DNA of 64,000 nucleotides from Saccharofermentans sp. (lineage in GTDB: Bacteria > Bacillota > Clostridia > Saccharofermentanales > Saccharofermentanaceae). The notes beneath the pieces were generated by a model that worked only from the letters and a program-made list of their open reading frames with translations, searched no databases and was not told the origin of the DNA. The stretch covers positions 1 through 64,000 of the forward strand of contig JAKSRJ010000008.1 of the NCBI GenBank assembly GCA_024403715.1, read 5' to 3'. Each line of letters starts with the position of its first letter. The stretch's first letter is position 1. This document shows positions 1 through 64,000 of the stretch, piece by piece. Both the position numbers and the translations under genes were made by a program.

Positions 1-43
1 CGAGGCTGGTAAGGCTCTCGTTGCAGCTGGTCCTCAGCTCTAA
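1..43 (+). CDS. 3' end of an unidentified gene (partial)
   Basis: The gene begins before the window. The frame from base 2 reads thirteen residues ending LVAAGPQL and stops at TAA 41-43. This is too short to name a family. A strong terminator 30 bases downstream separates it from the pyrimidine operon. Confidence 0.55.
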   Translation, partial: EAGKALVAAGPQL

Positions 44-73
44 TTTAAAGCTTAGTATTTAAGTTGTAATCTA

Positions 74-106
74 CTGCCTCTCTGGAAACAGGGAGGCAGT
101 TTTTTA
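74..106 (+). terminator. Rho-independent terminator of the upstream gene
   Basis: A 10-bp stem (74-83 pairs with 90-99, one G-T pair) with loop GGAAAC is followed by a run of T from base 100. It insulates the pyr promoter from the upstream gene. Confidence 0.92.
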
Positions 107-122
107 TTGTATAAATTGATAT

Positions 123-150
123 TTGTAACTTGAATTTATACCTATATAAG
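123..150 (+). promoter_or_regulatory. Probable promoter of the pyr operon
   Basis: TTGTAA at 123-128 and TATAAG at 145-150 are 16 bases apart, which predicts a start near 157, just upstream of the attenuator. The -10 register is uncertain because TATATA at 143-148 overlaps it. Confidence 0.5.
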
Positions 151-176
151 AATAGACTTTAATTGTTATCTTTAAA

Positions 177-253
177 CAGCCCGGCGAGGCTGTAAGATTC
201 TTTAAATTAAGAATTTTTGTGTTGCCGGGAATTTCAATTTTCCGGCAATTTTT
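177..253 (+). promoter_or_regulatory. PyrR-dependent transcription attenuator
   Basis: Three mutually exclusive elements are visible. A PyrR-binding hairpin (CAGCC 177-181 with GGCTG 188-192) contains bases 178-191, which match the known PyrR-box consensus at 11 of 14 positions, including the GAGGCU core. A terminator follows: TTGCCGG 222-228 pairs with CCGGCAA 242-248, then five T. The antiterminator is CCCGGC at 180-185, complementary to GCCGGG at 224-229, the terminator's own 5' arm. From the known Bacillus mechanism, PyrR bound to UMP stabilises the first hairpin and so permits termination before pyrR. The operon should therefore be repressed by pyrimidines. Confidence 0.93.
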
Positions 254-273
254 GTCGGGGTAAGGAGTTCCAA

Positions 274-831
274 ATGAGTGAAGCTTTAAATGAAAAAGCT
301 ACGGTATTGATGGATGAGGCTGCGGTTCAGCGTGCTATTATCCGTATTTCTCACGAGATTGTTGAGAAGAACGCAGGTCTTGAAAACATTGCTTTGATTG
401 GTATTCAGAGACGCGGTGTTTCAATGGCTAAGAAAATTCGTGATTGTCTTGAAGAAATTGAGGGTGTTAAGGTGCCACTTGGCATTCTTGATATCACATT
501 CTATCGAGATGATTTGTCTACTTTAAGTGCTCATCCTGTAGTTAATGGTACACACATTCCTTTTGATGTGAATAACACTAAGATTATTCTTGTAGATGAT
601 GTTCTATTTACTGGTAGAACTATTAGATCTGCAATTGATAATATTTTTGATATGGGTCGTCCAGCTTGTATTCAGCTTGCAATCCTTATTGATCGTGGTC
701 ATAGACAGTTACCATTCAGAGCTGACTATGTTGGTAAGAATGTTCCTACTTCTATTCATGAATCAATTGAGGTTGCTTTCGACGATGTTGATGATAATAC
801 TAATGTAATTATTAAGAAGGAGGCAGAGTAA
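274..831 (+). CDS. pyrR: PyrR bifunctional pyr attenuation regulator / uracil phosphoribosyltransferase
   Basis: A 185-residue protein that binds the pyr leader RNA as UMP rises; in the family it also has uracil phosphoribosyltransferase activity. The PRPP loop IILVDDVLFTGRT (residues 104-116) is intact. The start chosen is ATG 274 because AAGGAG at 262-267 is well placed and family members begin at about this length. An in-frame start at 217 would lie inside the leader terminator and is not credible. The stop overlaps the pyrB start by one base (TAATG), so the two are translationally coupled. It regulates the operon it heads through the attenuator just upstream. Confidence 0.95.
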   Translation: MSEALNEKATVLMDEAAVQRAIIRISHEIVEKNAGLENIALIGIQRRGVSMAKKIRDCLEEIEGVKVPLGILDITFYRDDLSTLSAHPVVNGTHIPFDVNNTKIILVDDVLFTGRTIRSAIDNIFDMGRPACIQLAILIDRGHRQLPFRADYVGKNVPTSIHESIEVAFDDVDDNTNVIIKKEAE

Positions 832-1760
832 TGGCACTTAAGAATAAAGACCTTCTTGGCATGAAGCAACTTACAAGCGAAGAGATTATGGAAATCTTAG
901 ATACTGCCAAGACAATGAAGATGGTAATTTCTTCTGGTAATAAAAAGACTAGCCACTTACAGGGTAAAGCTGTAATTACTCTATTTTATGAGAATACTAC
1001 AAGAACTAGAACTTCTTTTGAGATGGCTTCAAACTATATGGGTTCATCAAGTGCAAATATCTCATCCAGTGGTTCTTCTGTTGCTAAGGGTGAATCACTC
1101 CTTGATACTGTTAGAACTCTTGATGCTATGGGAACAGATATCATTATCATGAGACATAATCAGTCTGGAGCCCCACATTCAATTGCAAACAAGATTAATG
1201 CATCTGTTGTAAACGCTGGTGATGGAATGAATGAGCATCCTACTCAGGCGCTTCTTGATATGCTTACTATGTATGAGAGATTTGATACTTTTGAAGGTAA
1301 GAATATTGCTATCTGTGGTGACTGTTACCATAGCCGTGTAGTTAGATCAAATGCTATTGGACTTGCAAAATTAGGAGCTAATGTAAGCGTATACGGTCCT
1401 AGAACAATGATGCCTGTAGGAATTGAGAATATGGGCGTAAGAGTTGCTGACAGTGTTGCAGATTGTGTTAAGGATGCTGATGCTGTAATGGGTCTTAGAG
1501 TTCAGCTTGAGAGACAGAATTCTGCATTATTCCCATCTGTAGCTGAATATTCAAAGTTCTATGCTATTACACCTGAGATTTTGCAGCTTGCTAAGCCAGA
1601 TGCATTCTTAATGCATCCAGGTCCATGTAATCATGGTGTAGAGCTTCCAACTGCTGTTTATGACTGTGATCAGTCTGTTATTAATGAGCAGGTTACAAAT
1701 GGTGTAGCTGTTCGTATGGCTGTGCTTTACTTACTTATGGCAAGGAGGAACAATCTGTGA
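831..1760 (+). CDS. pyrB: Aspartate carbamoyltransferase catalytic subunit
   Basis: Joins carbamoyl phosphate and aspartate to N-carbamoylaspartate, the first committed step of UMP synthesis. The 309 residues show the carbamoyl-phosphate motif as TTRTRTSFE (56-64; Thr replaces the usual first Ser), HPTQALLDM (136-144) and HPGPCNHGVE (262-271). No pyrI regulatory subunit follows, so feedback control probably rests on PyrR attenuation, as in Bacillus. The gene overlaps pyrR by one base and pyrC by four. The carbamoyl phosphate synthetase genes are not in this window. Confidence 0.96.
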   Translation: MALKNKDLLGMKQLTSEEIMEILDTAKTMKMVISSGNKKTSHLQGKAVITLFYENTTRTRTSFEMASNYMGSSSANISSSGSSVAKGESLLDTVRTLDAMGTDIIIMRHNQSGAPHSIANKINASVVNAGDGMNEHPTQALLDMLTMYERFDTFEGKNIAICGDCYHSRVVRSNAIGLAKLGANVSVYGPRTMMPVGIENMGVRVADSVADCVKDADAVMGLRVQLERQNSALFPSVAEYSKFYAITPEILQLAKPDAFLMHPGPCNHGVELPTAVYDCDQSVINEQVTNGVAVRMAVLYLLMARRNNL

Positions 1761-3010
1761 AAACTATAATTAAGAATTGTAAGGTTTTTAATTCTGATAA
1801 AACTGAACTATATATTGATGGAGAGAAGTTCGCAGCAGCTTTTCCAGAAAATGAAGCAGATGAAGTAATTGATCTTGAAGGCAAGATGGTATTCCCAGGT
1901 CTTGTAGATATGCATGTTCATTTAAGAGAACCTGGATACGAGTATAGAGAGACAATCGCGACAGGTTGTGCTGCAGCTGCTAAGGGTGGCTTTACAGCCG
2001 TTTGTTCAATGCCTAATACTTTCCCTGTATGTGATAATGCAGCTGTTGTTAACGGTATTATCAAGAAGGCAGAGAATGCGAAGTGTCGTGTATATCCGGT
2101 CGGAGCTGCAACAAAGGGTCTTGGAGTAAAGGAGATTGCTGAGATTGGTCTCATGAAGGAAGCTGGTATTGTTGCTGTATCTAATGACGGTAAACCAATT
2201 GCAAATGCTGGTATCATGCGTAAGGTTTTGGAGTATGCGTCTGACTTTGATATGCCAGTCCTAAATCACTGTGAAGATGACTTCCTTTCTGAAGGTGCTA
2301 TGAATGAAGGTCCTGTATCTACATTTATTGGTATCAGAGGTATTCCAACTGCAGCTGAAGATATTATGATTAGTAGAGATTTGATTCTCTCTGAATATTT
2401 GGATGTACCAGTTCATATTCAGCATGTTAGTACTAAGGGGGGTGTTAGAATGATTCGTGACGCTAAGGCTCGCGGAGTTAAGGTAACTGCTGAGACTTGT
2501 CCTCATTATTTTACTCTTACAGATGATTCTTGCGAAAACTATGATACTAACTTTAAGATGCATCCACCTCTAAGAACAGAAGAGCATAAACAGGCTGTTA
2601 TTGAAGGAATTGTTGATGGAACAATTGACTGCATCGTAACAGATCATGCACCACATCATCAGGATGAGAAGGAACTTGAATTCTCACTTGCAAATAACGG
2701 TATTGTTGGTCTTGAGAGTTCTTTTGCTCTTGGATACACATATCTTGTTAAACCAGGCATTATTTCAATCGAGAGACTTATTGATCTTATGTGCTACAAC
2801 CCATCTAATATCTTAAGACTTGGTAGAGGTGGATTGGAAATTGGTGACGATGCCGATCTTACTGTATTTGATCTTGATAATGAGTTTACTTTCGATAAGA
2901 ACAAGATGCTTTCAAAGAGTAGAAATACACCTTTTGATGGATGGAAGCTTTATGGTGAGACAGTACTTACAATGATGGGAGGAAAGAAGACATATGAAAA
3001 ACTTTGCTGA
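1757..3010 (+). CDS. pyrC: Dihydroorotase
   Basis: Cyclises carbamoylaspartate to dihydroorotate. It is 417 residues, the size of the class I Gram-positive enzyme, with metal ligands in DMHVHLREPG (HxH at 53-55), a candidate bridging Asp in VSNDGKP (residue 144, as in the Bacillus enzyme), HCEDD (171-175), IQHVS and the catalytic-Asp motif TDHAPH (295-300). The start is GTG at 1757, preceded by AGGAGG at 1743-1748, and it overlaps the pyrB stop as GTGA. Confidence 0.95.
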   Translation: MKTIIKNCKVFNSDKTELYIDGEKFAAAFPENEADEVIDLEGKMVFPGLVDMHVHLREPGYEYRETIATGCAAAAKGGFTAVCSMPNTFPVCDNAAVVNGIIKKAENAKCRVYPVGAATKGLGVKEIAEIGLMKEAGIVAVSNDGKPIANAGIMRKVLEYASDFDMPVLNHCEDDFLSEGAMNEGPVSTFIGIRGIPTAAEDIMISRDLILSEYLDVPVHIQHVSTKGGVRMIRDAKARGVKVTAETCPHYFTLTDDSCENYDTNFKMHPPLRTEEHKQAVIEGIVDGTIDCIVTDHAPHHQDEKELEFSLANNGIVGLESSFALGYTYLVKPGIISIERLIDLMCYNPSNILRLGRGGLEIGDDADLTVFDLDNEFTFDKNKMLSKSRNTPFDGWKLYGETVLTMMGGKKTYEKLC

Positions 3011-3944
3011 TTTACTTACTGGCAGAATTGCTGAGCTTAACAACCCAACAGTAATGGGTCTTGATCCAAGACTTGAGTATATTCCTTCTGAAATTACAAC
3101 TAGATGGAACAATGATTTAGCTGGTGATCCGGAACTTGCTTCTGCAATGGCAATATATGAATTTAACCAGACATTGATTGATAGCGTATGTGATATCATT
3201 CCTGCTATTAAGCCTCAGTTTGCTTATTATGAAATGTATGGTCCTACAGCAGTTGAGACATTACGTAAAACAATTAAGTACGCTCAGAGCAAAGGTATGA
3301 TTGTTATTGCTGATGCAAAGCGTAATGATATTGGAACAACTGCTACTGCTTATGCAGAGTCAATTATTGGTAAGACATCTCTTTGTGATGGTAATGACAA
3401 AGTTATGTATGGAGCTGAGTCAGTAACTGTAAATGGTTATCTCGGTATTGATGGTATTAAGCCTTTCCTTGACGTTTGCGAGAGAGATGGAAGAGGAATT
3501 TTCTGTCTTGTTCATACATCTAATCCATCTGCTTCAGATCTTCAGGATCTTAAGCTTGAAGATGGAAGAGCTGTATATGAACTTATGGCCGATAAGGTTA
3601 ATGAATGGGGTAAAGGATTGATTGGCGAATCTGGTTTCTCATCTGTTGGTGCTGTTGCTGGTGCTACATGGCCAGAGCAGGCTGTTGAGATTCGTAAGAG
3701 AATGCCTGAGAACTTAATTCTTGTTCCTGGTTATGGCGCTCAGGGTGCTGGTCCAGACGCAGCTGTTGCTTCTTTTACAAAGGATGGTAAGGGTTCTATT
3801 GTTAATGCTTCCAGAAGCCTTATGTGTGCATGGAAGAAGAGAGATGACTTGAAGCCAACTGATTTTGGTAAGGCTACAAGAGATGAAGCTATCGATATGA
3901 TGACTAAGCTTAACGATGCTTTGAAGAATAGGAAGTACGTATAA
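2994..3944 (+). CDS. pyrF: Orotidine-5'-phosphate decarboxylase (type 2)
   Basis: Last step of UMP synthesis. At 316 residues it is of the longer, type 2 (mycobacterial-like) family, not the ~230-residue Bacillus form. The catalytic motif DAKRNDIGTTA (107-117) carries the conserved Asp-Lys-Asp set. The start lies 17 bases inside the 3' end of pyrC, and the stop overlaps pyrK as TAATG, so translation is tightly coupled. The family choice is secure from the motif. Confidence 0.94.
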   Translation: MKNFADLLTGRIAELNNPTVMGLDPRLEYIPSEITTRWNNDLAGDPELASAMAIYEFNQTLIDSVCDIIPAIKPQFAYYEMYGPTAVETLRKTIKYAQSKGMIVIADAKRNDIGTTATAYAESIIGKTSLCDGNDKVMYGAESVTVNGYLGIDGIKPFLDVCERDGRGIFCLVHTSNPSASDLQDLKLEDGRAVYELMADKVNEWGKGLIGESGFSSVGAVAGATWPEQAVEIRKRMPENLILVPGYGAQGAGPDAAVASFTKDGKGSIVNASRSLMCAWKKRDDLKPTDFGKATRDEAIDMMTKLNDALKNRKYV

Positions 3945-4705
3945 TGAAGGATAATTACTGCGAGCTCGTATCAAAAGAGTTCTTAAACGAAGATACAGTG
4001 TATCTTGAGTTCTTATGTCCAGAGATTGCTAATAATGCTGTACCAGGTCAGTTTGTTAATGTTACTTGTTCCAAGTTCCTTAGAAGACCTTTTGGTATTG
4101 CAGGTGTTAATAAGGAAAAGGGTACATTTAGAATCGGTGTAAAAATTATTGGTGAAGGTACTACAGAAATCGCTTGCTTTGAAGAAGGTGATGAGGTATT
4201 TATCTTAGGCCCTCTTGGTAATGGTTTTGATTTTAATAAGGATGGTAAATATATTCTCATTAGTGGTGGTACAGGCGTATTCCCAATCAATTTTGCATAT
4301 GAGTATCTTTCTGAGATTGGAGCTGATGTAAAAGTAGTTCAGGGCTTCAGAAATATGTCTCAGGTTATCATGAACAAGCCTGAGTTTATTCTTACTACTG
4401 ATAGTGGAGATGCCGGTATTAAGGGTAACTGCTGTGATGGATTAAATACACTGTCTGATGAAGATTTAAAAGATGCTACTGTTGCATGTGTAGGTCCAAT
4501 TCCAATGATGAAAGCTGTATCTGCTTGGGCTGATTCCAAGGGACTTGATTGTTATATTTCCATGGAACAGAGAATGGCTTGCGGTATTGGTATTTGCCTT
4601 GTTTGTGTGTGTAAGACAAAGGCTCAGGAGCAGGGAGTAGAGTTCGACCATAAGAGATGCTGTAAGGATGGCCCTGTATTTAACAGTAAGGAGGTTATTT
4701 TATGA
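3944..4705 (+). CDS. pyrK: Dihydroorotate dehydrogenase B electron-transfer subunit
   Basis: FAD and [2Fe-2S] protein that passes electrons from PyrD to NAD+. RRPFGIAGV (47-55) is the FAD-binding motif, and ISGGTGVFP (106-114) is the nucleotide-binding glycine motif. The cluster cysteines are C213, C218, C221 and C239 or C240, in the C-x4-C-x2-C arrangement of the family. Length 253 is normal. It overlaps pyrF by one base and pyrD by four (ATGA). With PyrD it should form a cytosolic heterotetramer, fitting an anaerobe that cannot rely on quinone-linked PyrD. Confidence 0.95.
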   Translation: MKDNYCELVSKEFLNEDTVYLEFLCPEIANNAVPGQFVNVTCSKFLRRPFGIAGVNKEKGTFRIGVKIIGEGTTEIACFEEGDEVFILGPLGNGFDFNKDGKYILISGGTGVFPINFAYEYLSEIGADVKVVQGFRNMSQVIMNKPEFILTTDSGDAGIKGNCCDGLNTLSDEDLKDATVACVGPIPMMKAVSAWADSKGLDCYISMEQRMACGIGICLVCVCKTKAQEQGVEFDHKRCCKDGPVFNSKEVIL

Positions 4706-5619
4706 GCGAGAAATTGTTTGTAAAAGTTGGAGATGTAGTTCTTAAGAGTCCTATTATCCTTGCTTCTGGTACTTGCAATATGGGCCGTGAATTGTCTGAA
4801 ATTTATGACTTATCAATACTTGGTGGTTTATCATCTAAAGGCCTTACTATTAAGCCTAGAGTTGGTAATGAAGGCGTGCGTGTAGCTGAATGTGAGTGTG
4901 GAATGCTTAATTCAGTAGGTCTTCAAAATCCTGGTGTAGATCACTTCATTAAGGAAGACTTAGGTTACATGAATACCCTTGATACTGGGGTTATTGTTAA
5001 TGTTGCTGGTCACTGTTTTGAAGACTATATTGACATCGTTAATAAGCTCAATCCTTATGCAGATATGATTGATGCTTTGGAAGTTAATCTGTCATGCCCT
5101 AATGTTAAGGCTGGCTGTATGTCTATCGGTAGTGATCCAGAGCAGATTAAAGCAATCGTTTCTGAACTTAGAAAACTCACTGATCTTCCATTATGGATCA
5201 AACTTACACCTAATGTTACTGATATAAAGCAGACAGCTCTGGCAGCGCAGGAAGGTGGAGCTGATGCAGTAGTTTTAATTAATACTCTTCTTGGTATGAA
5301 AATTGATATTAAGACAAGAAGACCTGTGCTTCGTAATAATACAGGTGGTTATTCAGGACCTGCTGTTAAGCCTGTTGCTATCAGAATGGTAGCTGAGTGT
5401 AGTCAGGTTCTTGATATTCCAATCATTGGCTGCGGTGGTATCTCAAGCGCAGAAGATGTTATTGAATTTATGATTGCTGGCGCTTCGGCTGTAGAAATTG
5501 GTACAGCTAATCTCGTTGTACCTGAGAGTCCTAAGTTTATTACTGAGGAACTCGAAGCGTGGTGCAAAGATAATGATACAAGCTTAGAAAGCCTTACGGC
5601 TACATTACAACTTTGGTAA
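4702..5619 (+). CDS. pyrD: Dihydroorotate dehydrogenase B catalytic subunit
   Basis: FMN enzyme that oxidises dihydroorotate to orotate. The 305-residue protein has NLSCPN at 129-134; the Cys (132) in place of Ser is the catalytic base typical of class 1 enzymes. The phosphate-binding end is seen as GCGGISSAEDV and IGTANL. Being next to pyrK, overlapping by four bases, identifies it as the NAD-linked type 1B form. Confidence 0.96.
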   Translation: MSEKLFVKVGDVVLKSPIILASGTCNMGRELSEIYDLSILGGLSSKGLTIKPRVGNEGVRVAECECGMLNSVGLQNPGVDHFIKEDLGYMNTLDTGVIVNVAGHCFEDYIDIVNKLNPYADMIDALEVNLSCPNVKAGCMSIGSDPEQIKAIVSELRKLTDLPLWIKLTPNVTDIKQTALAAQEGGADAVVLINTLLGMKIDIKTRRPVLRNNTGGYSGPAVKPVAIRMVAECSQVLDIPIIGCGGISSAEDVIEFMIAGASAVEIGTANLVVPESPKFITEELEAWCKDNDTSLESLTATLQLW

Positions 5620-5632
5620 GAAGGAGATATTT

Positions 5633-6472
5633 ATGTCTAATAAGATTGCTCAGGATTTATTTAAAACAAATGCAGTTAGAGTAGCTCCAAGTGATACACC
5701 ATTCTGGTATACATCTGGTAAGCTTGGACCTTTCTACATCAATACTCATTTCCTTGTAAAGGATGAGCAGACAGCAAACGATATGCTTAAGCTTATCGAG
5801 AATGCCTCCGCTGAGGATCGTACTACTGCTCCTAAGGTTATTTTTGAAGCTTTTAAGTCTTTATATGAGACTTCTGAAACATATAAGACTGTAATTGATG
5901 CAATTGTAGAAGCAGCATCAAAGTATGAATTTGATTTCATTTCTGGTGGTGAGAGAAGAGATTTCTTCTTCTCTATGATGCCAGCTTATATAATGAAGAA
6001 GCCACATCTTACAATTTATAAGGATTTGTCTTCTACATTAACTGACAGTGACTTTAACCCAATTGAAGATTCTATGGATGGTAAAGTTTCTCTTCATATT
6101 GCAGACTTAATTACTGAAGCATCTTCTTATGAGAGAGCATGGGTTCCTGCATTAAGAGATATGGGTGCTGATATTAAGGATACAATCGCTGTTGTTGATC
6201 GTCATCAAAATGGTCGTGCTGTACTTACTGCTCTTGGAGTAAATATGGAGACTTTAACAGGAATTAATAAGGATTTATTTGATGAAGCTCTTTCTAATGG
6301 TGCTATCGATCAGGCTCAGTACGATCTTGTAATGAAATTTCTTGCTGATCCAGATATTTATATGAAAGATTTCTTAACTTCTCATCCAGATTTTATCGAT
6401 AATCAGATTGCTATGGGCGGCAAAAATGAGCAACGTGCTCGCCTTGCTATTGAGAAGGGATTTGTTCAATAA
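5633..6472 (+). CDS. pyrE: Orotate phosphoribosyltransferase-like protein with an altered PRPP loop
   Basis: By position and partial motifs this is the PyrE of the operon: orotate plus PRPP to OMP. TSGKLGPFYINTHFLV (27-42) matches the family start. The protein is 279 residues, against about 210 for usual PyrE. Where PyrE normally has a VEDVITTGGS-type PRPP loop it has HIADLITEASSY (155-166), which keeps one of the two acidic residues and lacks the glycines. ISGGERRDFFFS (103-114) replaces the usual Gly-rich loop. A C-terminal extension of about 70 residues follows. No other pyrE candidate is in the operon. RBS AAGGAG precedes ATG 5633. I infer a divergent OPRTase branch, but activity is not certain. 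Confidence 0.75.
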   Translation: MSNKIAQDLFKTNAVRVAPSDTPFWYTSGKLGPFYINTHFLVKDEQTANDMLKLIENASAEDRTTAPKVIFEAFKSLYETSETYKTVIDAIVEAASKYEFDFISGGERRDFFFSMMPAYIMKKPHLTIYKDLSSTLTDSDFNPIEDSMDGKVSLHIADLITEASSYERAWVPALRDMGADIKDTIAVVDRHQNGRAVLTALGVNMETLTGINKDLFDEALSNGAIDQAQYDLVMKFLADPDIYMKDFLTSHPDFIDNQIAMGGKNEQRARLAIEKGFVQ

Positions 6473-6497
6473 TTTTAAAACAACTAAGGAGAAACTT

Positions 6498-8198
6498 ATG
6501 AAAGATATTCCATTGTATGAAGTTACACATGTTACTAATCTAAGAGATGTTATTAAAACACGTGTAAAAGAATTTCCTGAAAATCCAGTATTCCTTCATA
6601 AGCCTGTAAAAGGTAAGGGATATGTACCTGTTTCTACAGAACAGTATGATAAAGATATCGATGCTATGGGTACAGCTTTTATGAGTTTGCTTCCTAAGGG
6701 CTCTAGAGTGGCCATTTTGGCTGAGTCACGTTACGAATGGTATGTAACATATCTTGCTACAACAAACGGCACAGGATGCATTGTACCGATTGATAAGGAG
6801 CTTGGTACAGAGGAAGTAATTAACTGCCTTTCGAGAGCTCATGCTGATATGGTAGTTTTCTCAAAATCCAAGCTAGATACTGTGAAGGATACTATGGGTA
6901 AGATTGATTCCCTGAAGTATTACGTATGCATGGATGATATCGAAGAGGATAATGTTTTAAAGTTCTCTGAATTGCTTAATAAGGGCGAGAAGCTTTTAAG
7001 TGAAGGTGACAAGACATTTACTGAAGCTACAATTGATCCAGAAGAGATGACAATTCTCCTATTTACTTCTGGTACAACAGCCAAGTCCAAAGCGGTAATG
7101 TTATGTCAGAGAAATATCTGTAAGAATCTCGAAGCAATGTTTTCCATGCTCTACATTGACAGAAATGATATGTTCTTCTCAGTTCTGCCTTTACATCATA
7201 CATATGAGTGTACTTGTGGCTTTATTGGCCAGATTTACAGAGGAACAACAGTTGCTATTTGCTCTGGTCTTCGATATATAACATCTGAGATTAAGGAAGC
7301 TCAGCCTACAGCTGTTTTGATGGTTCCTGCGATGCTTGAGATGTTCTATAAGACTATCATGAAGAATATTAATTCTGACCCTAAGAAGGCTAGAACTTTT
7401 AACTTTGGTAGAAAACTATCAAAAGTTCTTCTTAAGCTTGGTATTGATAAGCGTAAGAAGCTTTTTGCACAGATTCATGATGTATTTGGCGGTAAGATGC
7501 GTCTTATTATTCTTGGTGGAGCTCCTGTTAAGCCAGAGGCTTTGGAATTCTTCCAGGACATGGGATTTATCTGTGTTCAGGGTTATGGTCTTACTGAATG
7601 TGCTCCAATTCTAGCTTTGAACAGAGATTGTGACTTTGAAAATATAGCTGCGGGTTTACCTCTTCCTGGTTGTGATATTAAGATTTTGGATCCAGATTCA
7701 GATGGAATTGGTGAGTTCATTGCTAAGGGTGACAATGTATTCCTTGGTTATTATGAAGACGAAGAAGCAACTGCTTTGGCTCTAGATAAGGATGGATATT
7801 ATCATACTGGTGATTTGGGATATATTGATGAGAACGGATTCTGTATTATTACAGGACGCAAGAAGAATGTTATTATCGCGTCTAACGGTAAGAATGTATT
7901 CCCTGAAGAGATAGAGTACTTACTCTCTCTTGATGAGTATGTTTCTGAATCAGTTGTTTCTGGCGAACATGATGAAAACAAGAATGATATTGTGATTGTT
8001 GCAACTATCTTCCCAGATATGGATAAAATTGAAGCTGAATTTGGAAAAGATGTATCTGATGAACAAATTCAGAAGATTCTTGAAGGCGTTGTATCCAGAG
8101 TTAATGACAAACTCGTTATTTATAAGAAAATACGTAAGACTGTTCTTCGTAAAACTGAGTTTGAGAAGAATACTTCACGTAAGATTAAGAGGTATTAA
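6498..8198 (+). CDS. AMP-dependent acyl-CoA synthetase
   Basis: A 566-residue ANL-family enzyme that activates a carboxylic acid with ATP and probably transfers it to CoA; long-chain fatty acids are the likeliest substrate. Motifs are the P-loop TSGTTAKSK (190-198), QGYGLTECAP, the hinge region YHTGDLGYIDENGF and GRKKNVIIASNGKNVFPEE, and a C-terminal Lys in SRKIKRY. Start ATG 6498 is chosen because AAGGAG lies just upstream; a longer in-frame start inside pyrE has no support. It follows pyrE by 25 bases with no terminator, so it is probably co-transcribed, although it has no known role in pyrimidine synthesis. Confidence 0.85.
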   Translation: MKDIPLYEVTHVTNLRDVIKTRVKEFPENPVFLHKPVKGKGYVPVSTEQYDKDIDAMGTAFMSLLPKGSRVAILAESRYEWYVTYLATTNGTGCIVPIDKELGTEEVINCLSRAHADMVVFSKSKLDTVKDTMGKIDSLKYYVCMDDIEEDNVLKFSELLNKGEKLLSEGDKTFTEATIDPEEMTILLFTSGTTAKSKAVMLCQRNICKNLEAMFSMLYIDRNDMFFSVLPLHHTYECTCGFIGQIYRGTTVAICSGLRYITSEIKEAQPTAVLMVPAMLEMFYKTIMKNINSDPKKARTFNFGRKLSKVLLKLGIDKRKKLFAQIHDVFGGKMRLIILGGAPVKPEALEFFQDMGFICVQGYGLTECAPILALNRDCDFENIAAGLPLPGCDIKILDPDSDGIGEFIAKGDNVFLGYYEDEEATALALDKDGYYHTGDLGYIDENGFCIITGRKKNVIIASNGKNVFPEEIEYLLSLDEYVSESVVSGEHDENKNDIVIVATIFPDMDKIEAEFGKDVSDEQIQKILEGVVSRVNDKLVIYKKIRKTVLRKTEFEKNTSRKIKRY

Positions 8199-8203
8199 TT
8201 TTA

Positions 8204-9592
8204 GTGCTAAACGATTCAGTTATTGAACGAATTATTGAAGCTGCGATGAGTAAAACTGCGGATTTCGCAGAAGTTTATGAGCAGGAATCTGAATCATCTT
8301 CAGTAAGACTTTTGAATTCCAGAACCCATGATGCAAAATCACATAGAGGTTATGGTGTTGGTATCAGACTTATGTCTGGTACTAATACTGTTTATGTTTA
8401 TACCTGCGAGAAATCCGAAGAAGCTTTGATTAAGCTTGCCAAGGATGCAGCAGATGCTTTGAAGGGTGGTAATCCAGGCGCTATTAAAGAATTAGAAGCA
8501 CTTTGCAGAACTACACCTTCTTTGATAATTACTGATCCTCTTAAGGTTTCCAAGAAAGATAATATAGCTTTCCTGAAGGAAGCCTCCGATTTTGCACTTA
8601 ACTATGATGAATTAATTACTCAGGTTGCATCTTCATATACTACTTCTCATAAGATTATTCGAGTTGTTAATAATGAAGGAATCAATGCGCTTGAAGACAA
8701 GTCCAGAATTCGTTTTACTCTAGAAGCAGTTGCAACTAAGGGTAATGAGAAGCAGACAGGTCGTCTGGCTCCTGGTTCTATGCGCGGATATGAGTTTGTA
8801 ACTGAATATCCAATGATTGAAAAGACAACTGAATGCTGTGAATCAGCTATTCGTATGGTAAATGCCGGTTATGCTCCATCAGGAAAGATGCCTGTTGTTA
8901 TTGGTAATGGTTTTGGTGGAGTTATTTTCCATGAGGCATGCGGACATGCTTTGGAGTCAACTTCAGTTGGAATTAAGGCTTCATGCTTTTCTGATATGTT
9001 AGGAAAGCAGATTGCGTCTTCTGTTGTTACTGCTCGTGATGATGCGAGAATTGAAGGTGAGTGGGGATCCTATATGATTGATGACACAGGTCGCCAGTCT
9101 TCAAATTTGCTTCTTATCGAGAATGGTATTCTTAAGAATTATCTTGTAGATGATTTAGGTGCAAGAAGAATGGGCTGTGAACCAACTGGTTGTGGAAGAA
9201 GACAGAGTTTTTCTTATGCTCCAACGTCTCGTATGAGCAACACTTATATTGATAATGGTGATTCAAAGCCAGAAGATATTATTGCTAATACTGAATATGG
9301 ATTGTATTGCACAAAGATGGGTGGAGGTTCAGTAGATACAGCTACAGGTGAATTCAATTTTGCTGCTGATGAAGCTTTTATGATTCGCAATGGTAAAGTT
9401 TGTGAACCTGTACGTGGAGCAACACTTATTGGTAAAGGACCAGAAATCCTGATGAATATTGATATGGTAGGTAATGACCTTGCTTTATCAGCAGGTATGT
9501 GTGGATCTATATCTGGTAGCGTTCCTGTTACTGTAGGTCAGCCTACTATAAGAGTTTCCTCTATTCTTGTTGGCGGAAGGGAGGAAAACTAA
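8204..9592 (+). CDS. tldD: TldD metalloprotease subunit
   Basis: Zinc protease subunit that, with TldE, cleaves unfolded or modified peptides in the cytosol. The HExxxH motif is visible as HEACGH (243-248). Length 462 is normal for the family. The start is GTG 8204 with AGAGG upstream; ATG 8246 is an alternative but would trim the N-terminus. It overlaps the next gene by one base (TAATG), as expected for subunits of one complex. Confidence 0.93.
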   Translation: MLNDSVIERIIEAAMSKTADFAEVYEQESESSSVRLLNSRTHDAKSHRGYGVGIRLMSGTNTVYVYTCEKSEEALIKLAKDAADALKGGNPGAIKELEALCRTTPSLIITDPLKVSKKDNIAFLKEASDFALNYDELITQVASSYTTSHKIIRVVNNEGINALEDKSRIRFTLEAVATKGNEKQTGRLAPGSMRGYEFVTEYPMIEKTTECCESAIRMVNAGYAPSGKMPVVIGNGFGGVIFHEACGHALESTSVGIKASCFSDMLGKQIASSVVTARDDARIEGEWGSYMIDDTGRQSSNLLLIENGILKNYLVDDLGARRMGCEPTGCGRRQSFSYAPTSRMSNTYIDNGDSKPEDIIANTEYGLYCTKMGGGSVDTATGEFNFAADEAFMIRNGKVCEPVRGATLIGKGPEILMNIDMVGNDLALSAGMCGSISGSVPVTVGQPTIRVSSILVGGREEN

Positions 9593-10950
9593 TGAATAAA
9601 ACGGAGACATTAGACTTCCTAAAAAAACTTGTTGATAGAGCTATTGCTTTTGGTTTTGAAGAAGCAGAAGCAAGTTTTTCAAGTGATTCTCATATGGAGA
9701 TTAATATCTTTGAAGGTGAAGTATCTTCCTATGAGAATTCAAATACTTCTGGTATTGCTTTTATTGGTAAAAAGAATGGTCAGATGGGCGGAGCTTCAAC
9801 ATCTGATTTTTCTGATGAATCAATAGAATATATCTTAAAATCTTCAATGGAAAACTGTGAAGTTAAGGATGATGAAGATGAAGACTTTTTCTATTGTGAT
9901 CCAGATAATTCACACTTAGTAAATGATGAGCGAAGCGGTCATTATGATAAGAATACCTATAATCGTTTTTCGCAGTTAGGTTTAAAACTTGAGCAAGATA
10001 TTCTTGCTATTTCTCCTGATATTAAGGCTGTTGATTATTTATCAATATCGTGTTGCTGTGGCCCTACTTACCTTGCTAATTCTAAGGGGTTAACAATGTA
10101 TAAGGATGGAGACTTAGTTTTTGTAATGGCTGAAGCCAGAGCAGAACGTGATGGTGTTGTTAAGACTGGAGGCCATTTCTGGGCAGGACATAATATTGAT
10201 GACTTTGATGAAGCAAAATTTCTTCAAAAGGTTGGTAATAAAGTTCTAGGAAAATTAGGTGCATCATCAATTGAATCTGGTTCATATAAAGTTGTATTAG
10301 ATAAAGAAGCTTTTGTTTCTTTGTATGATACTTTTGAGTCAAATTTCTCTGCATATTCTATGCAAAAAGGACTATCTTTATTAGCAGGTAAAGAAGGGGA
10401 GAAAGTTGCCTCTGATTGCTTTACTATTCGTGAAGAGCCAATGTATAAAGATGCTTTACTTAAGTTTCCATTTGACGACCAAGGAGTAATTACATATTCG
10501 AAGGCAATAATTGACAATGGAGTATTTGTTAAGGCATTACATAATCTTAAGACTGCTAATAAAGAAGGAATTCCATCAACTGGTAATTTCTTTAAGGGAA
10601 TTAAGGCATCAAATCTTGTTGTAACTCCTGGAAATAAGAGCTTTGATGAGATTTTAGAGACTGTGCAGGATGGTTTGTATATCACTGAACTTAACGGCCT
10701 TCATGCTGGTGTAAACAGAATTTCTGGTGATTTTTCTCTTTTCTGTGAGGGATATCTTATCAAAAATGGTAGAATAGAAAGACCTGTAGAACAAATTACT
10801 GTTTCTGATAACTTCTATGATTTACTTAAAAAGATAGAAGAAGTAGGGGGAGACTTGGAAGCAGTAGAGGAGGGAGTAGGTGAGTACTTCTGCCCTTCAA
10901 TTGTTATTTCAGAAATGAACATTGCAGGAAGCAATGAGGAAGAAGGTTAA
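9592..10950 (+). CDS. pmbA: TldE/PmbA non-catalytic partner of TldD
   Basis: A 452-residue member of the TldD/PmbA family without the HExxxH motif, as expected for the TldE subunit, which in known structures completes the heterodimeric chamber around the TldD active site. The family C-terminal section is clear (NGLHAGVNRISGDFSLFCEGYLI). It is translationally coupled to tldD. Nothing nearby looks like a modified-peptide substrate gene, so the pair is probably general-purpose here. Confidence 0.9.
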   Translation: MNKTETLDFLKKLVDRAIAFGFEEAEASFSSDSHMEINIFEGEVSSYENSNTSGIAFIGKKNGQMGGASTSDFSDESIEYILKSSMENCEVKDDEDEDFFYCDPDNSHLVNDERSGHYDKNTYNRFSQLGLKLEQDILAISPDIKAVDYLSISCCCGPTYLANSKGLTMYKDGDLVFVMAEARAERDGVVKTGGHFWAGHNIDDFDEAKFLQKVGNKVLGKLGASSIESGSYKVVLDKEAFVSLYDTFESNFSAYSMQKGLSLLAGKEGEKVASDCFTIREEPMYKDALLKFPFDDQGVITYSKAIIDNGVFVKALHNLKTANKEGIPSTGNFFKGIKASNLVVTPGNKSFDEILETVQDGLYITELNGLHAGVNRISGDFSLFCEGYLIKNGRIERPVEQITVSDNFYDLLKKIEEVGGDLEAVEEGVGEYFCPSIVISEMNIAGSNEEEG

Positions 10951-10953
10951 TTT

Positions 10954-12237
10954 ATGTCAACAACAGTAGATACTAAGTGTCTTCACGCTGGTTATGTTCC
11001 TGGTAATGGTGAGGCAAGACAGCTTCCAATTTATCAGTCTACAACATGGAAGTATTCCACATCTGATGATATGGGAAAGCTCTTTGATTTGGAGGCTTCA
11101 GGATATTTTTATACAAGACTTCAGAATCCAACAAATGATGCTGTAGCAGCTAAGATTTGTGAGCTTGAGGGCGGCTATGCAGCTATGCTTACATCATCCG
11201 GACAGGCTGCAAATTTCTTTGCTGTATTTAATATTTGTGAAGCTGGTGATCACTTTATTACATCATCATCTATTTATGGTGGTACATACAATTTGTTTGG
11301 TGTAACAATGAAGAAAATGGGCATCGAGTGCACATTTGTTGATCAGAATTTGCCATATGAAGAACTTTGTAAGTTCATTAAGCCAAATACTAAGTGTATT
11401 TTTGGTGAGACTATCACTAATCCAACAGTTGATATTCTTGATTTTGACAAGTTCTCTAAGCTTGCTCATGATCATGGAATTCCACTTATTGTAGATAATA
11501 CATTTGCTACACCTGTTAACTGTAATCCATTGAAGCTTGGTGCGGATATTGTTACACATTCAACAACTAAGTATATTGATGGTCATGCATCATCTGTTGG
11601 CGGCGCGATTGTAGATTCAGGTAATTTTGACTGGCTTGCTCATAAGGAAAAATTCCCTGGATTGACTACACCAGATGATTCTTATCATGGAATTATTTAT
11701 GCTGAGAGATTCGGTAAAGCTGCTTATATTACAAAGGCAACCAGCCAGCTTATGAGAGATTTGGGTTCAATCCAGGCTCCTCAGAATGCTTATTATGTGC
11801 AGATTGGTCTTGAGTCACTTGCTGTACGTATGGAGCGTCATGTTAAGAATGCTACTAAGATAGCTGAGTATCTTGCATCCGATGACAGAATCGCATGGGT
11901 TAAGTATCCAGGATTAAAAACTGATTCTGCACACGAATTGATGCTTAAGTATATGCCTAAGGGATCTTGTGGTGTTTTGTGCTTTGGCGTTAAGGGCGGT
12001 CGCGAAGCTTCTATCAAGTTTATGGATTCATTGAAGCTCTCAACAATTGCTACACACGTTGCTGACTGTAAGACATTGTTATTGCATCCAGCATCACATA
12101 CACACAGACAGATGTCTGAAGAACAGCTTAAGGAAGCTGGAGTTGCTCCAGACTTAATCAGATTCTCAGTTGGTCTTGAAGATCCAGATGACATCATTGC
12201 TGATATTAAGCAGGCTTTGGATATCGCATTAGCTTAA
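10954..12237 (+). CDS. metY: O-acetylhomoserine sulfhydrylase (Cys/Met metabolism PLP enzyme)
   Basis: Makes homocysteine from O-acetylhomoserine and sulfide, or a related trans-sulfuration reaction. The 427 residues and the long C-terminal half favour O-acetylhomoserine sulfhydrylase over cystathionine lyases. Visible motifs are YTRLQNPT (53-60), SSGQAA (81-86), DNTFATP (181-187) and the PLP lysine in HSTTKYIDGH (Lys206). It starts three bases after tldE with no room for a promoter, and a strong terminator follows, so it ends the plus-strand run. Confidence 0.9.
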   Translation: MSTTVDTKCLHAGYVPGNGEARQLPIYQSTTWKYSTSDDMGKLFDLEASGYFYTRLQNPTNDAVAAKICELEGGYAAMLTSSGQAANFFAVFNICEAGDHFITSSSIYGGTYNLFGVTMKKMGIECTFVDQNLPYEELCKFIKPNTKCIFGETITNPTVDILDFDKFSKLAHDHGIPLIVDNTFATPVNCNPLKLGADIVTHSTTKYIDGHASSVGGAIVDSGNFDWLAHKEKFPGLTTPDDSYHGIIYAERFGKAAYITKATSQLMRDLGSIQAPQNAYYVQIGLESLAVRMERHVKNATKIAEYLASDDRIAWVKYPGLKTDSAHELMLKYMPKGSCGVLCFGVKGGREASIKFMDSLKLSTIATHVADCKTLLLHPASHTHRQMSEEQLKEAGVAPDLIRFSVGLEDPDDIIADIKQALDIALA

Positions 12238-12261
12238 TTGGTATTTATAATAATCATTATT

Positions 12262-12292
12262 AACTGGGCAATTAATCGTTGCCCAGTTTTTC
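12262..12292 (+). terminator. Rho-independent terminator ending the pyr-to-metY run
   Basis: A 10-bp perfect stem (12262-12271 with 12279-12288), a 7-base loop and five T make a strong plus-strand terminator. The minus-strand side lacks a T run, so it does not obviously stop the convergent vanZ transcript. I see nothing else in 12293-12377. Confidence 0.93.
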
Positions 12293-12377
12293 TCTATCTT
12301 CTTAATTCACCAAAATTGTAATTATACCGAATTAGTACATAAGCAAAATATATTAATTGATAAATGGATAAGCTCCT

Positions 12378-12914
12378 CTACTCGTAGCGAACTTCCTGTG
12401 CGCCGAGCTGCTTAAGATAGATTGTAAAGATTACACGAATAATAATCAGGACAACAATTATTCCTATTCCATCAATTGCAACATCAAGAATTGATCCTGA
12501 GCGACCATCAACAAATAACTGATGATATTCATCCAATACAGCAACTAAAAATGATAGCCACATTGAAATAGCAATATACATCTCGTTATCAGATTTAATT
12601 ATTTTAACTGGACTTTCTGCATAAGATGTTAATGTTGATACATTATTAGTGAATCTAACAGCCAAGAATGAAATCAAGGTGAGAAAAGAAAATTCTAGTA
12701 CATGAGTTATCTTTCTAAGCATTAATTCATTTAGTATATTTTTACCGAAAATTTGTTCTAAATAATGCAGAACCTCAAGACTTCTTGCTGATGATTCTGT
12801 TGCATTTTCAGATGACAAAAAGAATATCAAAATAATCCACGCACAAGTTATTAGCCAACAAATTATTGACCCAATTAAGGAATTGATATCAATATCTATT
12901 TTTTCCTTAACCAC
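12378..12914 (-). CDS. VanZ-like membrane protein
   Basis: A 178-residue protein with about four membrane segments. VanZ-family marks are FFLSSENATESSARS near the first segment, RKITHVLEFSFL in the second, and the signature LDEYHQLFVDGRSGSILDVAIDGIG before the last. The family is named for teicoplanin resistance, but most members are of unknown role, so resistance should not be assumed. The start taken is GTG 12914, four bases after smpB; its spacing to AGG is plausible but not strong. It is the last gene of the minus-strand run. Confidence 0.8.
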   Translation of the reverse strand: MVKEKIDIDINSLIGSIICWLITCAWIILIFFLSSENATESSARSLEVLHYLEQIFGKNILNELMLRKITHVLEFSFLTLISFLAVRFTNNVSTLTSYAESPVKIIKSDNEMYIAISMWLSFLVAVLDEYHQLFVDGRSGSILDVAIDGIGIIVVLIIIRVIFTIYLKQLGAQEVRYE

Positions 12915-12917
12915 CTC

Positions 12918-13394
12918 TTACCTGTTACTCCTATTCTTAGACTTAATAGCTCTGTCAATTTCTCTTTTTGCTTGCTTTTCAGCTAGAACATCACGTTTAT
13001 CGTAATTCTTTTTACCACGTGCAAGTCCGACTTCAAATTTTACTTTACTGTCCTTAAAATAACACTTTGTTGGAACTAAAGTAAGTCCGTCCTGTTTAAC
13101 AGTAGAATATAACTTAATAATTTCTCGCTTATGCATTAAAAGCTTACGAGATCTCATAGGATCTAGATTAAATCGATTTCCATGGTCGTATGGACTAATA
13201 TTAACACCTATTAACCACGCCTCACCTGCTTTTATAGTAACGTAACTATCCCTAAGATTGACTTTTCCAGCTCTTAAGCTTTTAACTTCAGTTCCTGAAA
13301 GAACAATTCCACATTCATACTTTTCTTCAATGAAATAGTCATGAAATGCCTTTCTATTTTCTGCAATTATTTTTATTCCTTTTTCCTTAGCCAT
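12918..13394 (-). CDS. smpB: SsrA-binding protein SmpB
   Basis: Binds tmRNA and brings it to stalled ribosomes for trans-translation. The 158 residues carry family blocks IAENRKAFHDYFIEE, SGTEVKSLRAGKVNLRDSY, SPYDHGNRFNLDP and the basic tail GKKNYDKRD onward. It begins one base after the tsaD stop. The tmRNA gene often sits next to smpB, but I do not see one here. Confidence 0.96.
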   Translation of the reverse strand: MAKEKGIKIIAENRKAFHDYFIEEKYECGIVLSGTEVKSLRAGKVNLRDSYVTIKAGEAWLIGVNISPYDHGNRFNLDPMRSRKLLMHKREIIKLYSTVKQDGLTLVPTKCYFKDSKVKFEVGLARGKKNYDKRDVLAEKQAKREIDRAIKSKNRSNR

Positions 13395-13395
13395 A

Positions 13396-14427
13396 TTATT
13401 TACCTAATTTCAATGAAGGCAGTGCATTTAAATCTAATGTATCTACCCTACCGTTAATAAATTCAAAGTAACCCGCAGATGCAATCATAGCAGCATTATC
13501 AGTACAAAGACGAAGATTTGGATAGAATAATTCTAATCCGTACTTATTTGATGCTTCATCAAAAGCTTTACGTAAAAAGGAATTTGCTGATACTCCACCT
13601 GCTAAACTAACTTTCTTAATGCCAGTCCTCTTCACTGCTTCTACTGTCTGTTTAACAAGAATGGAAGCGATATGAGTCTGATAGGAAGCAGCGAAGTCAG
13701 AAATGTTTATCTCTTCCCCTTTTTGTTTGGACTGATTAATTGTATTTAATGCTGAAGTCTTGATACCAGAGAAAGAGAAATCTAGAGTATCACCCATGTG
13801 AGTTTTAGAAAATGTATACGCAGTTACATTTCCTCCCTGACCTGCTTTATCCATCTTAGGCCCTCCTGGATAACCTAAGCCAATAACTCTAGCTATCTTA
13901 TCAATTGCTTCTCCTGCCGCATCATCACGTGTTCTACCTAATACTTCTAAATCAGTGTAGTCCTTAACTAAAACAATTTGCGTGTTACCACCACTCACAC
14001 ACAGACAAATAAAAGGAGGCTTTAATTCATCAAAACAAAGATAATTAGCGCAAATGTGTCCATGTAAATGATTTACGCCAACAAGAGGCTTTCCTGATAC
14101 TGCACAAAGCCCTTTAGCTGCTGATAAACCAACTAATAGGGCTCCTACAAGTCCAGGCCCATAAGTTACCGCAATAGCATCTATGTCATTTAATGAGACT
14201 TTAGCCTGCTCTAAAGCAGATTTAATACAAGGATATACTGCATCTACATGCATACGTGATGCAATCTCAGGAACAACGCCTCCATATTTCTCGTGAAAGT
14301 CTGCTTGTGAAGCAATGACATCACTTAAAATAACGCGACCATTTTTTACTACAGAAGCTGCAGTCTCATCACACGAAGATTCAATTCCTAATATTAATAC
14401 GTCTTTATCAGCCATTATTTCTCTCAT
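13396..14427 (-). CDS. tsaD: tRNA N6-threonylcarbamoyladenosine transferase TsaD
   Basis: Transfers threonylcarbamoyl to A37 of ANN-reading tRNAs, with TsaB and TsaE. Metal-site HLHGH (His120 and His124) and CVSGGNTQIV are intact, as are the N-terminal ESSCDET and the C-terminal NAAMIAS. Two starts compete: ATG 14427, which overlaps the previous stop as ATGA, and ATG 14415, four codons later and better matched to the family N-terminus. Neither has a strong Shine-Dalgarno, so coupling to the upstream gene is likely. Confidence 0.94.
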   Translation of the reverse strand: MREIMADKDVLILGIESSCDETAASVVKNGRVILSDVIASQADFHEKYGGVVPEIASRMHVDAVYPCIKSALEQAKVSLNDIDAIAVTYGPGLVGALLVGLSAAKGLCAVSGKPLVGVNHLHGHICANYLCFDELKPPFICLCVSGGNTQIVLVKDYTDLEVLGRTRDDAAGEAIDKIARVIGLGYPGGPKMDKAGQGGNVTAYTFSKTHMGDTLDFSFSGIKTSALNTINQSKQKGEEINISDFAASYQTHIASILVKQTVEAVKRTGIKKVSLAGGVSANSFLRKAFDEASNKYGLELFYPNLRLCTDNAAMIASAGYFEFINGRVDTLDLNALPSLKLGK

Positions 14428-15449
14428 ACAAAATACGATTGCATATAGTTCATTACAGTTTCAATATAAGATTCTCTACCTAATCTGAAAGACTCTAAAT
14501 ATCCTGCACCTGGAATCATTCTTGATACTGTTAGACTAGAATTAAGTCTATTACGTTCTTCAACAATTTGCGATATCCTATCTGCACCAATATAGGTATC
14601 ATGTCCTCCATAAATTATGCAAACTGGAACTGGTAAACGTGAGATCTCAGCAACAAGATTAACTGCACCAGATTCACCAGCAGATATACGTATTGCATAT
14701 GGAACGTAATTCTTAGTTATAGATCCCAAAAACTCATTTTGTTCAACTCTAGCAATAATGTAGTCATCAGAATTCTTAGCTGGAGAATCAAAAATCATAC
14801 CAATTATATAAGATCTATCAAAACCAAGATCACGTATAGAACTACTATAGTTATTTAAGTCAGCTTCTGTTAGGTTACTTGTTGGTAGTTTATCATAAGC
14901 AATCATACAAGAAGTAGTTCCAGTACCTATACCATAAAGAACTACATTAGTTGTAACAGAAATCTGTCTGACCTGCGCAATAGCTCCCAAAACATCTTGC
15001 CATTCAAGGTATCCATAATCACATACATCACCTTCAGACTCACCACTGTTACGCTGATCAAACAAGAAAACATTATAATTATTGTTAAGTAGTGATTCTA
15101 TAAGGTCAATCATATTAACGCCGAAAGGCAATCGGTTCGAGCCTGCGTCATGCACCACAATTACTGTTGTAATAGGGTTATCCGTTTTAAAGAACCAGCC
15201 TGAGAGGTTTGTCTGACCATCAAATGATTCAAATGAACAAGTTGAATAGGATGGCAAAACATTAGAAGGCACATTAGAAACAGATGTCTTCTCGAGATTC
15301 ATAAGATTGTTAGAAGAAATTATTGTAAGTACAACGAAGAAAATAAGTATAACAGCAAGAATACTAAGTAATAATGCAGATCTTACGATTGCACCATTGT
15401 TGTTTCTTCTTATCTTTCCACCGCCTGCCTGAACAAAACCCGAAGCCAT
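14424..15449 (-). CDS. Membrane-anchored alpha/beta-hydrolase-fold protein, probably catalytically dead
   Basis: A 341-residue protein with one N-terminal membrane segment (about 22-44) and an extracytoplasmic alpha/beta-hydrolase fold. VVHDAGSNR (98-106), FDQRNSGESEG (130-140) and GGHDTYIG (281-288) follow the family closely. The nucleophile elbow that should read G-x-S-x-G is GIGTG (173-177), with Gly175 instead of Ser. The usual histidine of GAGHxES is Tyr317 (GAGYLES). Asp284 is kept. I infer a non-hydrolytic binding or scaffold role. It lies ten bases after corA with no clear Shine-Dalgarno and overlaps tsaD by four. Confidence 0.8.
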   Translation of the reverse strand: MASGFVQAGGGKIRRNNNGAIVRSALLLSILAVILIFFVVLTIISSNNLMNLEKTSVSNVPSNVLPSYSTCSFESFDGQTNLSGWFFKTDNPITTVIVVHDAGSNRLPFGVNMIDLIESLLNNNYNVFLFDQRNSGESEGDVCDYGYLEWQDVLGAIAQVRQISVTTNVVLYGIGTGTTSCMIAYDKLPTSNLTEADLNNYSSSIRDLGFDRSYIIGMIFDSPAKNSDDYIIARVEQNEFLGSITKNYVPYAIRISAGESGAVNLVAEISRLPVPVCIIYGGHDTYIGADRISQIVEERNRLNSSLTVSRMIPGAGYLESFRLGRESYIETVMNYMQSYFV

Positions 15450-15459
15450 ATAAACACAA

Positions 15460-16437
15460 TTACAGGAAGTTTTTCTTCCTTAATAAAATGAAAGTAATAA
15501 TCATTGTAGCAGTACACGCAAGAGTAAGACCAATAAATGGCCCTGGATTAGCTGCAAATGTATCATCCCATGGCATTGGACAGTTCTGACCGAAGAAAGA
15601 ACCAATCAAATCAGGGATAGTAAGACAAATTGTTGCAGCTGCTAAAATCTTCATGATGTCGTTCATATTATTGGAAATAATAGAAGCATAAGCATCTGTT
15701 GTAGAGCTGACGATATTAGAATAAATATCAGCCATCTCGTGAGCCTGCTTATACTCGATTACAACATCTTCCAAAAGATCTTCATCTTCCTCATAAAGCT
15801 TAATAGTTCTTCCACGCATAAGCTTCTCAAGAACAGCCTCGTTAGACTTCAATGATGAAGCAAAGTAAACGAGAGATTTACTTAATTCAAGGAGTTTATA
15901 TAATTCGTTGTTGGAAATCGCCTTAGAAAGCTCTGCTTCTGCTACTTCCAATGTCTTGTCAATGAAGCGTAAGAGTCTTAAGTACTCCTTGGCAACAGCA
16001 AGAAGAATCTGAATAGTAAATCTTGTTCTAAATGGAATATAGAGATCTCTGATTCTGTTCTCAATAAAATGATCAAGAATTGGAGACTGCTTTAATGCTA
16101 CAGTTACAATATGCTTGTGAGAAAGAATGATACCAAGAGGAGTTGTCTCATATTTAATAATATCGTTCTCACGCTTTGAGAATGGAATATCCACGATAAT
16201 AAGAACAGAGCCTGTATCATCATCATAGTCAATACGAGGTCTCTCCTCTTCATCAAGAGGATATCTGAAGAATTCCTGAGGAATACCTAACTGGGATTCA
16301 ACACGTGATATTTCAGCTTCTGTAGGAGAATATAGATTAATCCAGGAATCTTCAATAATCTCATCAATCTCTGTTGTTCTGTAAATCATCTTGGAGGCTG
16401 TTTTACTTACTTCTCTGGATGTATAGATTTCAAGCAT
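15460..16437 (-). CDS. corA: CorA-family divalent cation transporter with a GQN motif
   Basis: A 325-residue protein of the CorA Mg2+/Co2+ channel family: long cytoplasmic helical domain, then two membrane segments near the C-terminus and a basic tail RKKNFL. The signature loop after the first segment, normally YGMN and MPE, reads FGQNCPMP (Gly283-Gln284-Asn285), so the Met of the selectivity motif is Gln. It has its own promoter (extended -10 TGCTATAAT at 16473-16481) and a good Shine-Dalgarno GGAGG. The downstream hydrolase-like gene starts ten bases later. Confidence 0.87.
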   Translation of the reverse strand: MLEIYTSREVSKTASKMIYRTTEIDEIIEDSWINLYSPTEAEISRVESQLGIPQEFFRYPLDEEERPRIDYDDDTGSVLIIVDIPFSKRENDIIKYETTPLGIILSHKHIVTVALKQSPILDHFIENRIRDLYIPFRTRFTIQILLAVAKEYLRLLRFIDKTLEVAEAELSKAISNNELYKLLELSKSLVYFASSLKSNEAVLEKLMRGRTIKLYEEDEDLLEDVVIEYKQAHEMADIYSNIVSSTTDAYASIISNNMNDIMKILAAATICLTIPDLIGSFFGQNCPMPWDDTFAANPGPFIGLTLACTATMIITFILLRKKNFL

Positions 16438-16472
16438 CTATATAGCCTCCTAACTCACAGATTTAGCAATAT

Positions 16473-16481
16473 ATTATAGCA
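16473..16481 (-). promoter_or_regulatory. Extended -10 promoter for corA
   Basis: On the minus strand TGCTATAAT is a consensus extended -10, placed about 30 bases before the corA GGAGG and ATG. No good -35 is seen, as is common with extended -10 sites. Confidence 0.6.
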
Positions 16482-16506
16482 TCTCCCAATATGCTTTGCC
16501 ACCTTA

Positions 16507-17010
16507 TTAGTTAATACCAGAATGGCCAAAACCGCCACCACGATTTGTTCCAATATCCTGTACTGAATCAACGAATTCAATATCACAGTATTCGACTTTA
16601 TTAAGCACCATCTGAGCAACTCTGTCGCCCTTTTTAATGAGATAAGTACCGTGCTTGCAACCCTTATCATTAAGTGTAAATGGGTTTTCTTCGGAGGCAT
16701 CTTCTCTTATTGACGCATTGTAGATAATTACGTTAACTTCATCTCTATAACCACAGTCAATAGTTCCAGGAGAATTAGGTACTCTTAAAGTAGTCTTCAG
16801 TGAGATACCACTTCTTGGTCTTATCTGAACTTCATAACCATAAGGAATAGCCATCTTAAGACCTGTAGGAACTAATACACTACAGCCTGGCTTAACAAGA
16901 ACATCAGCACATGAGTATAAATCCATACCTGCATCGCCATCGTTTGCATATGTTGGCATTACAGCATCTTCTCTGCACTTTTCAATAGGAAGTTTAATCT
17001 TATCGTTCAT
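16507..17010 (-). CDS. dut: dUTPase
   Basis: Hydrolyses dUTP to dUMP and pyrophosphate, keeping uracil out of DNA and feeding dTMP synthesis. All five trimeric dUTPase motifs are readable in order: DAGMDL, PRSGIS, GTIDCGYRDEV, RVAQMVL and the C-terminal RGGGFGHSG. It is 167 residues, slightly longer than usual because of an insert near residues 105-125. It starts one base after the U32 gene stop, so it is part of that operon. Confidence 0.95.
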   Translation of the reverse strand: MNDKIKLPIEKCREDAVMPTYANDGDAGMDLYSCADVLVKPGCSVLVPTGLKMAIPYGYEVQIRPRSGISLKTTLRVPNSPGTIDCGYRDEVNVIIYNASIREDASEENPFTLNDKGCKHGTYLIKKGDRVAQMVLNKVEYCDIEFVDSVQDIGTNRGGGFGHSGIN

Positions 17011-17011
17011 T

Positions 17012-19249
17012 TTATACCTCCGTATAGCACTTAATTACATCATAACCAAGGTCAGCAATATCCTGACAGTCTTTGTCATCAAATATAGCCTTGGCTGGAC
17101 CATAGATAATAGAAGAACAGTCATAAGGATGTGTTACTACTGTTAAGTCTTTTTCTCCATTATCCTGCATCAGATTGAAAACGCCCATATTAGCGCACTT
17201 ACCACAATTCTTACTATTGCGTCCAACAGGACAGTAATCAGACTGCATCCATGGAATCAAACCACCACAGTGCAGATATACTTTGCCGGGAACGTTATTT
17301 TTCTTAAGCATCTCAATTGCTTCTGCCTGCATAAGTTCGTATGAGATGAAGGCTCCACCATTTTCCTTAAGATTTGTCTTAAGAGACTCAGCATTATAGA
17401 TATTAGCCCCTGCTGTAGGCATCACTTCAGCATCAATTTTTGATTTAAATGTCTCATACTTATCCTCATGACAAAAATCTGGCATTACAATCATGAGTTT
17501 TTTGCCAGTAATATCGATTAACTCATCAATCTCATCTCTGTACTTAGGATTCATATAATCATAAGCAGAGAAAGCATAAATATCAGCATCTCTGTATTCA
17601 GATGTCAAAGTTGATAACGAAGGATAATATCGAAGTGTAGTAACAGATCCATTACCCTCTTCCCTCTCCTCTTCAACATCGCCTATAAAGAATTCCTCAT
17701 CAGCACTATGAGAACCTTCAGATAAAATCTCAGAAGATAATGACTCCAGAAGTCCTCGACGAAGTTCGTTAATTAAGCTTATAGGACACTTTGCAGCACA
17801 TGGGTCCTCGACATAAACACTGTCGACTGCAAAAGCTGTATTACCAGTCTTTTTAAGCTGCTCCTCTACTCTTGATGCCAGAAGAGAATTACGGGATTCA
17901 TCAAAATCATAATTAAGTTCATCCTGTGCAAAAACACCCTCGTATGCACCGCTGTTAACAAGCGCAGAAGCCTTAATAACTCCAGCTTCAGAACTGTCGA
18001 AAGTGATATCAATATGAGTTTTACCAGCATTTTTTACAGTAGCAAATTCATGATTCATCAGGTAGACACTGACGTTATCAGGAAGATTCTTAATAGAATC
18101 AGGATGTAAGCCCTTAATAACGAAGCTATCCTTAAACATTGAGGATTTTCCAACTGGAAATGACTTTATTTCCTTATCATCTGTACGTAATGACAGATAA
18201 TCGCCCTTGGAAGGCTCTATAGCCCCCTTGCAAGGTCTAATGGTGATTGTACCTTCTCTACAGTCACGAAGCGTAACTTTACCTATTTTAAGACCATATT
18301 TACCAACATACTCACCAGAGAGAATACTGTCAGATTTCCTGCCTGACATATTCTGGTCAGTAAAGCTTCCACCACGATTGAAGTTAACGAGAAGTTCATT
18401 CTCGATTTCTTCTAACAAATCATCTGTTAAAGAACCATCATAATAACTGTCTATTATTCTTCTATAGCATGATACTGCAGTTCTAACATAAGCTTCATCA
18501 CGCATTCTGCCTTCAATCTTTAATGAAGCAACACCAGCGTCAATCAAAGACGGAATATATCTGATAAGTCCACGGTCCTTAGGAGAGATTAAGTGTCCCT
18601 TTGAAACTGTTCTACCAGAATTAATAAGCTCATATTCCTTACGACAAGGCTGAGCACAGATTCCTCTGTTACCAGACCTTGATCCACTCTTATTCATGGC
18701 AGAGAACTGACATAGTCCTGACGTACAAATACATACAGCTCCATGAATAAATACTTCAGTTTCCAAGTTTTTCTTTGAAGCATAATTTGTATAACTCTCA
18801 ATTTCCTTCATTGATAATTCTCTTGGAAGAACAACACGAGAGAAACCTTTGCCCTTAAGAGAATCTATCTTATCTTTACCCCAGACATTCATCTGAGTAG
18901 AAGCATGTAAAGGAATATTAGGATGCTTCTGATGAATTCTTACGGCAAGTCCAATGTCTTGAATCAAAATTGCGTCTACACCTACATCATATGCCTCGCG
19001 AGCAACATTAACAGCAAGATCAATCTCATCATCATTAACAATTGTATTAAGTGTTAAATAAACACTCGCAGATCTCTCATGAGCATATGCCACACATTCA
19101 GACAGTTCATCCATTGTAAGATTGGATGCATTTAATCTCGCATTAAATAAATCGATACCGCAATAAACGGCATCGGCTCCGGCATCAATAGCTGCCTTGA
19201 AAATCTTCGCGTCACCTGCAGGTGCAAGAAGTTCAGTTTTGTATCTCAT
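17012..19249 (-). CDS. U32-family protein, RlhA-like
   Basis: A 745-residue protein with an N-terminal U32 TIM-barrel region (ELLAPAGDAKIFKAAIDAGADAVY... from residue 6) and a cysteine cluster within 170-202 (VCICTSGLCQF, GICAQPCR) that in this family holds an Fe-S cluster. The long C-terminal part resembles DUF3656 seen in RlhA, the 23S rRNA C2501 hydroxylation factor. U32 proteins were first called collagenases, but most characterised ones act in RNA or ubiquinone hydroxylation, so rRNA modification is the better guess. The gene overlaps zapA by 17 bases. Confidence 0.82.
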   Translation of the reverse strand: MRYKTELLAPAGDAKIFKAAIDAGADAVYCGIDLFNARLNASNLTMDELSECVAYAHERSASVYLTLNTIVNDDEIDLAVNVAREAYDVGVDAILIQDIGLAVRIHQKHPNIPLHASTQMNVWGKDKIDSLKGKGFSRVVLPRELSMKEIESYTNYASKKNLETEVFIHGAVCICTSGLCQFSAMNKSGSRSGNRGICAQPCRKEYELINSGRTVSKGHLISPKDRGLIRYIPSLIDAGVASLKIEGRMRDEAYVRTAVSCYRRIIDSYYDGSLTDDLLEEIENELLVNFNRGGSFTDQNMSGRKSDSILSGEYVGKYGLKIGKVTLRDCREGTITIRPCKGAIEPSKGDYLSLRTDDKEIKSFPVGKSSMFKDSFVIKGLHPDSIKNLPDNVSVYLMNHEFATVKNAGKTHIDITFDSSEAGVIKASALVNSGAYEGVFAQDELNYDFDESRNSLLASRVEEQLKKTGNTAFAVDSVYVEDPCAAKCPISLINELRRGLLESLSSEILSEGSHSADEEFFIGDVEEEREEGNGSVTTLRYYPSLSTLTSEYRDADIYAFSAYDYMNPKYRDEIDELIDITGKKLMIVMPDFCHEDKYETFKSKIDAEVMPTAGANIYNAESLKTNLKENGGAFISYELMQAEAIEMLKKNNVPGKVYLHCGGLIPWMQSDYCPVGRNSKNCGKCANMGVFNLMQDNGEKDLTVVTHPYDCSSIIYGPAKAIFDDKDCQDIADLGYDVIKCYTEV

Positions 19250-19793
19250 TAGCTAGAATCTCCATAGGTGTTGGTTCTGACTTGGAATTCTCTTCTTCAA
19301 TATTAATCTTATGCTGAAAATACATAAGCTCAGTTTTCATATTAGAATTCTCATCCTTCAGTGAGAGAATTCTGTCACATGCATCAATTAAAGCCAGAGC
19401 ATTAATCTTAGTATTAGTAAGACCAGGATTAGCTTCCTTGGTATCTAATAAAATCTCATTAGCAAGAGCTGCAATCTTACGAATTCTAGATTCAGATATC
19501 TCAGCTGTGCATCCCAAAAGATATGGATTACCATTAATCTCAACAGAGACCTTCTTAGGTGCTTCTATTTCTTCCTTCTTAGGCTTTTTAAGGCTTTCTC
19601 TCTTGGCTATCTTGTCGTCCAAAGTTGGTGCAGGTTTTGTCTCAGTAATTTCCTTAGACATACCACCCTTATATCTCTGCTCGTAACTAGCCATGATTGG
19701 TAAATCACTATAATCAGTTGATGATGAAGACTTTTTTCTCTTCATTGGCTTTTCAGAGTATTTGCTCATTAAACTTTGTGACTTTTTCTTCAT
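19233..19793 (-). CDS. zapA: ZapA-like cell division protein with a basic N-terminal extension
   Basis: The C-terminal half is ZapA: VSVEINGNPYLLGCTAE (about 82-98), then a helical section containing NTKINALALIDACDRILSL and a predicted coiled coil (140-170). ZapA bundles FtsZ filaments at the septum. Ordinary ZapA is about 85-110 residues; this one is 186 because of an N-terminal 80 residues rich in Lys and Ser with low complexity, probably disordered. The Shine-Dalgarno GAAGG supports the long start, although ATG codons at residues 34 and 45 exist. Confidence 0.75.
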   Translation of the reverse strand: MKKKSQSLMSKYSEKPMKRKKSSSSTDYSDLPIMASYEQRYKGGMSKEITETKPAPTLDDKIAKRESLKKPKKEEIEAPKKVSVEINGNPYLLGCTAEISESRIRKIAALANEILLDTKEANPGLTNTKINALALIDACDRILSLKDENSNMKTELMYFQHKINIEEENSKSEPTPMEILANEIQN

Positions 19794-19819
19794 AATTACC
19801 TTCTATACTTTTACAAATA

Positions 19820-20599
19820 TCAATTAATTATAGCATTATAAAGTTCTAAGAACGAACCAGGCATAAGTTGCTCTGCGCGAATGTTAGAGTCATATCCATG
19901 TTCTTCAAGTATTCCTTTAAGTTCAGGACAGGAATTAACGAGTTTTTTACGTCGATTAGTAAAGCATTTATCGATAAACTTAACTATATTGCTGTCAAGC
20001 TTATTATTTCCTCTTGTAAGACTTATTACTGCAGATGTAGTTCTTGGTGACGGAATGAAACAATTACGTGGAACAGTAAATTCCCTTGTTACCTCTCCAT
20101 AAAGCTCGCATAAGATACTCAAAGGTCCATACTGCTTTGTGTTAGGTTTTGCAATTATTCTTGCAATTGCTTCATCTTCTACCATAAAGACCATCTTACG
20201 ACAATTAGTACAGTCTCCAATAATCTTCTTCATAATGTCAGTCATTACATAATATGGAAGATTACTTACAACAACATCATATTCAGATGCATCATAATCT
20301 TTAAGTTTTAAATAATCGCTCGAAATAATTGAAGCCTTAATCTCATCATCCTTATCAAGAAATTCAGCTAATCTCTTATCAATCTCTACGCAAGTAAGAT
20401 TATTAGTTTTACAAGATAAAGATCTGGTAAGACTTCCAAGACCAGGTCCAATCTCTAATACCTTGTCTTCAGGATTAATCTCACATAAATCAATGATGGA
20501 CTCAATTATTTGGTCATCACATAAGAAATTCTGCCCGAATTTCGATTCAGGCAGAAAATCATTGTCAGCTAATAATCTATGTATTGTTTCTGAAGTCAT
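19820..20599 (-). CDS. rsmA: 16S rRNA dimethyladenosine transferase RsmA (KsgA)
   Basis: Dimethylates two adjacent adenines near the 3' end of 16S rRNA during 30S maturation. SAM motif EIGPGLGSLT and catalytic NLPYYV are intact, and SKFGQNFL marks the usual N-terminus. I choose ATG 20599, one base after the purL stop (TGA-T-ATG), giving 259 residues and a family-like beginning MTSETIHRLL. An in-frame ATG at 20629 inside purL would add ten residues. No clear Shine-Dalgarno, so stop-restart coupling to purL is likely. Confidence 0.93.
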   Translation of the reverse strand: MTSETIHRLLADNDFLPESKFGQNFLCDDQIIESIIDLCEINPEDKVLEIGPGLGSLTRSLSCKTNNLTCVEIDKRLAEFLDKDDEIKASIISSDYLKLKDYDASEYDVVVSNLPYYVMTDIMKKIIGDCTNCRKMVFMVEDEAIARIIAKPNTKQYGPLSILCELYGEVTREFTVPRNCFIPSPRTTSAVISLTRGNNKLDSNIVKFIDKCFTNRRKKLVNSCPELKGILEEHGYDSNIRAEQLMPGSFLELYNAIIN

Positions 20600-20600
20600 A

Positions 20601-23600
20601 TCAGAGGAAGTACTTAACTCCAGATTCAAAGAGCATCTGATCCTTAAGACCTGGAATATTAAGGCTTAAGTCAGAGGCATAACGTTCAGAGTGACCCATC
20701 TTACCTAAGATTCTACCGTCAGGAGAAAGAATTCCTTCAATAGCGCAATCAGAACCATTAGGGTTAAAATCAGTTGTAAGAGCTGGCATACCCTGATCAT
20801 CAACATAGCATGTAGCAATCTGTCCGTTAGCAGCAAGCTTTGCAATAACCTCAGGGGATGCTACAAATCTACCCTCACCGTGAGAGATAGGAATGTTATG
20901 AATATCACCAGGCTTAACACATGAGAGCCATGGAGACTTATCGGACATTACCATTGTCTTAACATAAGAACTCTGGTGACGACCAATATTGTTAAATGTC
21001 AAAGTAGGATCGCTGTCAGACAACTCCTTAATATCACCAAATGGAACAAGGCCGAGCTTAATAAGAGCCTGGAAACCATTACAGATACCAATCATCAGAC
21101 CATCTCTGTTGAAGAGTAAATCACGAACTGCTTCAGTAACATACTGATTACGGAAAGCAGCAGCTAAGAACTTGGCAGAACCCTCTGGCTCATCACCAGC
21201 GGAGAATCCACCTGGAAGCATGATGATATTGCTGTCATTAATTGACTTGGCAAGGTTCTGCAAAGACTCTGTAAGATCCTTGGAATTCTGGTTACGAATT
21301 ACAAACACCTTAGGATCAGCGCCAGCTCTAGTAAATGCCTTGGCAGAGTCATACTCGCAGTTAGTACCTGGGAATACTGGGATAATTACCTTAGGCTTAG
21401 CTCCCTTTAATACATTAGGAGCAGCCTTAAATGTCATTCCAGTTGTTACAGGCTTAATATCTACTTCTCTATTAGCTTCAGCTGCAAATGTTGGGAAAAT
21501 TTTCTCAAGTTTACCCTCATAGCTTAAATTCATAGCTCCTGCAGAAGCTTCTTGTCCCTTAAATCTGAAAATGCCATCTGCATTAGTCTTACCTAAGAAC
21601 TTACCACCTGTCATCTTAATCTTATCGATAGCATTAGGATCATTAGGAACTGCAACGATTACAGCACCAAAAGTTCTTGAGAAGAGGTCTTCCTCTGTAA
21701 GATTCTCATCAAAATCAAAACCAAGAGCATTACCAAAACACATCTGAGCAACTCTTGCTGCTACACCAGCACCACGTACTACTGCAGCATTCTTAAGTTC
21801 CTTACGAGACTGTAATTCCTTAATAGCCTTAAATACTCTAAGCACATGATCCTTCTTGTAATAACCAATTCCATTTCGAGCGGCCTTAATGAGATAAAGA
21901 CTTACGTTAGGAGCTGTCAGAGTAGCAGTTACAACCTTATCTGTTGTAGTCATACCAACAGCAAAAGATACAAGCGTAGGTGGAACATGAATGTCATTAA
22001 ATGTACCAGACATAGAGTCCTTACCACCAATAGATGCTGTACCAAAGTCGAGCTGAGCCTGATATGCACCAAGCAAAGCCTGAAGTGGCTTACCCCAGGA
22101 TGTAGGCTTGCCCATTCTCTCGAAGTACTCCTGGAAAGTAAGTCTTGCAGTAGAAGGATCAACACCCATACAAGCAAGCTTTAAGAGAGATTCAACAACA
22201 GCATGATAAGAACCAGCATATGGGTTCCACTCAGTAAAATAAGGATCAAAGCCATAAGTCATGACAGAACAGTCATGAGTTGTTCCATTATCTACAGGAA
22301 TCAATGCAGCCATACCTTCCTCAGGAGAGTTCTGATATGTACCACCGTAAGGCATTACAACAGTTGCAGCACCAATTGTAGAGTCAAACTTCTGAGTAAG
22401 ACCTAATCTGGAGCAGCCATCAAGAGAACTCAAAGCACCACTTAAAGACTTTGCAAAATCGCCAGGAACTAATGTTGGAAGCTTCTGGTCGAGGTAAACA
22501 TTATCAAGCTCAGTAGCTGTTACTTCAGCCTCTGCATACTGCTTTGCACCATTAGTATCGATAAACTCACGTGGAAGATTAACGATAGTGTTGCCATTCC
22601 ATACCATCTTCATGATTGGTTCTTCAGTAACAGTAGCAACTACAGTAGCCTCCAAGTTCTCAACTGCAGCAGCATCCATGAACTTATCAAGGTCAGCAGG
22701 ATGAACAACAACAGCCATTCTCTCCTGAGACTCAGAGATTGCAATCTCAGTACCATCAAGACCATCATATTTCTTAGGAACCTTATCAAGGTTAATCTCA
22801 AGACCTTCAGCAAGCTCACCAATAGCAACACAAACACCACCAGCACCGCAGTCATTACATCTGATACTAAGCCTTGTTACATCAGGATTTCTGAAGAGTC
22901 TCTGAAGCTTTCTCTCTGTTGGAGGATTACCCTTCTGTACTTCAGAACCACAAGTAACAACAGACTTTGTATCATGAGCCTTGGAAGAACCAGTAGCACC
23001 ACCAATACCATCACGACCTGTTCTACCACCAAGAAGAACAATAATATCGCCAGCCTGTGGTCTCTCTCTTACAATATTCTCAGCAGGAGCAGCACCTACT
23101 ACAGCACCAATCTCCATTCTCTTGGCAACATAACCTGGGTGATAAACTTCATCAACCTGACCTGTAGCAAGACCAATCTGGTTTCCGTATGAAGAATAGC
23201 CAGATGAAGCGGTTCTAACAATCTTCTTCTGTGAAAGCTTACCCTGAAGTGTCATTGAAACAGGAACTGTAGGATCACCAGCACCAGTTACACGCATTGC
23301 CTGATAAACATAAGATCTGCCTGAGAGTGGGTCTCTGATAGCACCACCAAGACAAGTTGCAGCACCACCGAAAGGCTCAATTTCAGTTGGATGGTTATGA
23401 GTCTCATTCTTAAACATAAAGATATAATCCTTATCTTCACCATCAACCTTGATTCTAATCTTAATTGAGCAGGCATTAATCTCTTCAGACTCATCGAGAT
23501 CCTGAAGCTTACCATCTTTCTTAAGCTTCTTGGCAGCGAGAGTTGCAATATCCATAAGACAGATATGCTTGCTGGAAATTCTGTCTCCATAGAGCTCTTC

Positions 23601-24380
23601 ACGGTTCTTAAGATAATCGGAATATGTTTCCTTAATCTGAGCTGTAAGCTCATCATCACCATCAAACTTAATGTCAGTAAGTTCAGTAAGGAAAGTTGTG
23701 TGACGGCAGTGATCAGACCAGTATGTATCCAAAACTCTGATTTCAGTGATTGTTGGATTTCTCTGCTGAGTCTTGAAGAAGTCCTGAGTAAACTTAATAT
23801 CAGCAAAGCTCATAGCAAGACCCATACCAGCTCTCAAATCTTCCAGAGCCTTGTCATCCATATCGATAAAGCCATCGATTGTAGCTACAGTTGTTGGAAT
23901 ATCATATTTGTCTTCAAGTGTCTCTGGCTTAATTGTAGAAGCTTCTCTGGATTCAACAGGGTTAATAAGATACTTCTTAATAGCTTCCTTCTGATCATCA
24001 GTAAGTGAACCATAAAATGCTACAATCTTTGCAGTCTTAACAATTGGTCTGTCCTTCTGAGTTAAAAACTGAATGCACTGAGCAGCTGAATCTGCACGCT
24101 GATCGTACTGTCCTGGCAAAGACTCGATTGGAAGTACAAAACAGCTGTCACCCAAATCAACATCTTCATCGTAAACGATATCAACTGGTGGTTCAGAGAA
24201 AACAACATTCTTTGCTGATTCATAGTCTTCGTCTGTTAAACCAGATACATCATATCTGTTAATAACACGAACATTTTCCAGAGTCTTAATATCAAGATCG
24301 CTGGATACATCATGCAAAATGCCCTTTGCTTCTACTGCAAATGCACTTTTCTTTTCTGACAAAATTCTTCTTACTGACAT
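20601..24380 (-). CDS. purL: Phosphoribosylformylglycinamidine synthase, single-chain (PurL-PurQ type)
   Basis: Fourth step of purine synthesis: FGAR plus glutamine and ATP to FGAM. The 1259 residues join the PurS-like N-terminus, two AIRS-type ATP-binding halves (SDHCRHTTF, FKNETHNHPTEIEPFGGAATCLGG in the first half) and a C-terminal class I glutaminase (FPGTNCEYDSAKAF, nucleophile Cys in GICNGFQ near residue 1,100, then HGEGRF). This long form is shared with Proteobacteria and some Clostridia, whereas Bacillus uses separate purS, purQ and purL. No other pur gene is in the window. A Shine-Dalgarno AAGGGG precedes the start. Confidence 0.96.
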   Translation of the reverse strand: MSVRRILSEKKSAFAVEAKGILHDVSSDLDIKTLENVRVINRYDVSGLTDEDYESAKNVVFSEPPVDIVYDEDVDLGDSCFVLPIESLPGQYDQRADSAAQCIQFLTQKDRPIVKTAKIVAFYGSLTDDQKEAIKKYLINPVESREASTIKPETLEDKYDIPTTVATIDGFIDMDDKALEDLRAGMGLAMSFADIKFTQDFFKTQQRNPTITEIRVLDTYWSDHCRHTTFLTELTDIKFDGDDELTAQIKETYSDYLKNREELYGDRISSKHICLMDIATLAAKKLKKDGKLQDLDESEEINACSIKIRIKVDGEDKDYIFMFKNETHNHPTEIEPFGGAATCLGGAIRDPLSGRSYVYQAMRVTGAGDPTVPVSMTLQGKLSQKKIVRTASSGYSSYGNQIGLATGQVDEVYHPGYVAKRMEIGAVVGAAPAENIVRERPQAGDIIVLLGGRTGRDGIGGATGSSKAHDTKSVVTCGSEVQKGNPPTERKLQRLFRNPDVTRLSIRCNDCGAGGVCVAIGELAEGLEINLDKVPKKYDGLDGTEIAISESQERMAVVVHPADLDKFMDAAAVENLEATVVATVTEEPIMKMVWNGNTIVNLPREFIDTNGAKQYAEAEVTATELDNVYLDQKLPTLVPGDFAKSLSGALSSLDGCSRLGLTQKFDSTIGAATVVMPYGGTYQNSPEEGMAALIPVDNGTTHDCSVMTYGFDPYFTEWNPYAGSYHAVVESLLKLACMGVDPSTARLTFQEYFERMGKPTSWGKPLQALLGAYQAQLDFGTASIGGKDSMSGTFNDIHVPPTLVSFAVGMTTTDKVVTATLTAPNVSLYLIKAARNGIGYYKKDHVLRVFKAIKELQSRKELKNAAVVRGAGVAARVAQMCFGNALGFDFDENLTEEDLFSRTFGAVIVAVPNDPNAIDKIKMTGGKFLGKTNADGIFRFKGQEASAGAMNLSYEGKLEKIFPTFAAEANREVDIKPVTTGMTFKAAPNVLKGAKPKVIIPVFPGTNCEYDSAKAFTRAGADPKVFVIRNQNSKDLTESLQNLAKSINDSNIIMLPGGFSAGDEPEGSAKFLAAAFRNQYVTEAVRDLLFNRDGLMIGICNGFQALIKLGLVPFGDIKELSDSDPTLTFNNIGRHQSSYVKTMVMSDKSPWLSCVKPGDIHNIPISHGEGRFVASPEVIAKLAANGQIATCYVDDQGMPALTTDFNPNGSDCAIEGILSPDGRILGKMGHSERYASDLSLNIPGLKDQMLFESGVKYFL

Positions 24381-24418
24381 ATAGGTTGCCCCTTTATAAA
24401 ATTATGCGATTAATTATA

Positions 24419-26344
24419 TCAAATATTCTCTGCGTTCTTTGCCAATAATTCGCTATTGAACTTCAAAAATCTTGATAAACCTTCACTATCAAGTGATCCA
24501 TGTGCAAGCTTAGCCTGATCAAAAATATGCTGTGCAAGTCTGTTAGTCTCGTCTTTACGAGTACCCATCGCTTCTAATGCACGAAGTTTGCCAATTAATG
24601 GACTATCTGTATTTACAACAAGCTCTGTGTTAATTGGAAACATCTCATCAAGATTCATAGGTTCACCCGTGCCATTTTGCATAGCATTAAAACGCTCAAA
24701 CTGCTTACGCATATCCTGCATACGACGGTTTTCCTCAGATTCCATAATTAAAGCTGGCATTGAGTCGGCACCTAATGCCTTAGCAGTAACAGATAGTTTC
24801 TCATCATTCAAAGCACTTCTAAAAAAATCTCTAAGTTTTGTTTTAGTATCATCATCACTATCGTTACCGGAAAGATCAGCATCTACTCTCTTAAAAGTTA
24901 TATCAGAATGCTTAAATTCAAGGAAAGAAATAAAATTATCATCTATTTGAACTTCATCTAGTACAATAACATCAAATCCGTCCTTAACAGCCATGTCAAT
25001 ATAAGCAGCCTGAGCAACCTTGTTGTTTGTATATCTAACCTGCTTCTTCTGAGAAGTTAATTCATCCATTGTGAAGAACTTATCATCAACAGTCTTAAAC
25101 AGACAGCAGTCCTTAACCTTGTCATAGAACTTCTCTTCTCTCATCATACCGTACTTAACAAAAACGGAGATATCTGACCAATACTTCTCAAATGACGGTC
25201 TATCATTCTTGAAAATTTCAGTTAACTTATCAGAAACCTTCTTTATAATATGTCCTGACAATTTTTTAACATAAGCATCTTGCTGAAGAGCGGATCTAGA
25301 GACATTAAGAGGTAGATCTGAACAATCAAGACAACCCTGTAACAAGAAAAGAAAATCTGGAATTATCTCATCGATATTATCTGCTACAAATACCTGATGA
25401 TTATAAATCTTTATCCTACCCTCAAGGGACTGATAAACATTATCTGTCTTAGGGAAATACAAAATACCCTGCAAAGTAAACGGATAATCCATATTTAAAT
25501 GAATCCAGAATAAAGGATCATTTCCATCATTAAATACGCTGTGGTAAAAGGACTTGTATTCGTCCTCTGTGCAATCAGCTGGCTTCTTAAGCCACAATGG
25601 TTCCTTGTTATTAATAGGAGCGTATGCAATATCATTTGCCTTAAACTCTTCACCCTTCTCTTCCGCTTCCGACTTACGCTTAGCTTCAGATTCCTCGTGA
25701 AGTCTATCAGCTTTAGTATCAATGAAGAAAATATCAACTGGAACAAACGAACAATACTTACGCAAAGTCATTCTCAATGTAGCAGCATCGAAGTTTTCCT
25801 TAGCTTCATCTGATAAATTGATTGTAATGGAAGTACCTCTTGAAGTTTTATCCGAAGAATCAATTGTATATTCCATACCATCTTCAGAAGACCATGATAC
25901 AGCCTGCGCGCCCTCTTCATAACTCAATGTATTAATAGTAACTTTGGATGCAACCATAAATGCAGAATAAAAACCAAGTCCAAAATGTCCAATAATTCCA
26001 GACTTATCAGTAGACTGCTCCTGGTACTTATTTACAAAATCCAATGCACCAGAGAAAGCAATTTGATTGATATATTTATCAATCTCATCAGCAGTCATAC
26101 CTATACCGTTATCATCAAATGTCAACGTTTTAGCATCGTCATCATAAATAACATTAATTCTATAATCTTCCTGTGAAGTAGGAGCCTTTCCAAGTTCAAC
26201 TAATCTCTTGAGCTTAGCAACTGCATCAGCACAGTTAGATACTAACTCTCGTACAAAAATGTCTTGGTCTGAATATAACCACTGTCTTATTACCGGAAAT
26301 ATGTTTTCAGTTGTAACTGAAACCTTACCACTTCTTGATTCCAT
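24419..26344 (-). CDS. htpG: Molecular chaperone HtpG (Hsp90)
   Basis: ATP-dependent cytosolic chaperone, 641 residues. The GHKL nucleotide pocket is visible: RELVSNCADAVAKL near residue 30 (Glu and Asn present), DDNGIGMT, and GHFGLGFYSAFMVA. Middle and C-terminal dimerisation domains follow in normal order. GGAGG lies 8 bases before ATG. It sits between a class IV aminotransferase and purL, with short gaps and no terminator. Confidence 0.96.
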   Translation of the reverse strand: MESRSGKVSVTTENIFPVIRQWLYSDQDIFVRELVSNCADAVAKLKRLVELGKAPTSQEDYRINVIYDDDAKTLTFDDNGIGMTADEIDKYINQIAFSGALDFVNKYQEQSTDKSGIIGHFGLGFYSAFMVASKVTINTLSYEEGAQAVSWSSEDGMEYTIDSSDKTSRGTSITINLSDEAKENFDAATLRMTLRKYCSFVPVDIFFIDTKADRLHEESEAKRKSEAEEKGEEFKANDIAYAPINNKEPLWLKKPADCTEDEYKSFYHSVFNDGNDPLFWIHLNMDYPFTLQGILYFPKTDNVYQSLEGRIKIYNHQVFVADNIDEIIPDFLFLLQGCLDCSDLPLNVSRSALQQDAYVKKLSGHIIKKVSDKLTEIFKNDRPSFEKYWSDISVFVKYGMMREEKFYDKVKDCCLFKTVDDKFFTMDELTSQKKQVRYTNNKVAQAAYIDMAVKDGFDVIVLDEVQIDDNFISFLEFKHSDITFKRVDADLSGNDSDDDTKTKLRDFFRSALNDEKLSVTAKALGADSMPALIMESEENRRMQDMRKQFERFNAMQNGTGEPMNLDEMFPINTELVVNTDSPLIGKLRALEAMGTRKDETNRLAQHIFDQAKLAHGSLDSEGLSRFLKFNSELLAKNAENI

Positions 26345-26365
26345 TTAGATGCCTCCAAAAAAGAA

Positions 26366-27226
26366 TTATTTATATTTAGCATTTGCAATATATTCATCCA
26401 CAAACGCCTGATAACTACTCATTATCTTCATAAGCAATGCATTTGTTTTAAAATCAAACTCTACGTCATCAATATAACGAACCGGAAGAATATCAAAAGG
26501 AGTACTAGAAACAAATACTGCAGCCTCCCTATCATTCTTAAGCTCATCCAAAGTAAACATGCCAATCTTAAATTCAGCATTTGTATCCTCAAGAGCTCTC
26601 ATAACTCTGTTACGAGTAATTCCGATTAAAATTTTGTCATCTGGTGCTGAATATACCGTATTACCTTTAACTACAAACAAATTAGACTTAGAGCCCTCAT
26701 ATAGCTTACAATCGTTATCTAATAAGACAAGCTCATATGGCTTACCATGACTATTAGTATCATCAAATCTATTAGCAACTGCTTGCTTATAATCACCTCT
26801 GAAGACCTTAAGATTAGGATCAACACGTTCCCATTGTAAAGTTAAAGTATTAATACCTTCATCCCAATTTTCCTGAGTTGGAATTCCAACTTCAACAGCA
26901 TGAATTAGTAAATGCGATTTAGTAAGAATTACTCTTAGAGATCCATCAAATTCAGAATCATACTCAGAAATGAAGTACATACTCTGAGATTTAATGTAAT
27001 CAGGATCAAAATCAAAATTCTCAATTCCACTTACTGACTTAACAAGTCTAGACAGATGATCTTCAAAGAATAGAGGAATTCCCGCTTTTACTCTTAATGT
27101 CTCATAATAAGTAACTTCATCTGATGGTTCACGTAAAGCAACTGCTTCACTTGAATCAGAACTAATAATTGATCCATCATAAAGATATATATCCCCGATT
27201 GGACTTTCTAATAAAGGATATGCCAT
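26366..27226 (-). CDS. Class IV aminotransferase (BCAT / D-amino acid / aminodeoxychorismate lyase family)
   Basis: PLP enzyme of fold type IV, 286 residues. ETLRVKAGIPLFFEDHLSRL (43-62) is the family N-terminal block, DYKQAVANR contains the candidate PLP lysine, and LYEGSKSNLFVVKG matches the E-x-x-x-S-N-L-F signature. Substrate cannot be told from these motifs: branched-chain amino acids, D-alanine and aminodeoxychorismate are all open. No folate or branched-chain genes adjoin to decide it. Shine-Dalgarno GGAG supports the start. Confidence 0.82.
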   Translation of the reverse strand: MAYPLLESPIGDIYLYDGSIISSDSSEAVALREPSDEVTYYETLRVKAGIPLFFEDHLSRLVKSVSGIENFDFDPDYIKSQSMYFISEYDSEFDGSLRVILTKSHLLIHAVEVGIPTQENWDEGINTLTLQWERVDPNLKVFRGDYKQAVANRFDDTNSHGKPYELVLLDNDCKLYEGSKSNLFVVKGNTVYSAPDDKILIGITRNRVMRALEDTNAEFKIGMFTLDELKNDREAAVFVSSTPFDILPVRYIDDVEFDFKTNALLMKIMSSYQAFVDEYIANAKYK

Positions 27227-27246
27227 TTAAAATCTCCAAACTTTAA

Positions 27247-28587
27247 TTAACGGATAATACCGTAAGAATCACAAATACGTCCGAACTCAACAGAGTTTGC
27301 AAATCCATAGAACACACTCTCACGAGTAGCACCAGTATTAAGTCTATTCATCCAATATGCTCTACCCTGTGGATCAGCATCTCTACCAAGGAATGTATGA
27401 TACAAAGAATCTACATATTCATCATTACTATGGTGAGCATTAAGATACTCTGGACTCCAATAGAATCCCCAAGCAGCCTGAGTACCAGTAATTTCATGAT
27501 TATGAAGTCTAGAAGCCCAATAATCACGGCCTCCAATATCAGGTGTACGACCAAGACAAGTAGTATACAGACGAGTAGCAAATGCTACTACCTGACTTGA
27601 AGGAACATTACTAGTAAAGAAATTGACTGTATAATTAATATCCATTCCATTGCCAATACCAGTAATAGAAACATTATAGGAATCACCAGCATTTGCAGTA
27701 ATTCCACTTGGTCTAAAGATAATACAGCCAGTCTGACCATAACCTTCATTATTTACATAGAAATCACCATTAGATCCAGCCTGAGAAAAAGTCCATGTCT
27801 GTCCATTAGAAGTACGAGTAACAGTAACTCTAACTGTTGCAGCATTTACTGGCTGTCCAATAGACACAGACCAAGCATCAGTACTACTGAAAAATTCTCT
27901 TGGTGTATTTTGAGCTGGCCAAGCTACACCAGTAGTTCCGGCAGCACCATAGTTTGAAGTATCGAAACAATACATAGACTGACATGTACCTGCAGCACCA
28001 AAAGCAGTCTTACCCATAGTTGGATTCAATATCCATCTTCTATGACCAAGTCTAGAAATATTAGATCCATCACTGTCACTCATCCACATTCTAGAAATCG
28101 TGCTATTCAAAGAGTTAGATCCCGAAGCAAGATTACATGATCCAGCACCAATTCTACAGTTCTGGAACATTCCTGAATCCATACCAGCTGGCTGAGATGG
28201 ACTATGCGTTAAACTTCTATTAACTGCATTTATTAAAGCAGCACCCTGTGCTTGAGTACGATAATTTGCATCAATAGTTACATTGTCATTAAGTCCAGCG
28301 ATGTATCTGATTGCATTGAGCATATTGAGAGCCTGCTGCTCAGATGTCGCAGAAATCTGTCCATATGTATAAGGAGCTACAGTTCTTGGAGATATCGAAT
28401 AAGAAACTGCTCCACTAGTAGTAACATTATGGGATGATAGATAGTTAATAATCTCTTCTTGTGTACGGTAAGCTACATTCATTCCTGTTCCCTGAGCATT
28501 AATTGGAGCGTAAACAGAAAATGCAACTGATAGTGTTAACAAAGCAGTGATAGATAAAGAAACAATTCTATTAAAGAGTCTCATCAT
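27247..28587 (-). CDS. Secreted CAP-domain protein with C-terminal DUF4214
   Basis: A 446-residue exported protein. Residues 1-30 form a signal peptide (hydrophobic ITALLTLSVAFSV, cut near VYA or INA). A CAP/SCP domain spans about 80-215, with NAIRYIAGL, SLTHSPSQ and LGHRRWILNPTMG giving the two family histidines. A beta-rich linker follows, then two DUF4214-like repeats (RTPDIGGRDYW near 345, RDADPQGRAYW near 400), a module often found in large surface proteins. Role unknown; a cell-wall or environmental function is likely. It has its own promoter and a strong AAGGAGG. Confidence 0.82.
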   Translation of the reverse strand: MMRLFNRIVSLSITALLTLSVAFSVYAPINAQGTGMNVAYRTQEEIINYLSSHNVTTSGAVSYSISPRTVAPYTYGQISATSEQQALNMLNAIRYIAGLNDNVTIDANYRTQAQGAALINAVNRSLTHSPSQPAGMDSGMFQNCRIGAGSCNLASGSNSLNSTISRMWMSDSDGSNISRLGHRRWILNPTMGKTAFGAAGTCQSMYCFDTSNYGAAGTTGVAWPAQNTPREFFSSTDAWSVSIGQPVNAATVRVTVTRTSNGQTWTFSQAGSNGDFYVNNEGYGQTGCIIFRPSGITANAGDSYNVSITGIGNGMDINYTVNFFTSNVPSSQVVAFATRLYTTCLGRTPDIGGRDYWASRLHNHEITGTQAAWGFYWSPEYLNAHHSNDEYVDSLYHTFLGRDADPQGRAYWMNRLNTGATRESVFYGFANSVEFGRICDSYGIIR

Positions 28588-28611
28588 TCATTCCTCCTTA
28601 TTATTATAATA

Positions 28612-28639
28612 ATTATAGTCGTTAATTTGTTATAATCAA
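28612..28639 (-). promoter_or_regulatory. Promoter of the CAP/DUF4214 gene
   Basis: On the minus strand TTGATT (28634-28639) and TATAAT (28612-28617) are 16 bases apart. The -35 lies over the -10 of the divergent helicase gene (28631-28636), so the two promoters should compete for RNA polymerase. Confidence 0.65.
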
Positions 28640-28643
28640 ATCA
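28628..28643 (+). promoter_or_regulatory. Extended -10, predicted leaderless promoter of the nuclease-helicase gene
   Basis: TGT-TATAAT (28628-28636) ends six bases before ATG 28643, which would place the transcription start on the A of ATG. No Shine-Dalgarno is present between them. The same geometry occurs at three other genes in the window. Confidence 0.65.
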
Positions 28644-31030
28644 TGAGTTCATTAAGTGTTTCTGTTACTGATTTGGCTAGATTTGTCTCTAGAACTGGAA
28701 ATCTATCTTCTGGTTCTTCATTTAATGGAGTATCAGGAATCGAAGGAACACGATTGCATAAGCGAATATTTGATGATTTACGTAAACAATTCGGTGAAAA
28801 TTTTGAAACTGAGTTTTATTTGAGCCATATTTATGAATATGATGATGTCATAACACCAATTAAGTTAGAAGTACGTGGTCGAGCTGATATTGTTTTCGAA
28901 CAAGATAACGAAGGAATTCCTCATATTATCGAGATCAAATCTTTTAATTCATCAAAAACACAGTATGAAAAACTAGTACATTCTGATCACGAAGCTCAGC
29001 TTAAGATCTATGCAGCTCTTTTTTTTATAAGCAATGATAAAGTTGATCAAATTAAAATAACCCTTAGATATGTAAATATAACTTCTTTGGAAGTAGTAGA
29101 AAAAACAGTATACATAGATAGAGAAGAAGCAATAATTATCTACGAAGACCACGCACTTCAATATATTGATTTCGTAAAAAAACTAATCAAATATGATGAA
29201 AACTTAATTAACTCAGTAAAAGAAATGTCTTTTCCATATGAAAAGATTCGTAACGGACAAAAAGAGTTAATGAAGAAAGTACTCTCTACACTTACTTCCG
29301 ATGAGATTCTATTTGCGTTGGCACCGACTGGTACAGGAAAGACAATCTCTGTTTTATACCCTGCTGTTAAAGGATTATTAAAAGGTCGATATGACAAGAT
29401 TTTCTACCTAACTGCAAAAACATCAACAAGAATTGTTGCTGCTAAAGCAATTAATGATATGCGCAAAAAAGGTCTTATTGTTAGATCTATTACACTTAAG
29501 TCAAAAGAGCAAATGTGCTTACTTAACAAAAAATGTGATACTAAGAATTGTCCATTTGCAAACGGCTATTTCGACCGTGTTAAGCCTGCACTAAGTGAGA
29601 TTCTTCAGTACGATGAAATTACTCCTGAACTTGTTACTAAAATAGCAATGAAGTTCAAAATTTGTCCTCATGAACTTAGCCTAGACGCAATGAACTTTTC
29701 CACCATAGTAATTGGTGATTACAACCATGCTTTTGACCCACGTGTAGCATTAATTAGAGCATTCGAATGCGAACAGGTTAACAGTAATGTTCTTCTAATT
29801 GATGAAGCACATAATATGGTTGATAGATCAAGAGAAATGTACAGCAGTAGACTCTCCTTATCATTAATTCAAAAAATGAAACGTGTATATTCAGGAAGAG
29901 ATCCTAGATTCGAATCTTTCCTTCAACAAGCTGAAAACTATTTTATTGAAATTCGAAACTGTCTACTTAACGGAGATTCTGCTTTCGTAAAATTAGAAAA
30001 AATTGATGAGCGTAAAACAGTTAGAACTGAAAGCTTTGAAGGTTCTACTCAGAGAACAATGAACCTTTATGCAATTCTATGGAAATCCATTCGTTTGCTA
30101 ATGCCTCTTCTAGATAATATTGAACAAGGTGAAGTCAGAGAAGTTGCTATGGAATACTTCTTTGAAACAAGATTCTTTCTAACTGTTTTTGAACAAGAAT
30201 TCGATGAAAACTACATTTCGACTTTTAATTTAGAAAACGGTGATGTAACTGTTGGTTTTATATGTTTAGATGCGTCCGAGAAAATCAGAGCCCGAATAGA
30301 AAACATTATGCCTACAGTGTTCTTCTCAGCTACACTCTCACCTTTTGAATACTATAGAAATGTTATTGTTGGAAAGAATTGTGAAAGTGTTAAACATATT
30401 GAGTTAGCTTCACCATTTCCTGCAGAAAATCTTGAGATATTAATAGACTCATCAATTAATACCTCATACAAGTACCGTTTGGCGACACTACCAGAATTAA
30501 CATCTAGAATAACAAAAGAACTAATAAATAGACGTGGTAATTATCTAATATTCTTACCTTCATTTGAGTATTTAAACTTGCTTTATGATAGTATAAATAA
30601 TTCTTTAAAAGGACAGCTCAGTAATCTAAAGATGATTAAACAAACTCCAAGTATGACTGCAAGTCAAAAAGATGAATTTCTAGATAATTTCAATCAACCT
30701 TTTGATGGGTTAATGCTTGCTTTTGCGGTTTTAGGAGGTCATTTTGGTGAAGGAATTGATTTAGTAGGTGATAAATTGTCAGGTGTTGTAATTGTTGGTG
30801 TTGGATACCCAAAATTAACACCCGAGCGTCAAATTTTAGCGAATTACTATACAGAAAAATTCGGAGATGGATTTGCGTTTGCTTATAGATTTCCTGGCTG
30901 GGAAAAAGTACTTCAAGCAGTTGGACGAGTAATTAGAACTGAAAGCGACGAAGGATTTGCTTTATTAATTGATGAAAGGCTTGAAAAACCAGAGTATCTG
31001 AGCTTATTCCCTGATAATTGGCAAATCTAG
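28643..31030 (+). CDS. PD-(D/E)xK nuclease fused to an XPD/DinG-type Fe-S helicase
   Basis: A 795-residue protein. The N-terminus is a RecB/Cas4-type nuclease: His39, Asp82 (RGRADIV), EIK (97-99) and QLKIY (119-123). The helicase follows: Walker A APTGTGKT (227-234), four cysteines suited to a 4Fe-4S cluster (292, 298, 303, 341), DEAH (387-390) and motif VI QAVGRVIRT near residue 755. XPD-family helicases unwind 5' to 3', so this looks like a DNA repair machine with its own nuclease. It is transcribed alone, opposite its neighbours, from a predicted leaderless promoter. Its 3' end overlaps that of recO. Confidence 0.88.
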   Translation: MSSLSVSVTDLARFVSRTGNLSSGSSFNGVSGIEGTRLHKRIFDDLRKQFGENFETEFYLSHIYEYDDVITPIKLEVRGRADIVFEQDNEGIPHIIEIKSFNSSKTQYEKLVHSDHEAQLKIYAALFFISNDKVDQIKITLRYVNITSLEVVEKTVYIDREEAIIIYEDHALQYIDFVKKLIKYDENLINSVKEMSFPYEKIRNGQKELMKKVLSTLTSDEILFALAPTGTGKTISVLYPAVKGLLKGRYDKIFYLTAKTSTRIVAAKAINDMRKKGLIVRSITLKSKEQMCLLNKKCDTKNCPFANGYFDRVKPALSEILQYDEITPELVTKIAMKFKICPHELSLDAMNFSTIVIGDYNHAFDPRVALIRAFECEQVNSNVLLIDEAHNMVDRSREMYSSRLSLSLIQKMKRVYSGRDPRFESFLQQAENYFIEIRNCLLNGDSAFVKLEKIDERKTVRTESFEGSTQRTMNLYAILWKSIRLLMPLLDNIEQGEVREVAMEYFFETRFFLTVFEQEFDENYISTFNLENGDVTVGFICLDASEKIRARIENIMPTVFFSATLSPFEYYRNVIVGKNCESVKHIELASPFPAENLEILIDSSINTSYKYRLATLPELTSRITKELINRRGNYLIFLPSFEYLNLLYDSINNSLKGQLSNLKMIKQTPSMTASQKDEFLDNFNQPFDGLMLAFAVLGGHFGEGIDLVGDKLSGVVIVGVGYPKLTPERQILANYYTEKFGDGFAFAYRFPGWEKVLQAVGRVIRTESDEGFALLIDERLEKPEYLSLFPDNWQI

Positions 31031-31690
31031 TTTTAATATTGGATCTTGAACTTCTCGTTCAAGCTGGACACGCAAGTATTCAAGAGTAAAACTTCTTAAT
31101 TCAAACAAGTCGCTTTCCTCTAATTTGATGGTAAAAACATTCTTAATTGGATTACTACCTATGTAATCCAATATTTCACATGTCCTAGGACAAACTTTAA
31201 TCTTAGGACCTACAGAATTAACACAATCTACACTAAAGGAAGCTAATCCGAGAATCCACATTAGCTTCCAATTGAAAATGCACATTACATATATATATTC
31301 ATCAGGCTTAATACCAAGTAAATACAATGCATAAATCGCTAATTCATAGCACTCAGAGGAGTTATCACTTTGCATCACAGTCTCAAGAAGACACATAGCT
31401 ATATGACCAGCTACAGACATTGACTCGAGGCAACTCATTATACCTGAGTTACCAGAAATGACATTACCTTCTTTAAGATAGAAAAAACCATGACTCTCAG
31501 ATACTACAAAATCACAGTATGAATATGGAACAGAAACAAATGATAGCTTTGTTGATTTACCAGCTACACCTTTGCAGCAAATATTTACAATTCCCAAATC
31601 CCGAGTCAAAACAGAGATAATTCTATCTTTTTCCTTGTATTCACTGCTCTTAAGAATTATCCCTTTAAAGCTTATTGGATTAGAGGGCAT
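31004..31690 (-). CDS. recO: DNA repair protein RecO
   Basis: Mediator that loads RecA in the RecFOR pathway. The 228 residues begin with the OB-fold block FKGIILKSSEYKEKDRIISVLTRDLG and continue into the helical domain with cysteines (DCVNS, VCPRTC) that partly recall the family zinc site. Start ATG 31690 is preferred because GAGG lies six bases upstream; earlier in-frame ATGs at 31714 and 31696 fit worse. It starts inside the 3' end of the era part (11-base overlap), as usual for era-recO, and its last 27 bases overlap the convergent helicase gene. Confidence 0.9.
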   Translation of the reverse strand: MPSNPISFKGIILKSSEYKEKDRIISVLTRDLGIVNICCKGVAGKSTKLSFVSVPYSYCDFVVSESHGFFYLKEGNVISGNSGIMSCLESMSVAGHIAMCLLETVMQSDNSSECYELAIYALYLLGIKPDEYIYVMCIFNWKLMWILGLASFSVDCVNSVGPKIKVCPRTCEILDYIGSNPIKNVFTIKLEESDLFELRSFTLEYLRVQLEREVQDPILKLDLPIIRE

Positions 31691-33203
31691 TTTCATCCTC
31701 TGCATGGAAGCCATAACTCTTAAGTAAAGTATCGTTATTCTTCCAGTCTTCCCTTACCTTAACAAATAGCTCAAGATATACTTTACAATCAACTAAACGT
31801 TCAATATTAATTCTAGCTGAAGTGCCGATGCGCTTAATCATTTGACCGTTTTTACCAATAATAATAGCTTTATGAGAATCACGCTCACAAATAATGGTAG
31901 CTTTAATAACTACACATTTTCTGTCATATTCATCCTTAGCATCATCCTCATATTTATCTTCAAAAGAATCAATCTCAACTGCTGTTCCATGAGGGATTTC
32001 CTGGTTAATAAAATGCAAAATTTGCTCTCTTATTAACTCAGCAGAAATTGTTCTTTCAGACTGATCAGTCATATACTCAGAATCAAAAAGTCGTGGACCT
32101 TCTGGTAATTGCTTCTCGAGAACCTTCATAAGTTCATCAATGTTTTCACCTGTTCTAGCAGAAATTGGAACTATATCTTCGAACTCATACAACTGGCTAT
32201 AAGAAGCAATTATTGGTAGTAATTTACCCTTAGAAATCTCGTCTGCTTTATTTACTGCAAGTATTACCTTCTTATGATATTCCTTACATAAATCCAATAA
32301 TTTTTTCTCTGTAGATCCAGCTTCTGAAAATCTAGAATCAACAATTAGCAATACTGCATCTGCATTCTTAGCGCTAGTAAAGCTGTTTTCAACCATTATT
32401 CTACCAAGCTTATTTGAAGCTTTATGTACACCCGGTGTATCTACGAATATGATTTGTGAATCATCGGTATTATAAATGGACCTAATGTTAGTTCTTGTTG
32501 TCTGTGGTTTGTGAGAAACTATAGCAACCTTCATTCCCGTAATGTAGTTTATAAAAGTAGATTTACCTACGTTAGGACGACCTAAAATAGAAACATATCC
32601 ACAGTGTTTTGCAATGGAACCAGCAGGATAAGCAATATTATCTTCAAGATGATTGGTAATCTCTGACTCCTCATCACTAAAAGCTAATCCTATATCAGAC
32701 ATTAGCTCCTTCTGAGCCTTAATCATAAGCATTTCATCATCAGATTCGATATGATCAAATCCAATTAAATGCAAAAGAGAATGTGCTACCAAAAAAGATA
32801 TTTCTCTTTCTTCACTATGACCATATACTGCGGCATTATCCAAAGCTACATCAGGATTAATCAAAATATCACCAAGATTAAGGACTTTATTGCCATCCTC
32901 ATCAATCTCAAAATCAATATCTTCAACCGTTGAAATAAGTTTACCATTGTCCATTTCTAAGATAGGAAATGATAAGACATCAGTAGCTTTATCAATACCA
33001 CGCTGCTCTTCATTAATAGAACGAATCTCGTCTATTCCTACAAAAGACAATGAAACATAAGCATCATTCATAATCTTAAGTGGAATATCAGTAGTATAAG
33101 AACGAGCTACAAAAGCTTTTGCAAGCTTGTTTATATAAGCAGACCATCCTTCAACCTTTGAATTATCAAGACCTGTACATTCATTGCTAATTAAAATTTT
33201 CAT
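31680..33203 (-). CDS. ybeY-era: YbeY-Era fusion: rRNA endoribonuclease joined to ribosome-assembly GTPase
   Basis: One 507-residue frame holds two proteins that are normally separate. Residues 1-175 are YbeY, with the zinc triad His141, His145 and His151 in AHSLLHLIGFDH. Residues 199-507 are Era: GRPNVGKST (208-216), DTPG (255-258), NKAD (318-321), then the KH domain with IIIGKNGQMIKRIG (447-460). Both act on 16S rRNA 3'-end maturation. Genes dgkA and cdd, which often separate ybeY and era, are absent. An ATG at residue 168 (32702) has AAGGAG three bases before it and might also yield free Era. It overlaps pgpH by four bases and recO by eleven. Confidence 0.93.
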   Translation of the reverse strand: MKILISNECTGLDNSKVEGWSAYINKLAKAFVARSYTTDIPLKIMNDAYVSLSFVGIDEIRSINEEQRGIDKATDVLSFPILEMDNGKLISTVEDIDFEIDEDGNKVLNLGDILINPDVALDNAAVYGHSEEREISFLVAHSLLHLIGFDHIESDDEMLMIKAQKELMSDIGLAFSDEESEITNHLEDNIAYPAGSIAKHCGYVSILGRPNVGKSTFINYITGMKVAIVSHKPQTTRTNIRSIYNTDDSQIIFVDTPGVHKASNKLGRIMVENSFTSAKNADAVLLIVDSRFSEAGSTEKKLLDLCKEYHKKVILAVNKADEISKGKLLPIIASYSQLYEFEDIVPISARTGENIDELMKVLEKQLPEGPRLFDSEYMTDQSERTISAELIREQILHFINQEIPHGTAVEIDSFEDKYEDDAKDEYDRKCVVIKATIICERDSHKAIIIGKNGQMIKRIGTSARINIERLVDCKVYLELFVKVREDWKNNDTLLKSYGFHAEDENAL

Positions 33204-35257
33204 GCTGGATACTGAATCCTTTCATGGTTCATTCCGGAGTAAACTCGCTTAAAAGCGGTAATTATCTTTTCAATATCATCAAAAGACAGACCAGAGTTAT
33301 TAAGTTGATCTTGATCAATCTTTGCCTTAATGAGTTTTCTAACAAGTTTCTCAATTTCAGCTGAATCAGTAAGTTTATTTGATCTAATTGCAGCTTCACA
33401 AGTATCTGCAATCATAATAATTGCAGACTCCTTGGTAGAAGGTACATTACCCTTATACATGAAATCTTCGACTTTTGGCTCAGGTAAATTATTCTCATTA
33501 GCTTCCTTAATAGCTTTTGAGTAAAAATATCCCGGATATGTTGTTCCATGATGTTCTTCAATAACTTTTATAAAAGATTCAGGTAAATGATGCTTACGAG
33601 CTAACTTAACTCCATCATTTGTATGAGCAGTAATTATTGAAACACTATCCATAGTAGGCAAATCGTTATGAGGATTATAACCATCAGACTGATTCTCAGT
33701 AAAATATACAGGATTTTCAAGTTTTCCGATATCGTGGAAATAACTTGCTACTCGACAAAATAACGCATCAGCACCAACACTGTCAGCAGCAGCATCGGCA
33801 AGTGATGATACCATCATTGAATGAGTATACGTACCTGGAGCCTCCAAAAACAATCTCCTAAGTAGTGGATTACTAGGCTGAGACAATTCAATAAGTTTAA
33901 CTGGAGAAACAACCTTAGAAAACAATTCAACAATAGGCATCATACCTACAGCAAGAATTATTGATAGAATTGCAGAAACTCCAGTCCAAACACCTGATTC
34001 AATATAACTTGCTAGTGGAGCTGAAAATATTGCGTTATAACATGCAACTGTAGCTACACTCATAATCGATGGAATTATAATTAGCCATGCACTGTTGTAT
34101 GATTTATTAACTTTACTTGCTGTTGTTGCACAAAAAATAATTCCAACAATATTAACTAAAATAAATTCAGAATCAAATGAATAAAGAGGCCACATCATTA
34201 GCATTTCTATCGAAGAAAGTATAATACCGTCTCTAGAACCTAAATAAGTGGAACAAATCGTCGTAAAGAACAAAGTAAGAATCATCATATTTGATAATTC
34301 CTTAGCATAAACAGAAGCTACAATCGGAATAATAAATACGACAACAAGCATATAGAGTATTCTCATATCAAAAAATCTGTTAATTCCACTTCTCTTCAAA
34401 TAGATTACTAACAGACTTGAAAGAATAACCATATAGAAGGCAATTCTGACAAGAATCAAAATATCAAATGTATCACTTCTGACTAATTCAAGATCAACTA
34501 AATTCTGATACATGTGCTCTGTAATAACATCGCCGCTGCTAATAATTTTTGTACCCTTATCAACTACAATTGGATTATTAATAACAGATAAATATGCATT
34601 TTCAGCAGCTTCGTCAGTAGCAGTTCTATCAAAGATTGAATTCGGCATTAAAAGACATGTTAATACATCTCGTAGAGAATCAGAATAAATAGAAAACTCA
34701 GAATAGTTTTCATCAAATAACTCCATCTTTGAATCGATAGCCTGAGACAAAGAGTCTGTATTCAAGTTATCCATTACAATCAACTCAGTCATAGAAACAG
34801 CTCTGTCGTGAATAAGACTAAAAGCAGATGAAGACATATTTAAAAATGTATCTATACTAGAATCACTTGGGCAGTTACTGAACTCTTGTCTTAGAAGTAC
34901 TGTCATTGTAGATACAATATTTCCCCAGTTATCAACAGGTAATCCAAACTCGTCTAAATGCTGATTTCGAGCCTCAGCAATAATGTTAAAGAATAGATTA
35001 ACGTTATCAATGCTATGTTGAGATAAATCTTCAGATCTAATAAAAATAGAACTAACAGAGTTCTTCGCTAATGCAGCTTCATACTCAGTTTGATAAGTAT
35101 CAATAAAGCTTCTTTGCGCGAAAATATCTCTATTGGAAACAGAACCAATATCTAGATCATAACTTACAGGTCTATATCCATAAAAAACAATCAGAGTAAC
35201 AAGAATTGTCGTTAGAATACAGACAATTATTTGCTGAAATACAGAACTCTTATTCAT
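33200..35257 (-). CDS. pgpH: PgpH-type 7TM HD phosphodiesterase
   Basis: A 685-residue membrane protein of the YqfF/PgpH family: one N-terminal membrane segment, a large extracellular 7TMR-HDED domain, about seven membrane segments (roughly 270-430), then a cytoplasmic HD domain with EAPGTYTHSMMV and FHDIGKLENP (His-Asp near residue 507). Characterised members hydrolyse cyclic di-AMP. Start ATG 35257 has AAGGAG seven bases upstream; a longer start is not supported. It overlaps phoH by eight bases and ybeY-era by four. Confidence 0.92.
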   Translation of the reverse strand: MNKSSVFQQIIVCILTTILVTLIVFYGYRPVSYDLDIGSVSNRDIFAQRSFIDTYQTEYEAALAKNSVSSIFIRSEDLSQHSIDNVNLFFNIIAEARNQHLDEFGLPVDNWGNIVSTMTVLLRQEFSNCPSDSSIDTFLNMSSSAFSLIHDRAVSMTELIVMDNLNTDSLSQAIDSKMELFDENYSEFSIYSDSLRDVLTCLLMPNSIFDRTATDEAAENAYLSVINNPIVVDKGTKIISSGDVITEHMYQNLVDLELVRSDTFDILILVRIAFYMVILSSLLVIYLKRSGINRFFDMRILYMLVVVFIIPIVASVYAKELSNMMILTLFFTTICSTYLGSRDGIILSSIEMLMMWPLYSFDSEFILVNIVGIIFCATTASKVNKSYNSAWLIIIPSIMSVATVACYNAIFSAPLASYIESGVWTGVSAILSIILAVGMMPIVELFSKVVSPVKLIELSQPSNPLLRRLFLEAPGTYTHSMMVSSLADAAADSVGADALFCRVASYFHDIGKLENPVYFTENQSDGYNPHNDLPTMDSVSIITAHTNDGVKLARKHHLPESFIKVIEEHHGTTYPGYFYSKAIKEANENNLPEPKVEDFMYKGNVPSTKESAIIMIADTCEAAIRSNKLTDSAEIEKLVRKLIKAKIDQDQLNNSGLSFDDIEKIITAFKRVYSGMNHERIQYPA

Positions 35258-36107
35258 CTGCTTTCTCCTTATCTCTCTTCTCGTATGCCGTAACAATTTT
35301 CTGTACTAATGGATTTCTAACAATATCACCTGTTTTCAATGATACTACAGAGATACCTTCCACAGATTCCAATACACTAATACAGTCAGCTAATCCTGAC
35401 TTAACTCCACGAGGCAAATCAATTTGAGTAAAGTCACCACATACACAAGCCTTACAATTAAGTCCAAGACGAGTTAAAAACATCTTCATCTGCTCACATG
35501 TCGTATTTTGTGCTTCATCCAATAAAACAAAGGCATCATCAAGATTACGTCCTCTCATAAATGCAAGAGGTGATACTTCTATTAATCCCTTCTCATAGTA
35601 ACGCTCAAATAACTCAGCTCCTAAAAGCACTTCCAAAGCATCATAAATTGGTCGCATGTAAGGATTAACCTTCTCCTCAATATCACCAGGTAGAAAGCCC
35701 AATCTTTCACCAGCTTCAACAGCAGGTCTTGTTAATATAATCCTTGAAACTTCATGATTACGAAAAGCTTTTACTGCCATTGCTACGCCTAAAAAGGTCT
35801 TACCAGATCCAGCTGGACCAGCACAAATAACTAATTCAGACTTATAAATGGAATCAACGTAATATTTTTGACCTAACGTTTTGGGCTTAATCTGTCGACC
35901 AGATGGAGTTGTATAAATAACTTCAGGTTCAGAAGACAAGAATTCTTCTATTGCAGCTAAAGCACGATTTACACTTGAAGTACTATCGCCAATAACACTA
36001 ACTGAATTATCAATAAATGACGCAGAACAACCGTAGAATGCAGCAATTTGCTCTACGTATCCATGATTATTAGTATCTAATAGTAAATCGTTTGTGTAGC
36101 TATCCAT
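35250..36107 (-). CDS. phoH: PhoH-family ATPase
   Basis: Cytoplasmic ATPase of 285 residues with Walker A AGPAGSGKT (96-104) and Walker B FVLLDEAQNTT; a short KH-like N-terminal stretch precedes it. PhoH is thought to act on RNA and is regularly found beside ybeY, as here. It has no Shine-Dalgarno: the 18-base gap after rluD holds an extended -10 instead, predicting a leaderless transcript that also carries pgpH, ybeY-era and recO. Confidence 0.92.
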   Translation of the reverse strand: MDSYTNDLLLDTNNHGYVEQIAAFYGCSASFIDNSVSVIGDSTSSVNRALAAIEEFLSSEPEVIYTTPSGRQIKPKTLGQKYYVDSIYKSELVICAGPAGSGKTFLGVAMAVKAFRNHEVSRIILTRPAVEAGERLGFLPGDIEEKVNPYMRPIYDALEVLLGAELFERYYEKGLIEVSPLAFMRGRNLDDAFVLLDEAQNTTCEQMKMFLTRLGLNCKACVCGDFTQIDLPRGVKSGLADCISVLESVEGISVVSLKTGDIVRNPLVQKIVTAYEKRDKEKADE

Positions 36108-36122
36108 AGTAAAATTCTACCA
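36105..36122 (-). promoter_or_regulatory. Extended -10, predicted leaderless promoter of phoH
   Basis: On the minus strand TGG-TAGAAT (36114-36122) is followed by six bases and then the ATG (36105-36107). The whole element fills the 18-base gap between rluD and phoH, leaving no space for a ribosome-binding site. Confidence 0.6.
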
Positions 36123-36125
36123 CAA

Positions 36126-37040
36126 TTAAAAAATCGTAAGCTTATCTAGAAGACTCTTATAGTAATCAGGTAAATCTGTCTCAAAATACATTTCTTCGCC
36201 TGTACGAGGATGAATAAACCTAATTGAAGTACTGTGTAAACACTGCCCTTCTAATCCATATGTTTTACGCTTAGGAGCATATAATGGATCACCAAATACA
36301 GGATGACCAATATAAGTCATATGAGATCTAATCTGATGTGTTCTACCAGTCTCAAGAACTACTCTTAAATCTGTTCCTTCTCGATATCTCTGAACGACTT
36401 CAAAATGAGTAACTGATGGCTTTCCATCTGGAGTTACAAGCATCCTTCTTCTATCTTTACCCGATCTTCCTATTGGTGCATCAATAGTTCCTTTGTTTTC
36501 AGGAACAATACCATACACTACAGTACGATATACCCTCTCAATCTCATGTAAACTCATCATTTCAGAAACCTTCATATGAGTCTCATTGTTCTTAACAGCC
36601 ATCATTACGCCGGAAGTATCTTTATCTATGCGATGAACAATACCTGGTCGTATTACACCATTAATATCAGACAAATTATCTCCGCAGTGTTTAAGCAGAG
36701 CATTAACCAAAGTTCCATCGTTATGGCCAGCAGCTGGATGAACTACCATTCCCTGTGGCTTATTAATAATTATTAAATCATCATCTTCATATAAAATATC
36801 AAGAGGAATATCTTGAGCTACAGCATCAGTATTAATAGGTGCTGGAATATCTACAGTTACAACATCGCCGGAAGCTAACTTGTAACCAGACTTAGTTATG
36901 ATAACGCCATTAACAGTTACCTTACCATCACTAATCAAGCCATTAAAATATGATCTTGTGTATTCTTTTATTGAATTACCAATAAAAACATCAAGTCTAG
37001 ATATTTCCTCGGCTTTTAATGTTCTTAAACCACTTACCAT
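36126..37040 (-). CDS. rluD: 23S rRNA/RNA pseudouridine synthase, RluD family
   Basis: A 304-residue enzyme: N-terminal S4 RNA-binding domain (about 12-70), then the catalytic domain with HRIDKDTSG (136-144; Asp139 is the nucleophile), GRTHQIRSHM and a PLYAPKR tail region. It pseudouridylates large rRNA or other RNA; exact sites cannot be read from sequence. It starts seven bases inside the lspA 3' end, with AGAGGA upstream, next to lspA as in most Firmicutes. Confidence 0.93.
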   Translation of the reverse strand: MVSGLRTLKAEEISRLDVFIGNSIKEYTRSYFNGLISDGKVTVNGVIITKSGYKLASGDVVTVDIPAPINTDAVAQDIPLDILYEDDDLIIINKPQGMVVHPAAGHNDGTLVNALLKHCGDNLSDINGVIRPGIVHRIDKDTSGVMMAVKNNETHMKVSEMMSLHEIERVYRTVVYGIVPENKGTIDAPIGRSGKDRRRMLVTPDGKPSVTHFEVVQRYREGTDLRVVLETGRTHQIRSHMTYIGHPVFGDPLYAPKRKTYGLEGQCLHSTSIRFIHPRTGEEMYFETDLPDYYKSLLDKLTIF

Positions 37041-37534
37041 AAATTATCTATCCTCTTAGGAAGAAACAGTAAAATACAAATTATCAAAATTGTGCCTAAT
37101 ACAGCACAAATATCTGCGATATTAAAAATAGGAAATGTATAGCTTCCAAAATCAAATCGTATGAAATCAACTACATAATGAAGTCTATATCTATCAATTA
37201 AATTACCAACAGCGCCTGAAAACAACAACATTAATGAACCAGCTGTCAAAAAATCTCTACGCATAGATACCTTAATCATAAGATACAAAACACCCAATGC
37301 AAGTAAAGATGATACTGCAGTTAGAACATAAATCCCCCACTCTTTATCAGCTAAAAAAGAGAAAGCGCTACCTGTATTATGAACGTGATAAAACGATAAA
37401 AAATTATTAATTATAGCAACACCACGATACAAGTCGTAATTCTTAACAATAAATGCTTTAGACATTTGATCGATAAGAATTAAAACAATTGAAAATAATA
37501 TAAACAAAACACTAGGGTACTTAATTCTACTCAT
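37034..37534 (-). CDS. lspA: Prolipoprotein signal peptidase (signal peptidase II)
   Basis: Membrane aspartyl protease that cleaves lipoprotein signal peptides; the window encodes at least two lipoprotein candidates (DUF3048 and M28-like). The 166 residues have four membrane segments and the catalytic pair Asp123 (HYVVDFI) and Asp141 (FNIADI). Start ATG 37534 is chosen for its length and TAGGAGA upstream; it overlaps the ymdB stop by eight bases. Confidence 0.95.
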   Translation of the reverse strand: MSRIKYPSVLFILFSIVLILIDQMSKAFIVKNYDLYRGVAIINNFLSFYHVHNTGSAFSFLADKEWGIYVLTAVSSLLALGVLYLMIKVSMRRDFLTAGSLMLLFSGAVGNLIDRYRLHYVVDFIRFDFGSYTFPIFNIADICAVLGTILIICILLFLPKRIDNLW

Positions 37535-38306
37535 ATTCAGTAAATCTCCTAAAGCTAATACAACGGCCATCATCATCTAAATCTGCAATTACACCATTAA
37601 TATAAGCAGGTCCATCAGCAGGCGCATATTTAGCAGGCAACTTATCTTTTAATCTTTTTATAGAAACGTCTATATCCATTCCCAAAACTGAATCAACACT
37701 TCCTGTCATTCCAGCATCTGTAATATAACCTGTACCACCTTGTAAAATTCTCGAGTCAGAAGTTTGAACATGTGTATGTGTACCAGCAACAACTGACGCT
37801 TTACCAGCTAAATAATAACCCATAGCATTTTTCTCACTCGTTGCTTCAGCATGAAAGTCCACAAGAATATTCTTAACTCCCATACCATTAATTACTTTTA
37901 TAAGTTCATCCGCTTTCTCAAAAGGATTACTTCCACAAGGTTCAATATCAACTTGACCTTCAAGATTAATTACAGCAAGTTTACTTCCGTTTTTCTCAGC
38001 AATAACATAATCGTTACCAGGCCATGATTCACTAACATTACTTGGTCTAACAACATAAGATAGATTCTTAATCTCTTTAATAAAATCATAATTTGAAAAT
38101 GTATGATTACCAAGAGTAATGACATCTGCTCCAATCTTATGAAGTTCATCACATATCTTATAATTACAACCAAGTCCATGGGCACTATTTTCAGCATTAA
38201 TTACACAGAAATCAATACTATTAGACGTCAAAAAGCCGGGAAGAATGGCTCTAAGAGCCCTTCTCCCCGAACTTCCAACTACGTCACCTATAAAACAGAG
38301 TCTCAA
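37527..38306 (-). CDS. ymdB: YmdB-family metallophosphoesterase
   Basis: A 259-residue calcineurin-like phosphoesterase with GDVVGSSGR (7-15), INAENSAHGLG, LGNHTF, DFHAEATSEKNAMGYYL and VAGTHTHVQT. In Bacillus, YmdB hydrolyses 2',3'-cyclic AMP and influences biofilm and motility choices. The start is a TTG at 38306 that overlaps the pnp stop as TTGA, with no strong Shine-Dalgarno; no ATG lies nearby upstream of the first metal motif. Confidence 0.92.
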   Translation of the reverse strand: MRLCFIGDVVGSSGRRALRAILPGFLTSNSIDFCVINAENSAHGLGCNYKICDELHKIGADVITLGNHTFSNYDFIKEIKNLSYVVRPSNVSESWPGNDYVIAEKNGSKLAVINLEGQVDIEPCGSNPFEKADELIKVINGMGVKNILVDFHAEATSEKNAMGYYLAGKASVVAGTHTHVQTSDSRILQGGTGYITDAGMTGSVDSVLGMDIDVSIKRLKDKLPAKYAPADGPAYINGVIADLDDDGRCISFRRFTEYE

Positions 38307-40549
38307 AACTCGATTCTTCTGCCCTTGCGCTCAGAATCATCTGATGCTGGCTCTTCTTTGTCGTTATGTCTGTTACGGTTACCATTAAAACCACCGTTTC
38401 TTCTCTCACGATTAGGACGAGCCTCACGTCTTCTAGGCTCCTCTTCAACATAACCTTCTGGCTTTGGTAAACAATCTCTAATAGAGAGGTTAAGTCTTCC
38501 CTGGCTATCAATCTCAATAAGCTTAACGTGAACTTTATCGCCTTCTGAAACTACATCTTCAACCTTCTCTACTCTGTTCCAAGCCATCTTAGAGATATGA
38601 ACAAGACCTTCCTTACCTGGGAGGAATTCAACGAAAGCACCAAAGTCCATAAGTCTTGTGACAGTACCATCGAACTCCTGACCAACTTCAGGATCAGAGA
38701 TAATACCCTTGATAATTGTCTGTGCCTTTTCAGCTGCAGCCATATCAGGTGTAGAAATAAAGAGCTGACCATCATCATTAATGTTAATATCAGCGCCCGT
38801 ATCAGCAATAATCTTATTGATTACCTTACCACCAGAACCAATAACTTCACGAATCTTATCAACAGGAATCTGCATAGAAATAATTCTTGGAGCATAAGGT
38901 GAAAGCTCCTTACGTGGCTCGTTAATTCTAGGAAGAATGATATCGTTGATAATCTGAAGTCTACCCTTGTGTGTCATCTCAAAAGCAGCTTTGATGATAT
39001 CAAGAGAAAGTCCCTCAACCTTAATATCAACCTGAATAGATGTGATTCCTTCTGTTGTACCAGCAACCTTAAAGTCCATATCACCAAAGAAGTCCTCGAT
39101 GCCCTGAATATCCATAAATACGAGGAAGTCCTCATCATTCTCTTCGTTTACGATAAGACCAGAAGAAATACCTGCTACAGGTCTCTTAATAGGTACACCT
39201 GCTGCCATTAAAGACAATGTAGATGCACAAACAGAACCCTGAGAAGTTGAACCATTTGACATTGTAATTTCAGAAACTGTTCTAATAGCATATGGGAACT
39301 CTTCTTCTGATGGAAGTACAGGAATCAAAGATCTCTCTGCAAGAGCACCATGACCAATCTCTCTTCTTCCTGGGCTTCTAGATGGCTTAGCCTCACCTAC
39401 AGAATAGCCTGGGAAATTATAGTGGTGAATGTATCTCTTAGTTGTCTCTGTATCAAGACCTTCAAGCTTCTGAGCTTCAGCCAAAGGGGCAAGAGTACAG
39501 ATATTCATAACCTGAGTCTGACCTCTCTGGAACATAGCTGAACCATGAACTCTAGGGAGAACATCGATATCACAAGAAAGTGGTCTAATCTGATCCAAAG
39601 CACGTCCATCAACACGAACATGCTCACGGAAGAGATAATCTCTTACAACCTTTTTCTCAAGCTTATAAATAGCATCGCCAGCCCAAGAAGAAAGGCCCTC
39701 CTCCTTCTCTTCTAGCATAGCTGCTACTTCTTCCTGAAGAGCTGCTACATTAGCATCTCTAACGGACTTATCATCAGAAAGAACTGCCTTACGCATCTTG
39801 TCCCAGCCAAATTCCTTTACAGCTGCAAATACATCCTCAGGTACATCTGCAGAAGCATATTCGAACTTAGGCTTACCGATTTCAGCAACAATCTCATTAA
39901 TGAAAGCAACAATCTTTTTAATCTCTTCGTGACCCTCAGCAATAGCCTGAAGCATTACATCATCTGGAACTTCGTTAGCACCAGCCTCAACCATACAAAT
40001 CTTTGTAGCTGTACCAGCAAGTGTAACGTACATATCTGAAACTTCACGCTGAGCTGCTGTAGGGTTAATTACAGTCTTACCATCAACAAGACCTAAAACA
40101 ACACCACCAACAGGGCCCTTCCAAGGTACATCAGAAATTGCGATAGCAATGGATGAACCAATCATAGCTGTAATTTCAGGAGAGCAATCCTGATCTACTG
40201 CCATAACAAGGTTATTAACTACACAGTCATTACGAAGATCCTTTGGAAACAAAGGACGGATAGGTCTATCAATTACTCGTGATGTAAGGATAGCCTTCTC
40301 TCCTGGACGGCCCTCTCTCTTAAGGAAACCACCAGGGATTTTACCTACTGCATACATTTTCTCCTCATAATCAACTGAAAGAGGGAAAAAGTCGATACCC
40401 TCCTTAGGCTGAGCTGATGCTGTACATGTAGAAAGGATAGCTGTGTCGCCATACTTAATAAGTACAGAACCATTTGCAAACTGTGCAATTTTGCCAGTCT
40501 CAACAACGAGTGGACGACCAGCAATTTCAGTTCTGAAAATCTTTTCCAT
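38303..40549 (-). CDS. pnp: Polynucleotide phosphorylase
   Basis: 3'-5' phosphorolytic exoribonuclease of the RNA degradosome. The 748 residues comprise two RNase PH domains (RPIRPLFPKDLRND; SPGRREIGHGALAERSL), a KH domain (IREVIGSGGKVINKI), an S1 domain (GTVTRLMDFGAFVEFLPGKEGLVHIS) and a C-terminal tail of about 45 residues rich in Arg, Asn and Gly, which may add RNA binding. Start ATG 40549 is chosen because AAGGAG lies seven bases upstream; a longer in-frame start has no support. A structured leader precedes it. Confidence 0.96.
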   Translation of the reverse strand: MEKIFRTEIAGRPLVVETGKIAQFANGSVLIKYGDTAILSTCTASAQPKEGIDFFPLSVDYEEKMYAVGKIPGGFLKREGRPGEKAILTSRVIDRPIRPLFPKDLRNDCVVNNLVMAVDQDCSPEITAMIGSSIAIAISDVPWKGPVGGVVLGLVDGKTVINPTAAQREVSDMYVTLAGTATKICMVEAGANEVPDDVMLQAIAEGHEEIKKIVAFINEIVAEIGKPKFEYASADVPEDVFAAVKEFGWDKMRKAVLSDDKSVRDANVAALQEEVAAMLEEKEEGLSSWAGDAIYKLEKKVVRDYLFREHVRVDGRALDQIRPLSCDIDVLPRVHGSAMFQRGQTQVMNICTLAPLAEAQKLEGLDTETTKRYIHHYNFPGYSVGEAKPSRSPGRREIGHGALAERSLIPVLPSEEEFPYAIRTVSEITMSNGSTSQGSVCASTLSLMAAGVPIKRPVAGISSGLIVNEENDEDFLVFMDIQGIEDFFGDMDFKVAGTTEGITSIQVDIKVEGLSLDIIKAAFEMTHKGRLQIINDIILPRINEPRKELSPYAPRIISMQIPVDKIREVIGSGGKVINKIIADTGADININDDGQLFISTPDMAAAEKAQTIIKGIISDPEVGQEFDGTVTRLMDFGAFVEFLPGKEGLVHISKMAWNRVEKVEDVVSEGDKVHVKLIEIDSQGRLNLSIRDCLPKPEGYVEEEPRRREARPNRERRNGGFNGNRNRHNDKEEPASDDSERKGRRIEF

Positions 40550-40589
40550 TTTCATTCTCCTTCTAAAAATATTTTGTAGGAGGTAGTTC

Positions 40590-40632
40590 GTAGGCTCATG
40601 TCCCGACATACACATTCGGAATATCAACCTAC
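40590..40632 (-). promoter_or_regulatory. Imperfect hairpin in the pnp leader
   Basis: GTAGG and CCTAC (40590-40594 and 40628-40632) close a longer imperfect stem that includes TCCCGA/TCGGAA, about 40 bases before the pnp Shine-Dalgarno. In enterobacteria a leader stem-loop is cut by RNase III and used by PNPase to regulate itself. Whether this one does so is inference. Confidence 0.4.
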
Positions 40633-40648
40633 ATACTATCTCCGCACA

Positions 40649-40680
40649 TAAAAACACGGCCTTGAAAACAAGACCGTGTC
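40649..40680 (-). terminator. Rho-independent terminator after the carboxyltransferase operon
   Basis: Read on the minus strand, an 11-bp stem with one mismatch (40669-40679 with 40654-40664), loop TTTT, and a T run. It separates the carboxyltransferase operon from pnp. Confidence 0.88.
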
Positions 40681-40702
40681 TATTATATATAAATATAAAA
40701 TA

Positions 40703-42094
40703 TTAGTCCACCCAATGAACTTCGATTTCTTTGACTTCCTCGACATGATCTCTTTTCTTAATAAAATCAGGAGCAATCTGAGGGAATAATGCACAAGAAA
40801 GAACATCCTCTTCAGCCTTAGCAATGTCCTTAACTTTTTCACGAAGTTCATCCATCTCGTTAGCCAACAAATCAGCAGGACGACAAGTAATTACATCCTG
40901 TTCACCGATAGCCTTCTTACGAACATCTTCATTTACAGTACCAGGCAAACGACCATACTCACCATGTAAAAGCATCTTAGATTCCTTAGGGAAAATAGAA
41001 TACTTACCCATAAGAACATTCATTACTGCCTGAGTACCAACAATCTGAGATGTAGGTGTTACAAGTGGTGGGTAACCAAAGTCTTTTCTAACAACAGGAA
41101 CTTCAGCTAAGCATTCTTCATACTTATCTTCAGCACCAGCCTGCTTAAGCTGAGAAATGAGATTGGAAAGCATACCTCCTGGAACCTGATAAATAAGTGT
41201 ATTTGGATCAACTCTTAAAGCCTTAGAACTAATAAGCCCATCAGATTCCATTTTTGCTGCTACACCTCTAAAGTGAGCAGCAGATTTACTTAACTCTGAT
41301 AAGTCTAGACCTGTATCACGTGGAGTTCCCTTAAAAGCTGCAACCAAAGACTCTGTAGCTGGCTGTGATGTACCAGTTGCAAGAGGAGATAACGCTGTGT
41401 CTATAATATCAACTCCAGCAAGAGCTGCAGAATAGTAAATCATCTCACCAGTACCTGTTGTATCATGTGTATGCAGGTGAAGTGGAATATTTACAGCTTC
41501 CTTAAGCTTTGTTACAAGCGAGTAAATGTCAGATGGTAACAAAAGACCAGCCATATCCTTGATACAGATAACATCTGCACCCATCTGCTCTAAAACCTTA
41601 GCCTGATTAACAAAATATTCTTCATTATGAACAGGGCTTGTTGTATAAGAGAGAGTTCCCTCACAAATGCCACCATACTTCTTTACAGCCTTCATCGCTG
41701 CTTCCATATTACGAACATCGTTAAGGGCATCAAATACACGTATTACATTAATACCATTCTCAATTGAGCGACCTACAAAACTATCAACTACATCATCAGC
41801 ATAGTGTCTATAACCAAGAAGATTTTGTCCTCTTAAAAGCATTTGAAGATTTGTCTTAGGCATAGCTTTACGAAGAGTTCTTAATCTCTCCCATGGATCT
41901 TCACCCAAGAAGCGCATGCAAGAATCAAATGTAGCACCACCCCAGCATTCAATAGACCAATAACCCATGTTATCAAGTCTCTCACACTCAGGAAGCATGT
42001 CTTCGATTCTCATACGAGTAGCTGCGTGAGACTGATGAGCATCACGAAGGATAGTCTCAGTTATACACAACTTTTTGTTTGGCATCTCAATCAT
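40703..42094 (-). CDS. Biotin-dependent carboxyltransferase, 5S / oxaloacetate decarboxylase alpha type
   Basis: Transfers a carboxyl group between carboxybiotin and pyruvate/oxaloacetate. The 463 residues hold the HMGL-like barrel: TETILRDAHQS (12-22, metal Asp18), LLRGQNLLGY, candidate carboxylated lysine in CIKDMAGLL (Lys179) and LHTHDTTG (His208, His210). No biotin domain is attached; the biotin carrier is the gene just upstream. With the MmdA-type subunit this combination resembles the 5S subunit of transcarboxylase more than a sodium-pump decarboxylase. RBS GGTGGAG precedes ATG 42094. Confidence 0.88.
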   Translation of the reverse strand: MIEMPNKKLCITETILRDAHQSHAATRMRIEDMLPECERLDNMGYWSIECWGGATFDSCMRFLGEDPWERLRTLRKAMPKTNLQMLLRGQNLLGYRHYADDVVDSFVGRSIENGINVIRVFDALNDVRNMEAAMKAVKKYGGICEGTLSYTTSPVHNEEYFVNQAKVLEQMGADVICIKDMAGLLLPSDIYSLVTKLKEAVNIPLHLHTHDTTGTGEMIYYSAALAGVDIIDTALSPLATGTSQPATESLVAAFKGTPRDTGLDLSELSKSAAHFRGVAAKMESDGLISSKALRVDPNTLIYQVPGGMLSNLISQLKQAGAEDKYEECLAEVPVVRKDFGYPPLVTPTSQIVGTQAVMNVLMGKYSIFPKESKMLLHGEYGRLPGTVNEDVRKKAIGEQDVITCRPADLLANEMDELREKVKDIAKAEEDVLSCALFPQIAPDFIKKRDHVEEVKEIEVHWVD

Positions 42095-42097
42095 AGA

Positions 42098-42469
42098 TTA
42101 CTCCACCTCGAAAAGAACATCGCCCTTAGCAACTGTCTGACCCTTAGCAACTGCAATAGTCTTAACAACGCCATCCTTAGGAGCAGTGATGTCGTTTTCC
42201 ATCTTCATAGCCTCAAGAACAACGATACTGTCACCAGCCTTAACCGCATCACCAACATTAACGCTTACCTTAAGGATTGTACCTGGCATTGGAGCAACTG
42301 TTGAACCAGCTGTAGCTGCTACTGGAGTAGAAGCTTTAGGAGCAGCTGCTGGAGCCTGTACAAGCGCAGGTGCAGCCTTAGCAACTGGAGTTACTGGTGT
42401 AGAACCATCCATGAGTTCAACATCCATTTCATATGACTTACCATTTAATGTAATTCTGTACTTAGACAT
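42098..42469 (-). CDS. Biotin carboxyl carrier protein (1.3S type)
   Basis: A 123-residue carrier with the biotinylation motif EAMKMEN (Lys89). An N-terminal region of about 25 residues is followed by an Ala/Pro-rich swinging linker (25-57) and the biotinyl domain (57-123). It carries carboxyl groups between the two catalytic subunits encoded on either side. It lies two bases from the small gene upstream and three from the 5S-type gene downstream. Confidence 0.94.
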   Translation of the reverse strand: MSKYRITLNGKSYEMDVELMDGSTPVTPVAKAAPALVQAPAAAPKASTPVAATAGSTVAPMPGTILKVSVNVGDAVKAGDSIVVLEAMKMENDITAPKDGVVKTIAVAKGQTVAKGDVLFEVE

Positions 42470-42471
42470 AA

Positions 42472-42654
42472 TTAATCTCCCAACTGATACTTTCTATAAT
42501 TAATTTTATTGTCTTCTATAAACTGCTCAAGACTGCTCTTCTTAACTTCTCTGAAATTACTGATTTTGATATTGCTAATATCTATTCCAATATCTTCAGC
42601 AATACAAGCAGCAGCCATAACAACTATCTCATCATTTGTTAAATTCTCGTCCAT
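42472..42654 (-). CDS. Small decarboxylase-complex subunit (MmdE / OadG C-terminal type)
   Basis: A 60-residue protein, DEIVVMAAACIAEDIG then IKISNFREV, which resembles the cytoplasmic end of OadG gamma subunits and the small epsilon subunit of methylmalonyl-CoA decarboxylase. It has no membrane segment, unlike full OadG. Being tightly packed between the 12S-type and carrier genes supports a complex-assembly role. Similarity is short, so the family call is tentative. Confidence 0.6.
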   Translation of the reverse strand: MDENLTNDEIVVMAAACIAEDIGIDISNIKISNFREVKKSSLEQFIEDNKINYRKYQLGD

Positions 42655-42666
42655 GAGTTCACCGCC

Positions 42667-44220
42667 TTATAGAGGAATATTACCGTGCTTCTTGTAAGGA
42701 ACATTGGAAACATCTTTATCAGCAAGAAGCTCCAATGCAGTAGCAATCTTCTTACGAGTCTCGTCAGGTCTAATTACTTCATCAACGTAACCATGCTCAG
42801 CAGCAACATAAGGATTCATAAATTTATCGTTATACTCATCAATGAGTTCCTGACGCTTAGCTTCCTTATCTTCAGCAGCATCAATAGCCTTACGACCAAT
42901 AATAGCAACTGCACCAGCTGCACCCATAACAGCAATCTCAGCAATAGGCCAAGCATAAACAATATCCGCAGCAAGACCCTTGGAATTCATAGCAATATAA
43001 GCTCCACCATAAGCTTTACGCATTATTACAGAAATCTTAGGAACAGTAGCTTCAGAATAAGCATACAAAAGCTTTGCTCCGTGCCTGATAATTCCATTGT
43101 GTTCCTGAACAGAACCCGGCATAAATGCAGGTACGTCAATCAAAGTCACAAGTGGAATATTAAAGCAGTCACAGAAACGAATGAATCTCGCAGCCTTATC
43201 AGAACTATCAATTTCCAAAGAACCAGCAATATAGTTACTCTGATTAGCTACGATACCTACAGACTGACCATCAATTCTTGCAAAACCTACAACGATATTC
43301 ATTGCAAAATCAGGCTGTACTTCCATAAAGGAATTAGCATCAACGATTGAATTGATAACATCTTTAACGTCATATGCTGCCTTAGAATTTGAAGGTACAA
43401 TATCTGCAAGAGATGCAGAATTATCAACAGCTTGACCATCTACGAGCATAGAATAGTCTTCATTATTCTGTGGCAAATAACCTACAAGTCTTCTAACACC
43501 ATTAAGACAATCTAAGTCATCATTATAAACGAAATGAGCAACACCAGACTTACCAGCGTGAACTGCTGCACCGCCTAATTCCTTAGGAGTGATTTCCTCG
43601 CCAGTTACAGACTTAACAACAGCAGGACCAGTAATAAACATCTGAGAAGATTCTGCTGTCATAAAGATATAGTCACAAATAGCAGGAGAATAACATGCAC
43701 CACCAGCACAAGGTCCCATTATTACGGAAATCTGTGGTATTACACCAGAAGCGAGTGTATTACGATAGAAAATGTCACCATAACCTACAAGTGAATCAAT
43801 TCCTTCTTCAATTCTGGCTCCACCACTATCATTAATACATATAAAAGGTACTTTAAGCTTCATAGCAAGATCCATTGACTTAACAATCTTCTGTGCATGA
43901 GCTTCTCCTAGAGAACCACCATTAACTGTAAAATCCTGAGATGCGGCTACTGCTGTTCTTCCATGAATTTTTCCATAACCAGTAATAACACCATCACCAG
44001 GACGCTTTTTCTTGTCCATTCCAAAATTAGTAGCTCTAGTTGAGATCATATCGTTAATCTCAGTAAAAGTGCCATCATCAAAGAGAGCTTCCATTCTCTC
44101 TCTAGCAGTAAGCTTACCAGAAGCATGCTGCTTATCTATACGAGCCTGTCCACCAGCTGACATAACATCAGCTCGTCTCTCATCTAGATTCTCAATAGCC
44201 TTAATCCATTTATCATCCAT
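42667..44220 (-). CDS. mmdA: Acyl-CoA carboxyltransferase subunit (MmdA / 12S type)
   Basis: A 517-residue carboxyltransferase that moves a carboxyl group between acyl-CoA (probably methylmalonyl-CoA/propionyl-CoA) and carboxybiotin. Both crotonase-like halves are present: GGARIEEG and GPCAGGACYSPAICD in the first, DVPAFMPGSVQEHNGIIRHGAKLLYAY and RKAYGGAYIAM in the second. Start ATG 44220 follows AAAGGAA; a longer frame reaching into the divergent xer gene is not credible. First gene of a four-gene operon with its own promoter. Confidence 0.92.
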   Translation of the reverse strand: MDDKWIKAIENLDERRADVMSAGGQARIDKQHASGKLTARERMEALFDDGTFTEINDMISTRATNFGMDKKKRPGDGVITGYGKIHGRTAVAASQDFTVNGGSLGEAHAQKIVKSMDLAMKLKVPFICINDSGGARIEEGIDSLVGYGDIFYRNTLASGVIPQISVIMGPCAGGACYSPAICDYIFMTAESSQMFITGPAVVKSVTGEEITPKELGGAAVHAGKSGVAHFVYNDDLDCLNGVRRLVGYLPQNNEDYSMLVDGQAVDNSASLADIVPSNSKAAYDVKDVINSIVDANSFMEVQPDFAMNIVVGFARIDGQSVGIVANQSNYIAGSLEIDSSDKAARFIRFCDCFNIPLVTLIDVPAFMPGSVQEHNGIIRHGAKLLYAYSEATVPKISVIMRKAYGGAYIAMNSKGLAADIVYAWPIAEIAVMGAAGAVAIIGRKAIDAAEDKEAKRQELIDEYNDKFMNPYVAAEHGYVDEVIRPDETRKKIATALELLADKDVSNVPYKKHGNIPL

Positions 44221-44259
44221 AATTACAATTCCTTTGATTATCAAAGTATTTATGCCACT

Positions 44260-44286
44260 ATTATACACTAAATTGAAAAATTGCAA
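44260..44286 (-). promoter_or_regulatory. Promoter of the mmdA operon
   Basis: On the minus strand TTGCAA (44281-44286) and TATAAT (44260-44265) are 15 bases apart. TTGCAA is its own reverse complement and could also serve the divergent xer promoter on the other strand, 14 bases from its -10. Confidence 0.55.
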
Positions 44287-44297
44287 CTTATTGAATG

Positions 44298-44313
44298 TGT
44301 TAAAATTCTTGTA
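44298..44313 (+). promoter_or_regulatory. Extended -10, predicted leaderless promoter of the tyrosine recombinase
   Basis: TGT-TAAAAT (44298-44306) then six bases and ATG 44313. No Shine-Dalgarno lies between, so a leaderless mRNA is predicted. Confidence 0.6.
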
Positions 44314-45290
44314 TGGAAACATTTGAAATTTTGGAACAGTATCAGAACTATATGTTGGCCGTATTGGGAAGGTCTGAATTAACCGTCAAAGAGTATACTT
44401 ATGACATTGTTTCATTCTTCCGTTTTTATAAAATTGATAAAGGCCTAGTTCCAAAAGATTCCGAATACAATGCAATTGATGTTTCAGATATTACTGTTGA
44501 AGAAATCAATAAAGTGACCTCAGATGATTTGATGGTATTTCTTATTAAACTAGGACGTGAGAAAAAACAGTCAAACGCAACACGAGCTAGACATATCGCA
44601 TCACTTAAAAGTTTCTTTAAATTCTGTCATTCACGGAAACATCTTATAGACAGCAATCCTGCTTATGATTTAGAGACACCTAAAATTGGAAAGAGACTTC
44701 CTAAATATTTAACTCTTACTCAAAGTCAAGAACTTCTCTCAACTGCATACGCGTCTCCATCTGAATACAATGAGAGAGATTTTTGTATGCTAACCTTATT
44801 TTTGAACTGCGGTCTACGTCTAGCAGAATTAAGAGGTATCGATCTAGATCATATTCATGACACTACTTTAACAGTTATCGGTAAAGGTAATAAAGAAAGA
44901 ACAATATATCTAAATAAAGCATGTCTCGATTCGATTGATGAATGGCTAAAGAAACGATCAAACATGTTGATAAAACCTGAAGCACGTAAAGCCATGTTTA
45001 TTAGTAAACGAGGCACTCGAATATCTGATGATATGATACAAATTGTAATTAAGAGGCTTTTAATGCAATCAGGCATCGATACAAGAGTTTACTCAGTTCA
45101 TAAGTTACGTCATACTGCAGCGACTTTGATGTACAAATACGGTAATGTTGATATTAGAAATCTTCAGTTAATTCTTGGTCACCAGAGTGTATCAACCACG
45201 CAAATATATACACATGTTGATGATCAGCAACTTCAACAAGCTATCAACAGCAATCCATTGGCAGGTTTTGATCCAGACAAAAGAAAGTGA
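44313..45290 (+). CDS. XerC/XerD-family tyrosine recombinase
   Basis: A 325-residue recombinase with SAM-like N-terminal domain (about 10-115) and catalytic domain carrying Arg169 (NCGLRLAEL), Lys192, His263 and Arg266 (HKLRHTAA), His290 (ILGHQS) and nucleophile Tyr299 (TQIYTHV). Size and motifs fit the chromosome-dimer resolvases XerC/D. No integrase-style attachment sites, phage genes or flanking repeats are visible, so a housekeeping role is preferred. It is followed within ten bases by the dehydrogenase. Confidence 0.9.
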   Translation: METFEILEQYQNYMLAVLGRSELTVKEYTYDIVSFFRFYKIDKGLVPKDSEYNAIDVSDITVEEINKVTSDDLMVFLIKLGREKKQSNATRARHIASLKSFFKFCHSRKHLIDSNPAYDLETPKIGKRLPKYLTLTQSQELLSTAYASPSEYNERDFCMLTLFLNCGLRLAELRGIDLDHIHDTTLTVIGKGNKERTIYLNKACLDSIDEWLKKRSNMLIKPEARKAMFISKRGTRISDDMIQIVIKRLLMQSGIDTRVYSVHKLRHTAATLMYKYGNVDIRNLQLILGHQSVSTTQIYTHVDDQQLQQAINSNPLAGFDPDKRK

Positions 45291-45299
45291 GGTATTCAT

Positions 45300-46280
45300 A
45301 TGAGAATAGCTTTCTTCGATACTAAGAGTTACGACATTGAGGTTTTTGAACCTCGTCTTAAGCAAGCAAAAATCAAGTATAAGTTTTATGATACTCGCCT
45401 TGGTGAAGACTCTGTAGTTTTAGCCAAGGGATGCGATACAGTTTGTGTTTTTGTTAATGATAATGTTAGTGCACCAATTATAGATAAACTAAATGAATTG
45501 GGTGTAAAAAATATTGCCTGTAGATGCGCCGGATTCAACAATGTTGATTATAATCACGCACATGAACTCGGTATGCATGTAGTACGAGTTCCAGCATATT
45601 CACCATATGCTGTTGCAGAACATGCTATGGCTCTACTTCTCACTTTAAATCGTAAAACACATAAAGCTTACCTTAGAACTCGCGACTTTAATTTTGCTCT
45701 TAAGGGGCTTACAGGTTTTGATTTACATGGTAAAACGGTCGGTGTAATCGGTACAGGAAAAATTGGTCGAATCTTTATTGATATTTGCAAAGGATTTGGA
45801 ATGAATGTAATCGCTTATGACAAATTTCCAATTGATGGATTAGACGTAACTTATAAATCACTTGATGAGGTCTACAACGAAGCTGATATTATATCTTTCC
45901 ACTGCCCATTAACTAAAGGAACACGACATATGTTTAATCTTGGTTCAATTAGCAAAGTTAAACAAGGTGTGGTAATCGTAAACACTTCTCGAGGAGCATT
46001 AATTGATGCTAATGCACTTATTCAAGGATTACTTGAGAAGAAAATCGGAGGTGCATGCCTAGATGTTTACGAGGAAGAAGCCGGTTACTTCTATGAAGAC
46101 AGATCAGAAGATATTATTGATGACTCTACCTTAAGTAGATTGATTTCTATGCCTAATGTAATAGTAACATCACATCAAGCGTTTCTTACTAAGGAAGCAC
46201 TTGAAAACATTGCTTCAACTACTATAGAAAATGTATTGACTCTTGATTCAAATAACGATTGTATTAATGAAGTAAATTGA
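45300..46280 (+). CDS. D-2-hydroxyacid dehydrogenase, probably D-lactate dehydrogenase
   Basis: NADH-dependent reduction of a 2-oxoacid, most likely pyruvate to D-lactate in fermentation. The 326 residues contain the Rossmann motif GVIGTGKIG (148-156) and the catalytic Arg (NTSRGALID), Glu (DVYEEEAG) and His (TSHQAFLT). YSPYAVAEHAMALLL and CAGFNNVD are typical of the LdhA subgroup. GAGGT precedes ATG 45300. A bidirectional terminator follows. Confidence 0.9.
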   Translation: MRIAFFDTKSYDIEVFEPRLKQAKIKYKFYDTRLGEDSVVLAKGCDTVCVFVNDNVSAPIIDKLNELGVKNIACRCAGFNNVDYNHAHELGMHVVRVPAYSPYAVAEHAMALLLTLNRKTHKAYLRTRDFNFALKGLTGFDLHGKTVGVIGTGKIGRIFIDICKGFGMNVIAYDKFPIDGLDVTYKSLDEVYNEADIISFHCPLTKGTRHMFNLGSISKVKQGVVIVNTSRGALIDANALIQGLLEKKIGGACLDVYEEEAGYFYEDRSEDIIDDSTLSRLISMPNVIVTSHQAFLTKEALENIASTTIENVLTLDSNNDCINEVN

Positions 46281-46286
46281 TATAAA

Positions 46287-46318
46287 AATAATCCGTCTGT
46301 TGACGGATTATTTATTTT
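46287..46318. terminator. Bidirectional terminator between convergent genes
   Basis: An 11-bp perfect stem (46287-46297 with 46302-46312) and four-base loop TGTT. A T-rich tract follows on the plus strand and a clearer T run on the minus strand, so it can end both the dehydrogenase and the operon read from the other side. Confidence 0.88.
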
Positions 46319-47057
46319 ATCCTCTAGTCGCTGATGGTTCAGTTGCTTCAGTTTGAGCAATAACAGGTGCATAACCCAACTCACCTTCAGTTTCAGCTGG
46401 TTCAGTTGGTTGAACATACTCTCCATCACCTAACTGAGCAGTAACCGGGAACCTAACATTTAACGGATAATAATCCAAAATTGCAACGTACTTATCCTGA
46501 AGATCTGCCGAACCATAAATATCTGACTCCTCCATACTTCTATTGTTACGATTAATCAAAGTAACTGATCCAATACTTACAAGCCATATAACTAAAGCTA
46601 AAAGAATTAAATGAATAGCAAGAAGTGGCGTAACTGGAAATATATTTACTAATTTTTGGACAGCTTTTGTCTGTTTCCCTCTCTTATTATCAGAAGACAT
46701 AAACTCAGCAACTTTGTAACTTGTAGAATCAAGCTTAGCAATAATTTTTTCCAGCATTGAGTTACGAGTATATTCATCAAGTGTTCTCGGAGCAAAATTA
46801 ACGCCTTCAGGCAATGGATATTTATCAACAATTTCATTAGCATTTTTTAATAAAATGTCGCCAAAAACATATAAAACATCTTCGGGCTTAATTGAACTTC
46901 TCTGTTGATATGTTTCCAAATATGATTTAACTATAGCATTCTCTGTACGAGTAGTTTCCTTACAAACACTATAAGTAGATGCATAAACCATTTCAACTGT
47001 ACTAAGATAAAAATTCTCAAAGTTTTCTCTTGTTAATTTCTCATTCCAAAGGTCCAT
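46317..47057 (-). CDS. Single-pass membrane protein with a sigma-factor-like N-terminus
   Basis: I do not recognise this 246-residue protein. Residues 10-50 (ENFENFYLSTVEMVYASTYS, then an acidic helical section) recall region 2 of ECF sigma factors, a weak resemblance. Residues 88-140 are helical and charged. One membrane segment lies at about 143-166. The remaining 80 residues are predicted outside the cell, Tyr- and acidic-rich, ending in a Pro/Thr/Glu-rich tail. Start ATG 47057 has GGGAGG upstream and lies 17 bases inside the MFS gene, so the two are coupled. It might link an external signal to the cytoplasm. Confidence 0.6.
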   Translation of the reverse strand: MDLWNEKLTRENFENFYLSTVEMVYASTYSVCKETTRTENAIVKSYLETYQQRSSIKPEDVLYVFGDILLKNANEIVDKYPLPEGVNFAPRTLDEYTRNSMLEKIIAKLDSTSYKVAEFMSSDNKRGKQTKAVQKLVNIFPVTPLLAIHLILLALVIWLVSIGSVTLINRNNRSMEESDIYGSADLQDKYVAILDYYPLNVRFPVTAQLGDGEYVQPTEPAETEGELGYAPVIAQTEATEPSATRG

Positions 47058-49140
47058 TGTAATAACCTCCCTGAGTTGAATCTGCAAGATCATCAATAAA
47101 GCTATTTACATCAAGATTAGATGTAGGCATAACCATCTGTTCCTGACCATAAATATCATTTTCAGGAGTCTCCCCATCAACAGCCATAATAATCTCTGGG
47201 GTAACTTCTACAGATGGGCGAATTATTGGATCTGGATTAGAATTCACTTTTTCCTTCTTCTTACGCTTTAACTGTGGATCTCTCTCATCAATCTGACTTG
47301 AATACTGAGATAACGGATAGATGAAAGAAACTATAAAATAAATAACTAATGCAACTACAAATACAATTCTGATATCAAACATTAGAGCAAGCATAAATAC
47401 TGGAACAGAAATCAATCCACCACAAATAAATGAAATTTCACAAGCTCTTCTAAGATTATACTTATTCTTAAATCTAGAATTGGTGAGTAAATATAAAACA
47501 TATAGATAATAGAAATCGTGAATACCTAAGCCTAACCCAACAAGAGCACTTGTTATAAATAGCATCTTAGCAGTAGGTACCAAAGCAAATAGCAGCAGTC
47601 CTAATAAAGAAGAAAATGAAGATAACAAAACACGAACTCTTGATGTCATTGCATAAGCATATCTCTCTTTAATAACAAATCCTATAAAAAGAGCAGCAAA
47701 TGTGGCAACCAAATAATAAAATGAGGCAGTTGCTAAGGAGATGCCTACAGTAGGTAAATAATTAGGTAAAAAACTGAGCATAAATGCTACTAGAACACCC
47801 ATAGATAAGAAAGAAGAAGCCAAAAACCTACCAGCATACTTATCAGACATCAATTCAAGCCATCTAGTAATTGGGAAATATGATTCCTTAACAGGCTGAT
47901 TATCTCTCATAAAGAAAATAATACCCAAACTAGCAACAATCATTACCGCACCAGCAATAACATTTACAATTAAAAGGCCAAATCTCTCATAGCAAATTCC
48001 TGCAATAACAGTTCCAACAGCAATACCCAAGAAATAGCCTGTGTACTGGACGTTATGAATCTTACGATCAGAGAACTCTTCGTAACCTAATCTACCAGCA
48101 TTCATTCTATAGTCACGCATAACATTGAAGGCCATACCATAAGCAAATCCAGTAAATAGTAATAGAACTAATGTAACAGGTAGTAAATCAACTATTCCTG
48201 CAAGTAAACTAAACATATAACCAATTGCATTTGTAACTATTAATGCAATACGTGAAGTCAATTTAAATTTGAGTTCTCTTCTAACAGCAGAACCGCCAAA
48301 AAAGCCAAAAGCGTATAATATGATTCCAAGAGCGATTAAACTTTGTACAACTGGTGATGTATAACTATAGTCCTGCAAACAGTCTTTAACATACAAAGGT
48401 ATAATTACAGGTATCATTACAGCACCAAGAGAAGCAAAGAAAGATAAGAAACTAACTGCTTCCTTACCATACATAATAATCACTGGAACATTTCCAGATA
48501 TACCTCTTGAGACAGTAGAAACAAATAAATTGAGTTCATAAATAATAATACCCATAGCCACTGCGATGGAAATAATAGTAAACACCCAACTCAAAGACAT
48601 ACCATTAACAGTTGAGACAAAATCTGCATATGGCATTCTAACTTCTAGAATACCAGCGACAGTATTCTCAGTTGAAATAATAGGAGCAATAGCACAAACA
48701 TATTTTACGCCGTTATCAGATCTTGTTGTAAAAGCAGCCTGCTGAAGCTCAAAACAGTTATTATACTGATCACCAACACCAGATAAATAATACTGTTCGA
48801 TTGATGAATTATCCGATGTTGTACAAAGTCTTAAAAAGGAATTACCTGCTTTCGTATAAATATCAAAAGTGTAAGCTTTACCCTTAGCATACTCATATAC
48901 AGGAAGAGGAAATGTCATTCCCTCCTCAATATTAGTGTGGCCTAAAGCAGTGGAGCAAGCAACAGAAATAGATTCCATTGCTTCTGCACGTTCAGACTCC
49001 AAAACAACAGTATAAGTATCAGTTAAAGTTTTGCTCATAACGAGAAGTACAACAAGGACAATGACAAAACAATAACCAATCGTAGTAGCTATGCTTTTCC
49101 TTTCCTTTCTACGCCTAATTTCAGCGGAATTTCTACTCAT
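47041..49140 (-). CDS. MFS permease with an N-terminal extracytoplasmic sensor domain
   Basis: A 699-residue protein of unusual build. A first membrane segment (about 18-36) is followed by an outside domain of about 145 residues that ends in APIISTENTVAGILEVRMPY, a Cache/PAS-like finish. A second segment (182-203) leads to an MFS-like permease of about twelve segments (225-615), with an RD-rich loop and GLGLGIHDFYYLYVLYLL. The last 80 residues are hydrophilic and probably cytoplasmic. Substrate unknown. The layout suggests transport or signalling controlled by an external ligand. It overlaps its upstream partner by four bases (ATGA). Confidence 0.72.
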   Translation of the reverse strand: MSRNSAEIRRRKERKSIATTIGYCFVIVLVVLLVMSKTLTDTYTVVLESERAEAMESISVACSTALGHTNIEEGMTFPLPVYEYAKGKAYTFDIYTKAGNSFLRLCTTSDNSSIEQYYLSGVGDQYNNCFELQQAAFTTRSDNGVKYVCAIAPIISTENTVAGILEVRMPYADFVSTVNGMSLSWVFTIISIAVAMGIIIYELNLFVSTVSRGISGNVPVIIMYGKEAVSFLSFFASLGAVMIPVIIPLYVKDCLQDYSYTSPVVQSLIALGIILYAFGFFGGSAVRRELKFKLTSRIALIVTNAIGYMFSLLAGIVDLLPVTLVLLLFTGFAYGMAFNVMRDYRMNAGRLGYEEFSDRKIHNVQYTGYFLGIAVGTVIAGICYERFGLLIVNVIAGAVMIVASLGIIFFMRDNQPVKESYFPITRWLELMSDKYAGRFLASSFLSMGVLVAFMLSFLPNYLPTVGISLATASFYYLVATFAALFIGFVIKERYAYAMTSRVRVLLSSFSSLLGLLLFALVPTAKMLFITSALVGLGLGIHDFYYLYVLYLLTNSRFKNKYNLRRACEISFICGGLISVPVFMLALMFDIRIVFVVALVIYFIVSFIYPLSQYSSQIDERDPQLKRKKKEKVNSNPDPIIRPSVEVTPEIIMAVDGETPENDIYGQEQMVMPTSNLDVNSFIDDLADSTQGGYYNGPLE

Positions 49141-49814
49141 AGACGCTGACCTCTCTTTCCGGCATTAATAAACTTAGGAACTAAAAGCTGAATAATATAG
49201 ACAACGATTCCACAAGCTACAGTAATAATAACTGAAGTCAAAATCTTACTTTCAAAATTATCACCCATCTGCTTAAGATTATTAAAACTACACTTATACT
49301 CAAATACAGCAACACATCTACCAGTAGAATCAGCAATAGGAACCAATATACTCTCAGTAGTACTTGTACCAACAGTAGTTGGATTATTATCAATATTAAG
49401 CCAGTCTGAGATATCTCTAGAAGCAACTTCAAATGATTCAGGAGCTTCAGGTCCATGGCTCATCAAAACAGAAAGTCGGCCTTCTGTATATAAAAACAAA
49501 GCGTAACTCTCTGTTGTATAGCTCTCTGTTGTAGTATCAGCAAGCATCAATGCTAAAACATCATTATACTTAACAGCAGCATTTGAAGGATCAGCTGCAA
49601 TCTCATCACCATCTAATGTCATCCCTACAACATCACAAATTGATGAGAGTTTATTATCCGTTGTATTTCTAAACTCAGTCTCAAACTGTAATCGCATATG
49701 ATGAACAGCAAATGAAACCGATAAAATCGATAACAAAAGTGACACAATAATTAGAATAACAGTTCGAATAACTCTGTTGAGAACATCTGTCTGATTGGCA
49801 GACCTATTATCCAT
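49137..49814 (-). CDS. Membrane-anchored extracytoplasmic sensor-like protein
   Basis: A 225-residue protein with membrane segments at about 15-38 and 193-213 flanking an outside domain of about 150 residues. Its end, SILVPIADSTGRCVAVFEYKC, matches the corresponding part of the sensor on the downstream MFS protein in pattern, so the two look like relatives of one Cache/PAS-type design. No kinase, HAMP or methyl-accepting part follows the second segment. RBS AAGGGAGA. First gene of the three-gene operon. Confidence 0.65.
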   Translation of the reverse strand: MDNRSANQTDVLNRVIRTVILIIVSLLLSILSVSFAVHHMRLQFETEFRNTTDNKLSSICDVVGMTLDGDEIAADPSNAAVKYNDVLALMLADTTTESYTTESYALFLYTEGRLSVLMSHGPEAPESFEVASRDISDWLNIDNNPTTVGTSTTESILVPIADSTGRCVAVFEYKCSFNNLKQMGDNFESKILTSVIITVACGIVVYIIQLLVPKFINAGKRGQRL

Positions 49815-49853
49815 CTACAGATATCTCCCTTCTATTTACACAATTTCAATATT

Positions 49854-49871
49854 ATTATACATAACTTATGT
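49854..49871 (-). promoter_or_regulatory. Promoter -10 and palindrome before the sensor/MFS operon
   Basis: TATAAT on the minus strand (49854-49859) is directly preceded by the palindrome ACATAA-C-TTATGT (49859-49871), a possible operator in the promoter spacer. No convincing -35 is seen. Confidence 0.4.
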
Positions 49872-51367
49872 TACAGGTCTTTGACAATGTCCTTGAACAT
49901 ATCACCTCTGTGTTCAAAATGTCTGAAATGATCATAGCTTGTACCAACATTAGACATGATAACTATCTCACCAGGCTTGGCCATTTCCTTTGCCTTATTC
50001 ACAGCGGTAACATAATTCTTAATTACAATATCTCTTGTTTCTGGGAATTCATAAACATCACCATCTACAGATTCAATCTCAAATACTTCATAATTACGTC
50101 CGTTTGCTTCCTTCTCAAGAATATCTTTGATAAAGCATGCATTTGAACCATAAATGATAATACGATTGCTAACACTTAAGATTGCATTACCAAGATTTGT
50201 GTAATCACATTTCTTGTCAGCTCCACCACAGATGAGTACACCCTTCTGATTACGAGAAGCAAGAGCATTCATTGTGTTAATTGTTCTGTTAGGTGAAGTA
50301 TCAATTGATGAGTTGTAATACTTAACTCCATCTATTTCTCTGATGAATTCAATTCGATGAGCAACACCCTTAAATGTCTTGGCAACCTGAGCAAAAGTCT
50401 CAGCAGAAACATAATCTCTTACGGCCATCATAGCAGCCAGGTAATTCTCAACATTATGTCTTCCAGGAATTAAAATCTCATCTTCCTTAATTAGCTTAAC
50501 AACTTCACCATTGTACTCATAAGTTAAGTAGCCATCTGTATCAAGATAAGCTGTAGCAATTAACTTGCTGGCACCTGCTCTTTTACTTGTATCTTCATTA
50601 AGAGCAAAGAATGAAACCTCTCCCCTAACTTCATCTTTCATGTTATAGGTAATATCACATGCTGAGTTAAGTACAACTCTGCCCATTGGAGACTGATACT
50701 TAAAAATATTCTTCTTGGAATCAATATACTCATCGTAATCCTTATGGAAATCAAGATGATTAGGAGTTACGTTAGTTACAATAGCAACCGTACTGCTTGA
50801 AGCACAATCCAATAACTGGAATGATGAGAGTTCCAAAACAACCATATCATCAGCCTTAATTTCTGCGATTTTATCAAGAAGCGGAGTTCCAATATTTCCG
50901 CCAGTCCAAACCTTAAACCCTGATGCTTTAAGTAGTTCAGATACAAGAGTAGTTGTAGTAGTCTTTCCATCAGAGCCAGTAACAGCAAAAATCTTAGCTG
51001 GACAAAGATTCATAAAGAGCTCCATCTCTGTTGTTAAAACGCTGCCCTTCGCTTTTGCTGCCAGGAGTTCCGGAGATGTATAACGCATCTTAGGTGTTTT
51101 AAACACAAAGTCGTAGTAGTCATTTTTTAGGCTGTCCAGGTAATCTTCACCTAAGGACCAGTTTAAGCTTACGCCAGCCTGCGCAAATTCTGCCTTTGCT
51201 TTCTCTATTGATGGGTCACCATCAGCAAGCTTGTCGAAAGCAGTTACTTCTACACCCAAAGAATAAAGCCACTTAATAAGTGGACGGTTTGAAATACCTA
51301 CGCCAATTACAGCTGCCTTCTTTCCCTTCATATTAGCAATCAAATCTTCTAATTTTTTGTTATTCAT
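49871..51367 (-). CDS. murD: UDP-N-acetylmuramoylalanine--D-glutamate ligase
   Basis: Adds D-glutamate to UDP-MurNAc-L-Ala in peptidoglycan synthesis. The 498 residues show the Mur ligase ATP loop TGSDGKTTTTTL, GGNIGTPLL, LELSSFQL, NVTPNHLDFH and the FKGVAHRIEFI block before the C-terminal domain. Start ATG 51367 has GAGGTG upstream; a start four codons earlier is less likely. It is alone here, away from the usual mur/fts cluster, behind an ABC exporter. Confidence 0.94.
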   Translation of the reverse strand: MNNKKLEDLIANMKGKKAAVIGVGISNRPLIKWLYSLGVEVTAFDKLADGDPSIEKAKAEFAQAGVSLNWSLGEDYLDSLKNDYYDFVFKTPKMRYTSPELLAAKAKGSVLTTEMELFMNLCPAKIFAVTGSDGKTTTTTLVSELLKASGFKVWTGGNIGTPLLDKIAEIKADDMVVLELSSFQLLDCASSSTVAIVTNVTPNHLDFHKDYDEYIDSKKNIFKYQSPMGRVVLNSACDITYNMKDEVRGEVSFFALNEDTSKRAGASKLIATAYLDTDGYLTYEYNGEVVKLIKEDEILIPGRHNVENYLAAMMAVRDYVSAETFAQVAKTFKGVAHRIEFIREIDGVKYYNSSIDTSPNRTINTMNALASRNQKGVLICGGADKKCDYTNLGNAILSVSNRIIIYGSNACFIKDILEKEANGRNYEVFEIESVDGDVYEFPETRDIVIKNYVTAVNKAKEMAKPGEIVIMSNVGTSYDHFRHFEHRGDMFKDIVKDL

Positions 51368-51379
51368 ATAGCACCTCAC

Positions 51380-53143
51380 TTAGTTTTCTGTATAAGATTC
51401 ATATAGCTTGCTGTAGAAACCTCCAGCATTAATTAACTCATTATGTTTACCAATCTCACTTACTTTTCCATTCTCAATTACAACAATCATATCTGAATCA
51501 ATAATCGTAGATAATCTGTGTGCAATGATAATTCCTGTTCTTCCATTAAGTAATTCCTTAACAGCATTCTGAATTCTTACTTCAGTTAATACATCGACAG
51601 ATGATGTAGCCTCATCAAGAATCAAAATATCATTATCAGCTACCATTGCACGGGTAATGCTTAACAGCTGTCTTTGACCTTCAGAAATATCATCACGAGA
51701 TGAGTCGATATCCTCATTATATTTATTAGGTAACTTACGAATGAATGAATCCGCTCCTGAAGTGTCTGCAATACTAATAGCATCTTCATCACTAATTGTA
51801 TTGTTACCATATTTAATATTCTCTATTACTGATCCATTTTTAAACCATGAATCCTGAGCTACAACACCAATGTACTTACGAAGCACATTACGTGGTACAT
51901 CTCTGATATCAGTGTCATTAATAAGAATTCTTCCAGATTCAGGCTCATAGTAACGCATGAGAAGATTTATAAGTGTAGTCTTACCACATCCAGTAGGACC
52001 TACAATCGCACATGCACAACCCGCTGGAACAACAAAAGATACATCTTTAAGAACAGGGTGTCCTTCAACATAAGAGAAAGATACGTTTTCAAATTCAATT
52101 GTAAAATTATCTTCATTAGACCAGATATCCTCATTAGTTGTATTAGATAAATTATCATCTATTTCTTCGACATCAAGAAATTCAAAAATACGATCAAGAC
52201 AAGCAAAAGAATCGGATAACTCTGTATATACAGCTGATAAATCATTAAATGGCTTTGTGAACTGATTTGCATAAGCAAGAACTGAAGACAGAGAACCAAC
52301 AGTCATCATCTGACTTATGACTCTGAAAGCACCAACAAATGCAACCAAAGCATAGATACAGTTGTTGATTAGACGTGTACCTGGGTTTGTCATAGAACCT
52401 AAGAAAACTGCTTTCCCAGCAATTTTGCGATACTTCTCATTAATATCATTAAACTCAGAACAAATCATCTCAGCTGCATTATTTACGTGAAGTGTACTAA
52501 GATTATTTGTCATTTCTGAAATATAAGCAGTTTGCTGTGCTCTAATCTCAGACTGAGCTTTAAAAGACTTAAAAGATTTATTAGCAATAAAGTAAGCAAA
52601 AACAAATGACAATGGCGTACATACCAGCACAAGAAGAGCTATACGCCAGTCAATATAAAGCATCATGATTAACGTAAAAACAATAGAAACTATTCCAGCA
52701 AAGAACTGATTTAAAAACAGTAATAAGCCATCACTAACTGTCTCACAGTCATTAATAATCATACTCTGAAGACTACCAACAGACGAATTATCAATAAATG
52801 AGAAAGGAAGCTTACTTATCTTGCCGTATACATCAGATCTGATGCGATTTGATACCTTATAAGCTATGCTGTTATTAATTCTGTTAAGAGCGTATTGCAT
52901 AATCGAAGTGAGGATAATAACTCCAACAGCAATCAGAAGATATCTGATAATTGTAGTTACATCAGACACACCAATACAGTCGATAGCTTTACCTACTATA
53001 AAAGGAATGGTAATCGACAATACAGCGGCGATAATCGCAAATACTGAAGATATAACAACAAGTTTAAAAGAACCCTTAATATAACCTGAGAGTCTTTTTA
53101 CAGTAGCTATATTAATATTCAGGGACTTCTTCTTAGACGCCAT
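51380..53143 (-). CDS. Heterodimeric ABC exporter, half with the intact ATPase Walker B
   Basis: A 587-residue half transporter: six membrane segments, then an ATPase domain with Walker A GPTGCGKT (382-389), Walker B ILILDEATS (Glu511 present) and H-loop IIAHRLST (His542). Its signature motif is ISEGQ (486-490) instead of LSGGQ. This is complementary to its partner, so the pair should have one competent and one degenerate ATP site, like TM287/288 or BmrCD. The start is ATG 53143 (GGAGG upstream), overlapping the partner by eleven bases. Substrate unknown; drugs or lipids are possible. Confidence 0.9.
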   Translation of the reverse strand: MASKKKSLNINIATVKRLSGYIKGSFKLVVISSVFAIIAAVLSITIPFIVGKAIDCIGVSDVTTIIRYLLIAVGVIILTSIMQYALNRINNSIAYKVSNRIRSDVYGKISKLPFSFIDNSSVGSLQSMIINDCETVSDGLLLFLNQFFAGIVSIVFTLIMMLYIDWRIALLVLVCTPLSFVFAYFIANKSFKSFKAQSEIRAQQTAYISEMTNNLSTLHVNNAAEMICSEFNDINEKYRKIAGKAVFLGSMTNPGTRLINNCIYALVAFVGAFRVISQMMTVGSLSSVLAYANQFTKPFNDLSAVYTELSDSFACLDRIFEFLDVEEIDDNLSNTTNEDIWSNEDNFTIEFENVSFSYVEGHPVLKDVSFVVPAGCACAIVGPTGCGKTTLINLLMRYYEPESGRILINDTDIRDVPRNVLRKYIGVVAQDSWFKNGSVIENIKYGNNTISDEDAISIADTSGADSFIRKLPNKYNEDIDSSRDDISEGQRQLLSITRAMVADNDILILDEATSSVDVLTEVRIQNAVKELLNGRTGIIIAHRLSTIIDSDMIVVIENGKVSEIGKHNELINAGGFYSKLYESYTEN

Positions 53144-54860
53144 TATAAGCCTCCTTCTGAAGTGCACATAAATACCTGTAACTCTCAGAAGTTTTAATTA
53201 ATTCTTTATGTGGAGCGCTTGCTATCAAGCGTCCTTCTTCTAGCAGAAGAATATAATCAGAATCCTTAACAGTTCTAATCTTCTGAGCAATCATAATTCT
53301 TGTTGGATTTTTATCAAGAGTTTTAAGATTATTAAGAAGATTTGTCTCTGTTTTGGCATCCAAAGCAGAAGTACAATCGTCCATTATTAGAACCGATGGT
53401 TTTGATGCAAGACTTCTTGCAATTCCAATCCTTTGCTTCTGGCCACCAGACAAACCAGATCCGTTAGAAGAAACCTTGTAATACTTACCTCTTTCTTTAC
53501 GATTAATAATATCTGTAGAACAGGATTTCTCAATTGCGTAGTCTACACTATCGTTTGATACATCCTCTCGAAAGGCTTTAACATTATCACTAATAGAACC
53601 GGTAAATATTCTAGCCTTCTGCATACAAAAACCAACATTCTTATAAAAAGAATCACGACTGATTGAATTGACATCTATACCATTAATCAGTATTTGACCT
53701 GAATCTGGTTTATAAATACCAGCAATTAGTGAAGCTAAAGTAGATTTTCCAGAACCAGTACGGCCAATAACTCCTACTGTCTGACCTGGTTCAATCTTTA
53801 AACTAATATGATTTAATGATGGTTCACTATTGCCCTTATATGTAAAAGTTACATCTTTAAACTCGACGCTATATGCATAATCTGATGCTAATAATTCTTC
53901 GTAACCATCAAGCTTTTCATCACTTAAATTAAATACATATTCAACACGAGAAGCACAAGCGATTGCTCTACTTAATGAAACAATCATGTTTGCAAACTTG
54001 ATTAACTCAACAAGAATCTGAGACATATAGTTATATAGCGCAACAACCTGTCCCTGTGTTAAATCTCCAGCAGACACCTTCAATGATCCATTATAAATCA
54101 GTAAGCAAATAGCCAAGTTAATAAGCATAAATGACGTAGGGTTAAGAAGAGCAGATATCTTAGCAGCAACAATTTGCATGTATTCAAGCTTGTTGCTTTT
54201 ATTAGAAAAAGCATCAAAATCATCTTTACTCTTATTAAAAGATCGAATTACCTTAACTCCGTTAAGGCCATTAGTTGTTGCCTTTACCAACTCATCTAGA
54301 CCTTCCCTACTTGTCTTATAAGCAGGGATGGAAGATGCAATATTAAATCCAACAAAAGTCCCCAAAACAATGATTATGCCAACAAAGATTAAAGCGAGCT
54401 TTACATTAATTGTAAAAGCCATAATTGTTGCACCAAAAACAACACATGGTGATCTTAATAACAATCTTAATGTAATATTAATACCTGCTTGAATCTGATT
54501 TAAATCAGATGTCATTTCAGTAATTAGATTTGAAGGACCTACTTGCTCAACATCACTAATTGATAAACGATGAATTTTATGGAATAAATCCATTCGAATA
54601 TCTGATGTAATTCCTACTGATGCAGATGCAGCAAAGTATTGTGCAATTAGGGTACTTATGAAACCTAAAACAGACATCAACACAAGCAATACAACATTCT
54701 TTTTAATCATAGTCGTATCACCAGTATTAATACCGTTATCAATGATTGAAGCGATAATCAAAGGAACAATAAGTTCAAAAATTACCTCCAAAAACTTAAA
54801 TAATGGAGCGCATATACTCTTAAACTTATAAGATCCAAAATATCGCAGTACAGTTTTCAT
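53133..54860 (-). CDS. Heterodimeric ABC exporter, half with degenerate Walker B and H-loop
   Basis: A 575-residue half transporter with six membrane segments (to about residue 300) and an ATPase domain. Walker A GRTGSGKS (366-373) and the signature LSGGQ (470-474) are consensus. The catalytic Glu after Walker B is Asp495 (LIMDDCTS) and the H-loop His is Gln526 (IAQKIRT), both marks of a degenerate site. Together with the next gene it forms one functional exporter. It starts two bases after the mtaD stop. Confidence 0.9.
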   Translation of the reverse strand: MKTVLRYFGSYKFKSICAPLFKFLEVIFELIVPLIIASIIDNGINTGDTTMIKKNVVLLVLMSVLGFISTLIAQYFAASASVGITSDIRMDLFHKIHRLSISDVEQVGPSNLITEMTSDLNQIQAGINITLRLLLRSPCVVFGATIMAFTINVKLALIFVGIIIVLGTFVGFNIASSIPAYKTSREGLDELVKATTNGLNGVKVIRSFNKSKDDFDAFSNKSNKLEYMQIVAAKISALLNPTSFMLINLAICLLIYNGSLKVSAGDLTQGQVVALYNYMSQILVELIKFANMIVSLSRAIACASRVEYVFNLSDEKLDGYEELLASDYAYSVEFKDVTFTYKGNSEPSLNHISLKIEPGQTVGVIGRTGSGKSTLASLIAGIYKPDSGQILINGIDVNSISRDSFYKNVGFCMQKARIFTGSISDNVKAFREDVSNDSVDYAIEKSCSTDIINRKERGKYYKVSSNGSGLSGGQKQRIGIARSLASKPSVLIMDDCTSALDAKTETNLLNNLKTLDKNPTRIMIAQKIRTVKDSDYILLLEEGRLIASAPHKELIKTSESYRYLCALQKEAYNGV

Positions 54861-54862
54861 TA

Positions 54863-56125
54863 TCAGTCGTTAAGATCCTTAATTAACTTGTTACACATAG
54901 TCTTTGTTTCTTCAAAATCGATAGTGCTAAATACACCATCTTCATAAAGAATTCGACCAGCAATCATAGTCATTTTAACTACTGAATTATCGCTACTATA
55001 GACAATATTATTAACAATATTATTCTCAGGCTGCATTGAAGGCTTATTCATATCAATCATAATAATATCAGCCTGCTTACCTTCTTCTAAGTAGTCACAG
55101 TCTGTTAATCCCATACATCTAGCACCACCAACAGTACCAGCTGTCAAAATCTTAAATGGATCAACACTTGTTGGGTCATTATTAACAACATTAGAAAGAA
55201 CAGTACTTAAGTACATCTCTCTAAACATAGACAAACTGTTATTTGATCCAGCACCGTCCGTACCTATAGCAAGGTTAATTTCACTTGATATGAACTTAGA
55301 AATTGGAGCTATGCCACTGGCAAGTTTGAGGTTAGAACATGCGTTAGATACAGCCCATAGCTTTCTTCTCTTAAATACCTCTACATCTTCATCAGACATC
55401 CATACACAGTGAAAACCACCTCCGCCAAAATCAAACATACCAAGCTTATCGAGCAAAACAGGAGGTGTCATACCATATCGTTCTTTACATCCATCAACTT
55501 CACTTGAAGTCTCGGAAATATGAGCAAAAACAGGTGCTTCATACTTATGAGCAATATCACTAATTCTATTCATTAAATCCTTAGATGTAGTATATTCTGC
55601 ATGAAATCCTAGCTGAAAAGAAACTAATGGGTCAACAGAATTAAACTTTTCATATTCATTCTCAAGTCTATCAATACCACCAAAATCATTTACAGAACCA
55701 CAGAATACATTTCTAAATCCCATCTCAACAGCAGCTTTTGTAACACTATCAGGATGGAAATACATGTCAAAGCACGATGTAATACCGCCAGAAATATAAT
55801 CAGCAAAGCCCAGCTTGGTAAACCAGTAAATATGTTCAGGAGTAAGCTTAGCTTCTCTAGGAAAGATCGCCTTAAAAAGCCAGTCGTTAAGACTATAATT
55901 ATCAGCTAGAGAACGAGCAAAAGTCATTGCAGTATGAGTATGAGCATCTTTAAGACCAGGCATCAACAAATTGAGATTACAATCAATTTCTCTGTCAAAC
56001 GAAAAATTAGAAGGTTTACATTCACCTACATATTCAATTTTTGAATCATTAGTCCACAACTCACCTATTATTACTGAGTTGTCCTTCATTGTTAGTATTC
56101 TAGCGTTATAAAAACGGATTCTCAT
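54863..56125 (-). CDS. mtaD: S-adenosylhomocysteine / 5'-methylthioadenosine deaminase
   Basis: Amidohydrolase-superfamily enzyme of 420 residues that deaminates by-products of SAM metabolism. Metal ligands appear in PGLKDAHTHTAM (His62, His64), FHAEYT, and GTDGAGSNNSLSMF (Asp). HISETSSEV and FHCVWM fit MtaD better than the guanine or cytosine deaminase branches. No recycling partners adjoin, and it shares an operon with an aminopeptidase and an ABC exporter. Shine-Dalgarno GAGGT precedes ATG 56125. Confidence 0.85.
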   Translation of the reverse strand: MRIRFYNARILTMKDNSVIIGELWTNDSKIEYVGECKPSNFSFDREIDCNLNLLMPGLKDAHTHTAMTFARSLADNYSLNDWLFKAIFPREAKLTPEHIYWFTKLGFADYISGGITSCFDMYFHPDSVTKAAVEMGFRNVFCGSVNDFGGIDRLENEYEKFNSVDPLVSFQLGFHAEYTTSKDLMNRISDIAHKYEAPVFAHISETSSEVDGCKERYGMTPPVLLDKLGMFDFGGGGFHCVWMSDEDVEVFKRRKLWAVSNACSNLKLASGIAPISKFISSEINLAIGTDGAGSNNSLSMFREMYLSTVLSNVVNNDPTSVDPFKILTAGTVGGARCMGLTDCDYLEEGKQADIIMIDMNKPSMQPENNIVNNIVYSSDNSVVKMTMIAGRILYEDGVFSTIDFEETKTMCNKLIKDLND

Positions 56126-56133
56126 TAATTACC

Positions 56134-57573
56134 TCAGATATTCTCAATAAATGCTTTATATGCTAAGTATGTATAATACAAATCAATTTTTGAAATTACT
56201 TCATAAGGTGCATGCATAGACCAAACAGGAACACCAGCATCAATAACTGACATTCCGTACTTAGCCATGTATGCAGAAATAGTTCCACCACCGCCAACAT
56301 CAACTTTACCAAGTTCTCCTGTCTGCCAAGCAATCTTATTACTATCAAGTATACGAGTAATCTCGGCTACAAAATCACCTGTAGCTTCGTTTGTTCCAGA
56401 CTTACCTCTAGCACCTGTATACTTTTCAAGCTTGAGTCCATGAGACATAAAAGCAGTATTACGCTTTTCAAAAACACTAGCATACTTAGGGTCATAACCA
56501 GTAGTTACATCAGTGGAAAGCATTTTAGATGCTGCAATTACTTTACGATACTTAAGCATATCAAATGAACCATCACCAGTCTTAGCACATATCTCCATAA
56601 GGAAATGCTCATAAAGAACAGACTGCGCTCCGGAATTTGCAGATGAACCAATTTCTTCCTCATCAGTAAGCATAGTTACACAAGGCTTATCAGGTCTTTC
56701 CTGAGCAAATAAAGCCATAATTGCAGGATATGCACAAACTTTATCATCATGTCCATAACCAGCAATTAACGCTCTGTCAAAACCTACATCTCTAGCCTTC
56801 ATTGCAGGAACAATCTCTATTTCACCTGTAACAAAGTCCTTCTCGACAATTCCAAAATTATCGTACAAATACTTAAGTACCCAAGCCTTATATGGTTCCT
56901 TAGAAGCATTTGCATCATCCTTAACTGATTTTGACGACATTGGCATACTACCAATAACAAGATTCAAATCCTCTGCAGGAATGAATTCAGATGATTTCAT
57001 ATTACGCTGACCATCATCAAGATGAGGAAGTAAATCAGTTATATAAAAAATAGGATCAGATTCATTCTCACCAATCTTAAATGTATGTTTACTGCCATCT
57101 TTTGTGTAAACTACTCCATGAATAGCAAGAGGTATAGTAGTCCACTGATACTTCTTGATGCCACCATAATAATGAGTCTTGAAATAAACAGCTTCATTAT
57201 CTTCATAGATAGGATTAGGCTTAAGATCAAGTCTAGGAGAATCAATATGTGCACCCAAAATATTAAGACCATAAGAAACTGGTTTTTTACCAATTACAGC
57301 CATAACAAGACCTTTATCCTTAATACTAGAATAAACCTTATCACCTACTTTGAGTTTTTCCTTAGTCTCAATATCTACAAAGCCTAACGATTTAGCTGCA
57401 TCTATAGCATTCTCAGTAAATTCTCGTTCTGTTTTACTACTATCAAGAAAGGCCTTATACTCTTCTGCAAAAGCCATACAAGCTTCGTTTTCACTTTTAG
57501 AAATATCTTTATATAAATTAGGAAACTCAGCAAAAAGCTTCTCATCCTTCTTTGAAGACTTTTTTGTAGCCAT
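56134..57573 (-). CDS. M18-family aminopeptidase
   Basis: Cytosolic dizinc aminopeptidase of 479 residues. All expected metal and catalytic residues are visible: GAHIDSPRLDLKP (His109, Asp111), GYGHDDKVCAYPA (Asp), TDEEEIGS (Glu-Glu) and the late His in VWSMHAPYEV. It probably releases N-terminal amino acids from peptides. It has its own promoter in a region with a perfect 12-bp inverted repeat and leads the operon that includes mtaD, the ABC exporter and murD. Confidence 0.92.
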   Translation of the reverse strand: MATKKSSKKDEKLFAEFPNLYKDISKSENEACMAFAEEYKAFLDSSKTEREFTENAIDAAKSLGFVDIETKEKLKVGDKVYSSIKDKGLVMAVIGKKPVSYGLNILGAHIDSPRLDLKPNPIYEDNEAVYFKTHYYGGIKKYQWTTIPLAIHGVVYTKDGSKHTFKIGENESDPIFYITDLLPHLDDGQRNMKSSEFIPAEDLNLVIGSMPMSSKSVKDDANASKEPYKAWVLKYLYDNFGIVEKDFVTGEIEIVPAMKARDVGFDRALIAGYGHDDKVCAYPAIMALFAQERPDKPCVTMLTDEEEIGSSANSGAQSVLYEHFLMEICAKTGDGSFDMLKYRKVIAASKMLSTDVTTGYDPKYASVFEKRNTAFMSHGLKLEKYTGARGKSGTNEATGDFVAEITRILDSNKIAWQTGELGKVDVGGGGTISAYMAKYGMSVIDAGVPVWSMHAPYEVISKIDLYYTYLAYKAFIENI

Positions 57574-57579
57574 AAAAAC

Positions 57580-57634
57580 ACCTCGTTAATAAAAATAATA
57601 ATAATTATTATAGTATTAACGAGGTTAATTTCAA
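57580..57634 (-). promoter_or_regulatory. Promoter and inverted-repeat operator of the M18 operon
   Basis: On the minus strand TTGAAA (57629-57634) and TATAAT (57607-57612) are 16 bases apart. A perfect 12-bp inverted repeat, ACCTCGTTAATA (57580-57591) and TATTAACGAGGT (57614-57625), places one arm in the promoter spacer and the other over the ribosome-binding site. It could be a repressor operator, or in read-through RNA a hairpin that hides the ribosome-binding site. Confidence 0.65.
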
Positions 57635-57654
57635 AATTGTAAGTTAGTTAAATA

Positions 57655-59274
57655 TTAGAGAGTTGTTTCTTCAGAAGAAGCATCATTATTAGGTACTGGA
57701 GCCTCTGCTTCAGGAGCTTCCTGTAACTCTGGATTCTGTGCATTATCAATAGGAGCCTGTTCAACAGCTTCATCTTCATTATCATTAACTGGAATAGCTG
57801 TAGATTCTGTAGCAGTAGATACAGTATTTGATACTGCCTGAGTAACAGCAGATGATGTTGACGGCTCAGCAACAGGCGAATTTTCATCATCCATAATAAA
57901 TGACTCAGTTGGATCTACAGTTGGAATCAAAGGAGCCTCAAGCGGATCAGAAGCACTCAAGTTTACTGTTAGAACATAACCAGTTACATTGTTAGGAGCA
58001 ACAACCTTAGTAAAAGTACCCTCCTGCTCAACAAAAATTACACGTTCACCAACTGCCAAAGAAGCAATAACTGTACCCTCAGATGGAGCAGAATAAAGCG
58101 GAGTACCGTCAGCAGTAATATACATTACAGTCTCAACCAAAGTCTCATCAGATGACTTATCGAAAGGCTTAATCAAGCCCTTATATGAAGCATAAGCAAA
58201 CAAACCACCAAATGTAAGTCCGGCACAAAGAATAAATAACAACAAAGTAAGGAGTATACCTTTAATTACAGGATGCTTAGACTTACTCTTCTCCCCTGAA
58301 CTACTAGAATGTTTTACATTACTATTAAACACCTGTGTATCACTAGGCTCAGTCTCATTATAACCACCAAAAGCATCTGAACCATCATTATAAGGCTCTT
58401 CATAACTATTAGTGTTATTAGTAGCTACAAAATTATTAGCACTTGGGATAATTGCATCACCAGGGAGTAATAAAGTTGACTCAATATCAATTGCAGCGAA
58501 TGATAATCCATATTTTACACCGATGTTTGCAGCACTATTAACCAATTCATGAGCCTTAGCTTCAGTAGACATAGGCTTAATAAGAATAGAATTACGATTA
58601 TAAGCAGGCATAAGCTTAGAAATACCAATACCCATAAGACAGATACTATCATTATCCTTAAGCTTTAGGTGCACCTTCTTATCAGGCATAACTGCACCAT
58701 CCTGAGGCATCTTACCAAGATACTGTGTAAGACTAAAACGCCCCGGATGATTAGCCTCATCTTGAGCTGTAATGGCACCCATCTGAACATAACGATGAGC
58801 TACTGTTTGATCTTCAGTAAGAGCCATTATCTTACCACCGCGAACTAAGATAGCCTTTGTATTACCAATATGAATCATTCTCAAGGTGTCGCCTTCAATA
58901 ACAGCCATTGACATAGATGTTTTCAAAGGATTTCCACCATGAGAAACAATATAATTACATACATGAACGTTCAATGAATTTACGACTTGATTAGAGAATG
59001 ATTCAAAATCGAGAACAGGCTGTCCCTGAGCAGAAGAAACAATCTTAGACAATAACTGATTAAGCTCAATATTAAGCATCGCAGCTAAGGAATCAGGTCC
59101 TTGAGTAGATAATATAGCTACTACCTGAATTGGAGATGTAGATCTTGCTGTCCTAACAAATTCATTAGGAAAATCAGCCATAGTCCTATATAGAGTATGG
59201 AAGAAAATATTCTCCTGTGGCTGATTAGGCACAAGATTTGTCTCAAGAATACATGTAGATACTGTCTTACTCAT
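57655..59274 (-). CDS. PP2C-like pseudophosphatase with a membrane segment and SH3 domain
   Basis: A 539-residue protein in four parts: a PP2C-like domain (about 1-265), a linker, one membrane segment (338-362), an external bacterial SH3 domain (383-440) and an acidic Thr/Pro/Glu tail. The PP2C fold is recognisable from IHIGNTKAILVRGGKI (135-149) and TEDQTVAHRYVQMGAIT. The metal-binding aspartates of the active family are missing: DGMGG is STQGP (56-60), GDSR is GNTK (137-140), SDGL is GIGISK (215-220), and the final DN is absent. I infer a sensing or scaffold role rather than phosphatase activity. Confidence 0.78.
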   Translation of the reverse strand: MSKTVSTCILETNLVPNQPQENIFFHTLYRTMADFPNEFVRTARSTSPIQVVAILSTQGPDSLAAMLNIELNQLLSKIVSSAQGQPVLDFESFSNQVVNSLNVHVCNYIVSHGGNPLKTSMSMAVIEGDTLRMIHIGNTKAILVRGGKIMALTEDQTVAHRYVQMGAITAQDEANHPGRFSLTQYLGKMPQDGAVMPDKKVHLKLKDNDSICLMGIGISKLMPAYNRNSILIKPMSTEAKAHELVNSAANIGVKYGLSFAAIDIESTLLLPGDAIIPSANNFVATNNTNSYEEPYNDGSDAFGGYNETEPSDTQVFNSNVKHSSSSGEKSKSKHPVIKGILLTLLLFILCAGLTFGGLFAYASYKGLIKPFDKSSDETLVETVMYITADGTPLYSAPSEGTVIASLAVGERVIFVEQEGTFTKVVAPNNVTGYVLTVNLSASDPLEAPLIPTVDPTESFIMDDENSPVAEPSTSSAVTQAVSNTVSTATESTAIPVNDNEDEAVEQAPIDNAQNPELQEAPEAEAPVPNNDASSEETTL

Positions 59275-59304
59275 ATAATATCTCCGTCAAATTAAACTTT
59301 CACG

Positions 59305-59333
59305 ATTGTACAATAATTTGACAAAAGCCTCAA
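59305..59333 (-). promoter_or_regulatory. Promoter of the PP2C-like gene
   Basis: On the minus strand TTGAGG (59328-59333) and TACAAT (59305-59310) are 17 bases apart, the optimal spacing. The -35 overlaps the stop codon of the DUF3048 gene. A Shine-Dalgarno ACGGAG follows before ATG 59274. Confidence 0.6.
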
Positions 59334-60514
59334 TAGATTGAAGTATAATCAGCAACATCGCGATCAACAATGCAGATATAGGAACGTCCTGTATTAACTT
59401 CTAACTCATCACCATTCTGATTATAAACAATGATTGGGTCATTAGTACCAGCCTTAGACCAAGTTATAGGAATATATCTACCATCAGAGAAATAATAACC
59501 TGTACCACCATCTTCTAAGTACGCATCAATTGTGGAATCTCCATGAGGCTGGATATTTGCAAAAAGTACGAATACATTTGTAAATGCAATCTGTGTACCA
59601 GTTGTCTCATCAATCTGAGGATTACCATACTGAGACTTAGAATACAAACCAGTAGCAGAATCATAAACAAAATAAGCATCATCATTTGTAGCTGAGAAAT
59701 AAACATTAAATTCAGTACAAGTAGCAGCACCGTCTAAATCGGATGATTCATCAACAAAGTTAAAGAGTGTATTATTCTCATTATCAATCATTGAGATATT
59801 GTTATATTCAATACCTTCAAGAATATGTCTACCATCAGAAACCGCTGTATGCTCAATTGCTCTAATAGATTTCCAATAAGAATCTCTCCAGAAGAATAAG
59901 CCCTGAGGAAGAGATACATAACCATCTTCATATGCAGAAGAGCTATATACACCAGCAGAGCAGTTATTACCGTCAATATGATCAATACCATAGTTTGCAA
60001 TATGATCTGGAACTCGAGCATTTCTACCAAAATGGATAAATACAGAATTATTACCAGCTGCCAAGTCTGTTGACAAAACTCTAGCAGATCTTAATGAACC
60101 AATTTCTGGAATTGTATTAACATCAGCAAATAAACAAAGAAGTCTAGTCTGTCCACCTTCTGTCTGATATTCATAAATCGCATCAGCCTGAGAAATACCT
60201 CTCTGAGGCATAGCAGCATGGCAGTTATTAACAACAACTGCAACAGAACGCATTCCAACATTATCAGGATTCATTGTAAACTCACCTGTAATAGGATTAA
60301 GAGCTAATCCACTTGGATCAATTGTAGCTTCTGTCGCTACTGTAGTTTCAGCAATAATAGGAGCTAATTGCTGTTCTGTCTCTACAGGAGCTTCTGTCTG
60401 AGTAGCAACTGTAGTAGGGATAGTCTCAACAACCTCCTCTTCCTTAGAACAAGCAGCAAAAGGAATAGTCATAGCAGCTGTCATAGTAACTGCCGCAATC
60501 TTCTTAAAATTCAT
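59330..60514 (-). CDS. DUF3048 lipoprotein (YerB-like)
   Basis: A 394-residue exported protein: signal peptide with lipobox-like PFAAC (Cys22), a Thr/Glu-rich spacer (23-70), then the DUF3048 region with RSVAVVVNNCHAAMPQRGIS, ADAIYEYQTEGGQTRLLCLF and IGSLRSAR, and the second family block from about residue 285 (IAFTNVFVLFANI). The biochemical function of DUF3048 is unknown. It has an extended -10 promoter and GAGGT. Weak -3 lipobox position (Phe), so lipid attachment is probable but not certain. Confidence 0.82.
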   Translation of the reverse strand: MNFKKIAAVTMTAAMTIPFAACSKEEEVVETIPTTVATQTEAPVETEQQLAPIIAETTVATEATIDPSGLALNPITGEFTMNPDNVGMRSVAVVVNNCHAAMPQRGISQADAIYEYQTEGGQTRLLCLFADVNTIPEIGSLRSARVLSTDLAAGNNSVFIHFGRNARVPDHIANYGIDHIDGNNCSAGVYSSSAYEDGYVSLPQGLFFWRDSYWKSIRAIEHTAVSDGRHILEGIEYNNISMIDNENNTLFNFVDESSDLDGAATCTEFNVYFSATNDDAYFVYDSATGLYSKSQYGNPQIDETTGTQIAFTNVFVLFANIQPHGDSTIDAYLEDGGTGYYFSDGRYIPITWSKAGTNDPIIVYNQNGDELEVNTGRSYICIVDRDVADYTSIY

Positions 60515-60558
60515 AAAAGACCTCGTATATAATAAGAATTGTCTGTTTTGACAGTAAA

Positions 60559-60567
60559 ATTATAACA
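60559..60567 (-). promoter_or_regulatory. Extended -10 promoter of the DUF3048 gene
   Basis: TGTTATAAT on the minus strand, about 45 bases before ATG 60514, gives a leader of about 38 bases with a normal ribosome-binding site. In the remaining intergenic bases to 60631 I see no terminator or riboswitch. Confidence 0.55.
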
Positions 60568-60631
60568 TTCTTTAAGTAACAACAATTTTGATATTGTTAC
60601 AAGAATATGTTTTTACGCGCAAAATAAATAG

Positions 60632-61804
60632 TTAATTCGCTTCACCTTGGTTTTCCAAAGCTTCATATTCATTATGAGTCATAGCAAAGTCAGAGCCCTT
60701 CATCATAGACTCGAGAATTATATAGGCTATACAATTAATTCTAATTTGCAATATATCTCTTTCCTCGTCCACCTTAAATGGATCTAGAGAAAAACAACTA
60801 TCTAATGGAGTATTACGAATCATACCGCCGAATTCCTGAAGATTAAGGTTCTTACTATCCTTCATCTCACCCATTGAATCAAAGAAATAATCGGCACTAT
60901 CAAAATATACAATAGGGATATTTAGCTCATCAAATGGAACATAATCAGATCTATTGTGAGATACTTCGCGATAAATATCATCAAATCCATCTCCGTTCAA
61001 ATCTGTGATAACACCAGATTCGTTGTAATAGAGACTAAATTCATACTGCGTATATAGAAGACTATCATAAGTAACATCATAAGCTTGATAAAGTTTTCTA
61101 CGCATTTGATACTTCTGAGTCATATTAAGTGAATTATAACCTGCAGAAGCATATACTTTATCACCACCATAAATGCTATCGATACAGTACATACAATCGA
61201 TTAAAGAAGACATCTCTGGGGTTAAAGAATTAACAAATGCTCTTGCACCAGCAAAATTATCATTTCCAGCCCCAAATGCTACAAGATACACATCGAAAGG
61301 CAAATCCTCATAATTACTAATCTGAGCTGCTATTGTAAGTAAACATCCAACACCCGAAGCATTATCAGATATTCCATCATAGTTATAGGATGGATCAACG
61401 GCTCCAACAGAAAAAATATCATCATAATGAGCACCAATTACAATGGTTCTTCTAACCTCTTCTGGATTACCATACTCATCAATATTTATGAATCCACGAC
61501 CACTATAACTAACAAAATAATTAGTTGAGGACTGACCAGATTCATTCGTAAAAACCTGTTCAGATACTTCATATCCGAGCTCCTCAAATTTATTTTTAAT
61601 GTACAATCCAGCTTGAGCCTCCTCCATTGTATAAGGGGCACGGTATGGATATAAAGACGCAAACTCCCTCGCAATATCGGATCCATAAGAACCATAATCA
61701 GCCTGCAATAAAACCTCATCGCCATCATCAGAGCAAGCAACGAGAGGAGTTGCAAAAACTATACTCGCCAAAACTAGCGCAATTATCTTTATAAATCTTC
61801 TCAT
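60632..61804 (-). CDS. M28-like lipoprotein lacking catalytic residues
   Basis: A 390-residue lipoprotein: signal peptide with lipobox LVAC (Cys24), then an M28 zinc-peptidase fold. GAHYDD (His126, Asp128), ISDNASGVG (Asp147) and CIDSIYG (Asp209) match. The Glu-Glu pair that holds the general base and a zinc ligand is Gly180-Asn181 (FGAGNDNFAGAR), and the final His of SDHxPF is Tyr288. I infer loss of peptidase activity with the fold kept. Start ATG 61804 fits AAGGTG better than ATG 61810. It follows the AroB-like gene by eleven bases. Confidence 0.8.
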   Translation of the reverse strand: MRRFIKIIALVLASIVFATPLVACSDDGDEVLLQADYGSYGSDIAREFASLYPYRAPYTMEEAQAGLYIKNKFEELGYEVSEQVFTNESGQSSTNYFVSYSGRGFINIDEYGNPEEVRRTIVIGAHYDDIFSVGAVDPSYNYDGISDNASGVGCLLTIAAQISNYEDLPFDVYLVAFGAGNDNFAGARAFVNSLTPEMSSLIDCMYCIDSIYGGDKVYASAGYNSLNMTQKYQMRRKLYQAYDVTYDSLLYTQYEFSLYYNESGVITDLNGDGFDDIYREVSHNRSDYVPFDELNIPIVYFDSADYFFDSMGEMKDSKNLNLQEFGGMIRNTPLDSCFSLDPFKVDEERDILQIRINCIAYIILESMMKGSDFAMTHNEYEALENQGEAN

Positions 61805-61815
61805 TATCATTCACC

Positions 61816-62844
61816 TTATTTACTAATAACAGTCAAACGATTACAAAGGATACTCAAGGCCTCGTCTTTTTCTAGCTTCATAATGCTCCAACTATTTGAA
61901 TTATTATTAACTATTTCAATTGGTATATTACCGTTTTTAATTAAATTTTGTTCTAATATTTTTACTATAGATTTTGCAGAAACTCCTTCAAGTTTTGTTG
62001 GTAACCCCAACACACTATAAATCTTTGCTAATGGAATTCTGTTTTTTTCATCAACACATGAATATAAACTTAAAGCTAATGCTTCACCTTCTGAGTAATT
62101 CATAAACCTAAAATAGCTCTCAATTGCAGTAGATATTTCATTACCTAACTGTAAAAGCTTAGGATTAGCACTTACAATTTTACTTCTCAATGTAAATACA
62201 CGATTTAAAAACTCTCTATCATTTTTCTTAGCAACTAAATCGAGAAGAATACTTAAATCACCGAGAATAGCAAGGCGAACAATAAAAGCATATCCATTAT
62301 GATTTATCTTATCTGGAACTGTCGATAAAAACTTAGGATCAATAATCACACAGTTAGGTTTAAAAGGAACAGACAAAGCATTCTTAAGTTTCTTAGAGTT
62401 AAGATACACATTTGTAGCAACAGAACTCTCATACATAGCATCAGGAGTTGTTGGAATAGCTATAGAATTAATTCCACCTTCAAAAATAGAAGCACAAAAG
62501 CCAGTTACATCAATGATGCTTCCACCTCCTAAAGCAATTACCCAATCATTATTACCAAAACCAAAGTCAGTTAAAAAATCATAAACCTCGGATACTGCTT
62601 TAAGGTTTTTATTTCCATCATTACACTCAACTGGAACTAGAACGGTTTTTACGCCCCTATCTAAAAACTGATTCTCAAATGAATTGAAATAATAACCACT
62701 TACTACTCTATCTGAAACTACAGCTATCTTTACAGTATCAACATCAGCATTACAAAGGTCAAAAATATACTGAGCAGCAAACTTGAGCGCTTCTCCAGTT
62801 CCACAATAACACTTGTAAGGTCTATTAGTATTCAAAATGTCCAT
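61816..62844 (-). CDS. Dehydroquinate-synthase-fold protein without zinc ligands
   Basis: A 342-residue relative of AroB. The NAD site is kept (ALGGGSIIDVTGFCASIF, 104-121), as is AIPTTPDAMYESS (129-141). The metal site is gone: the Glu of GLAE is Phe187, GHTxGHAIE reads GNEISTAIE (234-242; both His lost), HGEA reads EGEA (Glu252), and the Lys of SSVGGKT is Asn145. It cannot work as a normal dehydroquinate synthase; a new NAD-dependent role or pure binding is inferred. No other aro gene is near. Start ATG 62844 is chosen from family length; it is preceded directly by an extended -10. Confidence 0.75.
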   Translation of the reverse strand: MDILNTNRPYKCYCGTGEALKFAAQYIFDLCNADVDTVKIAVVSDRVVSGYYFNSFENQFLDRGVKTVLVPVECNDGNKNLKAVSEVYDFLTDFGFGNNDWVIALGGGSIIDVTGFCASIFEGGINSIAIPTTPDAMYESSVATNVYLNSKKLKNALSVPFKPNCVIIDPKFLSTVPDKINHNGYAFIVRLAILGDLSILLDLVAKKNDREFLNRVFTLRSKIVSANPKLLQLGNEISTAIESYFRFMNYSEGEALALSLYSCVDEKNRIPLAKIYSVLGLPTKLEGVSAKSIVKILEQNLIKNGNIPIEIVNNNSNSWSIMKLEKDEALSILCNRLTVISK

Positions 62845-62859
62845 GTATTTATAATACCA
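62842..62859 (-). promoter_or_regulatory. Extended -10, predicted leaderless promoter of the AroB-like gene
   Basis: On the minus strand TGG-TATTAT (62851-62859), six bases, then ATG (62842-62844). No Shine-Dalgarno is present. Confidence 0.6.
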
Positions 62860-62892
62860 TTTATTATAAAAATAGCATCTATATGTACAAAG

Positions 62893-62901
62893 TGGTAAAA
62901 T
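62893..62901 (+). promoter_or_regulatory. Extended -10 promoter of gltX
   Basis: TGGTAAAAT gives a start near 62908 and a leader of about 29 bases containing AGGAT before ATG 62937. It lies back-to-back with the AroB-like promoter. Confidence 0.55.
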
Positions 62902-62936
62902 ACTTCGGTTAAAAATAACAGGATGGTTTATTTTCA

Positions 62937-64000
62937 ATGAAGATTAGAACAAGATTTGCGCCTTCTCCAACTGGATTTATGCATGTTGGTAACTTAAGAA
63001 CTGCGCTCTATGAATACCTTACAGCTAGACACGAAGACGGCACCTTTGTTCTTCGAATCGAAGATACTGATCAGGAAAGATTCGTTGAAGGTGCTACGGA
63101 CGTAATTTACAATACACTTAAATTAGCTGGTATTACACACGATGAAGGTCCAGATATCGGAGGCGATTTCGGTCCATATGTTCAGTCAGAGCGTAAAGAT
63201 ATGTATAAGCCATATGCAGAGCAGCTTGTTAAGGAAGGTAAAGCATATTATTGTTTCTGCACAAAAGAGCGCTTAGATTCATTGAAGGACAAGGCAAAGG
63301 AATCAGGTGAGATTGTTGGTTATGATCGTCACTGTCGTAACCTTTCTCAGGAAGAGATTGATAAGAATCTTGCTGACAAAGTTCCTTATGTTATTCGACA
63401 GAAGTCACCTATTGAAGGCGAATCTACTTATCATGATTGTGTTTATGGCGATATCACAATCAAGAATGAAGAACTTGATGACCAAGTATTAATTAAGGCC
63501 GATGGTTTCCCTACATATAATTTTGCTAATGTAATCGATGACCATACAATGGGAATTACACATGTTGTCAGAGGCTCAGAGTACTTATCTTCTACTCCTA
63601 AGTACAATGCACTCTATGATTCATTTGGATGGGATATTCCTACGTATATTCACCTTCCACTAATTATGGGTAAGTCTGTTGATGAAAATGGTGAGACTGT
63701 TGTAAGTAAACTATCAAAGCGTCATGGAAGTACTGGTTTCTTTGATCTTGTTAATGAAGGATATTTACCTGAGGCAATCATGAATTATATTGCTCTTCTT
63801 GGATGGGCACCTGCAGGTGAATTTGAGAACAGAGAAATCTTTAGTATGGACGAGCTTATTAAAGCTTTTGATATTAATGGAATCTCAAAGTCTCCTTCTG
63901 TTTTTGATTACGATAAACTTGAATGGGTTAACGGTGAGTATATTAAGCTTATGAGTTCTGAAGATTTTCTTAAGAATGCTAAGCCATATTATGATGAATT
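62937..64000 (+). CDS. gltX: Glutamyl-tRNA synthetase (3' end beyond the window)
   Basis: Charges tRNA-Glu (in many Firmicutes also tRNA-Gln, for later amidation). 354 codons are visible. The HIGH motif is [14 protein letters not shown] (8-21), with His-Val-Gly-Asn, and the KMSKS motif is SKLSKRHG near residue 256. [22 protein letters not shown] and the class-I fold order are normal. The anticodon-binding half continues outside. Transcribed divergently from the AroB-like gene. Confidence 0.95.

Follow-up and report, generated by a model that had tools for sequence, protein, structure and literature searches.

What does an operon do that joins two extracytoplasmic sensors, an MFS permease and a membrane protein recalling a sigma factor? 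This combination was noticed in a sequence-only reading of the window, a stretch of 64,000 nucleotides from Saccharofermentans sp., which knew of no such set among described systems; we likewise found none in the open-access literature.

Layout and conservation of the operon

The three genes lie on the minus strand, from position 49814 to 46317. Gene 1 (49137-49814, minus strand, 225 aa) overlaps gene 2 (47041-49140, minus strand, 699 aa) by 4 bases, and gene 2 overlaps gene 3 (46317-47057, minus strand, 246 aa) by 17 bases, the ORF coordinates confirming the overlaps originally read. Gene 3 was taken to start at an ATG with GGGAGG upstream; a TTG start would also be possible and would give a longer ORF. 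Directly 3' of gene 3, between it and a convergent dehydrogenase-like gene, there is a 12-pair hairpin followed by a T-rich tail (46286-46313, no strand assigned), likely a terminator. A promoter common to the three genes had also been proposed. In the window, murD lies upstream of gene 1 on the same strand with a gap of only 56 bases, so read-through into the operon is possible, and the promoter scan returned fewer promoter-like sites than shuffled sequences did. In the clade with fused genes 1 and 2 (see below), the upstream gene is divergent and ~300-540 bases away in nearly all loci, which indicates that the operon has its own start there. At the window locus the shared promoter is not supported.

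The source genome belongs to the Saccharofermentans family, whose members live in rumen and gut. Gene 2 was found in 100 of 115 genomes of this family, in five genera and mostly as one copy per genome, and gene 1 was present in all 14 further loci, four other genera included. The order of the three genes, whose conservation in relatives had been proposed as a test, was the same in 34/34 loci compared from five genera, despite differing flanks. Gene 3 is 23-69% identical across the family, and the 4-base overlap of genes 1 and 2 is retained in the split (unfused) copies. Conserved order, conservation of gene 3 and the kept overlap are more than chance.

Outside the family, profiles of all three genes were run against 391 Clostridia genomes (222 genera), and 398 and 169 Bacillota genomes were searched with the gene 3 and gene 2 profiles, respectively. 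Gene 2 was detected in no genome outside the family among those searched; the gene 1 profile gave nothing beyond short weak matches in the 391 Clostridia genomes, and that of gene 3 retrieved ECF sigma factors alone from the 391 Clostridia and 398 Bacillota genomes. A wide occurrence in Clostridia, across which conservation of the neighborhood was to be sought, is thus not supported, the set being confined to one family. As it is close to universal in this rumen and gut family and absent elsewhere in these searches, its function is probably a core one in these bacteria. The flanks in several lineages are envelope genes, namely murD, an LtaS-like sulfatase gene directly upstream or a LytR-CpsA-Psr gene downstream. 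As a clue to function the neighborhood was discarded, since LtaS-like, murD, LCP and XerD-like genes each adjoin only part of the loci.

Two Cache-like sensors and an MFS module

Both ORF and hydropathy analysis confirmed that gene 1 consists of a TM helix (residues ~19-37), an extracytoplasmic sensor (sensor 1, ~40-190) and a second TM helix (~194-212), without an output domain. The plan read for gene 2 was also borne out, by hydropathy and by Pfam MFS_1: a TM helix, an extracytoplasmic, sCache-like sensor (sensor 2, ~45-180), another TM helix, an MFS module and a cytoplasmic tail. The folds of the sensors were judged on an AF2 model of a fused gene 1+2 homologue, in which sensor 1 matched 3cwf_B (Z 10.8) and LuxQ and CusS (both Z 9.1), and sensor 2 the formate sensor 8py0 (Z 12.9) and WalK/CitA (Z 12.7), its fold resembling those of formate and citrate sensors. 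Both sensors are accordingly predicted to be Cache/PDC-like folds set between two TM helices, consistent with the expectation that their folds would be related. At the sequence level, sCache_3_3 matched sensor 2 weakly in 17/18 fused members (best E 4.2e-4; 19.1 bits in the first member, against a cut-off of 28.8), and sensor 1 had no match to any Cache family model. Homology between the two sensors was undetectable by hhalign (14.6%), so that gene 2 repeats the TM-sensor-TM of gene 1 in plan but not in sequence. Two arginines of sensor 2 are conserved, R104 in 17 and R140 in all 18 of 18 members.

Of 49 rows, 19 carry a fusion of genes 1 and 2, which resulted from a single derived event (SH-aLRT 99). 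Such a natural fusion in one clade indicates that their products almost certainly work together, lends strong support to the pairing of the two sensors proposed before, and makes us highly confident that genes 1 and 2 constitute one functional unit.

The MFS module spans residues ~225-615 with about 12 TM helices by hydropathy, followed by a variable cytoplasmic tail (616-699). Pfam MFS_1 matched protein P0002 with 42.2 bits against a cut-off of 33.4, and was found in 18/18 gene 2 members taken family-wide. Sequence searches gave no solved relative for the whole of gene 2, nor for gene 3. An MFS-only profile retrieved the plant sugar transporter STP10 at 8e-5, but with the second half of the gene 2 module aligned on the first half of STP10, which supports kinship at the superfamily level only. 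Across members, the predicted MFS helices contain no invariant acidic residue, which is unusual for a proton-coupled porter.

The cytoplasmic domain of gene 3 very probably derives from ECF sigma region 2

Gene 3 comprises a cytoplasmic domain (residues ~8-80), a conserved helical linker (~91-123), one TM helix (150-168 by hydropathy; helix 144-171 in the AF2 model) and an extracytoplasmic tail ending in SATRG, in which A243, T244 and G246 are invariant. The single-pass nature assigned to it before thus agrees with hydropathy, and the positive-inside rule gives an N-in/C-out topology. Model confidence was high over residues 10-110 (pLDDT mostly >90) and low for residues 124-246 outside the TM helix.

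In the VIA comparison, seven of the eight best matches of gene 3 were ECF sigma factors (Z 9.1 to 6.5), headed by AlgU (Z 9.1), CnrH (8.5), SigW (8.5) and SigR (7.4); the eighth, 9n9q_C, came from an RNA-guided transcription complex, and the best chain from outside the transcription machinery reached Z 4.4. For an all-helical domain these Z scores are moderate. The ten out-of-family matches of the gene 3 profile, from the 391 + 398 genomes, were all ECF sigma factors aligned at region 2, an identity confirmed by Pfam for six of them. Profile-profile comparison by hhalign of gene 3 with an ECF set, mostly picked by the gene 3 profile itself, gave 94.6%, and NCBIfam SigE matched 14/35 gene 3 members weakly (best 0.0013). 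We therefore consider it virtually certain that this domain descended from ECF sigma region 2. The weakest guess of the sequence-only reading, a sigma-like N-terminus, has become the best supported one, with a clear match by structure and sequence and homology over residues ~8-80.

A plain sigma factor is nevertheless contradicted by two features of gene 3. No Pfam match to region 4, which recognizes the -35 element, was obtained at E<=1 in 35 + 23 members. Moreover, the DAED motif of region 2.2, which binds the RNA polymerase clamp and is essential for holoenzyme formation (PMC8103513), is lost. Alignment to ECF sigma factors places it at residues 37-40 of gene 3 (R-T-E-N, codons at 46938-46949, minus strand), where 23/23 members read [RK]-[TAC]-E-[NQRMIL]: position 37 is R or K in every member, and position 40 is never acidic, versus D/E in 6/6 ECFs. 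Position 43 is Val, Ile or Leu in 20 of the 23 members and polar in the aligned ECFs, and the sigma2 domain is mostly net acidic. Lacking a detectable region 4 and the clamp motif, gene 3 is very likely not a functional sigma factor. Pfam detected no receiver domain in it either, the architecture being sigma2-TM-tail.

A proposed sensor-MFS complex with a tethered sigma-fold subunit

From the domain content, folds and homologies, conservation and gene fusion computed above, we infer that gene 3 acts in a complex with the products of genes 1 and 2, with gating and an output. The best explanation, to which we give a probability of about 0.5, would be a Cache-Cache/MFS receptor-transporter complex with a tethered, repurposed sigma2 domain as output or adaptor. 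The operon would form one membrane complex, in which genes 1 and 2 provide two different Cache domains that pair outside the cell; the fusion demonstrates their partnership, and the interface itself is presumed. As the sensors sit directly on the MFS module, ligand binding likely changes its state, and the MFS part may perform gated transport or serve as a receptor ('transceptor'), as do the MFS proteins UhpC and yeast Snf3/Rgt2. Gene 3, probably a physical part of the complex, would be its third subunit: as region 4 is undetectable and the clamp-binding charges are lost, it is most likely a repurposed sigma-fold protein-binding module, which might capture or present a cytoplasmic partner, PhyR-like, rather than recognize promoters. 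A regulatory output by sigma-fold mimicry is quite possible, if short of probable. We propose only with considerable reserve an undescribed signaling architecture in which the Cache pair reads a ligand, the MFS part is a receptor or a gated transporter, and the tethered, transcription-incompetent sigma2 domain relays the signal by mimicry.

The operon could alternatively encode a Cache-controlled core envelope transporter or a flippase of lipid-linked precursors, with gene 3 as a structural or assembly subunit and its sigma2 fold a matter of ancestry only. We hold this tentatively as a possible account. Presence in 100/115 genomes, mostly in single copy, is what a housekeeping function would be expected to show; envelope genes (murD, LtaS-like sulfatase, LytR-CpsA-Psr) adjoin the operon in several lineages, and the lack of an invariant acidic residue is atypical of a proton-coupled porter. 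In addition, genera g17-g19 pose a difficulty for a regulatory reading, as a tethered regulator would have no ECF/anti-sigma partner there. However, the neighbors vary by lineage, which makes the envelope link weak, the sensor pair on the MFS module suggests signal-dependent control, and the sigma2 domain is well conserved instead of decaying.

A strict PhyR-type mimic, in which triggered sensors would let gene 3 sequester an anti-sigma and so free an ECF sigma factor, agrees with an intact sigma2 fold whose polymerase contacts are degenerate, as in PhyR (PMC8103513). The gene of the one ECF sigma factor found in the source genome moreover overlaps by 4 bases with a following gene for a one-TM anti-sigma-like protein; we found no open-access paper on sigma factors of Saccharofermentans. 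But three operon-bearing genomes of genera g17-g19 yielded no relative of this ECF at E<=1e-5, so titrating its anti-sigma cannot be the function that all carriers share; the anti-sigma-like protein matched no Pfam family, no zf-HC2 anti-sigma was found in the source genome, and gene 3 has no receiver domain. We regard this scheme as unlikely. Still less probable is a tethered sigma subunit that, once the sensors fire, would direct transcription after release by regulated proteolysis or, still in place, with a separate region-4 partner. Its true sigma2 homology, the C-terminal TM parts of ECF52/53 and IutY with the proteolysis of the latter (PMC8999054), and the region-2-only half of SigO-RsoA (PMC8103513) favor such a role. 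PF08281 was found in the source genome in an ECF, a response regulator, L122 and, weakly, a 162-aa protein (L123) that could provide region 4, but the L123 match lies below the family cut-off, gene 3 itself lacks region 4, and the DAED motif is lost in all members of a domain that is mostly net acidic and hydrophobic at position 43 in 20/23.

Comparison with known systems

In UhpC/UhpB and Snf3/Rgt2, as proposed for the receptor-transporter complex, an MFS fold serves sensing, and Snf3/Rgt2 share with gene 2 a long cytoplasmic tail; these systems have neither fused Cache domains nor a sigma-derived partner, and their downstream parts are unrelated. No other class of bacterial extracytoplasmic sensors is as large as the Cache sensors. 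Receptors such as CitA, WalK and formate chemoreceptors show the same TM-Cache-TM extracytoplasmic sensor, but the outputs known for them belong to signal transduction proteins, whereas gene 2 joins the sensor to an MFS module. A survey of Cache domains mentions neither transporters nor MFS (PMC4822843), and we found no open-access paper on a Cache-MFS fusion; with gene 2, MFS modules would join the partners of Cache sensors.

Among sigma factors, ECF52/53 and IutY carry C-terminal TM parts, IutY being freed by proteolysis, and SCO4117 has a proline-rich extracytoplasmic part (PMC8999054). ECF48, ECF52, ECF53 and IutY (ECF243) resemble gene 3 in a cytoplasmic ECF region 2 followed by a TM helix, but each of those is a full sigma factor joined to anti-sigma-like parts, whereas in gene 3 neither region 4 nor an anti-sigma domain was detected, DAED is lost, and the partners in the operon are sensors and an MFS protein. 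RsoA, like gene 3, has sigma region 2 without region 4, and the SigO-RsoA pair is a precedent for a sigma factor in which one of the two halves contains region 2 alone (PMC8103513). RsoA acts with SigO at promoters, whereas gene 3 is anchored and its clamp motif lost. To our knowledge, RsoA has no membrane anchor.

PhyR, of the alphaproteobacterial general stress response, titrates an anti-sigma by means of an ECF fold whose polymerase contacts have degenerated (PMC8103513). In it the ECF-like fold, degenerate in its contacts to promoter and polymerase alike, is used for protein binding, as suggested for gene 3; PhyR, however, combines sigma2- and sigma4-like parts with a receiver and is switched by phosphorylation, whereas gene 3 is membrane-anchored and has sigma2 only. 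Sigma-factor mimicry is, as far as we know, described only for PhyR. If gene 3 does transmit a signal, it would represent membrane-bound sigma-factor mimicry, with the sigma fold reused away from promoters.

A conserved three-gene operon of the Saccharofermentans family

The three minus-strand genes (gene 1, 49137-49814, 225 aa; gene 2, 47041-49140, 699 aa; gene 3, 46317-47057, 246 aa) belong to a 2.09 Mb draft genome whose named relatives are Saccharofermentans MAGs and strain KHP2. The coordinates and overlaps proposed in a sequence-only reading were confirmed by an ORF check, and hydropathy agreed with its layout: genes 1 and 2 both start with a TM-sensor-TM unit, followed in gene 2 by an MFS module of ~12 helices and a variable tail, and gene 3 has a single TM helix (residues 150-168). 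Among the three genes, only MFS_1 in gene 2 scored above the Pfam cut-off. Further upstream (57655-60514), a DUF3048 protein adjoins one that combines a PP2C-like N-terminal region with a single TM and an SH3_3 domain.

A gene 2 profile search matched 100 of the 115 genomes of the family (74/85 in the window's genus and 26/30 in four other genera), those without a match being mostly, though not all, incomplete. None of 73 genomes from other families of the same order matched, nor did searches across the class and the phylum detect gene 2 outside the family. The order gene 1, gene 2, gene 3 is the same in the 34 loci read with flanks, and the flanks varied: close to the window they include murD and ABC transporters, in the clade with genes 1 and 2 fused the upstream neighbour is a divergent gene of unrecognised function, and further lineages have an LtaS-like sulfatase or SLBB/HHH protein. 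Constancy of order amid differing neighbours shows that the three genes are a unit rather than a chance cluster. The divergent gene 5' of the fused gene encodes 650-920 aa (L040:6630-9095; its counterparts are in L042-L051 and L089), and a Pfam scan of one member gave no match.

Genes 1 and 2 form a single open frame in 19 of the 49 rows compared; the complete ones are ~870-1050 aa long, and the fusions retain all parts of both genes. In a gene 2 tree the fused copies were one group (SH-aLRT 99) nested within the split forms, corresponding to one change in all; this tree was built by a quick method, and its long-branch warning concerned outgroups, on which the single-event conclusion does not depend. 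That the genes have fused in nature speaks strongly for their products acting together in a single complex. Across loci L021-L051 the cytoplasmic tail of gene 2 differs in length: in the fused clade it is expanded to a long low-complexity region that is Q/P/Y-rich, and in one genus (g20) it is very short.

An AF2 model covering both sensors of a fused relative (452 residues, mean pLDDT 79, pTM 0.75) was compared with solved structures. Sensor 2 matched the sensor domain of a formate chemoreceptor from Oscillibacter (Z 12.9, 134 residues, 2.8 A) and WalK and CitA (Z 12.7), and sensor 1 matched 3cwf_B (Z 10.8, 106 residues, 2.5 A) and LuxQ and CusS (Z 9.1). sCache_3_3 touched sensor 2 in 17/18 fused proteins, below the family cut-off where shown. 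No sequence relationship between the two sensors was detectable.

The N-terminal domain of gene 3 derives from sigma region 2

The weak likeness of the gene 3 N-terminus to sigma region 2, suspected from sequence alone, was supported both by structure and by profile searches. The AF2 model was confident over residues 10-110, and seven of its eight best VIA matches were ECF sigma factors (AlgU 9.1, CnrH 8.5, SigW 8.5, AlgU 8.4, SigR 7.4, sigH 7.0, sigL 6.5), with Z values that are by themselves modest for a helical domain. The remaining one, 9n9q_C (Z 7.8, rmsd 15), comes from an RNA-guided transcription complex. Ninth in rank was 6ldi_F (Z 4.7), from an E. coli transcription complex and sigma70 by numbering, and the best unrelated chain reached Z 4.4. 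When 391 Clostridia and 398 Bacillota genomes were searched with a gene 3 profile, 10/10 out-of-family matches were to region 2 of ECF sigma factors (all ten proteins were read, six being checked by Pfam). It is this sequence evidence, and not Z alone, that settles the homology with ECF region 2. Sigma hallmarks retained are E39, Y/F46, F65 and L69, together with N72 within the genus.

The domain is nevertheless degenerate as a sigma factor. The sigma2 DAED motif makes contact with the beta' clamp and is indispensable for forming the holoenzyme (PMC8103513); its equivalent in an alignment of 23 gene 3 members (residues 37-40) is [RK]-[TAC]-E-[NQRMIL], position 40 never being acidic. Position 43, polar in ECFs, is Val/Ile/Leu in 20/23, and the net charge of the domain is mostly acidic. 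Region 4 was not found in any family member examined, and this lack, with the altered DAED residues, rules against an ordinary sigma factor. The tail, predicted to be extracytoplasmic by the positive-inside rule, varies freely in the window gene and all relatives up to a near-invariant S-A-T-x-G end (gene 3 C-terminus, 46317-46340 in the window), terminating in SATRG or close variants throughout the family, a pattern that would fit recognition of the C-terminus itself.

Possible mechanism

The most economical reading would be a single complex with the Cache pair outside, the MFS module in the membrane and the sigma2-derived module inside; the gene 3 product would assemble with it, and the complex would be ligand-controlled and deliver an output. 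What the analysis does show is the identity of the domains, their conservation, the gene 1-2 fusion and the degeneracy of gene 3. PhyR, which has an ECF fold whose polymerase contacts are degenerate, binds an anti-sigma factor (PMC8103513), and a strict PhyR-like scheme might apply to gene 3. The window's genome does encode an ECF sigma factor overlapping by 4 bases a 239-aa one-TM anti-sigma-like protein (contig C3, L093:1414-2711) that matches no Pfam family; however, no relative of this ECF turned up in the tested genomes of three operon-bearing genera, which weakens the scheme. The same genome encodes a 162-aa protein (L123, contig C19:20584-20709) that weakly resembles region 4, scoring below the family cut-off; it may be a region 4 standing alone or a regulator of phage type. 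In a serious rival reading the operon would serve transport or the envelope, and gene 3 would be an accessory subunit; this is favoured by the near-universality of the operon in the family and by envelope-gene neighbours in several lineages.

Comparison with known systems

Among open-access papers we found none on this gene set, on Cache fused to MFS, or on a membrane-tethered region-2-only sigma derivative. RsoA is a subunit with sigma2 only (PMC8103513); gene 3 is partly like both RsoA and PhyR but is neither. Some ECF groups do carry TM parts at the C-terminus (PMC8999054), but these are complete sigma factors, and gene 3 has no detectable region 4. All the constituent domain families are already known; what appears new is the combination in one operon of a non-canonical sigma relative with sensor-coupled membrane proteins, which has some chance of being a system of a new kind.
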